From a virus, in IMG/VR virus record IMGVR_UViG_3300034073_002359, positions 1-32,100 of that record: a stretch of DNA of 32,100 nt; one strand, given 5' to 3'. The notes beneath the pieces were generated by a model that saw nothing but the letters and a program-made list of their open reading frames with translations, searched no databases and was not told the DNA's origin. Shown here one piece after another: positions 1 through 32,100 of the stretch. The position numbers and the translations under genes were made by a program. Positions within the stretch are counted from its first letter, which is position 1, and each line of letters opens with the position of its first letter.

Positions 1-2
1 AA

Positions 3-1013
3 GCCTTGAAGGCTGATGCCGAGCGCGAGGCCAAGATTGAAGCGGCCACCCGCGAGATCGCTGGTCAGGTTCGTCCGACCCAGAAGGCTGTCGCTAGCGA
101 CGTCGACGTCATCCGTTCGATGGCTCGTGGCGAGACCCGTTCGTTCACCTTCGAGACTCGCGATGTCGTGAAGACTTCGACGGGTGCACCGGTGCCGACG
201 TCGTTCTACGACCAGGTCATCATGCAGGCTCGTCTCGTCGGCCCGATGCTCGACACCTCGACGGTGCTGCGCACCGCTGGTGGCGAGAACCTCCAAATCC
301 CATCGCAGGCTTCCTGGTCGACCGGCACGGTCACTGGTGAAGGCACCGCGATCGGCGAGTCGGACCCCGGCTTCAACAGCTTCATCACCTTGAGCGCGTA
401 CAAGTATTCGTTCCTGGTGCAACTGTCGCGTGAACTCATCGAGGACTCGGGCGTGGACATCCTCGCCTTCCTCGCAGAGCAGACCGGCAACGCCATCGGC
501 TACGCGGTCAACACCGACCTCACCACCGGCAACGGCACGAACAAGCCCAAGGGCATCGTGGCCGCCGCTGGCTCAGGTGTGCTCGGCACGACCGCTGGTG
601 GCTTGTTCACCGCGGACAACCTCATCGACCTGGCGTACAGCCTGGACGGCGCAGCGCGTCGTCTGCCTGGCGTCGGCTGGATGATGAACACCGCTTCGCT
701 CGGTGCAGTCCGCAAGTTGAAGGACACCGCTGGTTTCTACATCTTCAGCCCCGCGCTGGCAGATGGCAACGACCAGCTGTTGAACTTCCCGGTGTACGAG
801 AACCCGGCCATGGCGTCGCAGGCATCTGCCGCCAAGTCGGTCATCTTCGGCCACCTCCCCAGCTACTACGTGCGTCAGGCCGGCGGCCTGCGCCTCGATC
901 GCAGCGACGACTACGCATTCAATGCGGACCTCGTCACGTTCCGCGCCACGATGCGCGTGGACGGCAACCTGCCGCAAACGAGCCACGTCAAATACTTCAT
1001 CAACAACAGCTGA
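3..1013 (+). CDS. Major capsid protein, HK97 fold (5' end missing)
   Basis: This is the main building block of the phage head. The readable 336 residues begin with a charged, helical stretch (KADAEREAKIEAATRE) that looks like the end of the scaffolding delta domain removed by the prohead protease. A typical HK97-type capsid body follows: TSTGAPVPTSFYDQV, then QLSRELIEDS, then a region with TGNGTNKPKGI, and a C-terminal RATMRVDGNL. These phrases are characteristic of the HK97-like capsid family. The frame is open to the left edge, so the true start and most of the delta domain lie outside the window. A strong terminator-like hairpin follows the stop, as is common behind highly expressed capsid genes. 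The family call is confident; the extent of the missing N-terminus is inferred. Confidence 0.93.
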   Translation, partial: ALKADAEREAKIEAATREIAGQVRPTQKAVASDVDVIRSMARGETRSFTFETRDVVKTSTGAPVPTSFYDQVIMQARLVGPMLDTSTVLRTAGGENLQIPSQASWSTGTVTGEGTAIGESDPGFNSFITLSAYKYSFLVQLSRELIEDSGVDILAFLAEQTGNAIGYAVNTDLTTGNGTNKPKGIVAAAGSGVLGTTAGGLFTADNLIDLAYSLDGAARRLPGVGWMMNTASLGAVRKLKDTAGFYIFSPALADGNDQLLNFPVYENPAMASQASAAKSVIFGHLPSYYVRQAGGLRLDRSDDYAFNADLVTFRATMRVDGNLPQTSHVKYFINNS

Positions 1014-1055
1014 TAGTCGTTGACTGAAGTCCCTTGACGGGGACAAACAAGTCGA

Positions 1056-1100
1056 GCGGTCCGGCACCCAAACGCAGGGTGGTGCCGGGCCGCTTGAACT
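1056..1100 (+). terminator. Rho-independent-type terminator after the capsid gene
   Basis: Left arm 1056-1068 (GCGGTCCGGCACC) pairs with right arm 1081-1093 (GGTGCCGGGCCGC). This gives a 13-bp GC-rich stem with one G-U wobble and a 12-nt loop. A moderately T-rich tract (TTGAACTTTTA) follows. It separates the capsid gene from the glycosyltransferase cassette. Confidence 0.7.
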
Positions 1101-1141
1101 TTTATGGGCTAGTGTTGAGTTGACCTGCAAAGGAGGTCTCT

Positions 1142-2446
1142 GTGAATGAAAGTAATCATCAAGGACGTGCCGATGGATTTGCCGGAACCGACGGCGATCC
1201 TGCTCTTGCAGCTGGGCGTGGCGCACGAGTTGGAGGAGTCCGTGTTCGACCCGCGGACCGCATCAGAGCGCTCTGGTACTCGAACGCCCCGTGGGCAGGA
1301 ACGGGCTACGGACAGCAAACCCAGCAAGCGGTCCAAAGGCTCATCAAAGACGGGCACGAAGTCGCGGTCCACTCGAACTACGGGCTCCACGGCGCGTCGT
1401 CAAACTGGAACGGAATCAAAATCTACCCGGCGGGGCTCAGCAACTACTCGGACGACATCATCGCCGCGCACTGGCAAGAGTGGACGCAGTCGACGGACCT
1501 AGTAAAACTGCTCATCACCCTGTTCGATGTCTGGGTGTTGAAGGCTCCGAACCTCGAGAAGATACCGAACATTGCGTCGTGGGTGCCGATCGACCATTCT
1601 CCATGTCCGCCTGATGTCGTCAACTGGTGCATGAAACCCAATGTGATGCCGATTGCGATGTCGAAGTTCGGGCAGAAGATGTTGGAGAACGTCGGTGTGC
1701 GCAGCGTCTATGTTCCGCACGGAATCGAGCCGGTGTTCAAGCCGACGCCGCACATCGTGGACACGTCGGGCAAGAAGATGACCGGGCGACAGTTGATGGG
1801 TTGGGGAGACGACCGTTTCGTCGTCATGATGACGGCCGCCAACAAGGGTGTGCATCCGCCGCGCAAGGCGTTCGCCGAGAACCTGATGGCGTTCGGGATG
1901 TTCGCCAGAAACAACCCTGATGCGGTTCTCTACATGCACACCGACGAAACCCCGTCGATGGGTGGCATCAACCTGACGGTGCTGCTCAGGGCGTGCGGTA
2001 TTGAGCCTGAGCGCGTCAAGTTCGCCGACCCGTACATGTACCGCATGGGATACCCTCAGAACGCTCTGGCGGCCCTCTACAGCGCCGCTGACGTGCTTCT
2101 GGCGACCAGCATGGGTGAAGGGTTCGGCATCCCCGTAATCGAAGCCCAGGCGTGCGGGACGCGAGTCATCGTCTCGAACTTCACCGCTCAGCCTGAGCTG
2201 CTCGGTGACGGCTGGTTGGCGGAGGGTCAACCGTTCTGGGATGCGGCGCAGCTGTCGTGGTTCATCACGCCGAACGTGCCGAGCATCATGTCGGCGTTGA
2301 ATGAGGCGAAGAACAATCGTGGCGTGTCGCAGAAGGCGGTTGAGTTCGCCAAGCAATACGACGCCGACCTCGTGTACGAGAAGTATTGGAAGCCTGCTCT
2401 CAAGGAGATTGTGGCATGGTGCCGGTCCTCATCGTCCCAATCCTGA
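1142..2446 (+). CDS. Glycosyltransferase, GT-B fold, family 4-like
   Basis: This protein likely transfers a sugar from a nucleotide-sugar donor. From about residue 42 it reads as a GT-B enzyme: WYSNAPWAGTGYGQQT at the N-terminal nucleotide-binding fold, then a C-terminal domain with LLATSMGEGFGIPVIEAQACG. That segment carries the E-x7-E pair (about E326 and E334) that contacts the donor sugar in GT4 enzymes. The first ~40 residues from the GTG at 1142 have poor codon usage and look like a shadow of the frame starting at 1146. No ATG, GTG or TTG lies in this frame just before the conserved domain. The gene heads a four-gene cassette and overlaps the next gene by 31 bp. Acceptor unknown: virion protein, host surface glycan or DNA are all possible. 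Confidence 0.85.
   Translation: MNESNHQGRADGFAGTDGDPALAAGRGARVGGVRVRPADRIRALWYSNAPWAGTGYGQQTQQAVQRLIKDGHEVAVHSNYGLHGASSNWNGIKIYPAGLSNYSDDIIAAHWQEWTQSTDLVKLLITLFDVWVLKAPNLEKIPNIASWVPIDHSPCPPDVVNWCMKPNVMPIAMSKFGQKMLENVGVRSVYVPHGIEPVFKPTPHIVDTSGKKMTGRQLMGWGDDRFVVMMTAANKGVHPPRKAFAENLMAFGMFARNNPDAVLYMHTDETPSMGGINLTVLLRACGIEPERVKFADPYMYRMGYPQNALAALYSAADVLLATSMGEGFGIPVIEAQACGTRVIVSNFTAQPELLGDGWLAEGQPFWDAAQLSWFITPNVPSIMSALNEAKNNRGVSQKAVEFAKQYDADLVYEKYWKPALKEIVAWCRSSSSQS
1146..1502 (+). CDS. Upstream reading frame overlapping the glycosyltransferase start; its first ~40 codons look coding
   Basis: An ATG at 1146 sits 9 nt after a perfect AAAGGAGG (1129-1136). Its first ~40 codons have the GC-rich third positions and balanced composition of real genes here (MKVIIKDVPMDLPEPTAILL...). 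After about position 1265 this frame becomes Ser/Arg/Thr-rich and looks like a shadow, while the -1 frame becomes a clear glycosyltransferase. It is therefore either the N-terminal part of the glycosyltransferase joined by a -1 frameshift, a natural or sequencing indel, or a short separate overlapping gene. The 118-residue open frame to 1502 is probably not all translated as such. Confidence 0.4.
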   Translation: MKVIIKDVPMDLPEPTAILLLQLGVAHELEESVFDPRTASERSGTRTPRGQERATDSKPSKRSKGSSKTGTKSRSTRTTGSTARRQTGTESKSTRRGSATTRTTSSPRTGKSGRSRRT

Positions 2447-3075
2447 ACCGATACGATTTTCTCTCACGGCTCGTCGAGTCGATAGACCATCCCATCGGGC
2501 GTCTGCTCATTATCGATAACGGCAAGAAGTGTCCGCCAATCGAATCTCATTGGGTCAAGGAAACCTACGTGTGGACGGTGCCCGACAATCTCGGCTGCTG
2601 TACGTCTTGGAACTTCGGCATCATCGCCACCCAGCAATCGCCATGGTGGCTCATCTCAGGCAATGACAACGTGTTTGAGCCGAACGCTCTGGCGACATTT
2701 GAGATGGAAGCCAGACGTGATGCGGTGGTGTTGGCTGATGCTGCTCCGCCTTGGACCGCGTTCACCATCGGTGACGAGGTCGTGCAGAAGGTCGGATTGT
2801 TCGACGACAACTTCCATCCCTGCTATTTCGACGACAACGACTACATGTTTCGTTGCGATGCGTTGGGCGTCGACGTGGTTCAAGGGACCGCAAAGGTGAG
2901 ACACGACAACTCCTCCACCATCCATTCGGATCAGGCGTTGTTCAACTGGAATCGTGACGTCATCTTCCCGCAGTCGGCGACCTACCACCGGTTCAAGGTT
3001 GCCCAGAACATGGTCAACGCGGGCAGGTTTGATTTGGCGAGGAGGCGTCGGTGCTCATTCCCGTCGACGAAATAA
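2416..3075 (+). CDS. Glycosyltransferase, GT-A fold, family 2-like
   Basis: This 219-residue protein resembles rhamnosyl/GT2-type transferases. The N-terminus has the expected opening strand (VLIVPILNRYDFL) and LLIIDNG. The middle has SGNDNVFEPNAL at the metal/donor-binding position. It ends with FDDNFHPCYFDDNDYMFRC, matching the acidic 'F-x-D-D/E-x-D' pattern seen near the C-terminus of GT2 rhamnosyltransferases. The ATG at 2416 is chosen because AAGGAG lies 8 nt upstream; an in-frame upstream start exists but adds unlikely residues. It overlaps its neighbours on both sides, so the cassette is probably translated as one coupled unit. Confidence 0.78.
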   Translation: MVPVLIVPILNRYDFLSRLVESIDHPIGRLLIIDNGKKCPPIESHWVKETYVWTVPDNLGCCTSWNFGIIATQQSPWWLISGNDNVFEPNALATFEMEARRDAVVLADAAPPWTAFTIGDEVVQKVGLFDDNFHPCYFDDNDYMFRCDALGVDVVQGTAKVRHDNSSTIHSDQALFNWNRDVIFPQSATYHRFKVAQNMVNAGRFDLARRRRCSFPSTK

Positions 3076-3812
3076 TCGGCTCAATCGTTGATTCGTTGCG
3101 GTTCGAGGAAACGGTTTCGCTGACCAATCCCTTCCCGCATCTCATCGTTGACTACCCGTTTCATTCGGAGTTCGTTCACGGTTTGTCGCACGAAGTTGAT
3201 CGACTGCAATCGTGGTTCAGGTACGACAACCCGTTGGAGAAGAAATCGGTGTGCAACCAGTGGGACCAGTTTGGGCCGCATCTGTATTCGTATTTCACGG
3301 CCATGCTGTCTCCGCAGGTCACCGAGGAAATCGGCAAGATGTTCGGCATCCAGCGGTTGCAGTCGGACATCGGTTTGCATGGTGGCGGTGTGCACGTGTC
3401 GCACAACGGCGACAAGCTCAACGTGCATCAGGACTATTCGATTCATCCGAAACTCGGGCTCGAGCGGCGCATCAACGCCATCTTCCACGTCGAGCCGATG
3501 TGGCAGCAGGACTTCGGTGGCGACCTCGAGTTCTGGTCAGGTGGTGAACAGCCGGAGGAGATGGTGCAGCGGGTCAGGTCGAAGTTCAATCGGATGATTC
3601 TGTTCGTGACGTCGCCCGGTTCTTGGCACGGTTTCCCTCAACCAATCGACGGTGTGGATTCGATTCGTCGTAAGACGCTGGCGACCTACTATGTGTCGCC
3701 GTTGACGGACGATGCCGTGGAGCGGTATCGCGCCAGGTATGCGCCGACCGACGCCCAGAAGGATGATGAGCACGTGTTGGCTTTGATTCGTGAACGGTCG
3801 GCGAAGCCGTGA
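3051..3812 (+). CDS. 2-oxoglutarate/Fe(II)-dependent oxygenase (prolyl-hydroxylase-like)
   Basis: Enzymes of this fold hydroxylate protein or sugar substrates using Fe(II), 2-oxoglutarate and O2. The metal-binding triad is visible: H126 and D128 in VHQDYS, and H193 in SWHGFP. R207 (RRKTLATYY) is placed to bind 2-oxoglutarate. The double-stranded beta-helix region lies at residues ~110-215, including FGGDLEFW. Length (253 residues) is normal. The GTG start at 3051 has GAGGAGG just upstream, and the gene overlaps the glycosyltransferase before and after it. The setting suggests it creates a hydroxyl group later glycosylated, or modifies a sugar; that link is inference. Confidence 0.85.
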   Translation: MLIPVDEIIGSIVDSLRFEETVSLTNPFPHLIVDYPFHSEFVHGLSHEVDRLQSWFRYDNPLEKKSVCNQWDQFGPHLYSYFTAMLSPQVTEEIGKMFGIQRLQSDIGLHGGGVHVSHNGDKLNVHQDYSIHPKLGLERRINAIFHVEPMWQQDFGGDLEFWSGGEQPEEMVQRVRSKFNRMILFVTSPGSWHGFPQPIDGVDSIRRKTLATYYVSPLTDDAVERYRARYAPTDAQKDDEHVLALIRERSAKP

Positions 3813-4672
3813 AGCTCGTCGTGGTGTGCCCCGGTGGGGCGGTGACCGGCGGCCCCGAGGCTCAGCATCAGTTGGTTTCGGTGGCCAACGAGATTCAGCC
3901 GGGGTCGGCTGCGATTCTGTATCAGCCCCACGCGACGATTCCTGAGCCGTATCGCCGCTACAACTGTCCGGTGATCGAAATGAATCAGGTGCCGTCGGAT
4001 GCGTTGATTGTGTTGCCTGAGATTTGGCCCGAGTTGTCGCAGTGGTTTCCGAGGAATCGGTGTGCGTTGTGGTGGTTGAGTGTCGACAACTTCGGTTCGC
4101 ACGGCCAGACAGACCTGTCAGGTATCGGTCTGCATCTGTGCCAGTCGGAGTATGCCTGGCGTCATGTCCGCTGGAAGATGACTGGCAAGTGCATGATGTT
4201 GACGGATTGGGTGGAGGTCGCCGAATCTGAGCAGGTTCGTGGTGATCGGGTGGTGGTGAATCCGGCGAAGGATGCCGGGTTGATGCGCCCGTTCATGGCG
4301 TCGAATCCTGACGTGGAGTTCGTTGAGTTGCGCGGGTTGGACCGTCTCGGGGTGGCAGGAGTGTTGCGGTCGTCGGGTTTTTACATCGACTTCGGTCGCC
4401 ATCCTGGGCGTGACCGTCCGCCTCGTGAGGCGGCGTTGGCTGGGTGTGTGGTGTTGTCGGTGTTGAACGGGTCGGCCAGATTGTCGGAGGACATGCCGAT
4501 CGGTGACGAGTTCAAGTTCGAGTCGTTGGCGGAGGCGAACCGCAAGTTCGAGTCGGTGCGTGAGGATTGGGCTGATGCTTCGGATTGGCAGGCTCCGTAT
4601 CGTCGGCAGATTGCCAGGCAGCGATACATCTTCATCAGTGAGGTTCATGCGTTGTTGGAATCGCTGGGTTGA
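3809..4672 (+). CDS. Glycosyltransferase-like protein (GT-B-like, divergent)
   Basis: This 287-residue protein starts at a GTG overlapping the oxygenase stop (GTGA). Its opening (LVVVCPGGAVTGGPEAQHQLV) resembles the glycine-rich loop of GT-B transferases. Near the C-terminus, FGRHPGRDRPPREAALAG sits where GT4 enzymes have the donor-binding helix, but the usual E-x7-E pair is not intact. It may be a diverged transferase with a different donor, or a partner of the first transferase. Codon choice is strongly G+T rich, like the preceding two genes. Family assignment is moderate. Confidence 0.6.
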   Translation: MKLVVVCPGGAVTGGPEAQHQLVSVANEIQPGSAAILYQPHATIPEPYRRYNCPVIEMNQVPSDALIVLPEIWPELSQWFPRNRCALWWLSVDNFGSHGQTDLSGIGLHLCQSEYAWRHVRWKMTGKCMMLTDWVEVAESEQVRGDRVVVNPAKDAGLMRPFMASNPDVEFVELRGLDRLGVAGVLRSSGFYIDFGRHPGRDRPPREAALAGCVVLSVLNGSARLSEDMPIGDEFKFESLAEANRKFESVREDWADASDWQAPYRRQIARQRYIFISEVHALLESLG

Positions 4673-4680
4673 ACGAAGAG

Positions 4681-4686
4681 TAGGAT
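4681..4686 (+). promoter_or_regulatory. TAGGAT -10-like box before the connector gene
   Basis: TAGGAT ends 9 nt before the ATG at 4696, and no Shine-Dalgarno sequence lies at a useful distance. That spacing would suit a leaderless or nearly leaderless transcript, which is common in actinobacteria. A possible -35 (TTGGAA, 4655-4660) is 20 nt away, which is too far for confidence. Confidence 0.3.
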
Positions 4687-4695
4687 TGACCCGTC

Positions 4696-5325
4696 ATGGC
4701 AATCACCAACGGCTACGCGACCCGCAACGAGGTAAAGGCGGCGCTACGAATCGGCACCGCGGACACCGTTGACGATGTCCTGATTGACAACTGCATCGGT
4801 GCCGCCTCCCGGCTGATTGACGGGTATTGCAACCGCCAGTTCTGGGCTGCCGCATCGGCAACCCCGCGAGTGTTCCAGGCGAACACCGAATACGTCTGCG
4901 ACGTTGACGACTTCTACACCACGACAGGTTTCGTCTTGAAGACCTCCTCGTTCGCCGACGGCAACTTCGACACCACCTGGGCATCCACCGACGTGCAGCT
5001 CGAACCGTTGAACGGCGTGCTTGACGGGCTCACCTGGTCATACGACAAGTTGCGTGCAATCGGCAACTATCTGTTCCCGACGGTGAACGCGAACTATGGT
5101 GAGCAGGCGTTGGTGCAGGTGACGGCGGCGTGGGGTTGGGCGGCGGTGCCCGACCCGATTATGCAGGCGTGCATCATCCAGTCGTCGCGCATCTTCAAGC
5201 GGTACGATTCGCCGCTCGGTGTCGCCGGGTTCGGCGACCTTGGTGCTATCCGTGTGTCTCGATTCCTCGACCCTGACATGGCTCAGCTCGTCGAGCCGTA
5301 TCGACGCATGCGGATGTTCGCCTGA
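4696..5325 (+). CDS. Head-tail connector (adaptor) protein, HK97 gp6-like
   Basis: Adaptor proteins of this family form a ring under the portal and link it to the tail. The 209-residue protein has the typical helical N-terminus (TRNEVKAALRI, DVLIDNCIGAASRLIDGYCNRQF), a beta-rich middle, and a C-terminal helix with PDPIMQACIIQSSRIFKRYDSP. That last phrase is characteristic of the gp6/adaptor family. Its position upstream of the tail terminator fits. The ATG at 4696 lacks a clear ribosome-binding site; see the box at 4681. Confidence 0.82.
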   Translation: MAITNGYATRNEVKAALRIGTADTVDDVLIDNCIGAASRLIDGYCNRQFWAAASATPRVFQANTEYVCDVDDFYTTTGFVLKTSSFADGNFDTTWASTDVQLEPLNGVLDGLTWSYDKLRAIGNYLFPTVNANYGEQALVQVTAAWGWAAVPDPIMQACIIQSSRIFKRYDSPLGVAGFGDLGAIRVSRFLDPDMAQLVEPYRRMRMFA

Positions 5326-5735
5326 TGCCAGCCACGATCAGCCAAGTCAAGGACGGTCTGAAGACCGCCATCAACACCGTCTCAGGTTTGCGTGCGTTCG
5401 ACTACCAGCCCGATCAGGTGAACCCGCCGTTCGCGTGGCCGACGCTCGACACCATCACCTACCACCAGACCGGCATGGCGGCGGGTGGTGTGGTCATGAA
5501 CTTCACCGTCACGCTCGTCGTCAACCGGGCATCGGAACGAACCGCCCAGGACCAACTCGACCAATACATGTCGTGGGATGGGGCCAAGTCGCTGCGTGCC
5601 GCCATCGAAGCCGACCGCACGCTCGGCGGTGTATGCGACGACCTCATCGTCAACGGGGCGGAGAACCTCACCAACATTGACGCCAACGACACCCTGTATC
5701 TGGCTGTCGATTTCAAGGTCGTGGTGTACGCTTAG
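5325..5735 (+). CDS. Tail terminator-like protein
   Basis: This 136-residue alpha/beta protein is likely the ring that caps the tail tube at the head end. It opens with a helix (ISQVKDGLKTAINTVSGLRAF), followed by strands ending in TLYLAVDFKVVVYA, a layout seen in siphovirus tail terminators. Its position between connector and tail tube genes agrees. It starts at an ATG overlapping the connector stop (TGATG). The assignment relies on fold pattern and order more than on a signature motif. Confidence 0.65.
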   Translation: MPATISQVKDGLKTAINTVSGLRAFDYQPDQVNPPFAWPTLDTITYHQTGMAAGGVVMNFTVTLVVNRASERTAQDQLDQYMSWDGAKSLRAAIEADRTLGGVCDDLIVNGAENLTNIDANDTLYLAVDFKVVVYA

Positions 5736-5738
5736 AGC

Positions 5739-5909
5739 ATGGCAAAGTACCTGGTATCCGGACCGTTCCCTGTGACTGGCGTTCAGCCGGGTGGATTTGT
5801 GGACGGCAGCGGAATCGACAATGTAGAGTTGTTGATTGAAGCTGGTGTCCTCACACCGGTGCAAGAACAACCGAAACCCTCAAAGGCCGATAAGGCAGGA
5901 GACAAGTAA
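5739..5909 (+). CDS. Small hypothetical virion-module protein (56 aa)
   Basis: The frame opens 3 nt after the tail terminator stop and encodes MAKYLVSGPFPVTGVQPGG..., ending in a Lys/Asp-rich tail. It is followed 2 nt later by the tail tube gene. Small proteins of this type (a V-G-x-x-P-G-x-x-V strand then a charged tail) are common between tail terminator and tube genes in actinobacteriophages. Function unknown. It fills an otherwise unexplained gap with good codon usage. Confidence 0.65.
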   Translation: MAKYLVSGPFPVTGVQPGGFVDGSGIDNVELLIEAGVLTPVQEQPKPSKADKAGDK

Positions 5910-5911
5910 TC

Positions 5912-6316
5912 ATGGCAAAGCTGGTCCTCAAAGACGCGAACATCGTGTTCAACGGAACCGATATCTCAGCGAACGTCGCGTCGGTGACGCTGTCGACCAC
6001 CGCTGCCGAAGTGTCCACCACCGCATTCGGATCGACCGCACAGACCCGCGTCTCTGGTCTCATCGACAACTCGGTGACCTTCAGCGTGCACAACGACTAC
6101 AACGCCATCGACGGAATCTTCTTCCCGCTCGTCGGCTCGACCGCAGTCACCTGCGTCATCAAGCCGAACGGCACCGCTGCCGCTTCGTCGGCAAACCCGT
6201 CGTACACATTCTCGGTTCTCGTCACCGAATGGACTCCGGTCAACGGTGCGGTCGGCGAACTCGCCACCGCCGACGTGACGTTCCCAATCTCGGGCGCAAT
6301 CACCAAAGCCGTCTGA
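5912..6316 (+). CDS. Major tail (tube) protein
   Basis: This 134-residue protein is predicted to polymerise into the tail tube. It is almost entirely beta-strand, with an opening typical of tube proteins (LKDANIVFNGTDISANVASVTLS) and repeated Ser/Thr/Ala-rich strands, for example FGSTAQTRVSGLIDNSVTF. The C-terminus (GELATADVTFPISGAI) matches the family pattern. The ATG is preceded by GGCAGGAG. It lies directly upstream of the tail assembly chaperone, the standard order. Confidence 0.85.
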   Translation: MAKLVLKDANIVFNGTDISANVASVTLSTTAAEVSTTAFGSTAQTRVSGLIDNSVTFSVHNDYNAIDGIFFPLVGSTAVTCVIKPNGTAAASSANPSYTFSVLVTEWTPVNGAVGELATADVTFPISGAITKAV

Positions 6317-6345
6317 TCTAACCCAACAACACAAGGAGCTAGGCA

Positions 6346-6633
6346 ATGAAACTCGGGTTGACCGTTCACGGAACCGATGGCACAAAACGTGTCGCCGTCG
6401 TCGCATTCCCAGACTTGGTCAAATACGAAGAAGCGCACAACGTCTCGATGTCCAAAGTCGAAGACGACATGAAGGTGCGCGACTTGGCTTGGCTGGCGTG
6501 GCATTGCGAGAAACGCAACAAACTGCACCAACTGGATTTCGACTCGTGGTTGGAAGGTGTCGAGAACATCTCGTTGGGTGACGCCGAGGACAACGTGATC
6601 CTCCCTTTGGAGAGCAGTCAGCCCACTGGTTGA
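6346..6633 (+). CDS. Tail assembly chaperone, short form (gpG-like)
   Basis: This 95-residue protein is the zero-frame product of the paired tail chaperone genes, which bind the tape measure during tail building. It follows the tube gene and precedes the tape measure with one long -1 extension available, the classic arrangement. An AAGGAG site lies upstream of the ATG. The C-terminal residues after the slippery site (ESSQPTG) are unique to this unshifted form. Confidence 0.82.
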   Translation: MKLGLTVHGTDGTKRVAVVAFPDLVKYEEAHNVSMSKVEDDMKVRDLAWLAWHCEKRNKLHQLDFDSWLEGVENISLGDAEDNVILPLESSQPTG

Positions 6634-6770
6634 TCGCCTATTTGGCGTGCGAGACCGGCATCGCGCCGTCGGTGTTGCTGACTGAATCACCCCGAATGTT
6701 GTGGACGATGCAGAAGTATCTGTATTGGCGTCACGTGAAGCAGAATCCGAACACGCCCTACAATCGGTGA
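6346..6770 (+). CDS. Tail assembly chaperone, frameshifted long form (gpGT-like)
   Basis: Slipping -1 at 6603-6609 joins the first 88 residues to 53 residues read in the -1 frame, giving about 141 residues. The extension contains HWLIAYLACETGIAPS and MLWTMQKYLYWRH, phrases typical of the gpT-like half in actinobacteriophages. It has no start codon of its own at the right place and ends at the TGA at 6768-6770, just before the next gene. The combination of slippery heptamer, -1 frame and recognisable extension makes programmed frameshifting very likely. Confidence 0.82.
6603..6609 (+). promoter_or_regulatory. Programmed -1 ribosomal frameshift site (C CCT TTG)
   Basis: The heptamer CCCTTTG is in the correct X-XXY-YYZ register with the zero-frame codons CCT TTG, 8 codons before the zero-frame stop. 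After slippage the ribosome reads GGA GAG CAG in the -1 frame and enters the conserved gpT-like extension. Confidence 0.82.
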
Positions 6771-6771
6771 C

Positions 6772-7371
6772 ATGGCAAAGGTATCGAGCGGCACGCGGAT
6801 AGCAGCCGGGCGTGCCGGTGACGTATCGTTCGCCGCTCCAGGGTTGATGGAGTTTCTGCGTGCCGCATCGCAGGCGATTCCAGACTTCGACAAGGCGATG
6901 CGCAAGGCCGCAGAAGACGTGGCGCAGAAGGTAGTGGACGACGCCAAGAAGAACGCTGCCGCCCAGCCTCCGCACGGCAGGAACAACACTTCGGGCCGTT
7001 CGCAGGCTCAGGTCGTGGTGAACGGGTTGCGTGCCCGGCGTGACCGCATCCCGACCATCAAACTCGATCACAACAAGCTGTATCCGTCAAAGTCACGGAG
7101 CAACCGCAAACGTGGTCGAGGCAGGCTCGGTCCCGGACTGGCATCGGCTGGCATCAAAGGCTTCGACCGCAAGGTCACCTACGGCGACGTGTTCTACGGA
7201 GCCGAGTTCGGCGGTAGGGCACGCAAGACCACGCAACAGTTCCTCCGTCACCGCGGCCGCCAGGGCTACTTCTTCTGGCAGGCCGTCCGAGACAACAAGT
7301 CGTACATCGTTCAGGAATACTCCGATGCCATCGAGCGCGTATTGAAGGAGCTTGCCAAGGGCGCGACGTGA
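6772..7371 (+). CDS. HK97 gp10-like neck/minor structural protein
   Basis: This 199-residue basic protein has the look of gp10-like neck proteins. There is an N-terminal helix (GLMEFLRAASQAIPDFDKAMRKAAEDVAQKV), a Lys/Arg/Ser-rich middle, and a C-terminal region with VFYGAEFGGRARKTTQQF, then GYFFWQAVRDN, and a final helix. The 'Y-G-A-E-F-G' followed by 'F-W-Q-A-V' is typical. In many phages this gene lies between connector and tail terminator; here it follows the tail chaperone. Confidence 0.68.
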   Translation: MAKVSSGTRIAAGRAGDVSFAAPGLMEFLRAASQAIPDFDKAMRKAAEDVAQKVVDDAKKNAAAQPPHGRNNTSGRSQAQVVVNGLRARRDRIPTIKLDHNKLYPSKSRSNRKRGRGRLGPGLASAGIKGFDRKVTYGDVFYGAEFGGRARKTTQQFLRHRGRQGYFFWQAVRDNKSYIVQEYSDAIERVLKELAKGAT

Positions 7372-7380
7372 CGCTAGGGT
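7352..7380 (+). promoter_or_regulatory. Sigma70-like promoter for the primase-like gene
   Basis: TTGCCA (7352-7357), a 17-nt spacer and TAGGGT (7375-7380) precede the ATG at 7399. An AGGAGG (7387-7392) lies between, almost at the predicted transcript start. The promoter lies inside the end of the upstream tail gene, giving the next gene independent expression. Confidence 0.45.
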
Positions 7381-7398
7381 GACCGTAGGAGGCCCGCC

Positions 7399-8115
7399 AT
7401 GCCTACTGAAATCAAGGCAGTCAAGTTCGACGACCTCAAGACCATCCACCCAAAGCAGTTCGCCATCTCGTGGCTCGGGCTGCAATCGTTGCTGACGATC
7501 AGTTTGCCGAACGTCGACAAGACAAAACGCGACCTCTGGTCACCCGTCGAGTACTACCACCTGTCGACCAGAGGCAACCGCAACGTCAAGAACGTGACGT
7601 GTCTCGTCGTCGACATGGACGGCGAATCATTCGACTACGCCAAACTCGATGGGCTCGAGTACCTCGCCTACACCACATGGTCGCATCAGCCCGATGACGA
7701 GCACTGGCACTTGGTGCTGCCGCTCGCCAAACCCGTGCCGGGGCACATGTGGAGCGAGGTGTGGGTGCAGTTGCTTGAGCGTATCAACGTCGTAGGTGAC
7801 CCGCAGACCAAGGACCCTGCCCGCATCTTCTACCGTCCGCAGCATCGCCCTGGTGCGACGCCCGGTTTCAGGCAGCAGCACGGTGCGTTCCTCGATCCGC
7901 AGATACCTGAACGGTTCGTGTCGCGTCACCTCACCAAGTACCGCAACCCGCGGACCATCGAGCAACACAACTCGAGCAACGAACATTGGCGACCCGAATC
8001 GTGGTGGCATGAACCGCAGGATTTGTCACGGTTCAACGGTCTGACTCAACCGCAGATTGCCGCGCAACTGTTGGAGGAGTTCCGGGAACTCCGAAAGTCG
8101 TGGGTTCTTGACTGA
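7399..8115 (+). CDS. Stand-alone archaeo-eukaryotic primase/polymerase-like domain protein
   Basis: This 238-residue protein does not look structural. It carries CLVVDMDG (D72 and D74), then YTTWSH (T93-H96), HWHLVLPLAKPV, and DPARIFYRP (D139-R142). This order matches the AEP (primase-polymerase) domain found at the front of plasmid and phage replication proteins: an hhhDhD strand, a T-x-S-H, an R/H-hhLPL strand and a D-x-A-R-hhYhP segment. No helicase domain is attached. It sits between the gp10-like gene and the tape measure, with its own promoter-like sequence and an AGGAGG site. It could prime DNA, repair, or act as an accessory 'moron'. The domain call rests on motif order only. Confidence 0.55.
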   Translation: MPTEIKAVKFDDLKTIHPKQFAISWLGLQSLLTISLPNVDKTKRDLWSPVEYYHLSTRGNRNVKNVTCLVVDMDGESFDYAKLDGLEYLAYTTWSHQPDDEHWHLVLPLAKPVPGHMWSEVWVQLLERINVVGDPQTKDPARIFYRPQHRPGATPGFRQQHGAFLDPQIPERFVSRHLTKYRNPRTIEQHNSSNEHWRPESWWHEPQDLSRFNGLTQPQIAAQLLEEFRELRKSWVLD

Positions 8116-8116
8116 G

Positions 8117-8122
8117 TAGAAT
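8117..8122 (+). promoter_or_regulatory. TAGAAT -10-like box before the tape measure gene
   Basis: TAGAAT ends 8 nt before the ATG at 8131, and no Shine-Dalgarno sequence is visible. It matches the pattern at 4681 and 12170 and could give a leaderless transcript. No convincing -35 is present at 16-18 nt. Confidence 0.3.
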
Positions 8123-8130
8123 CGGTCGTC

Positions 8131-10923
8131 ATGGCCGTCACACGCGAGTTCGTCGTCAAGCTTCTCGCCGATTCCAAGGGTTTGATTTCCGACTTCCAGG
8201 CGGTGCGCGGCGAAACCGAAAAGACGTTCGGCGTCGCCAACGAAAAACTCTTGAAGATGATGCCCACCTTCAAGTTGATGACGACCGCCGCCGCGGGCGT
8301 GTTCGGCGGTCTGGTCGCCGGGGCGGGATTGGCGGTCAAGGCTGCGGCGGAGAACGAATCCGCACAGAATCGCCTGCGACAAATCCTGCTCACCACTGGT
8401 AAGGCAACCAGCGAACAAGTCGACGCACTCAACGCCCAAGCCGACGCGCTCGAGCAGGTCGGCGTCGTCGCAGGTGGCAACATCACCGTCCTGCAATCAC
8501 AACTTGCCACGTTTGACCTGCAGGCAGCCACGATCGAGAAACTGACCCCGGCAATCGTCGACTATGTCGTCGCCGAGAAAGGCGCGTCGGCGACCGCAGA
8601 AGATTTCAAGTCGGCAACCAACGGTCTCGCCCAGGCGTTGAACGGCCAGTTCGGTGCATTGACCCGCGTCGGCTTCACACTCGATGACGTCACCAAGGAC
8701 CTGATTTCCAACGGCACCGAAGCCGAACGTGCCGCAGCCCTCGTCGGCGTACTCAACTCCACCTACGGCGGATTCAACGCCTCGCTACGCAACACCACCG
8801 AAGGACAACTGCAGGCGTTCCGCAACTCCCTCGGCAAACTGCAGGAAGACCTCGGCAAGATTCTGCTGCCGCTGTTCAGCACTTTCGCCCAGGTATTGGC
8901 GTCGGTGGCGAACGTCTTGGCGCAGAACTCGACGACGGTCGGCATCTTCCTCGGGGCTCTCGGTCTGCTCTCGGCGGCAATCCTCGCCCTGGCCGGATAC
9001 CTGAAGATTGCCGCATTCCAGAAGCGGTTGATGAACGACGAGTTCCTCAAAGGCATCCTGACGATGAAGAACGCCGAAGGTCAGATGACCAAACTCGGCG
9101 TCGCAGTCCAAAGCCTCGGCAAAGGATTCGCGGTACTTGCCGCAGCACAAGGCATCTTTACGGTCCTCAATGAAGTCACCAATGCCTCGGGCAAGGTTGA
9201 GGACGCAGTCAAGAGAACCACGGTCGCCATCAACCAGTTCCGCAAGGCTGGTGAGGAAGACCCGAAGGCGGTCGTCGAGCAGTTCGCTGCGGCAGCCAGG
9301 GCGATTCAGGATCAGTTCCGTCTGAAGGACGTCATCCAAGAGTTCGGTCGTGATTTCCAGTTCGTGATGGATGGCAACAAGGTCACGATTGAGGCGGCCG
9401 ATGAGGCGTTCCGTGCGTTCCTCGACCAAGACCCGCAGAAGGCGGCGGCAATCGTCACCGCACTCGAGAAACAACTTGCGGTCACCGATCCGACGAGCCG
9501 GGCATACCAAGACTTGAAGGACGCCATCGACCGTTATCGCGGGGCAGTCAACCTGACCATCGCTTCACAGGAGACGTTGAATGAAAATCTGAACAAGACG
9601 TCGTTTTTCTCGTTCAAGAACACCGGTGCCTTGGCGGACATCAAGGTTGCGCACAACAACGAGGCACGTGCACGACTCGCTTCGGCTGACGCAATCGACA
9701 AATGGAACTCCAACATCGACAAGTTGACGAAGAAGTCTGGTGCAGCCAAGTCGGCAATCGACGTGCTTCGGGAAGCCAAGGAGAAAGTGAAATCTGCGAC
9801 GCAGTCGTTGGCGGATGCCCAGATACGCGAACGCAACTCGCAGGAATCGTTGACCGATGCCACCAAGCGGATGCAACTCGCCGACGAAGGTGTGACCCAA
9901 GCCAAGGAACGTCTGGCTCAGGCGATTCGCGGCTACGGTAAGGATTCGAGGGAAGGTGTGTTGGCAACACGTGCCCTGGCTTCGGCGCAGCGTGACGTGC
10001 AGCGTGCCAACACGGCGGTCAGCGACGCATTGTCGCGGGTGACCGAGGCGGAGAAGCGTCTGGCGGATTTGCGTGCATTGAAGGCCGACCCTGAGAAGGT
10101 GACCGACGCCGAGTTTGGTCTAGAGAAATCGAAGCTCAATGTCGAGGAGGCGACGCTGCGTGTCAGCGAAGCGGAGAAGGAACTTGCCGAAACGTTGAAG
10201 GACCCGGAGGCTTCGCCGATTGAGAAGCGTCGGGCGGAGTTGGCGTTGGCTGCGGCGAAGTTCGGGTTGCGTGACGCGATTCGTGACGTCGGTGAATCCG
10301 AACGCGAGTTGATCGCGGTTCGTGCCACCGGGGCGACCGCGGAGCAGTTGGCTGAGGCTGAACGCGATTTGCAGGATGCCAAGACCGCGGTGCAGGATGC
10401 CATCGACCGTCAGACGTTGGCGGTGGAGAAGTTGAACGAGCAGAACGAGGAGTATCGCAAGATCGTGGAGGGTATCCGTGAGACGGATGCCGAATACGTG
10501 AAGTTGTCGGCCGACATCGTGAAGGCAGAAGAGGACCAGGCTTCCGCGGCACGTTCGTTGCGTGACCAGCGGGAGGCTGCAGCCAAGGCGACCGATGCGT
10601 TGCGTGAAGCCGAAGAGCAGCTGCGTCTGAGCCGCAAGGAGCAGCGTGTGGCTGCGTCTGGTGTGCCTGGGCGTGCGTTCGGTGGCCCGGTAATCGGTGG
10701 CCGCCCGTACATGGTTGGTGAGCGTGGACCCGAGTTGTTCGTGCCGTCGTCAACCGGGACCATCATCCCGAACAATCGGGTCGGTGGCGGCGGTGTGGTC
10801 GTGAACGTGACGGTGAATGCAGGTATGGGTACGTCTGGTTCGCAGGTCGGGCAGGAGATCGTGGACGTGTTGCGTCAATACACGCGGGTGTCGGGGCCTC
10901 TGTCGCAGTACGTGGCGGTGTAG
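8131..10923 (+). CDS. Tape measure protein
   Basis: This 930-residue protein sets tail length and is ejected during DNA entry. Its opening (TREFVVKLLADSKGLISDF) and the hydrophobic segment near residues 50-75 are typical. The middle contains a second hydrophobic stretch (TVGIFLGALGLLSAAILALAGYL, about residues 270-292). Residues ~545-840 are long charged heptad repeats (coiled coil, rich in AEK/ADA). The C-terminus has FGGPVIGGRPYMVGERGPELF, a phrase common at the end of actinobacteriophage tape measures. At about 0.15 nm per residue the tail would be roughly 140 nm; that length is an inference from general scaling. It is the longest gene in the window. Confidence 0.93.
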   Translation: MAVTREFVVKLLADSKGLISDFQAVRGETEKTFGVANEKLLKMMPTFKLMTTAAAGVFGGLVAGAGLAVKAAAENESAQNRLRQILLTTGKATSEQVDALNAQADALEQVGVVAGGNITVLQSQLATFDLQAATIEKLTPAIVDYVVAEKGASATAEDFKSATNGLAQALNGQFGALTRVGFTLDDVTKDLISNGTEAERAAALVGVLNSTYGGFNASLRNTTEGQLQAFRNSLGKLQEDLGKILLPLFSTFAQVLASVANVLAQNSTTVGIFLGALGLLSAAILALAGYLKIAAFQKRLMNDEFLKGILTMKNAEGQMTKLGVAVQSLGKGFAVLAAAQGIFTVLNEVTNASGKVEDAVKRTTVAINQFRKAGEEDPKAVVEQFAAAARAIQDQFRLKDVIQEFGRDFQFVMDGNKVTIEAADEAFRAFLDQDPQKAAAIVTALEKQLAVTDPTSRAYQDLKDAIDRYRGAVNLTIASQETLNENLNKTSFFSFKNTGALADIKVAHNNEARARLASADAIDKWNSNIDKLTKKSGAAKSAIDVLREAKEKVKSATQSLADAQIRERNSQESLTDATKRMQLADEGVTQAKERLAQAIRGYGKDSREGVLATRALASAQRDVQRANTAVSDALSRVTEAEKRLADLRALKADPEKVTDAEFGLEKSKLNVEEATLRVSEAEKELAETLKDPEASPIEKRRAELALAAAKFGLRDAIRDVGESERELIAVRATGATAEQLAEAERDLQDAKTAVQDAIDRQTLAVEKLNEQNEEYRKIVEGIRETDAEYVKLSADIVKAEEDQASAARSLRDQREAAAKATDALREAEEQLRLSRKEQRVAASGVPGRAFGGPVIGGRPYMVGERGPELFVPSSTGTIIPNNRVGGGGVVVNVTVNAGMGTSGSQVGQEIVDVLRQYTRVSGPLSQYVAV

Positions 10924-10926
10924 CCG

Positions 10927-12177
10927 ATGGCCAAGACCGCCAAGTGGGGCCAAACCTACAAGGTGCTGCTGGACACCGGGCTGCTGCAGAACGAGTTTCA
11001 ACTCGACTCCTCGCAGCTCGACGGCACGAACGTGCTGGACGGGACTGTGGATTTCGCTGACGTCACCGAGTACGTGCTGTCGGTCAGCATTCGTCGCGGG
11101 CGACCGGACCAGTTGTCGCAAATGCCCGTCGGTCAAGCCAGCCTCGTGCTCGACGACCAGGCATCACAACGCTCCTTCGACCCGTCCAACACGGCGTCGC
11201 CCTATGTCGAATCGGGGTACGGCATCGCACCGATGCGCTACGCCCAAATCTACGGTGGCACCGCAGGTGACGAGCCGCTCTTCGTCGGCCGTGTGCAGGA
11301 CTTGGACATCGAGTACGAGCAGCCGAAGATTTCCCGTGCCGTCATCTCGCTAGTAGACGACCTCGCGCAGCTCGCACGCACCAACCTCAAAGCCTTCAAC
11401 CCGTCCAGCCAGTTGACCTCCGCCCGGGTGTCGGCAATCCTCGACCGGCCCGAAGTCTCCTACTCGACCGCGACCCGCAGCATCACGACCGGCAACTTCA
11501 CGTGCGGCACCGTCGCCTACGACGACAACGACAACGTCAAAGCCGCCATCGACGCGGTCGTCATCGCCGAAGACGGCCGCTTCTTTGTGTCTCGTGGTGG
11601 CACGGCGACGTTCCAGCCGACCGTCGATTTCACATTCGGCACCGCAACCTTGAGTTTCGGAGACGCAGGCGGAACCGCCATCCCATACCAGGCGTTGTCC
11701 GTCGGCTACGGAGTCGAAACCCTCTACAACAACATCCAAATCGGTGTGCAAGGTCTCGCTCTGGCGACCGCATCCGATTCGACATCACAATCCGAGTTCG
11801 GCATCCAAACCTTGAGCCTCAACGACGTGCCATTGAACGACCTCGCAGCAGGCACCACGCTCGCCCAGAACCTGCGCGACAAATACAAAGACCCGGTATT
11901 CCGCTTCAACGAAATCAGCATCGTGCTCAACGGGCTGTCGGCCGCGAACGCCCAAGCCGTCTCCACGCTCGAGATAGGCGACCTGGTGTCGGTGACCAAG
12001 AGTTTCACCGTCGGCTCACCCACCACCGTCCAGAAGACGATGTACGTGGAGCAGATCACCCACAACATCACACCCAACAGCCACACCATGACCCTCGGTC
12101 TCGGCCAGGCTCAACTGCTCACCTTGTTCATCCTCGATACTTCTGCTCTTGACGACACCGACGTTGGGCTAGGATAA
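10927..12177 (+). CDS. Minor tail protein
   Basis: This 416-residue protein lies directly after the tape measure, where distal tail/baseplate genes sit. It has an N-terminal LDSSQLDGTNVLDG motif, then VLSVSIRRGRPDQLSQMPVGQASLVLDD and FDPSNTASPY. These resemble a beta-rich minor tail family in which ribbon-like strands are followed by PMRYAQIYG. A long Ser/Thr/Asn-rich beta region follows. The last residues (FILDTSALDDTDVGLG) match the N-terminus of the protein at 29955. Probably part of the tail tip. It starts 3 nt after the tape measure stop. Confidence 0.72.
   Translation: MAKTAKWGQTYKVLLDTGLLQNEFQLDSSQLDGTNVLDGTVDFADVTEYVLSVSIRRGRPDQLSQMPVGQASLVLDDQASQRSFDPSNTASPYVESGYGIAPMRYAQIYGGTAGDEPLFVGRVQDLDIEYEQPKISRAVISLVDDLAQLARTNLKAFNPSSQLTSARVSAILDRPEVSYSTATRSITTGNFTCGTVAYDDNDNVKAAIDAVVIAEDGRFFVSRGGTATFQPTVDFTFGTATLSFGDAGGTAIPYQALSVGYGVETLYNNIQIGVQGLALATASDSTSQSEFGIQTLSLNDVPLNDLAAGTTLAQNLRDKYKDPVFRFNEISIVLNGLSAANAQAVSTLEIGDLVSVTKSFTVGSPTTVQKTMYVEQITHNITPNSHTMTLGLGQAQLLTLFILDTSALDDTDVGLG
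12149..12175 (+). promoter_or_regulatory. Possible promoter for the fibre gene
   Basis: TTGACG (12149-12154), a 15-nt spacer and TAGGAT (12170-12175) precede the ATG at 12186 by 10 nt. The spacer is short and the sequence is also coding, so this is tentative. No good ribosome-binding site precedes the ATG. Confidence 0.35.
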
Positions 12178-12185
12178 GCACCCGT

Positions 12186-13355
12186 ATGGCCAAGCAAACG
12201 TTTTCAAGTGGGCAGACGCTGACCAGTCAGCAAATGAACGACCTTCAGGCGAACGACTACAACCTGTCGGTCACCACGCAGACCGCGAACTACACGCTTG
12301 TGGCCGCCGACAAAGGCACACGCGAAGTGATGAACATGGGTTCCGCTGGAACCGTCACCATCCCGAACTCGACGTTCAACGCCGGTGACGCAGTGTGGGT
12401 TCACTCGATCGGTTCGGGCACGATCAGCCTGGTCGCTGGTACGGGTCTGACTCTGAACTCTTCGGCTGGTACGGCACCGACATTGGCGCAATGGGAGGGC
12501 GGAGTCGTTTATTTCACCAGCGCGTCAGCAGCAATCTTTTTTCGCGGTGGCGGCGGCAACCTTGTAGAAGTTGAATACGTCGTAGTCGCTGGTGGTGGCG
12601 GCGGTCAGTCGAATGCGCAAGGCAACGGTGGTGGTGCTGGTGGCTTTCGCACGAATGTCACTGGTGCTACTTCTGGTGGCGGTGCTTCGGCAGAAGCGAA
12701 GTATTACGCAGTCAAAGGAACTGCCTACACGGTGACTGTCGGTGGTGGTGGTGCGGCGGCTACTTCTGGTTCAGTATCGGTATTCGGTCAGATTACTTCT
12801 GTCGGCGGTGGCGGTGGCAGTCAAGGGTCTGGCGCAGGGAACTTCGGTGGCTCAGGTGCTGGTGGTGTGGGGTCTGGCATTGGTACGGAAGGTACTGGTA
12901 TCACGGGTCAGGGATACGCAGGTGGCAATGCGGCGGCAGGTGCAGGTACAGGCAACGAAAGTCACGGTGGCGGTGGCGGTGCTGGTGCGGCGGCGGCATC
13001 TATCAACGCATCATCAAGCACAGGTGGCAACGGCGGCAACGGTCAAAGCACAAGCATCACAGGCTCATCAGCAACTTACGCTGGTGGCGGCGCAGGTGGT
13101 TCACGCTTCGCAACATCAACCGCTACGGGTGGCACGGGCGGCGGTGGCAATGCTGGTAGCGCAGGTTCTACGAATACTGGTGGTGGCGGCTCAGGCGGTC
13201 ACGCAACATCAACATCAGGCAAGGCTGGCGGCTCAGGCATCGTCATCGTGAGAAGTACCACACCTGCCGCATCAACGACAGGAAGCCCAACGTCAAGCAC
13301 GACGGGTGCTTACACCGTTTACACATTCACCGGCAATGGAAGCATCACCTGGTAG
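12186..13355 (+). CDS. Glycine-rich tail fibre / receptor-binding protein
   Basis: The 389-residue protein has an N-terminal beta domain (~120 residues, VTTQTANYTLVAADKGTREV style). A transition VEVEYVVVAGGGGG then leads into ~220 residues dominated by Gly with Ser, Ala, Thr and Asn. The end is SGIVIVRSTTPA... and AYTVYTFTGNGSITW. The 'YVVVAGGGGG ... GIVIVR' frame is the signature of glycine-rich phage fibre domains, thought to form polyglycine-II-like bundles that expose variable loops to receptors. The variable loops would set host specificity. Position after the minor tail gene agrees. Confidence 0.8.
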   Translation: MAKQTFSSGQTLTSQQMNDLQANDYNLSVTTQTANYTLVAADKGTREVMNMGSAGTVTIPNSTFNAGDAVWVHSIGSGTISLVAGTGLTLNSSAGTAPTLAQWEGGVVYFTSASAAIFFRGGGGNLVEVEYVVVAGGGGGQSNAQGNGGGAGGFRTNVTGATSGGGASAEAKYYAVKGTAYTVTVGGGGAAATSGSVSVFGQITSVGGGGGSQGSGAGNFGGSGAGGVGSGIGTEGTGITGQGYAGGNAAAGAGTGNESHGGGGGAGAAAASINASSSTGGNGGNGQSTSITGSSATYAGGGAGGSRFATSTATGGTGGGGNAGSAGSTNTGGGGSGGHATSTSGKAGGSGIVIVRSTTPAASTTGSPTSSTTGAYTVYTFTGNGSITW

Positions 13356-13362
13356 GTATCTA

Positions 13363-13620
13363 ATGGCACACTTTGCACGCATTGAAAATGGGATTGTCCA
13401 AGAAGTCAACGTAATCAACAATGCTGATTGTGGCGGCGGCGACTTCCCTGAGAGTGAACCCGTCGGTCAAGCATTCATCGCTTCGCTAGGTCTCGCAGGC
13501 CAATGGTTGCAGTGCTCCTACCACGGCAACTTTCGGGCCGCGTATCCCGGCATCGGCTGGACATACGATTCGGATACCGACACATTCATCGCACCGCCTG
13601 TAGAAGTGGATGAAGCGTAG
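13363..13620 (+). CDS. Small fibre-associated protein, cyanophage-type domain (85 aa)
   Basis: The protein reads MAHFARIENGIVQEVNVINN, then FPESEPVGQAFIASLGL, and SYHGNFRAAYPGIGWTYD. This is a domain I recognise from many cyanophage and other aquatic phage proteins, often as a C-terminal extension of fibres or as a small stand-alone protein. The ATG at 13363 is preferred over longer in-frame starts that overlap the fibre gene. Role unknown; placement beside the fibre suggests a tip, an adaptor or an assembly chaperone. Confidence 0.72.
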   Translation: MAHFARIENGIVQEVNVINNADCGGGDFPESEPVGQAFIASLGLAGQWLQCSYHGNFRAAYPGIGWTYDSDTDTFIAPPVEVDEA

Positions 13621-13849
13621 AGCCTTCGCAGCTCTACCCGCCCTGCTCATCGTCCTGTTCGCATCCCAGGCGAACGCTCAACCGCTCGAATGCCGCGAGG
13701 TAGAACTCGACGCACGATACGGCACGGCTTACGAATGCAAGGCGTCGTGGCTTCCTGACGGGTCACGCATAACCGAAGAACAACGCAAGACCGTCAACGC
13801 AATCGTGTTGTTGACGGTGGTCGCCCCGGTGACCAGGAGACGACAATGA
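13610..13849 (+). CDS. Small exported protein with signal peptide (79 aa)
   Basis: The N-terminus (MKRRAFAALPALLIVLFASQANA) is a textbook signal peptide with cleavage likely after ANA. The mature part (~56 residues) has two cysteines (LECRE and YECKA) that could form a disulfide, and a Lys/Arg-rich tail. It overlaps the previous gene by 11 bp and the next by 4. It opens the lysis region and might act outside the membrane, for example in lysis or superinfection exclusion. No known family recognised. Confidence 0.6.
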   Translation: MKRRAFAALPALLIVLFASQANAQPLECREVELDARYGTAYECKASWLPDGSRITEEQRKTVNAIVLLTVVAPVTRRRQ

Positions 13850-14016
13850 AATGGCGTGAGTATCTGATTGAGAACGTGTGGACGTGGGCAGGCACCGCAA
13901 TGGTGCTCCTCACCCTCACCGGGTCGACTCTCTATCAGGCTTCTCTGGTCACGCTCATCGTCGTTTCGGTACACTTGTGGCTGACCATACGAGGAGAGAA
14001 CAGTGACGACACCTGA
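13846..14016 (+). CDS. Small membrane protein, holin candidate (56 aa)
   Basis: The frame begins at the ATG of an ATGA overlap and encodes MKWREYLIENVWTWAG followed by about 35 mostly hydrophobic residues that could form two closely spaced membrane helices. A short charged tail (IRGENSDDT) ends it. It overlaps the next gene by 14 bp. Two helices and immediate proximity to the endolysin make it a holin or holin-partner candidate, but no specific family is recognised. Confidence 0.5.
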   Translation: MKWREYLIENVWTWAGTAMVLLTLTGSTLYQASLVTLIVVSVHLWLTIRGENSDDT

Positions 14017-14281
14017 AGTGAACATCAAATCCAACGCAACCATCGCCAAAGCCCTCGACCTCGGCCAGCGGCTCTTCTCCCTCTTCCTCGCCAACGCACT
14101 CCCAGCGATCGCCGGTGGTGCCGTGATTGGTGTCAGTGTCGCCAAGGCGGCGATTCTGTCGGGCATCATGGCGTGCGTGCAGGTCATCCAGAAACTCGCT
14201 GCCGCTTCGGTCGACGGAGACTTGACGGCGGATGAAATCAAGGAAGCGTTCGGCAACGGCAAAACGGTCAAGAAGAAGTAA
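14003..14281 (+). CDS. Holin-like membrane protein (92 aa)
   Basis: A GTG start at 14003 has GAGGAG upstream. Residues ~27-62 (LFLANALPAIAGGAVIGVSVAKAA...) are hydrophobic, enough for one or two membrane helices. The rest is a short region with DGDLTADEIKEAFG, which looks like an acidic helix-loop-helix, and a Lys-rich tail. Small proteins of this design directly before the endolysin are often annotated as phage holins. Lysis role is inferred from position. Confidence 0.5.
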   Translation: MTTPEVNIKSNATIAKALDLGQRLFSLFLANALPAIAGGAVIGVSVAKAAILSGIMACVQVIQKLAAASVDGDLTADEIKEAFGNGKTVKKK

Positions 14282-14285
14282 GGCG

Positions 14286-14795
14286 ATGACTCGCCCGTAC
14301 ACCGGCACCAAGGATGGTGCTGCCAACGGCAAGCGTGCCGGGCTCGAGCAGTTCGTCCGCGAAGTCGCGGCCCTCTCGGACGGTGCGCTCTGGAACAACG
14401 GCACCTGGGTGGTGCGCAACATGCGCGGCAAGGAATCGTTGAGCGTGCACGCCACCGGGCGTGCAGTCGACCTGTCGTACCGCAAGGTCGGCAAACTCGG
14501 CAAGGCTGACGGCCGCAAGCATGCATTGCAGACGCTCGACATCCTGCTCGCCAACTGGCGGTATCTGCACATCGAATGCGTGCTCGACTACTTCCCGCAG
14601 CCGCACGGCAGAGGATGGCGTTGTGACCGTGCAGCCTGGCAGGACTACACGTCGAAGGCGATCACCGGGGCACCCGGCGGCGACTGGCTACACATCGAGA
14701 TAGGACCGAAGTTCGCCGACAACGCCGAAGAATACAAGACCCGCTTCGCCCACATCCGCAACGGCACCGTCCCACCACCGAAGACCGATGCTTGA
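14286..14795 (+). CDS. Endolysin, M15-type peptidase (VanY/L-Ala-D-Glu-like)
   Basis: This 169-residue enzyme is predicted to cut peptide bonds in peptidoglycan. The zinc site is visible: H55 and D62 in SVHATGRAVDLS, and H136 in DWLHIEI, with D133 at the position of the usual catalytic acid. These match the M15 peptidase pattern (S-x-H-x-x-G-x-A-x-D ... W-x-H). No separate cell-wall-binding domain is evident. The ATG at 14286 is chosen because the longer in-frame start lies inside the upstream gene and adds an unlikely Arg/Lys-rich stretch. No signal peptide, so it needs a holin. Confidence 0.75.
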   Translation: MTRPYTGTKDGAANGKRAGLEQFVREVAALSDGALWNNGTWVVRNMRGKESLSVHATGRAVDLSYRKVGKLGKADGRKHALQTLDILLANWRYLHIECVLDYFPQPHGRGWRCDRAAWQDYTSKAITGAPGGDWLHIEIGPKFADNAEEYKTRFAHIRNGTVPPPKTDA

Positions 14796-15045
14796 CCAAG
14801 GCTGGGCCCTCGTCATCTCCGCGGTCGTCGCGGCGGTAGGTACCGTCATCGTGACCCTGCTCAGCATGTTCCGTAAGGAGAACCGTCGGGACCACGGGGC
14901 GGTCATGGATGCCCTCGACCGGGTATCCACCACGGTCCAGCGGGTCGAGGGTAAGGTGGATTCACACCTCGAGTGGCACATAAAGGAGACAGGGAATGGG
15001 AGAGTTGTTCGACGCAATAAGGTCGGAGGCCGCAAAGCGTCCTAA
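14788..15045 (+). CDS. Membrane protein with C-terminal coiled coil (85 aa)
   Basis: The start overlaps the endolysin stop by 8 bp. Residues ~6-27 form one membrane helix (ALVISAVVAAVGTVIVTLLSMF). A charged helical segment follows (VMDALDRVSTTVQRVEGKVDSHLEWH). This layout resembles small lysis accessory proteins of the XhlA type, though with the membrane helix at the N-terminus. It could be a second holin component. Confidence 0.55.
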   Translation: MLDQGWALVISAVVAAVGTVIVTLLSMFRKENRRDHGAVMDALDRVSTTVQRVEGKVDSHLEWHIKETGNGRVVRRNKVGGRKAS

Positions 15046-15238
15046 CGTCACGTCAACCGAGACGAGATTGGAAGCACATCTCGGCAAGGAAGGCTGGAAG
15101 GACTTTCAGAAAGCCTGCCTTGACAAATCGTTCTCGACTTCGGTCATCACACGGGTCGTGAAATCGTCGGGCTTCAGTGTCTCGTATTCCGCGATCCAGC
15201 GGATACGTGTTGACATCCAGAAGCAGGCCGAACAGTGA
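14996..15238 (+). CDS. Small hypothetical protein, possible helix-turn-helix (80 aa)
   Basis: The ATG at 14996 follows AAAGGAG. The C-terminal half (FSTSVITRVVKSSGFSVSYSAIQRIR) has the spacing of a helix-turn-helix unit. It overlaps both neighbours, and its stop shares GTGA with the next gene. Function unknown; DNA binding is a guess from composition. Confidence 0.5.
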   Translation: MGELFDAIRSEAAKRPNVTSTETRLEAHLGKEGWKDFQKACLDKSFSTSVITRVVKSSGFSVSYSAIQRIRVDIQKQAEQ

Positions 15239-16242
15239 CCGCGTATGACCACCAGCGGGAACTCGACGAACTCCAGCGGCTCCTCAAGAAAGCCCAGCAG
15301 GAAGCGGCGGCGAACAAGCGGCGCACCGACGACCTCGTCAACGCGGTCTACACCGCGGCGTATGAGGCAGCCAAGGCTTCCGGCAGAGGACTCGCTGTCA
15401 AGCGCCCTGCCGTGGATAAGCGACGCAAAGGGCACGAGGTTGCGCTGGTTCACACGACCGACTGGCAACTAGGCAAGAAGACCTCGTCATACGGCATCCA
15501 AATCGCAGACAAGCGTCTCGCTGAGTTCACCGAGAAGGTCATTGCGTTGACAGAGATTCAGCGTGCCGATCACCCGGTTGACGAATGCGTCATCATGTTC
15601 GGCGGTGACATGGTCGAGGGCGGCGGAAACGTGTTCCCGTCTCAAGTCTGGGAGATTGAAGCCCACCTATTCGAGCAGCTCTTTGAGACCGCCAGACTCA
15701 TCGAGCGGATGGTACGCACGTTGCAGGCGAACTTCGCCAAACCATTGCGCATCGTCTGCGAGTGGGGCAACCACGGCAGACTCGGACGCTACGGCGACGG
15801 AACCTACGGAGGAGACAACGCCGACCGGATGGCCTACCGCATCGCCCAAGACCGATGCAAAGACCTCGACGTCACGTGGCAACACTCGGACTCCTGGTAT
15901 CAACGGTTCGAGATCGGTGCCTACAAGGTGCTGCTCGTGCACGGCGACGAAATCAAATCATTCGGCGGCAACGTGCCAGCGTTCGGCATCATGCGAAAGA
16001 TGAACGCCTGGGCATCAGGCGTCATACCCGATTTCACTGACGGGTACCTAGGACATTTTCACCAGAACATCTGCATGACCCTTGCCAACGGTGGACGATG
16101 CTTCGTGACAGGGTCAATCGAGAGCGACTCGGAGTACGCCAAGGAGTTCGTCGCAGCCACCGGCAAACCATCCCAACGCCTGCACTTCGTTGATCCGGCA
16201 CGAGGCAGAGTCACAGCGGAGTACGTCGTATGGCTCGCCTAG
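15235..16242 (+). CDS. Calcineurin-like metallophosphoesterase
   Basis: The 335-residue protein has an N-terminal helical, coiled-coil-like segment (residues ~5-50) and a metallophosphoesterase core. Metal-binding motifs appear in order: D76-W-Q78 (HTTDWQLG), D125 (GGDMVEG), N179-H180 (WGNHGR), H236 (LVHGDE), and H274/H276 (GHFHQ). The usual D-x-H has Q at position 78, which may alter metal use. Relatives include phage phosphatases/nucleases and SbcD/Mre11. No SbcC-like ATPase is nearby. The GTG start overlaps the previous stop. Confidence 0.82.
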   Translation: MTAYDHQRELDELQRLLKKAQQEAAANKRRTDDLVNAVYTAAYEAAKASGRGLAVKRPAVDKRRKGHEVALVHTTDWQLGKKTSSYGIQIADKRLAEFTEKVIALTEIQRADHPVDECVIMFGGDMVEGGGNVFPSQVWEIEAHLFEQLFETARLIERMVRTLQANFAKPLRIVCEWGNHGRLGRYGDGTYGGDNADRMAYRIAQDRCKDLDVTWQHSDSWYQRFEIGAYKVLLVHGDEIKSFGGNVPAFGIMRKMNAWASGVIPDFTDGYLGHFHQNICMTLANGGRCFVTGSIESDSEYAKEFVAATGKPSQRLHFVDPARGRVTAEYVVWLA

Positions 16243-16508
16243 AAGAGTTCGGCACACTCGCCATTATCACCTGGCACGACACCTTCAGCGAAGAAAACGG
16301 GTGGCTGCTGATTGAGGACATCGCCAAGAAGCCGGCAGTCGTCCACTCGGTCGGCTGGCTCATCCCCACCGCAGAAGGCGGCAACCCGGACCACATTACC
16401 CTCTACCAAACTCGAATCGAAGACACCGACCAGGTCGATTCGGTGGTGCACATCCCGATTGGTATGGTCGTCAAAGTGAAGCTCTTGAACCGGACCGAGT
16501 TCAGGTAG
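16230..16508 (+). CDS. Hypothetical small beta-rich protein (92 aa)
   Basis: The protein begins at an ATG overlapping the phosphoesterase stop by 13 bp. It contains alternating strands (LAIITWHDTFSEENGWLLIED, VVHSVGWLI) and ends with VVKVKLLNR. Similar short proteins occur in phage gene clusters; no function recognised. Good codon usage supports it. Confidence 0.6.
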   Translation: MARLEEFGTLAIITWHDTFSEENGWLLIEDIAKKPAVVHSVGWLIPTAEGGNPDHITLYQTRIEDTDQVDSVVHIPIGMVVKVKLLNRTEFR

Positions 16509-16512
16509 GGTT
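16485..16512 (+). promoter_or_regulatory. Sigma70-like promoter for the exported transglycosylase
   Basis: TTGAAC (16485-16490), a 16-nt spacer and TAGGGT (16507-16512) lie at the end of the upstream gene. A transcript would start near 16519, just before a structured ~130-nt leader. Confidence 0.5.
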
Positions 16513-16521
16513 TTCTTTGGA

Positions 16522-16625
16522 TTAGCCAAGGAGGCGTCCACTAGGCTCGATGACGGCAGGTCCTCGGCCTCGGCGGGCGTCACGAGTCGACCGCCCCGCA
16601 TCAGTTTCCTCCTTGGCTGATGCGG
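16522..16625 (+). promoter_or_regulatory. Structured leader RNA: hairpin with anti-Shine-Dalgarno loop
   Basis: CCGCATCAG (16596-16604) and CTGATGCGG (16617-16625) form a perfect 9-bp stem. The 12-nt loop contains CCTCCTTGG (16608-16616). That loop is perfectly complementary to CCAAGGAGG upstream (16527-16535), and the pairing can extend to AGCCAAGGAGG/CCTCCTTGGCT (11 bp). So the leader can fold either as the local hairpin, a loop-upstream pseudoknot, or a long-range stem that opens the hairpin. It sits between a promoter and the exported enzyme gene, inside 140 nt of otherwise non-coding sequence. Confidence 0.5.
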
Positions 16626-16648
16626 TCACATCCACGAACGGAGACACC

Positions 16649-17176
16649 ATGAGAACCACCACAGCGGCCCTCATCCTTACCCTCGCCGCCTTCCTCGGGC
16701 TGATGCCTGCGCTGGCGGTAGAAGCCCCGCAGACCGCACCAGACGCGATTACAGCCCCGCAGAAGCCCAAAGCCACCACAACCACCACCCAAGCCCCAGA
16801 ACCCCAGAGACGGCCTCTGGAGGTCGCTGACGGGCAATCCTGCCCAGGCTGGATAGACATCGCCCGTGAGGTCGGCTGGCCCGAAACAGAGTTGCCGATG
16901 GTCGGAGCGGTCACCTACTTCGAGTCCCGTTGCCTCAACTCCGTGCGCGGAGACAACCAGGTGTCATGGACCGCCTGGCAAATCCACACGAAATCGTGGT
17001 GCCGACCCAACCGGTACTGGCCCGACGGTTATCTGCAAGCCATGCAAATAGTGACCCGCTGCGAAGACCTGCTCGACCCGCACACTTCCGCCCGGGCCGC
17101 CCTCGCCATCTGGCAGGTTGGCGGCTGGAAGCAGTGGACGACCTGGCGGAAGGCATCCACCAGTTTGCAACCGTGA
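16649..17176 (+). CDS. Exported lytic transglycosylase/lysozyme-like protein
   Basis: The 175-residue protein begins with a signal peptide (residues 1-24, TAALILTLAAFLGLMPALA). A Pro/Thr/Gln-rich linker (~residues 27-55) follows, then a small lysozyme-like domain. E92 (TYFESRC) is the likely catalytic acid, followed by NQVSWTAWQIHTKSW, which parallels the 'G-x-x-Q' segment of transglycosylases. Cysteines at 65, 95, 118 and ~138 could form disulfides outside the cell. The ATG at 16649 is chosen because it opens the signal peptide and has a GGAG site; an in-frame ATG at 16550 would bury it. It could act in lysis, in entry, or on a host competitor's wall. Confidence 0.7.
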   Translation: MRTTTAALILTLAAFLGLMPALAVEAPQTAPDAITAPQKPKATTTTTQAPEPQRRPLEVADGQSCPGWIDIAREVGWPETELPMVGAVTYFESRCLNSVRGDNQVSWTAWQIHTKSWCRPNRYWPDGYLQAMQIVTRCEDLLDPHTSARAALAIWQVGGWKQWTTWRKASTSLQP

Positions 17177-17210
17177 TGCCGTAAGGTGCGATTATCCCAA
17201 AGGAGGGACA

Positions 17211-17450
17211 ATGAAACCGACACACAAACTATGGATACTCACCGGCTTCACCGCCGCGTGGATCGGACTTTGGATGACAGGACCAGAGAACCCCGACGAC
17301 ACCTACTCGACGTGGGAGCTCTACGTCTTCGGTATCGTGCTCATCGCCTGCTTCGTCCAATCGGTTCGCATCTGGTCGCAATACTTCCAGCAGCGTGACG
17401 CCGACAAACTCCGAGAGTTGCTGAAGCGCCGTGACCGAAACAATCGCTAA
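17211..17450 (+). CDS. Small two-helix membrane protein (79 aa)
   Basis: The ATG at 17211 has AAAGGAGGG upstream. Hydrophobic stretches at residues ~7-23 (LWILTGFTAAWIGLWMT) and ~38-52 (LYVFGIVLIACFVQS) predict two membrane helices, followed by a charged helix (DADKLRELLKRRDRNNR). Holin-like architecture, next to the exported transglycosylase. It overlaps the WhiB gene by 20 bp. Confidence 0.6.
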   Translation: MKPTHKLWILTGFTAAWIGLWMTGPENPDDTYSTWELYVFGIVLIACFVQSVRIWSQYFQQRDADKLRELLKRRDRNNR

Positions 17451-17730
17451 CTGGTCGAACGAAGACAACGTCTTCGTCCTACGCAAACCGAAGTGGCACG
17501 AACACGCACTCTGTTACGGCGTCTCAGGCGACATCTTCTTTGAGGAAGGCGTGCGTCGTCTCGTCATCGAAGCCAAGACGTACTGCAACCGATGCCCGGT
17601 GCGCATAGAGTGTCTTGAACATGCCATCGCCAACGAAGAGATCGGTGTTTGGGGTGGACTCACTACTAAGGAACGAACGCGAGAAGCGCGTCGCCGTCGT
17701 AGGCTCAAGGTTCATGGCTCACCCAAATAA
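17431..17730 (+). CDS. WhiB-family Fe-S transcriptional regulator
   Basis: WhiB-like proteins bind a [4Fe-4S] cluster and act with the host primary sigma factor. They are limited to actinobacteria and their phages. Four cysteines are placed as expected: C28, C52, C55 (C-x2-C) and C61 (C-x5-C). The G-V-W-G-G turn (residues 72-76) is followed by an Arg/Lys-rich tail (TREARRRRRLK) suited to DNA contact. Length (99 residues) is normal. The GTG start overlaps the previous gene. This is the strongest host clue in the window, and it may redirect host transcription or control phage promoters. Confidence 0.9.
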   Translation: MTETIANWSNEDNVFVLRKPKWHEHALCYGVSGDIFFEEGVRRLVIEAKTYCNRCPVRIECLEHAIANEEIGVWGGLTTKERTREARRRRRLKVHGSPK

Positions 17731-18067
17731 ACGCAAAGGCAACGCGGCAGAGCTTTTAGTAGCCAAATGGCTACGAAAGTACGGATGGGTGAACGCCGAA
17801 CGCAGTCGTGCCGGTTGGACCGATGACCGTGGCGACATCGACGGCATGCCAGGCATCTGCATCGAAGTCAAAGCGGAGAAGAAGATTGACTTGGCTGGCT
17901 ACATGAAAGAGCTCGCCAACGAAATGGGCAACGCTAGAGCGTGGACCGGCACCGTGATCGTGAAACGTCGCGGCAGCCAGGACGTTGACGACTGGTATGC
18001 GGTCATGCCCGCCAAGGTGTGGGCGGAGCTGCTCGCTATGCTTGACCGTCCCACACCGTCCCGCTAA
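17714..18067 (+). CDS. Holliday junction resolvase-like nuclease, PD-(D/E)xK fold
   Basis: The 117-residue protein carries the compact nuclease pattern: E13 in KGNAAELLVAKWL, D41 and D43 in RGDIDG, and E51-V-K53 in ICIEVKAEKK. This order fits Hjc-like resolvases, which cut branched DNA during recombination and packaging. The ATG at 17714 overlaps the WhiB gene by 17 bp. Longer in-frame starts lie inside WhiB. It precedes a second, larger nuclease of the same superfamily. Confidence 0.75.
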   Translation: MAHPNKRKGNAAELLVAKWLRKYGWVNAERSRAGWTDDRGDIDGMPGICIEVKAEKKIDLAGYMKELANEMGNARAWTGTVIVKRRGSQDVDDWYAVMPAKVWAELLAMLDRPTPSR

Positions 18068-18070
18068 GGT
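18042..18070 (+). promoter_or_regulatory. Strong sigma70-like promoter for the DNA-metabolism operon
   Basis: TTGACC (18042-18047), an exact 17-nt spacer and TAAGGT (18065-18070) lie at the end of the resolvase gene. A transcript from about 18077 would have a ~40-nt leader with an AAGGAAAGG site before the ATG at 18119. It could drive the run of overlapping genes that follows. Confidence 0.6.
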
Positions 18071-18118
18071 ACTCAGCAATCCCGATAAGCCCACAACAAG
18101 GAAAGGCCCGCCAGCCCA

Positions 18119-19222
18119 ATGACAAACGCCGACGAGTTCACGACCGCCGAAGCACCCAAAGACCGATGGGGTCGCTACCGCATCATCACCACGAGCGGTA
18201 AAGAAACATCGTTCACCCGCGTCACCACGATTGCGAAGTGTCTTGATGATGAAGGTGCGTTGACCGCGTGGAAGGGTCGCATGACTGCGACAGGTCTCGT
18301 GCACCGCAACGACCTACTCGTCGCCGCATCGACATGTCTCGATGACAAGCAGTCGCTCGACCGCATCGTGCAACAGGCAATCGAAGCCGCAGGTGCATCA
18401 AGCAAAGCGAACATCGGCACCGCACTCCATCAACTCACGCAGGCGATCGACCTCGGCCAGAAACCAGCAATCCTCCCCGGTCTCCAAGGCGATGTCGACG
18501 CATACGTTGCAGGCATCACCCGACACGGCGTCATCATCGACCCGCGGCTCGTCGAAGTGCTGCTCGTCAACGAGAAGTACGAGTACGCAGGTACCGCGGA
18601 CCGCATCGCCCGATTCCGCAACCGTAAGCGCAAACAAATCTTCGACCTGAAGACCGGCAACATCGAGTACGCGATCAACGCCATCGCAGTCCAGATGGCG
18701 ATGTACGCCAACGCCGAATACATCTACGACTGGCGCATCAAAGAACGCACACCGATGCCCGAACTCGACAAGACCCGCGGCGTCATCATCCACCTCCCAG
18801 CCGGGCAAGCCAAGTTCGACCTCTACGAACTTGACCTCGTCGCCGGGTGGGAAGCCGCGAAGATGGCGATGGATGTCCGCGCATGGCGGAAACGCAAAGA
18901 CCTGCACATCAAAGTGCATGCGGAGGCGGCGGCCACAGACGGAGTTCCGCCCACAACTGGAGTCGCCGCCTCTGCCGACCTCAACCAAAGCGATGCGCTC
19001 GCCCGCATCTACAACCTGCCCGTCGCCGCACGCGAACTGTTGAAAAAGACGTGGCCCGTACCCGGCGTGAAACTCCCAGACATGAACGAAACGCAGCTCG
19101 ACATCCTGCTCGCACGCATCGTCGAGTTGGAGACCGAGCACTCCGCGCCGTTCATGCCCGACCCCGACCCGCTGCCCGTCAAGAAGAAAACAGCGGTCAA
19201 GAAGAAGGCGGTCAAGAAGTGA
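18119..19222 (+). CDS. RecB/Cas4-like PD-(D/E)xK exonuclease
   Basis: This 367-residue protein likely degrades or resects DNA. The nuclease core has AGTADRI (D161), IFDLKTGN (D176 and K178), and QMAMYA (Q192 and Y196), which are motifs II, III and the RecB-type Q-x-x-x-Y. An upstream helical region includes ANIGTALHQLTQAI, with the motif I-like histidine. The last residues are a short Lys-rich repeat (VKKKTAVKKKAVKK), probably a DNA-contact tail. Such genes pair with single-strand annealing or OB-fold proteins in phage recombination modules; an OB-like candidate lies at 19828. Confidence 0.82.
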   Translation: MTNADEFTTAEAPKDRWGRYRIITTSGKETSFTRVTTIAKCLDDEGALTAWKGRMTATGLVHRNDLLVAASTCLDDKQSLDRIVQQAIEAAGASSKANIGTALHQLTQAIDLGQKPAILPGLQGDVDAYVAGITRHGVIIDPRLVEVLLVNEKYEYAGTADRIARFRNRKRKQIFDLKTGNIEYAINAIAVQMAMYANAEYIYDWRIKERTPMPELDKTRGVIIHLPAGQAKFDLYELDLVAGWEAAKMAMDVRAWRKRKDLHIKVHAEAAATDGVPPTTGVAASADLNQSDALARIYNLPVAARELLKKTWPVPGVKLPDMNETQLDILLARIVELETEHSAPFMPDPDPLPVKKKTAVKKKAVKK

Positions 19223-19431
19223 GCGCCAATCTGCCGTCACCGTCAACCGTCAAGTCCTACGTCAATCACTCCATCCCGAGAGTGCAGGCAGTGTTCTTCG
19301 AGTTGCGCGAACTCATCACCACGCCGAAAGACCGGTGGACGCCCGAACAGAAGAAATGGTGGGCATCGGTCAACATCTGCCTCGGTCAACTTGAATCCGA
19401 ACTTCGCGAACAGAAGAAGGTGAAGAAGTGA
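19219..19431 (+). CDS. Small hypothetical protein (70 aa)
   Basis: A GTG start overlaps the exonuclease stop (GTGA). The sequence is SPSTVKSYVNHSIPRVQAVF..., with helical stretches, a Trp pair in KKWWASVN and a Lys-rich end. It ends in a second GTGA overlap with the next gene. Function unknown. Confidence 0.6.
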   Translation: MSANLPSPSTVKSYVNHSIPRVQAVFFELRELITTPKDRWTPEQKKWWASVNICLGQLESELREQKKVKK

Positions 19432-19838
19432 GCGCCCTCGAAGGACACCTCGTACCCGACGCCGACGTCGCCGAACTCAAGCAACGCTTCAAAGCCATCG
19501 GCGACACCCTCCGCGCCGAGATACGCGACATCTCCGACGAAGCGTTCGGTGCGATCAGCATGAACCCACCCACCGAACGTCGCGTCGGCATCGCACGCAT
19601 ACTTCTCGAAGTGGCCGAACAGGAAGGCCACATCGACAAAGACCTGGTGAGAAGCATCTGCACGCTTCGCACCGGGAAGCACTACCCGAGTGCAGGATTC
19701 GCCCTGGCGGATTTGTCATGGATCGACGCCGAACGAGTTTGGTCGACGTTCCAAGACATCTACGCGGAGCGCGTCGAAATGGAATACATCCCAGAAAGCA
19801 ACCACTACACCATCAAGGAGCATCATCATGTCAGATGA
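19428..19838 (+). CDS. Hypothetical protein (136 aa)
   Basis: The protein has a charged, helical N-terminus (DADVAELKQRFKAIGDTLRAEIRD) and a central helix (RRVGIARILLEVAEQEGHIDKDL). The end is His-rich (SNHYTIKEHHHVR). It lies between the RecB-like nuclease and an OB-like protein in a coupled operon, so a DNA-metabolism role is plausible. No family recognised. Confidence 0.6.
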   Translation: MSALEGHLVPDADVAELKQRFKAIGDTLRAEIRDISDEAFGAISMNPPTERRVGIARILLEVAEQEGHIDKDLVRSICTLRTGKHYPSAGFALADLSWIDAERVWSTFQDIYAERVEMEYIPESNHYTIKEHHHVR

Positions 19839-20235
19839 GTTCATGCAATCAACCGCAGGCGGCCCCAAACTGCCCGCACTCAAGTTCACCAAGGTAGGTG
19901 ACGTCCACACGGGTGTCGTCACCGCGGTGACCAAACTCGAGGACCGAGACCCGGCAGGGAACGCCAAGACCTACGACAACGGCGACCCGCGCTACGTCTT
20001 CGTCTTCACCCTCGACCAGCCGACCGGCGCATCAAACCTGTGGGTGCGCGGCCAGATGGTCAAAGCCATCCGAGAAGCAGCCGAGAAGGCGGGCGTCTCC
20101 ACGCTCGTCGGCGCAACCCTGTCGGTGAAATACACCGGTGACGGAGAGAAGAAGTCGGCCGCGTTCAACGCACCGAAGCTCTACGCCGCCAAGGTCGAAC
20201 CCGCCAAGCAGGACGACTCCAAGGAGATGTGGTAG
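19828..20235 (+). CDS. OB-fold-like, possible single-strand DNA-binding protein (135 aa)
   Basis: The ATG at 19828 has AAGGAG 7 nt upstream. The core reads VGDVHTGVVTAVTKLEDRD..., followed by RYVFVFTLDQ and a late strand GATLSVKYTGDGEKK. This series of strands with aromatic residues (Y, F, W) resembles an OB fold. The C-terminus ends in an acidic, tryptophan-tipped stretch (QDDSKEMW), reminiscent of SSB tails. Neighbouring nucleases agree. The call is structural inference without a diagnostic motif. Confidence 0.5.
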   Translation: MSDEFMQSTAGGPKLPALKFTKVGDVHTGVVTAVTKLEDRDPAGNAKTYDNGDPRYVFVFTLDQPTGASNLWVRGQMVKAIREAAEKAGVSTLVGATLSVKYTGDGEKKSAAFNAPKLYAAKVEPAKQDDSKEMW

Positions 20236-20366
20236 TGACCACGCAGGCCACGCTCGTCGCCCTCGGTGGCGTCGTGGCCTTGTGGTTCGCCCTGCTCTGG
20301 CTGGCCCTGCGTCAGCCGGGGCGGGGCACCCGCAACACCGAACATGACGAAGCAAGAGATTCGTGA
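20235..20366 (+). CDS. Small single-pass membrane protein (43 aa)
   Basis: GTG at 20235 overlaps the previous stop by one base. The frame contains one hydrophobic helix (LVALGGVVALWFALLWLAL), then an Arg/Asn/Glu-rich tail. Short, but codon use is normal, and the start-stop overlap supports it. Confidence 0.5.
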   Translation: MTTQATLVALGGVVALWFALLWLALRQPGRGTRNTEHDEARDS

Positions 20367-20475
20367 CGCACTCGAGTTCCTTCAACGTGTCTTCGTCGGC
20401 CCCGACGACGTCGACCGGTTGGAGGCAGCAATCAAAGCACTCAAAACCGAACTAGCCAGGAGGAACAAGAAATGA
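20344..20475 (+). CDS. Small helical hypothetical protein (43 aa)
   Basis: The frame reads MTKQEIRDALEFLQRVF, then VDRLEAAIKALKTEL and a Lys/Arg-rich end. It is predicted to be two amphipathic helices. It overlaps the membrane microprotein gene by 23 bp and the next gene by 4. The ATG at 20344 is preferred to longer starts that read a Cys/Gly/Pro-rich shadow. Confidence 0.55.
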   Translation: MTKQEIRDALEFLQRVFVGPDDVDRLEAAIKALKTELARRNKK

Positions 20476-20696
20476 CCTACGACCCCGACATGCTCCGCCA
20501 AATGAACGAGGAGGCCCAGCTCCGCATCGCCGAGTTGTCCACCGCGCTCGAAGGCGTGACCGACATCCGCGACAACCTGCAAGACAGCCTCAACGCTGCG
20601 ATGCACGAGATTGACGCCTACAAGAAACACGTCGAGGTGCTCGAGGCCACGATCAGCCGTCTGCGTCTCCACATCGCCCAGGGCGTCGAACTATGA
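20472..20696 (+). CDS. Coiled-coil hypothetical protein (74 aa)
   Basis: It starts with an ATGA overlap and follows AGGAGG. Nearly the whole length is heptad-like helix (LRIAELSTALEGVTDIRDNLQDSL...), and the C-terminal half is also predicted coiled coil. Function unknown. Confidence 0.6.
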   Translation: MTYDPDMLRQMNEEAQLRIAELSTALEGVTDIRDNLQDSLNAAMHEIDAYKKHVEVLEATISRLRLHIAQGVEL

Positions 20697-20761
20697 AACT
20701 GATTGCAACAGCCCTGCTCGTTGCGTTGATTGTCGTGCTACTCGTTGCGGAGTATCGCTAA
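20693..20761 (+). CDS. Micro-membrane protein (22 aa)
   Basis: A 22-residue frame (MKLIATALLVALIVVLLVAEYR) fits exactly between two coupled genes: ATGA with the gene before and TAATG with the gene after. It is one membrane helix with a Lys start and an Arg end. Because each neighbour overlaps it by one to four bases, it is likely translated. Confidence 0.5.
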   Translation: MKLIATALLVALIVVLLVAEYR

Positions 20762-21087
20762 TGACCGACGGCGCAGACATCCTGACCGAAGCCCACCACC
20801 TCATCACCGGGCCACGCCAAGCCGAATACTCACACCCGTTCGACGACTACTACAAAGTCAAAGAACTCTTTTACCAGATGACCGGCATCATGCTCACCGT
20901 CAAACAAGCCGTCACCTTCATGGTGTGCGTCAAGATGGCGAGACTCTCAACCAACCTCGAGAACGACGTCTGGAAACGCGACACCGTCGTCGACGCAGCA
21001 GGATACCTCGGCTGCCTATCCATGGTGCACGAACACAGCGACGCACGCATGCGCCAACTACGCAGAATCGACGCAGACCTCGAATGA
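20761..21087 (+). CDS. DUF6378-like phage protein (108 aa)
   Basis: The protein reads EAHHLITGPRQAEYSHPFDDYYKVKELF, then MLTVKQAVTFMVCVKMARLS and WKRDTVVDAAGYLGCL. This matches the phage family with 'R-x-x-x-Y-G/S-H-P', 'K-x-A-R' and 'K-R-D-x-x-x-D-x-A-G-Y'. The pattern of conserved charged residues and two helices is HD- or nucleotide-pyrophosphohydrolase-like in style, but the function is not established. The ATG overlaps the micro-membrane gene stop. Confidence 0.7.
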   Translation: MTDGADILTEAHHLITGPRQAEYSHPFDDYYKVKELFYQMTGIMLTVKQAVTFMVCVKMARLSTNLENDVWKRDTVVDAAGYLGCLSMVHEHSDARMRQLRRIDADLE

Positions 21088-21308
21088 GCATGCTCGAACC
21101 CAAGTTCATCACCGTCATGGCCGACCACGACGCCCACGCACGCTGGGTCGCACCCATCGACGCCACCGACGTCGTCAACGCCTACCGCACCGGCGGCATC
21201 TACCTCCTCGTCACACTCGACCAAGAAGGCAACCTCCAAGTCGCATTCAAGCCGGGCCGCCATTGGGAAGCGTCCTGGTCGCCACCGATTAGCCTCGACC
21301 GCAAATGA
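21084..21308 (+). CDS. Small hypothetical protein (74 aa)
   Basis: It starts in an ATGA overlap. The sequence alternates strands (KFITVMADHDAHARWVAPI, IYLLVTLDQEGNLQVAF), consistent with a small beta-sheet protein. No family recognised. Confidence 0.55.
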   Translation: MSMLEPKFITVMADHDAHARWVAPIDATDVVNAYRTGGIYLLVTLDQEGNLQVAFKPGRHWEASWSPPISLDRK

Positions 21309-21517
21309 AACTCACCCTCGACGAATGGATCGCCATCCAAGTCGGCCGAGGCATACTCGAACCACACGGCGAACACAACAGCATTGACATCTACCTCGCC
21401 ACAAGCCAACCTTGGATGGAGCACAACATGAACCCGAACGACCCAACCAAACCGTGCGGATGCGAACCCGTCCCCACCAAGCCATGTTGCGACGGTGGCG
21501 ATGACGAAGAAGACTGA
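21305..21517 (+). CDS. Small protein with cysteine-rich acidic tail (70 aa)
   Basis: It starts at an ATGA overlap. The N-terminal half is an ordinary short fold (LTLDEWIAIQVGRG). The end is a Cys/Pro/Asp-rich tail with C-x-C and a later C-C (KPCGCEP ... PCCDGGDDEED), possibly metal binding. An internal ATG at 21428 could begin a shorter product containing only that tail. Confidence 0.5.
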   Translation: MKLTLDEWIAIQVGRGILEPHGEHNSIDIYLATSQPWMEHNMNPNDPTKPCGCEPVPTKPCCDGGDDEED

Positions 21518-21743
21518 CCCACTCGAGCTCTACATCAACTCCGTCGGCGCCGGATGGTGCATCCGCTACCTCATGATCGCCATCGTCGAAGACGAACAAG
21601 GCGAACAACAGTTCCTCGTCCAAGCCTCACCCAACCAGACCGCCGCCGAAACCATCGGCCTCTGCGAAGCCGTCTCACACATCCAGAAAGCCAAAATCGC
21701 CCAAGCATGGATACGCGAAGAAGACGAAACCGACGACGAGTGA
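21501..21743 (+). CDS. Small hypothetical protein (80 aa)
   Basis: The ATG at 21501 overlaps the previous gene by 17 bp; a GTG at 21495 in the same frame is an alternative. It has alternating strands and a helix (GWCIRYLMIAIVEDEQGEQQFLV), an Ala/Glu-rich middle and an acidic end (REEDETDDE). Function unknown. Confidence 0.55.
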   Translation: MTKKTDPLELYINSVGAGWCIRYLMIAIVEDEQGEQQFLVQASPNQTAAETIGLCEAVSHIQKAKIAQAWIREEDETDDE

Positions 21744-21880
21744 CGTGGCATTGCCCGCGTTGTGAAAATAAAATAACTCTTCACATCACGCCGAGCGAAC
21801 CACCGATCTGCACGCGGCATTCGCCGTCACCAGTCGTGATGGAAAAATCTTCGTCGGGGTGCACCGTCGAGCCCGCCTGA
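21740..21880 (+). CDS. Zinc-ribbon-like micro-protein (46 aa)
   Basis: GTG overlaps the previous stop (GTGA). The protein opens VTWHCPRCENKI, with a C-x2-C knuckle, has another cysteine in PPICTRH and one near SSGCTV. This could hold one zinc. The DNA has an unusual AT-rich patch (GAAAATAAAATAA). Too short for a family call. Confidence 0.45.
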   Translation: MTWHCPRCENKITLHITPSEPPICTRHSPSPVVMEKSSSGCTVEPA

Positions 21881-21885
21881 CCTGC

Positions 21886-21939
21886 TACCGTAAGTCCACG
21901 CTCGCCCGCCGGTGAGTTCGGAGCACACCCGCCGTGTGC
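21886..21939 (+). promoter_or_regulatory. Intergenic segment with -10-like box and hairpin
   Basis: TACCGT (21886-21891) follows the zinc-ribbon gene stop. GCACAC (21923-21928) and GTGTGC (21934-21939) form a 6-bp stem with a 5-nt loop, ending 17 nt before the ATG at 21957. No -35 or T-tract is present. A second transcription start is possible but unsupported otherwise. Confidence 0.3.
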
Positions 21940-21956
21940 ACAACCAAGGAGTCAAC

Positions 21957-22247
21957 ATGACACCATTGGAACGAAAGAAAGTCCAGGAGTTGCAACGCCA
22001 ACTCGTGGGCGAAGCACAACTAGCCGACAAGCTGTACGCAGCACTGGTACACGGAGGATTCGACAACGTCTGGTGGGCGTTGCAGGACTACCACGAAGCC
22101 AGAGGCCGCCAAGAGTTCAAGGCACCCAAAACCAAGAAGGCCGCCCGCCGCAAAGCAGATAACGAACTGAAGATGCAGACGTGGCGCGTCATCAACTGCA
22201 AACCGTTCTACCCGCCCATCGAACCGAACCAGGACGAACAGCAATGA
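21957..22247 (+). CDS. Hypothetical helical basic protein (96 aa)
   Basis: The ATG follows CAAGGAG. The protein is Lys/Arg/Gln-rich (PLERKKVQELQRQLVGEAQLADKLYAALVHGG) with a basic tail including KTKKAARRKADNELK. An upstream GTG at 21912 would add 15 residues without a good ribosome-binding site. Basic, helical character suggests nucleic-acid or protein binding; not identified. Confidence 0.6.
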   Translation: MTPLERKKVQELQRQLVGEAQLADKLYAALVHGGFDNVWWALQDYHEARGRQEFKAPKTKKAARRKADNELKMQTWRVINCKPFYPPIEPNQDEQQ

Positions 22248-22318
22248 CCATGTTCCTACTCGGCTTCGCCTTCGCACTCAACATCGCCAACCGACTACTC
22301 AAGGAGAAACAGCAATGA
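22244..22318 (+). CDS. Micro-membrane protein (24 aa)
   Basis: A 24-residue frame (MTMFLLGFAFALNIANRLLK...) fits precisely between two genes, with ATGA overlap on both sides. It has one short hydrophobic helix followed by a charged tail. The Shine-Dalgarno sequence of the next gene (AAGGAG) lies inside it. Confidence 0.4.
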   Translation: MTMFLLGFAFALNIANRLLKEKQQ

Positions 22319-22635
22319 AACGAAACATCTACATCCTCCACGCCAATGGCGCGCTCGGCGTCACCCGCGTGGACTACGACGACGACACACCAGGCGACAT
22401 CATCATCGCCGCCGGTGGCAGCCAAGTCGATCAGGCGATGCAATGCTTCATCGAGGAAACCAACATCGACCCGGCAGACATCACCACGGTGACCGCGGCC
22501 AGCGAATACCGCCGCATCACCGTCCCGATCGCCAAGGTCGGTGCGATGGCCAACCAGACCGTCGAACAGTTCTTCCGCGAACTGTGGGGTGACGAGGTGT
22601 ACGACACCGAAGCACTCTCACGGGATTGGGACTAA
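22315..22635 (+). CDS. Hypothetical protein (106 aa)
   Basis: It begins with strands (RNIYILHANGALGVTRVDYDD), followed by a helical region and an acidic end (ELWGDEVYDTEAL). An AAGGAG lies upstream. The stop (TAA) is immediately followed by the next ATG. No family recognised. Confidence 0.6.
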   Translation: MKRNIYILHANGALGVTRVDYDDDTPGDIIIAAGGSQVDQAMQCFIEETNIDPADITTVTAASEYRRITVPIAKVGAMANQTVEQFFRELWGDEVYDTEALSRDWD

Positions 22636-22905
22636 ATGCCACGTGGCGTAGACCGCCAGCGGTGCCTCCCTGCCGCTGCCCTCCTCGAGCAGTTCGAGGA
22701 GGGCACGTGGGCGAGCATCATCGCCGAACACCTCGGCGTCACCCGCGCCACCATCCAACGATGGCGCAACGGCAAGACGCTCCTCGACCCGTACAGCGCC
22801 GACAAGTTCGCCATCAAACTCGGCAAACACCCGTGCCAAATCTGGCCGCAATGGTTCGACATCCCACTCACCACCAAACAGGAGAAACGCAATGACCGCA
22901 AATGA
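22636..22905 (+). CDS. Helix-turn-helix DNA-binding protein (89 aa)
   Basis: The middle reads LLEQFEEGTWASIIAEHLGVTRATIQRWRNGKTLL, a good helix-turn-helix unit in which VTRATIQRWRN is the recognition helix. This could be a phage transcription or replication regulator. No repressor-like C-terminal domain or divergent partner gene is present, so a lysogeny switch is not indicated. The ATG directly follows the previous TAA. Confidence 0.7.
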   Translation: MPRGVDRQRCLPAAALLEQFEEGTWASIIAEHLGVTRATIQRWRNGKTLLDPYSADKFAIKLGKHPCQIWPQWFDIPLTTKQEKRNDRK

Positions 22906-23311
22906 ACGACACTTCAAGCGAGACGCCATCCTCAGCGCCAAACACCGCACCTGGGGATTCAACGTGCCCGCAGTCGACATCGACTTCCTCATGATCGAAT
23001 ACGACCAGTCGGTCGCCAAAGCGTTGATTGAGTACCGTCACATCAACGGCGTCGTGCGCGTCGACGCCAGCGTCAAAGCGATCATCGACCTCGCCGACCG
23101 TGCCGGTCTGCCGTTCTTCATCGTGCAGTATTACTACGCCACCGACGACGGCACCCGGTGGAAAGAAGCCACCGTCGACACACCAGCGTTCTTCCGTGTC
23201 ACCACGATGAACAAGCTCGCCGAACAGGCGTACTTCAGTTGGGGTGATGAATGGATGAGCGAACAGCAATACCGTGAATGGTTGCATGAGATTCGAGGCC
23301 GCAAGGTCTGA
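22892..23311 (+). CDS. Hypothetical protein, possible nuclease-like fold (139 aa)
   Basis: It overlaps the previous gene by 14 bp. The sequence contains DIDFLMIEYDQSVAKALIEYRH, then ASVKAIIDLADRAGLPFFIVQYYY. A D, an E-Y-x and a following helix then strand resemble the layout of a restriction-endonuclease-like core, but the catalytic E-x-K is replaced by E-Y-R-H. A nuclease-like relative or an inactive version is possible; function is not assigned. Confidence 0.5.
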   Translation: MTANERHFKRDAILSAKHRTWGFNVPAVDIDFLMIEYDQSVAKALIEYRHINGVVRVDASVKAIIDLADRAGLPFFIVQYYYATDDGTRWKEATVDTPAFFRVTTMNKLAEQAYFSWGDEWMSEQQYREWLHEIRGRKV

Positions 23312-23358
23312 CCCACTAACCTGACTACCTACTAACTAACAATCCAGGGAGACCCGCC

Positions 23359-25200
23359 ATGAACGTGCTCGAGCACGCTCTGTCATACGCCGCACGCGGC
23401 ATCCGCGTCATACCCATCGCACCAGGCGAGAAGTATCCGTCAGGCATCGAGGCGTGGCAAACCAAAGCCACCAGCGACACCGACACCATCACCACATGGT
23501 TCACCACGACCTACAAAGGTTGGGGCGTCGGCATCGCCACGGGCAAACTCCGCGACTCCTACCTGTTCGTCCTCGACATCGACGACCGTGAACAGCATCG
23601 CGGCTCAGACACGTTGGCTGACCTCGAAGCAGAACACGGCGAACTACCGCCAACCGTGACGGTGCACACGCCATCCGGTGGCCGCCATCTCTACTTCCGC
23701 TGCAACATCAACGTTCGCAACGACGCAGGGAAACGCCTCGGCCCCGGTCTAGACATCCGAGGCGAAGGCGGCCAAGTCCTCGCACCACCAACGCTGCATC
23801 CGAACGGCAAACCGTACATCGAAGACGTTGAACACGGCTTCAATACCGCACCCGCCTACGCACCCGACTGGCTCATCCAACGCTTGACGGTAGAGCCGAA
23901 GATAGATCGCCACCAGCCACACGACCTCGACGGACTCCGCGACGACCCCAACCTGCCATCCACCCGCTACAACGCCTCACACGACTGGCATTCACTCCTC
24001 ACCGCAGACGGTTGGCGACACGCCTACCAACACAACGGCACCGACTACTACACCCGCCCAGGCAAAGACCGAGGCATCTCGGCCAGCGTCAACCACAACG
24101 GCAACGACGCCCTCATCGTGTTCAGTACCAATGCACCCATCCCACCCGGCGGATACTCACGCTTCGGCTACTACGCACAAACCCGCCACGGCGGTGATTG
24201 GAAGAAAGCCTCCGCCACCTACCTCGGCACCAACCCCACACCCACCACAGCCACCACCCACGAGTTACTCGAGCAGCTCATCGTCTGGCAAGACTTCTGG
24301 AACCAAGACCACAAATCAGAAGACTGGATCGCCTACCCACTCATCGCACGCGGACGCCAGACAGCACTCTTCGCCGTCAGCAAAGAAGGCAAGTCCTACA
24401 TCGCCCTCGCCTGCACCGCAGCCCTCGCCACAGGCAAACCCATCTTCGGCAGACCAGCCCAACCACCAGTCCACGTCCTCTACCTCGACTACGAAATGAC
24501 CGCATCAGACTTGATGGAACGCCTCGACACACTCGGCTACACCAGAGAAGACGACCTCAGCCACCTCCACTACGCCCTCATCCCAAGCCTCCCACCACTC
24601 AACACCTACGAAGGCGCAGCAGCAGTCATGAAACTCGTAGAACTCACAGGAGCCCAAGTCGTCGTCATCGACACCACCGGCCGAGCCGTAGAAGGCGAAG
24701 AGAACTCAGCCGACACCTACCGCGAGTTCGCCCGCACCACCGGACTAAGCCTCAAAGCCGCAGGCGTCGCCCTCCTCCGCACCGACCACGCAGGCAAAGA
24801 CAAAGGCAAAACCCAAGGCCAACGCGGATCATCAGCCAAAAACGACGACGTCGACATCGTCTACCACCTCCAACGCGACGGCCACACCATCAAACTCACC
24901 CGCATCTTCTCCCGCATCGGCTGGGCACCAACCGAAGTCGAACTCATCGAAGAACAACTCGAAGACGACCACAACCCCATCAGACTCAAAGAAACCCTCG
25001 AGACCTTCACCGAAGAAACCTACGACCTCGCCAGACGCATCCTCACGGCCTTCCCTGAGCTCAAACCCGGCATGAAGCAGGAAGACACCACCAAGTTCAG
25101 AGACGAAGCCAGAGCACGAGGCATCAAAGCCAAGAACTCCAAATGGTCCAAAGCCCTCCGAGCCATCGCCCAGAACCGACTACGAGACCCACTCGCCTAA
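23359..25200 (+). CDS. Primase-polymerase / RecA-like helicase fusion
   Basis: This 613-residue protein should drive phage DNA replication. N-terminal primase-polymerase domain (residues ~1-190): VLDIDD (D73 and D75), SGGRHLYF (H110), and GLDIRGEGGQVLAPP, the three signature regions of the phage/plasmid AEP family. C-terminal RecA-like ATPase (~residues 310-560): Walker A AVSKEGKS (339-346), VLYLDYEM, and Walker B VVVIDTTGRA. A small helical end follows. GGGAG lies upstream of the ATG. Codons here are strikingly C- and A-rich on the + strand compared with the terminase genes further on. The next 240 nt are repeat-rich and could be the origin. Confidence 0.9.
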   Translation: MNVLEHALSYAARGIRVIPIAPGEKYPSGIEAWQTKATSDTDTITTWFTTTYKGWGVGIATGKLRDSYLFVLDIDDREQHRGSDTLADLEAEHGELPPTVTVHTPSGGRHLYFRCNINVRNDAGKRLGPGLDIRGEGGQVLAPPTLHPNGKPYIEDVEHGFNTAPAYAPDWLIQRLTVEPKIDRHQPHDLDGLRDDPNLPSTRYNASHDWHSLLTADGWRHAYQHNGTDYYTRPGKDRGISASVNHNGNDALIVFSTNAPIPPGGYSRFGYYAQTRHGGDWKKASATYLGTNPTPTTATTHELLEQLIVWQDFWNQDHKSEDWIAYPLIARGRQTALFAVSKEGKSYIALACTAALATGKPIFGRPAQPPVHVLYLDYEMTASDLMERLDTLGYTREDDLSHLHYALIPSLPPLNTYEGAAAVMKLVELTGAQVVVIDTTGRAVEGEENSADTYREFARTTGLSLKAAGVALLRTDHAGKDKGKTQGQRGSSAKNDDVDIVYHLQRDGHTIKLTRIFSRIGWAPTEVELIEEQLEDDHNPIRLKETLETFTEETYDLARRILTAFPELKPGMKQEDTTKFRDEARARGIKAKNSKWSKALRAIAQNRLRDPLA

Positions 25201-25290
25201 AAAAAACGGGGTGGGGTACTTGCAGTCGACCAGCAAGAAAACCGTGCCAAGTTTCTAGCAACCCCACCCTTCTTTCAACACCCCACCCCA

Positions 25291-25304
25291 CCCCGAAAAC
25301 GGGG
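25291..25304 (+). repeat. Hairpin CCCCG-AAAA-CGGGG
   Basis: This is a perfect 5-bp GC stem closed by an AAAA tetraloop. No T-tract follows, so it is not a typical terminator. Confidence 0.65.
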
Positions 25305-25348
25305 ACACGAACACGGGACACCAAACTGAAACCGTTGCCAGACAAAGG

Positions 25349-25381
25349 GACACGGGTGTGTTACGTAGTAACACCCGTGTC
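25349..25381 (+). repeat. Long stem-loop with GTA loop
   Basis: GACACGG (25349-25355) pairs with CCGTGTC (25375-25381), and GTGTTAC (25358-25364) with GTAACAC (25368-25374). The loop is GTA, with a 2-nt bulge (GT, 25356-25357) on the left. This gives 14 bp in total. There is no T-run after it. It overlaps the third GGGACAC repeat. Confidence 0.7.
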
Positions 25382-25443
25382 CTGTCTCACGATTCGCTCT
25401 GTCCCAACCCCAACCCAACCACCCGACACCTACCATCAACACC

Positions 25444-25746
25444 ATGCCCATTCGCCGACCCTGCATCGAGTGTCGCCGACTCACCACCGAAACCACCCGC
25501 TGCCCCGTCTGCCAGGGCAAACGTGAGGCCATCAGAAACGCCTCACGACCGCACTACAAGGGCGACTACCCAGAGCGTGCCCGCCTAGTGAGGGAGACCG
25601 CAACACACTGCTGGATCTGCGGCGAAGGACCACGCGACGGCGACCCATGGACAGCCGACCACGTCTTCGGTCCAGAATCCGAAGTGCTCGCGGCCGCTCA
25701 TCGCAGCTGCAACTCGAGTCGCGGCGCGACCGAGCAGCGACCCTGA
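25444..25746 (+). CDS. HNH endonuclease
   Basis: The 100-residue protein has an N-terminal zinc-ribbon-like knuckle (C7-x2-C10, C20-x2-C23) and a second zinc site (C56-x2-C59 with H86-x2-C89). The catalytic HNH core is D72-H73 (TADHVFG), H86 and N90 (AAAHRSCNSSRG). HNH proteins beside terminase genes assist the packaging cut in HK97-like phages, so this is likely packaging-related rather than a homing enzyme. Confidence 0.88.
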   Translation: MPIRRPCIECRRLTTETTRCPVCQGKREAIRNASRPHYKGDYPERARLVRETATHCWICGEGPRDGDPWTADHVFGPESEVLAAAHRSCNSSRGATEQRP

Positions 25747-25749
25747 CCC

Positions 25750-25785
25750 GACCCGACCCCGCCCCGGCATCACCTGGGGTGGGTC
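25750..25785 (+). repeat. Hairpin after the HNH gene
   Basis: GACCC (25750-25754) and ACCCC (25756-25760) pair with GGGGTGGGTC (25776-25785), giving 10 bp with a 1-nt bulge and a 15-nt loop, and AAAATC follows. It sits 4 nt after the HNH stop in a 126-nt gap. It could be a terminator without a T-run, or part of a cohesive-end site. Confidence 0.5.
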
Positions 25786-25872
25786 AAAATCTGGGCGAGG
25801 CAAACGAAAAAAGACCCATGCCGTGTGATACGAGCGCGTCGGTGGTGGTCGGGTACCGCCTACCCTTGATGC

Positions 25873-26415
25873 GTGGCCACGCAACGCACCGGGGTTGGCC
25901 GCGGCAAGCGCCGCGAGCCTGTCGAGAAGAAACGCCGACGTGGCGCAGAGCTGCGCGGGCATCTGCCTGCGGTGCCGGTGCCCGAGTTCGCCCTGGCGAC
26001 GGTCGGCCTGGGTGATCTGCCCAAGGCACCGGACACATTGTCCGACTACGGCTCGGCCTACTGGTCGATGTTCTGGAACGCGGGTCGGCGTCATCTGAGT
26101 GAGGCTCACGACTCGGCGCTCATCGAGCGGTTGTGTCTGGCGTTCGAGCAGTTGGCTCGGATTGAGGCGTGGCTCGGTACGGATGTGACGCGCTGGTTCT
26201 ATGAGACGGCGAACGGACAACTTGTGACGCATCCGCTCATCAAGCAGAAGACGGAGCTGAATGCGCAGGTGACTGCTTGGCTATCGTTGTTGGGGTTCAC
26301 ACCGTCTGACCGGGCGAGGCTCGGTCTCGCCGAGATAAGGGTTGCCAATGAGCTCGATCAGTTCCGTCGTCGCAACACCAAGGTGGTCGACGCCGAGGTT
26401 GCACCCGCAGTCTGA
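25873..26415 (+). CDS. Terminase small subunit, P27-like
   Basis: The 180-residue protein recognises phage DNA for packaging. A basic N-terminus (RGKRREPVEKKRRRG) is followed by helices. The C-terminus has LSLLGFTPSDRARLGLAEIR, the characteristic phrase of P27-type small subunits. The GTG start at 25873 follows a GGGTA-CCGCC-TACCC hairpin (25851-25865) and no ribosome-binding site is obvious. It overlaps the large subunit by 68 bp. Confidence 0.85.
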   Translation: MATQRTGVGRGKRREPVEKKRRRGAELRGHLPAVPVPEFALATVGLGDLPKAPDTLSDYGSAYWSMFWNAGRRHLSEAHDSALIERLCLAFEQLARIEAWLGTDVTRWFYETANGQLVTHPLIKQKTELNAQVTAWLSLLGFTPSDRARLGLAEIRVANELDQFRRRNTKVVDAEVAPAV

Positions 26416-27817
26416 CGGTCAGCGTGTCGCGGATTTCGCGTCGACGTTCATGCATGTCTCCAAAGGGATACGTGCTGGTGACCCGTTTGTGTTGGTGCCG
26501 TGGCAGCGGCAGTTGATTGAGAACCTCTATGAGCGCAGGTCCGATGGTCTGTTGAGGTATCGGCGCAGTCTGATTGGTCTGGGCCGCAAGAACGGGAAGT
26601 CGTTGCTCGGTTCGCTGGTTGCGCTCTACGGGTTGATTGAGGGTGAGCATGGTGCTGAGGTGTATTCGGCGGCTGGTGATCGTCGGCAGGCGCGTGTGGT
26701 GTTTGATGAGGCGAAGTGGCAGGTGCAGCAGTCGCCTGCGTTGAGTGGGATTTGCAAGGTGTATCGGGATGCGATTGAGGTGCCCAGCACGCACAGCGTG
26801 TATCGGGTGTTGTCGAGTGATGCGAAACTTCAGCAAGGTCTGAACCCGAGCACGGTCATCTTTGACGAGTTGCACGTGCAACCGAACTCGGAACTTTGGG
26901 ATGCGTTGACGTTGGGTTCGGGTGCGCGACGTGACCCGCAGATTGTGGCCATCACGACGGCTGGCTATGACCTGTCGAGCATCTGCGGAACTCTTTACGC
27001 CTACGGCCAGAAGGTGTGTCGTGGCGAGTTGGAGGATGAGCAGTTCGGGTTCTGGTGGTGGGAAGCGCCGGAGGGTTGCGACATGAATGACCGTGATGCG
27101 TGGTTGCAGGCGAATCCGAATCTGGCTGAGGGTTTGTTGGACATGGAGGACATGGAGATTGCGGTGCGTCAGACGAGCGAAGTGAGTGTGCGTCGGTATC
27201 GGTTCAATCAGTGGGTTCGGACTGCTGAGGATTCGTGGTTGCCGCAGGGTGCGTGGGAGTTGTGCCGTGAACCTGAGTTGCAGTTGCAGCCGGGTGCGGC
27301 GACGTGGGTCGGTGTGGACATGGCGTTGAAGCGCGATACCACCGCGGTCGTACTCGTTCAGCGCGTGGAGGGCAGGCTGGTTGCGCGGGCGAAGATTTGG
27401 TTGCCCGAAGGCGGCGTGCTCGACGTGGCTGCGGTCGAGTCGTACCTGCGTGAGATTGCGCAGCAGTACGACATTCAGGAGATTGCGTTTGACCCGGCGT
27501 TCTTCATGCGCACCGCCGAAGCGTTGGCCGAAGACGGGTTCCCGATGGTTGAATACCCGCAGTCGCCGCAACGCATGGTGCCCGCGTGCGGCAACCTCTA
27601 CGAGTTGATCGTGAATCAGAAGCTCGCACACGACGGCAATCCAATCTTCTCCGACCAGGTGTTGTCGGCTGCGCAACGTGTGAAGGACAACGGTTGGACG
27701 TTGAGCAAAGGCAAATCGAAACGCAAGATTGACGCGGTGATTGCGTTGGCGATGGCGACCGACCGGGCGACGACGACACCGGTCGAGCAACCCGAGCCCG
27801 GCTTCTTCGTGGTGTGA
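26348..27817 (+). CDS. Terminase large subunit (packaging ATPase-nuclease)
   Basis: This 489-residue motor drives DNA into the head. ATPase: Walker A GLGRKNGKS (G77-S85) and Walker B VIFDE (D173, E174). Nuclease: WVGVDMALKRD (D324) and KIDAVIALAMA (D462), the RNase-H-like metal sites. PWQRQLIENLY at residues 51-61 is the typical adenine-binding lead-in. The ATG at 26348 is preferred; a TTG 6 nt upstream is in frame. The coding strand is strongly G+T rich, in sharp contrast with the primase gene. Confidence 0.93.
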   Translation: MSSISSVVATPRWSTPRLHPQSDGQRVADFASTFMHVSKGIRAGDPFVLVPWQRQLIENLYERRSDGLLRYRRSLIGLGRKNGKSLLGSLVALYGLIEGEHGAEVYSAAGDRRQARVVFDEAKWQVQQSPALSGICKVYRDAIEVPSTHSVYRVLSSDAKLQQGLNPSTVIFDELHVQPNSELWDALTLGSGARRDPQIVAITTAGYDLSSICGTLYAYGQKVCRGELEDEQFGFWWWEAPEGCDMNDRDAWLQANPNLAEGLLDMEDMEIAVRQTSEVSVRRYRFNQWVRTAEDSWLPQGAWELCREPELQLQPGAATWVGVDMALKRDTTAVVLVQRVEGRLVARAKIWLPEGGVLDVAAVESYLREIAQQYDIQEIAFDPAFFMRTAEALAEDGFPMVEYPQSPQRMVPACGNLYELIVNQKLAHDGNPIFSDQVLSAAQRVKDNGWTLSKGKSKRKIDAVIALAMATDRATTTPVEQPEPGFFVV

Positions 27818-27832
27818 CTAGCCTTGTTCGTC

Positions 27833-27838
27833 TAACCT
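27833..27838 (+). promoter_or_regulatory. TAACCT -10-like box before the small membrane gene
   Basis: TAACCT partly overlaps the AGGAGG site upstream of the ATG at 27850, and recurs at 23317-23322 in the gap before the primase gene. There is no -35, so it is weak. Confidence 0.2.
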
Positions 27839-27849
27839 AGGAGGTCAGG

Positions 27850-28005
27850 ATGGTCGTGGTCGTACTTGAAGTTCTCGGAATCGTTGCGCTGGTCGCCGCT
27901 GGGTTCTTGGTTGCACCGGCGTTGGGTGCGATGGTATTCGGCGTTGCCTGTCTCGCTGCCGCGTTCGCGTTGGCCCGTTCCGAAAAAGTCGGTGACGATA
28001 AATGA
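27850..28005 (+). CDS. Small two-helix membrane protein between terminase and portal (51 aa)
   Basis: The ATG at 27850 follows AGGAGG. The protein is MVVVVLEVLGIVALVAAGFLV..., with two hydrophobic helices and a short charged tail (ARSEKVGDDK). It overlaps the portal start by 4 bp. A membrane protein in this slot is unusual and its role is unknown. It is missed easily because it is short. Confidence 0.55.
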   Translation: MVVVVLEVLGIVALVAAGFLVAPALGAMVFGVACLAAAFALARSEKVGDDK

Positions 28006-29561
28006 TTCTTGACCGCCTGATTCCGTCGCGTCGAACCAACGACGAAGAACGCGCCATCTCGTTCCAATCGCTCTTTGCGATGGGCGACGGATACACGTTC
28101 ACGACCAACTCGGGCGTCTACGTCACCCAGGAAGACTCGCTCAAGATCGGCACGGTGTACGCCTGCGTGCGTCTCATCGCCGACACCATCGCCAGCCTGC
28201 CTGTCGATTCCTACATCCGCCAGGAAGGTGTGCGCCTTCAGTATCGGCCGCGCCCGACATGGCTCGACTCGCCCGACATCGGTGTCACCAAAGACGACCA
28301 CTTCCAGCAGGTCCTCGTCTCGCTGCTGTTGAACGGCAACTCGTTCACTCGCATCATCCGTGACGAGGATGGCGAGGTACTTGCCCTGTCGGTGTTGAAC
28401 CCGCAGCACACCGAGGTGCGTCGCGACAACTACGGCCGACTCTTCTATGTGCACAACTCGAAGGACCGTATCGAAGACGTCGACATGATCCACATCAAGG
28501 ACTTGGTGTTGCCGGGCGAGTTGCGCGGCAAGTCACGCATCGACCTCGTCAAAGAGAACCTCGGCCTGTCGCGTGCGCTCGAAGAGTTCGCCGCACGATT
28601 CTTCGGACAAGGCTCGTCAACGACCGGCATCATCCAGTTCCCCGGCAACCTCTCACGCGAACAAGCCAAGAATCTTGTCGATGCGTTCGAGGATGGCCAC
28701 AAAGGGTTGCGTCGTTCGCATCGCCCAGGCATCCTCTTTGGTGGGGCGACGTTCCAGAAGACCGGTGTCGACCCGAACGAATCACAGTTCTTGGAGTCGC
28801 GCCAGTTCGCGGTCGAAGAAATCGCACGCATCTTCCGTGTCCCGCCGTCGATGATCGGTGTGACCACACCGGGCGCGATGTCGTATGCGTCGGTCGAAGC
28901 GAATCAACTTTCGTTCCTGCAACACTCGCTCGTTCCGTACCTCTCGAAACTCGAGTCCGAATACAGCGTCCTGCTGGCCGGTCGTGCGTTCATCCGCTTC
29001 ACCACCGCAGGTCTTCTGCGTGGCGACATCGCCGCACGCAACGCCTCCTACTCGTCAGGTCTCGCCAACGGCTACCTGTCGGTCAACGACGTGCGCCGAT
29101 TCGAGGACATGTCACCGATTGAAGGTGGCGACGCCTACCGCGTACCGCTCGCCAACATTGACATCACCGCAGCGAACCTCGCCGATCTCGACCGCAAGTC
29201 GCTCATCGCGCAACGTCTCGTGCTCGCAGGCTTCGACCCGGCTGGCGTGCTCGCAGCTCTCGACATGCCGAGCATCGAACACACCGGTCTGCCATCGACA
29301 CAACTACAGCCGCTCGCGAGCGTCAACCCTGTTGACCCGGCGGCCGCCTACGAAGTCAACTCGAAGCGCGAACTCAACCTCAACATGCCCGAACAAATCA
29401 TCCACGTCCCAGCCCCGCACGTGCACGTCGACGCACCTGTCGTCAACGTGCCCGAAACCGTCGTCAACGTCAACGTGCCCGAGCAACGCACGGTCATTCG
29501 CAGCGTGGTGCGTGGCGAAGACGGACGCATCAACGAAATCATCGAAAGGGTTGAAGGCTGA
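28002..29561 (+). CDS. Portal protein, HK97-like, with beta-repeat C-terminus
   Basis: This 519-residue protein forms the dodecameric portal through which DNA passes. Family signatures include TVYACVRLIADTIASLPV, LLNGNSFTRIIRDEDG, GKSRIDLVKENLGLSRALEEFAARFFGQG, and FRVPPSMIGVTTPGAMSYASVE. The C-terminus adds a run of short strand repeats (NMPEQIIHVPAPHVHV, APVVNVPETVVNVNVPEQ), probably a beta-ladder extension absent from compact portals. The ATG overlaps the previous gene's stop. Confidence 0.92.
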   Translation: MILDRLIPSRRTNDEERAISFQSLFAMGDGYTFTTNSGVYVTQEDSLKIGTVYACVRLIADTIASLPVDSYIRQEGVRLQYRPRPTWLDSPDIGVTKDDHFQQVLVSLLLNGNSFTRIIRDEDGEVLALSVLNPQHTEVRRDNYGRLFYVHNSKDRIEDVDMIHIKDLVLPGELRGKSRIDLVKENLGLSRALEEFAARFFGQGSSTTGIIQFPGNLSREQAKNLVDAFEDGHKGLRRSHRPGILFGGATFQKTGVDPNESQFLESRQFAVEEIARIFRVPPSMIGVTTPGAMSYASVEANQLSFLQHSLVPYLSKLESEYSVLLAGRAFIRFTTAGLLRGDIAARNASYSSGLANGYLSVNDVRRFEDMSPIEGGDAYRVPLANIDITAANLADLDRKSLIAQRLVLAGFDPAGVLAALDMPSIEHTGLPSTQLQPLASVNPVDPAAAYEVNSKRELNLNMPEQIIHVPAPHVHVDAPVVNVPETVVNVNVPEQRTVIRSVVRGEDGRINEIIERVEG

Positions 29562-29944
29562 TGGCAACGGGTGTTTCTTCGTATCTTGCGAACGCATGGC
29601 TTGACGCGGTCGGCAACGCAACATCTTTCTCGGTTGCGACCGTGTATGTAAAACTGCATGTCGGTGACCCCGGCGCAAACGGAACATCGAACGCGGCAAC
29701 GGAAACGACACGCAAAGCGGCGTCGTTCGCAGCCGCCTCGTCGGGCTCGATCGCATCTGATGCCGCAATCACCTGGACGAACATCGCCGGTTCGCAAGAC
29801 GCAACACACTTCACCGCATGGGACAACGTGTCCGCAGGAAACTTCCTCTTCTCGGGAACCATCACCGCAAACGCCTACACCGCAGGCGACACGTTCACGA
29901 TCTCGTCGGGTGCGCTCACAGTCTCACTGACCGTCGCCTCCTGA
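29561..29944 (+). CDS. Structural protein, 'tail fibre-like' family (127 aa)
   Basis: The protein reads YLANAWLDAVGNATSFSVATVYVKLHVGDPGANGTSN, then ETTRKAASF, and a C-terminal NFLFSGTITANAYTAGDTFTI. These phrases match a beta-rich actinobacteriophage structural family usually labelled tail fibre-like. Here it lies in the head module right after the portal (TGATG overlap), so a head-associated or decoration role is equally possible. Confidence 0.7.
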   Translation: MATGVSSYLANAWLDAVGNATSFSVATVYVKLHVGDPGANGTSNAATETTRKAASFAAASSGSIASDAAITWTNIAGSQDATHFTAWDNVSAGNFLFSGTITANAYTAGDTFTISSGALTVSLTVAS

Positions 29945-29954
29945 GTAGGCAACC

Positions 29955-30710
29955 GTGACGACACGGTTCATCCTCGACACCTCGGAACTCGACGACGCGA
30001 ACGTCGGACTTGACGGCCCATCACCAGCGTTCGTTCTCGACACCTCCGCCCTTGACGGCGACGGCAAACTCGACGGCGTCACGTTCACCACGACGGCGAC
30101 GGCTGCCGCCGCTTTGGGTGCCGTATCGGCTTCGGCGACCGGCACGGTCATACCGGTCATCACCGCAACCGCCGACGCGCCACTTGGAGAGCTGCTGGCA
30201 GAAGTCTCCGAAATCGTCATCACCGTCGATGCCGACGCGACCGCCGACATGGGCGGATTGACCGCCAATGCCGATGCAGTCGTCAGCGTGGCCGCAGAGG
30301 CGTCTGCGAGCCTCGGAGAAGCGACATCGGCGGCAACTGGTCTTATCACCGTGGTCGCCTCAGCCACGGGCCTCCTGGGCGGTTTGGTGGCTGCTGCCGA
30401 CGGAATCATCTCCGCTGACGCGGTCGGCGATGCCCCGCTCGGTTCACTCGCCGCAACCGCCACCGGGACGGTCATACCACCGACACCGCAACCGCAGGCC
30501 GAGGTTGGTGGTCGGCCGTATCCGCAACGCAAACCCAAACCGAAAAAGGTCGAGCCCATCGTCGAGCTCATACCTGAAATCGTCGTCGTGCCAACCAAGA
30601 CGGTGCTCGCGTATTGCACGCCGATCGTTGCGTCGGTTTCGGCTACCGCTTCTGGTGCCGTCACGTTCTCGGGCGAGGATGACGACTTGCAAGTATTGTT
30701 GATGCTCTGA
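29955..30710 (+). CDS. Ala-rich repeat structural protein with LD-S-LDG motif
   Basis: The 251-residue protein opens with two copies of a short motif (FILDTSELDDANVGLDG and FVLDTSALDGDGKLDG). About six Ala/Thr/Val-rich repeats of ~25-35 residues follow, each with a pattern like A-x-A-x-x-G-x-L-x-A-x-A-x-x-x-V. The end is a Pro/Lys linker (PQRKPKPKK) and strands. Likely an elongated beta-structure on head or tail. A GTG start at 29955 has only a weak ribosome-binding site. Confidence 0.65.
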   Translation: MTTRFILDTSELDDANVGLDGPSPAFVLDTSALDGDGKLDGVTFTTTATAAAALGAVSASATGTVIPVITATADAPLGELLAEVSEIVITVDADATADMGGLTANADAVVSVAAEASASLGEATSAATGLITVVASATGLLGGLVAAADGIISADAVGDAPLGSLAATATGTVIPPTPQPQAEVGGRPYPQRKPKPKKVEPIVELIPEIVVVPTKTVLAYCTPIVASVSATASGAVTFSGEDDDLQVLLML

Positions 30711-30717
30711 GGTAATC

Positions 30718-30987
30718 ATGACCATCTCGCACAGTCAGGTTTCAGTCGGCACGGTCGCAACTTCGCTCGGCGTTTCGTATCCGATGGAGAGCACCGTCAG
30801 TCTTCACAACATCGACAACACCGACCGCATCTACATCGGTGGTGCTGCGGTGACGACATCAACCGGATTCGCGCTCGACAAAGGCATCATCATGCAAGTC
30901 ACGATTCCGGCAGGCGACCAGCTGTATGCGGTGTCGACGAAGGCTGGTCATGTCATCACGGTCCTTCAACCCCGGCCGAATGGCTGA
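30718..30987 (+). CDS. Small beta-rich structural protein (89 aa)
   Basis: It reads MTISHSQVSVGTVATSLGV, then YIGGAAVTTSTGFALDKG and IPAGDQLYAVSTKAG. This resembles a small, all-beta family in phage head modules (a jelly-roll-like decoration or connector-associated protein). It is preceded by GAGGT. Its stop overlaps the next ATG. Confidence 0.65.
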   Translation: MTISHSQVSVGTVATSLGVSYPMESTVSLHNIDNTDRIYIGGAAVTTSTGFALDKGIIMQVTIPAGDQLYAVSTKAGHVITVLQPRPNG

Positions 30988-32100
30988 TGCCGTACTTCAT
31001 CTCTGACTCCAACCCCGACTGCTCAGGCTGGGCGGTCGAGAAGGAAGACGGAGAAGTCATCGGCTGCCACACGTCGAAGCAGGCGGCCATCGACCAGATG
31101 GTCGCGGTGTCGATCGCCGAGGACATAGAACCGGGTGGCGAGCGCAACGACTATTACGACGACGAAGACGAACCAGACGAAGACGACGTCGACTCTCGGG
31201 CCGATGCACCAGCCCCGACAAAGGACCAGATTATCGGGTCGGAAGAGAACGAGCCTGGTTCGGCTGCTGGCAAAGGTGGCGACATCGAACTTGATGCATC
31301 GACCGAAACCGCATTGAGCAACAAAGCCGAAGAACACAATCAGGACATGTCGGACCGTGACCGACCCGAGTGGACTCGGGTGCGTGTCGGCGCGTTGCGT
31401 TCCGTCTACCGTCGCGGTGCCGGTGCGTATTCGACGTCGCATCGCCCAGGTGTTTCGCGTGGCGCGTGGGCGATGGCCCGTGTCAATGCGTTCCTGTTCC
31501 TCGCACGCACCGGTCGACCAGAGAACCCTTCATACGTCGGTGACAACGACCTGCTTCACCCGGATCATCCGCGCTACTCGGAATCAAAGTCCATCGAAGA
31601 CCGAGAGCTGCCAGAGAACTATCGGCCAGCGTCGAACCCAGACGTGCCTGCGAACCACAACTGCGGCAACTGCGGATTCTTCAAGAACTTCTGGTGCAAG
31701 CGTTGGGATGCCGAAGTCTCGTCTGCGTATTACTGCAACGCTTGGCATGAAGTGGAAGGTTCGCCGAACGAGAACCCAGGACAGACCGTTCAGACGGGAG
31801 ACGTCAACGATGAAGACCCGCAATACCAGCCGTACAACAACACCTACGACCGGCAGCTCTCGTTCGACGTTCCGGTCTACATCCGTGAAGCGGCCCGCAA
31901 AGGTCTCGACTATTACGGTCAGGGTCTCGGTGGTGACGGTCTTGTGGCGAGAACTATTCGTGAGGCCCGCGAGATGGCTGCGGGAAGAATCAGCGAGGAC
32001 AAAGTCATTCGTGCAAACGCTTGGGGAGCAAGACACCTGGTAGACCTCGAAGCGCCGCAGAACAGCGACGCCGACAACGACGGGTTCCCCGGCAACGGTG
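30987..32100 (+). CDS. Head-module multidomain protein with Cys4 motif (3' end beyond window)
   Basis: The frame stays open from the ATG at 30987 to the right edge (371 codons). Domain 1 (residues ~1-50) is a small fold with NPDCSGWAVEKEDGEVIGCHTSKQAAIDQM, common in actinobacteriophage head-module proteins. An acidic linker (NDYYDDEDEPDEDD) follows. Four cysteines (C226-x2-C229-x7-C237-x12-C250, from HNCGNCGFF to YYCNAWHE) look like a Fe-S (HiPIP-like) or zinc site. The last part (VYIREAARKGLDYYGQGLGGDGL ... NAWGARHLVDLEAP) is a helical domain seen in phage head-module and protease-associated proteins. A protease domain may follow outside the window. The function is inferred from context. Confidence 0.65.
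   Translation, partial: MPYFISDSNPDCSGWAVEKEDGEVIGCHTSKQAAIDQMVAVSIAEDIEPGGERNDYYDDEDEPDEDDVDSRADAPAPTKDQIIGSEENEPGSAAGKGGDIELDASTETALSNKAEEHNQDMSDRDRPEWTRVRVGALRSVYRRGAGAYSTSHRPGVSRGAWAMARVNAFLFLARTGRPENPSYVGDNDLLHPDHPRYSESKSIEDRELPENYRPASNPDVPANHNCGNCGFFKNFWCKRWDAEVSSAYYCNAWHEVEGSPNENPGQTVQTGDVNDEDPQYQPYNNTYDRQLSFDVPVYIREAARKGLDYYGQGLGGDGLVARTIREAREMAAGRISEDKVIRANAWGARHLVDLEAPQNSDADNDGFPGNG

Follow-up and report, generated by a model that had tools for sequence, protein, structure and literature searches.

Why should a small tailed phage keep the gene for a DNA-copying enzyme among the genes that build its virus particle? To our knowledge, replication enzymes are rarely found inside tail operons, and the locus described here further raises the question of why a phage of 32–33 kb with no detected replicative polymerase keeps two proteins of the archaeo-eukaryotic primase (AEP) superfamily. 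The window, which is the whole virus record of 32,100 bases, contains on its plus strand an ATG-initiated open reading frame (ORF) at positions 7399–8115 that encodes a predicted stand-alone AEP of 238 amino acids. This gene, its parts and its neighbours are as follows.

6772–7371, plus strand: HK97 gp10-like tail/neck protein, 199 amino acids, upstream neighbour (PF04883, E = 0.002, just below the cut-off; conserved gene order)
7399–8115, plus strand: stand-alone AEP (primase-polymerase type), 238 amino acids (PHROG profiles, AlphaFold model, PDB 6zp9)
7534–7893, plus strand: predicted AEP catalytic core, residues 46–165, with Y52, D72/D74, H104, D134 and R142 (dN/dS, invariant residues)
7894–8112, plus strand: variable AEP linker (residues 166–199) and short helical C-terminal tail (residues 200–238) (dN/dS, pLDDT)
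8131–10923, plus strand: tape measure protein, 930 amino acids, downstream neighbour (PHROG tape-measure matches; conserved gene order)

The ORF is present where the preliminary description had placed it, and both the 125 distinct homologues that were recovered by scanning the viral collection, with identities as low as about 36%, and a core dN/dS of 0.06 put it beyond chance. The profiles of PHROG 9765 (DNA primase, E = 3.6e-13) and PHROG 256 (DNA helicase N-terminus, E = 3.4e-7) match the ORF as well as all 32 diverse members of the family, and no Pfam or NCBIfam model matches the family in sequence searches that included these members. Matches from a sequence search of the PDB were to designed proteins and were discarded as chance similarity. 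A hidden Markov model (HMM) built from the 125 distinct tail AEP proteins only, with no distant AEPs in the model, retrieved the stand-alone AEPs of T4-like cyanophages at 47–60 bits and the N-termini of VirE/VapE-type primase-helicases at 24–40 bits, and hhalign gave 94.6% for the tail AEP against the VirE type. The AEP relationship, for which an HMM search had been proposed as a check, is thus borne out at the profile level.

The predicted structure agrees. AlphaFold reached a pLDDT of 38 with 17 close sequences and of 87.3 with a 74-row alignment that included distant AEPs. The best solved match of the latter model is the AEP domain of the cyanophage S-2L PrimPol (PDB 6zp9), which was the sole PDB match below E = 0.001 in Foldseek (E = 1.2e-5, prob 1.00) and had a VIA Z score of 8.7 over 136 residues at 3.6 Å. 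All of the best 14 rows of the VIA comparison are AEPs, 6zp9 being followed by RepB', PriS, the CRISPR-associated Prim-Pol (CAPP) and LigD-Pol; as a Z score of 8.7 alone is middling, it is this run of AEPs, together with the motif match described below, that identifies the protein. Within the structure library, the named entry closest to the family is an uncharacterised protein of an uncultured Caudovirales. The linker is poorly predicted (low pLDDT at residues 170–199) and is followed by a C-terminal helix (217–237). No PriCT or helicase domain and no Pfam match was detected in the C-terminal part across the 32 diverse members and, as had been noted from the sequence, the protein ends at residue 238 without a helicase of its own. 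The fold is therefore predicted to be that of an AEP, as the preliminary description supposed, and model and profiles together confirm ORF 7399–8115 as a real stand-alone archaeo-eukaryotic primase.

The motif residues on which that assignment had been based are conserved in the homologues. Y52, R58, D72, T92, T93, S95, H102, H104, D134, K138, R142 and P147 are identical in all 125 distinct proteins, and D74 in 124, with Glu in the remaining one. AEP motifs I, II and III, as defined previously (PMC5862659), have their tail counterparts in D72/D74, H104 and D134, respectively: motif I (hhhDhD/E) is present as VVDMD, the histidine of motif II (sxH) aligns with H118 of S-2L PrimPol, the small residue of this consensus being replaced by His102 in the tail family, and the aspartate of motif III (hD) aligns with S-2L D146. 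In close relatives from other families the position of H104 is occupied by Arg. The D-M-D, T-W-S-H and D-P-A-R strings reported earlier lie in the translation at residues 72–74, 93–96 and 139–142, but the significance given to T-x-S-H stands only in part: the string exists, but the motif II histidine is H104 (in HWH), and H96 is Asn in four of the 125 proteins. The invariant residues of the tail family correspond to the metal- and nucleotide-binding set of S-2L PrimPol (Y63, E85, D87, T112, K115, H118, D146 and R157; PMC8065100), with D72/D74 equivalent to E85/D87, which were placed by the numbering of that study, the MAFFT alignment being wrong for S-2L motif I; the counterpart of R142 is R157 or R154. 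Among nine close loci, the AEP core (residues 46–165) has a pS of 0.47 and a pN of 0.045, which corresponds to a dN/dS of about 0.06, and the same ratio is 0.52 in the linker (166–199) and 0.23 in the C-terminal tail. These substitution rates show the predicted active-site core to be under strong purifying selection, and the catalytic competence of the predicted AEP is strongly supported by sequence and model.

The fold and chemistry assigned to the tail AEP are already known. Its best sequence relatives are the ‘DNA primases’ of T4-like cyanophages (e.g. phage C48C1, OQ984149), which likewise stand alone without a helicase, but these proteins are encoded next to the DNA polymerase gene, have a longer C-terminal part and carry Arg at the position of H104. 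The VirE/VapE-type proteins (PHROG 256 and 9765; Brevibacillus phage Emery gp96) share the homologous N-terminal AEP domain and its DxD ... D...R pattern, but in these proteins the domain is fused to a VapE-like helicase domain and encoded in replication modules, neither of which applies to the tail AEP. The AEP domain of S-2L PrimPol (PDB 6ZP9), the closest solved fold, has equivalent catalytic residues at about 12% identity; unlike the 238-residue tail AEP, the S-2L enzyme comprises 737 amino acids with PriCT-2 and C-terminal domains, and it has been proposed to be the only polymerase of its phage (PMC8065100). RepB' of RSF1010 (PDB 3H25; AEP fold, Z = 7.0) is, like the tail AEP, a small primase without a fused helicase. 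The RepB' family is, however, distinguished by Gln in motif II and a PriCT-1 domain (PMC5862659), and the tail AEP, with its invariant H104 and no PriCT-1 match, does not belong to it.

How did such a gene come to lie in a tail operon? Its position between a gp10-like and a tape-measure gene, as originally described, was confirmed for both neighbours, the PF04883 match being marginal. The order in the window is head–tail adaptor (4696), tail terminator-like (5325), major tail protein (5912), tail assembly chaperone-like (6346), gp10-like (6772), AEP (7399), tape measure (8131) and tail protein (10927), and the succession of gp10-like, AEP and tape measure is kept in every locus that covers the AEP and its neighbours. 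For thirteen loci found via the major tail protein, the absence of the AEP is explained solely by sequence that stops short of the site. At the same junction no AEP was found in Pontimonas phage phiPsal1, the closest isolate, or in EBPR siphovirus 6, and 80 loci from the phiPsal1-like sister clade are likewise without one; sister loci that reach far enough have a gene of about 200 codons directly 5′ of the tape measure gene, with no gene between. On a tree of 64 head–tail adaptor proteins, the presence of the AEP maps as one change (support for the exact split, 71). This single change and the absence from the sister clade make it most likely that the AEP entered a freshwater phage clade a single time, between the gp10-like and tape-measure genes, and stayed. 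Neither a prophage nor a host turned up in two scans of bacterial genomes.

The possibility that the AEP replaced the tail assembly chaperone was rejected, as the chaperone and its −1 frameshift extension sit upstream, at 6346–6770. Close to the 3′ end of the chaperone gene lies a slippery heptamer, C CCT TTG (6603–6609), after which the −1 frame stays open as far as 6770. The extension that it specifies (...AHWLIAYLACETGIAPS...NPNTPYNR) is strongly conserved, and the arrangement represents a putative gpG/gpGT-type programmed frameshift; the heptamer seems to have a different first base in loci L010 and L016.

Putative expression signals lie on both sides of the AEP gene.

7352–7380, plus strand: promoter-like element, TTGCCA (7352–7357), 17 nt, TAGGGT (7375–7380) (sequence; pattern in relatives)
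7387–7392, plus strand: ribosome-binding site AGGAGG (sequence; AGGAG-type site in nearly all relatives)
8117–8122, plus strand: TAGAAT, probable −10 element of a leaderless transcript, just after the AEP stop codon and 8 nt before the tape-measure ATG

The promoter with a 17-nt spacer and the AGGAGG upstream of the AEP ATG that had been reported are thus both there, the −35 of the former lying inside the 3′ end of the gp10-like gene. The pattern TTG[CA]NN-N15-18-TANNNT at a matching distance to the ATG occurs in 102 of the 125 distinct relatives, compared to 0.6% in mononucleotide shuffles, a count that serves as a guide only because the relatives are not independent. The spacers observed are 16 or 17 nt only. 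A scan with the generic E. coli consensus did not call this element. Coding constraint cannot explain the conservation of the −35 in the L226-like subgroup, where this element falls between genes. Downstream of the AEP, no plus-strand terminator was found, and its stop codon is separated from the tape-measure ATG by 15 nt. In all 125 cases TANNNT lies 8–10 nt before the tape-measure ATG with no evident Shine-Dalgarno site, which suggests that the tape-measure mRNA is leaderless and that its promoter adjoins the AEP stop codon.

Ten of the 125 distinct sequences (L267, L287, L279, L290, L284, L277, L239, L259, L280 and L268) have other small genes in front of the AEP. The nearest encodes a CopG-family ribbon-helix-helix (RHH) protein of about 46 amino acids (PF01402, E = 4e-6), the end of which overlaps the AEP start in a manner indicative of translational coupling, and it is usually preceded by an ORF of about 60 codons; the layout resembles copG-repB.

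The AEP had been described as a ‘moron’. It is an extra gene between genes that are neighbours in the sister clade and has its own conserved promoter-like element, recognised at the sequence level only, but it has no terminator of its own and shows no patchiness among close relatives. The term therefore fits the single insertion and the separate promoter, but not the lack of a terminator or the present fixation in the clade: judged by its distribution, the AEP is a moron by history and is now a fixed core gene of the clade.

The second AEP of the window is encoded in the replication module.

23359–25200, plus strand: Prim-Pol (PF09250, E = 1e-40) fused to an AAA_25 ATPase, 613 amino acids

This is the complete primase-helicase that the preliminary description had pointed out, and the co-occurrence of two AEP-type proteins, which it found unexpected in one small phage, turns out to be general for the clade. 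PF09250 was found in nine of 18 AEP-positive records (in all 18 of which the same search recovered the AEP) and in the window, giving ten records with both. Seven of the Prim-Pol-negative records were inspected (G016 and G017 being left out), and in each Prim-Pol is missing because the contig is cut in that region, so that the idea of the tail AEP as the only primase of some phages was dropped. None of 17 sister records, seven of which are 28–31 kb long, has a PF09250 match over the cut-off or an AEP, and the annotation of phiPsal1 lists RepO and a replisome organizer in place of Prim-Pol/AAA. The replication module thus differs by clade, with Prim-Pol/AAA in the AEP-positive phages and a RepO type in phiPsal1, and replication module and tail junction may have come to differ on possibly one branch. 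That the clades differ in both is suggestive, though not proof, of cooperation between the two AEPs. They belong to one superfamily but to different families: BLASTP between the tail AEP and the Prim-Pol domain of the window gave E = 0.63 and hhalign 0.3%, and the PF09250 profile matched none of the 32 tail AEP members at E ≤ 1, which rules out the tail AEP as a duplicate of the window Prim-Pol. The window ORFs searched gave no match to any DNA polymerase family; relative to locus L011, about 1.2 kb that would join its two ends is missing from the window.

From these observations we infer the biological role of the tail AEP. We consider it probable, by a modest measure, that it is an active DNA-synthesis enzyme working with the phage Prim-Pol helicase during infection. 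Host RNA polymerase would transcribe the gene from its own promoter, apart from the tape-measure gene with its own probable promoter. The AEP, a protein of about 27 kDa, would bind two metal ions via D72, D74 and D134, position the incoming nucleotide by H104 and R142, and probably also T93, K138 and Y52, and synthesise or elongate short DNA where the phage DNA is single-stranded or gapped. Opening the template would fall to the Prim-Pol/AAA helicase (23359), as an AEP without a helicase or a detectable PriCT helical domain needs such a partner. Since a lone AEP domain of this kind would extend or fill rather than unwind, a helper of the Prim-Pol/AAA replicase is favoured, with de novo priming somewhat less likely than gap filling or primer extension. 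Several considerations weigh against this reading: a DNA-synthesis enzyme normally sits in the replication module; the pairing of AEP and Prim-Pol, which rests on one evolutionary event, may be coincidence; and motif II has His in place of the small consensus residue, with Arg at the position of H104 in close relatives from other families.

The invariant place beside the tape measure would be accounted for if the PrimPol were produced together with the tail, travelled inside the tail tube or head and left the particle along with the DNA, so that it could immediately prime or fill the arriving genome. Delivered replication and transcription enzymes have precedent, the N4 virion RNA polymerase gene lying among virion genes and conjugative primases being transferred with DNA (PMC5512222), but the same review lists PrimPol domains in conjugative polyvalent proteins only and in none of those of phages. 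Furthermore, we found no docking signal, since no second occurrence of the C-terminal motif turned up in the genomes searched, and a promoter of its own would uncouple the AEP from tail-gene stoichiometry. Nothing in the sequence speaks directly of virion delivery, which is possible but, in our estimation, unlikely; its fuller form, in which the AEP is built into the tail or head beside the tape measure and the ejected enzyme, as half of a two-AEP replication system, starts or repairs DNA synthesis ahead of all phage gene expression, we regard as quite unlikely.

The single insertion between genes adjacent in the sister clade, with a separate promoter, would suit an accessory function in conflict with other phages or host defence, dispensable for the phage's own replication, in which the AEP, for example, copies or blocks exposed DNA ends. 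AEPs are known in CRISPR loci, CAPP is among the VIA matches, and the coupled RHH gene in 10 of 125 sequences is reminiscent of a self-regulated cassette. Conflict genes usually turn over, however, whereas every locus that covers the site has the AEP, with hardly any variation in its core, which renders this function improbable. A further reading, which the location among structural genes might suggest, is that the AEP fold has been exapted, without catalysis, to serve in the tail or head–tail neck as a structural or DNA-binding element. Yet constraint is strongest on the metal- and nucleotide-binding residues, not all of which a structural role needs, and we consider such an exaptation very improbable. 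The preferred role thus remains that of an enzyme that assists the Prim-Pol/AAA replicase.

What is new here is the context and the fixation. In the literature searched, which left most subscription papers outside, there is no description of a stand-alone AEP in a tail operon; as far as these papers and the databases were searched, its fixation there, its apparent single acquisition and retention and its pairing with a second AEP are without precedent. A DNA-copying enzyme was seemingly inserted once into a virus-particle operon and has been kept under strong selection, fixed next to the tape measure with its predicted active site intact across an abundant clade of small freshwater phages. The system therefore bears on the question of a DNA primase/polymerase being delivered or co-assembled by a tailed phage.

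Several other features of the window were observed. A glycosyltransferase-like gene (1142–2446; PHROG 2170, E = 1.5e-34) lies directly 3′ of the major head protein gene and is conserved in relatives, also in phiPsal1. The tail genes are followed by a tRNA-Pro(ggg) gene on the minus strand (13611–13696), and two clade-conserved genes, at 15235–16242 and 18119–19222, match the phage exonuclease families PHROG 284 and 466.
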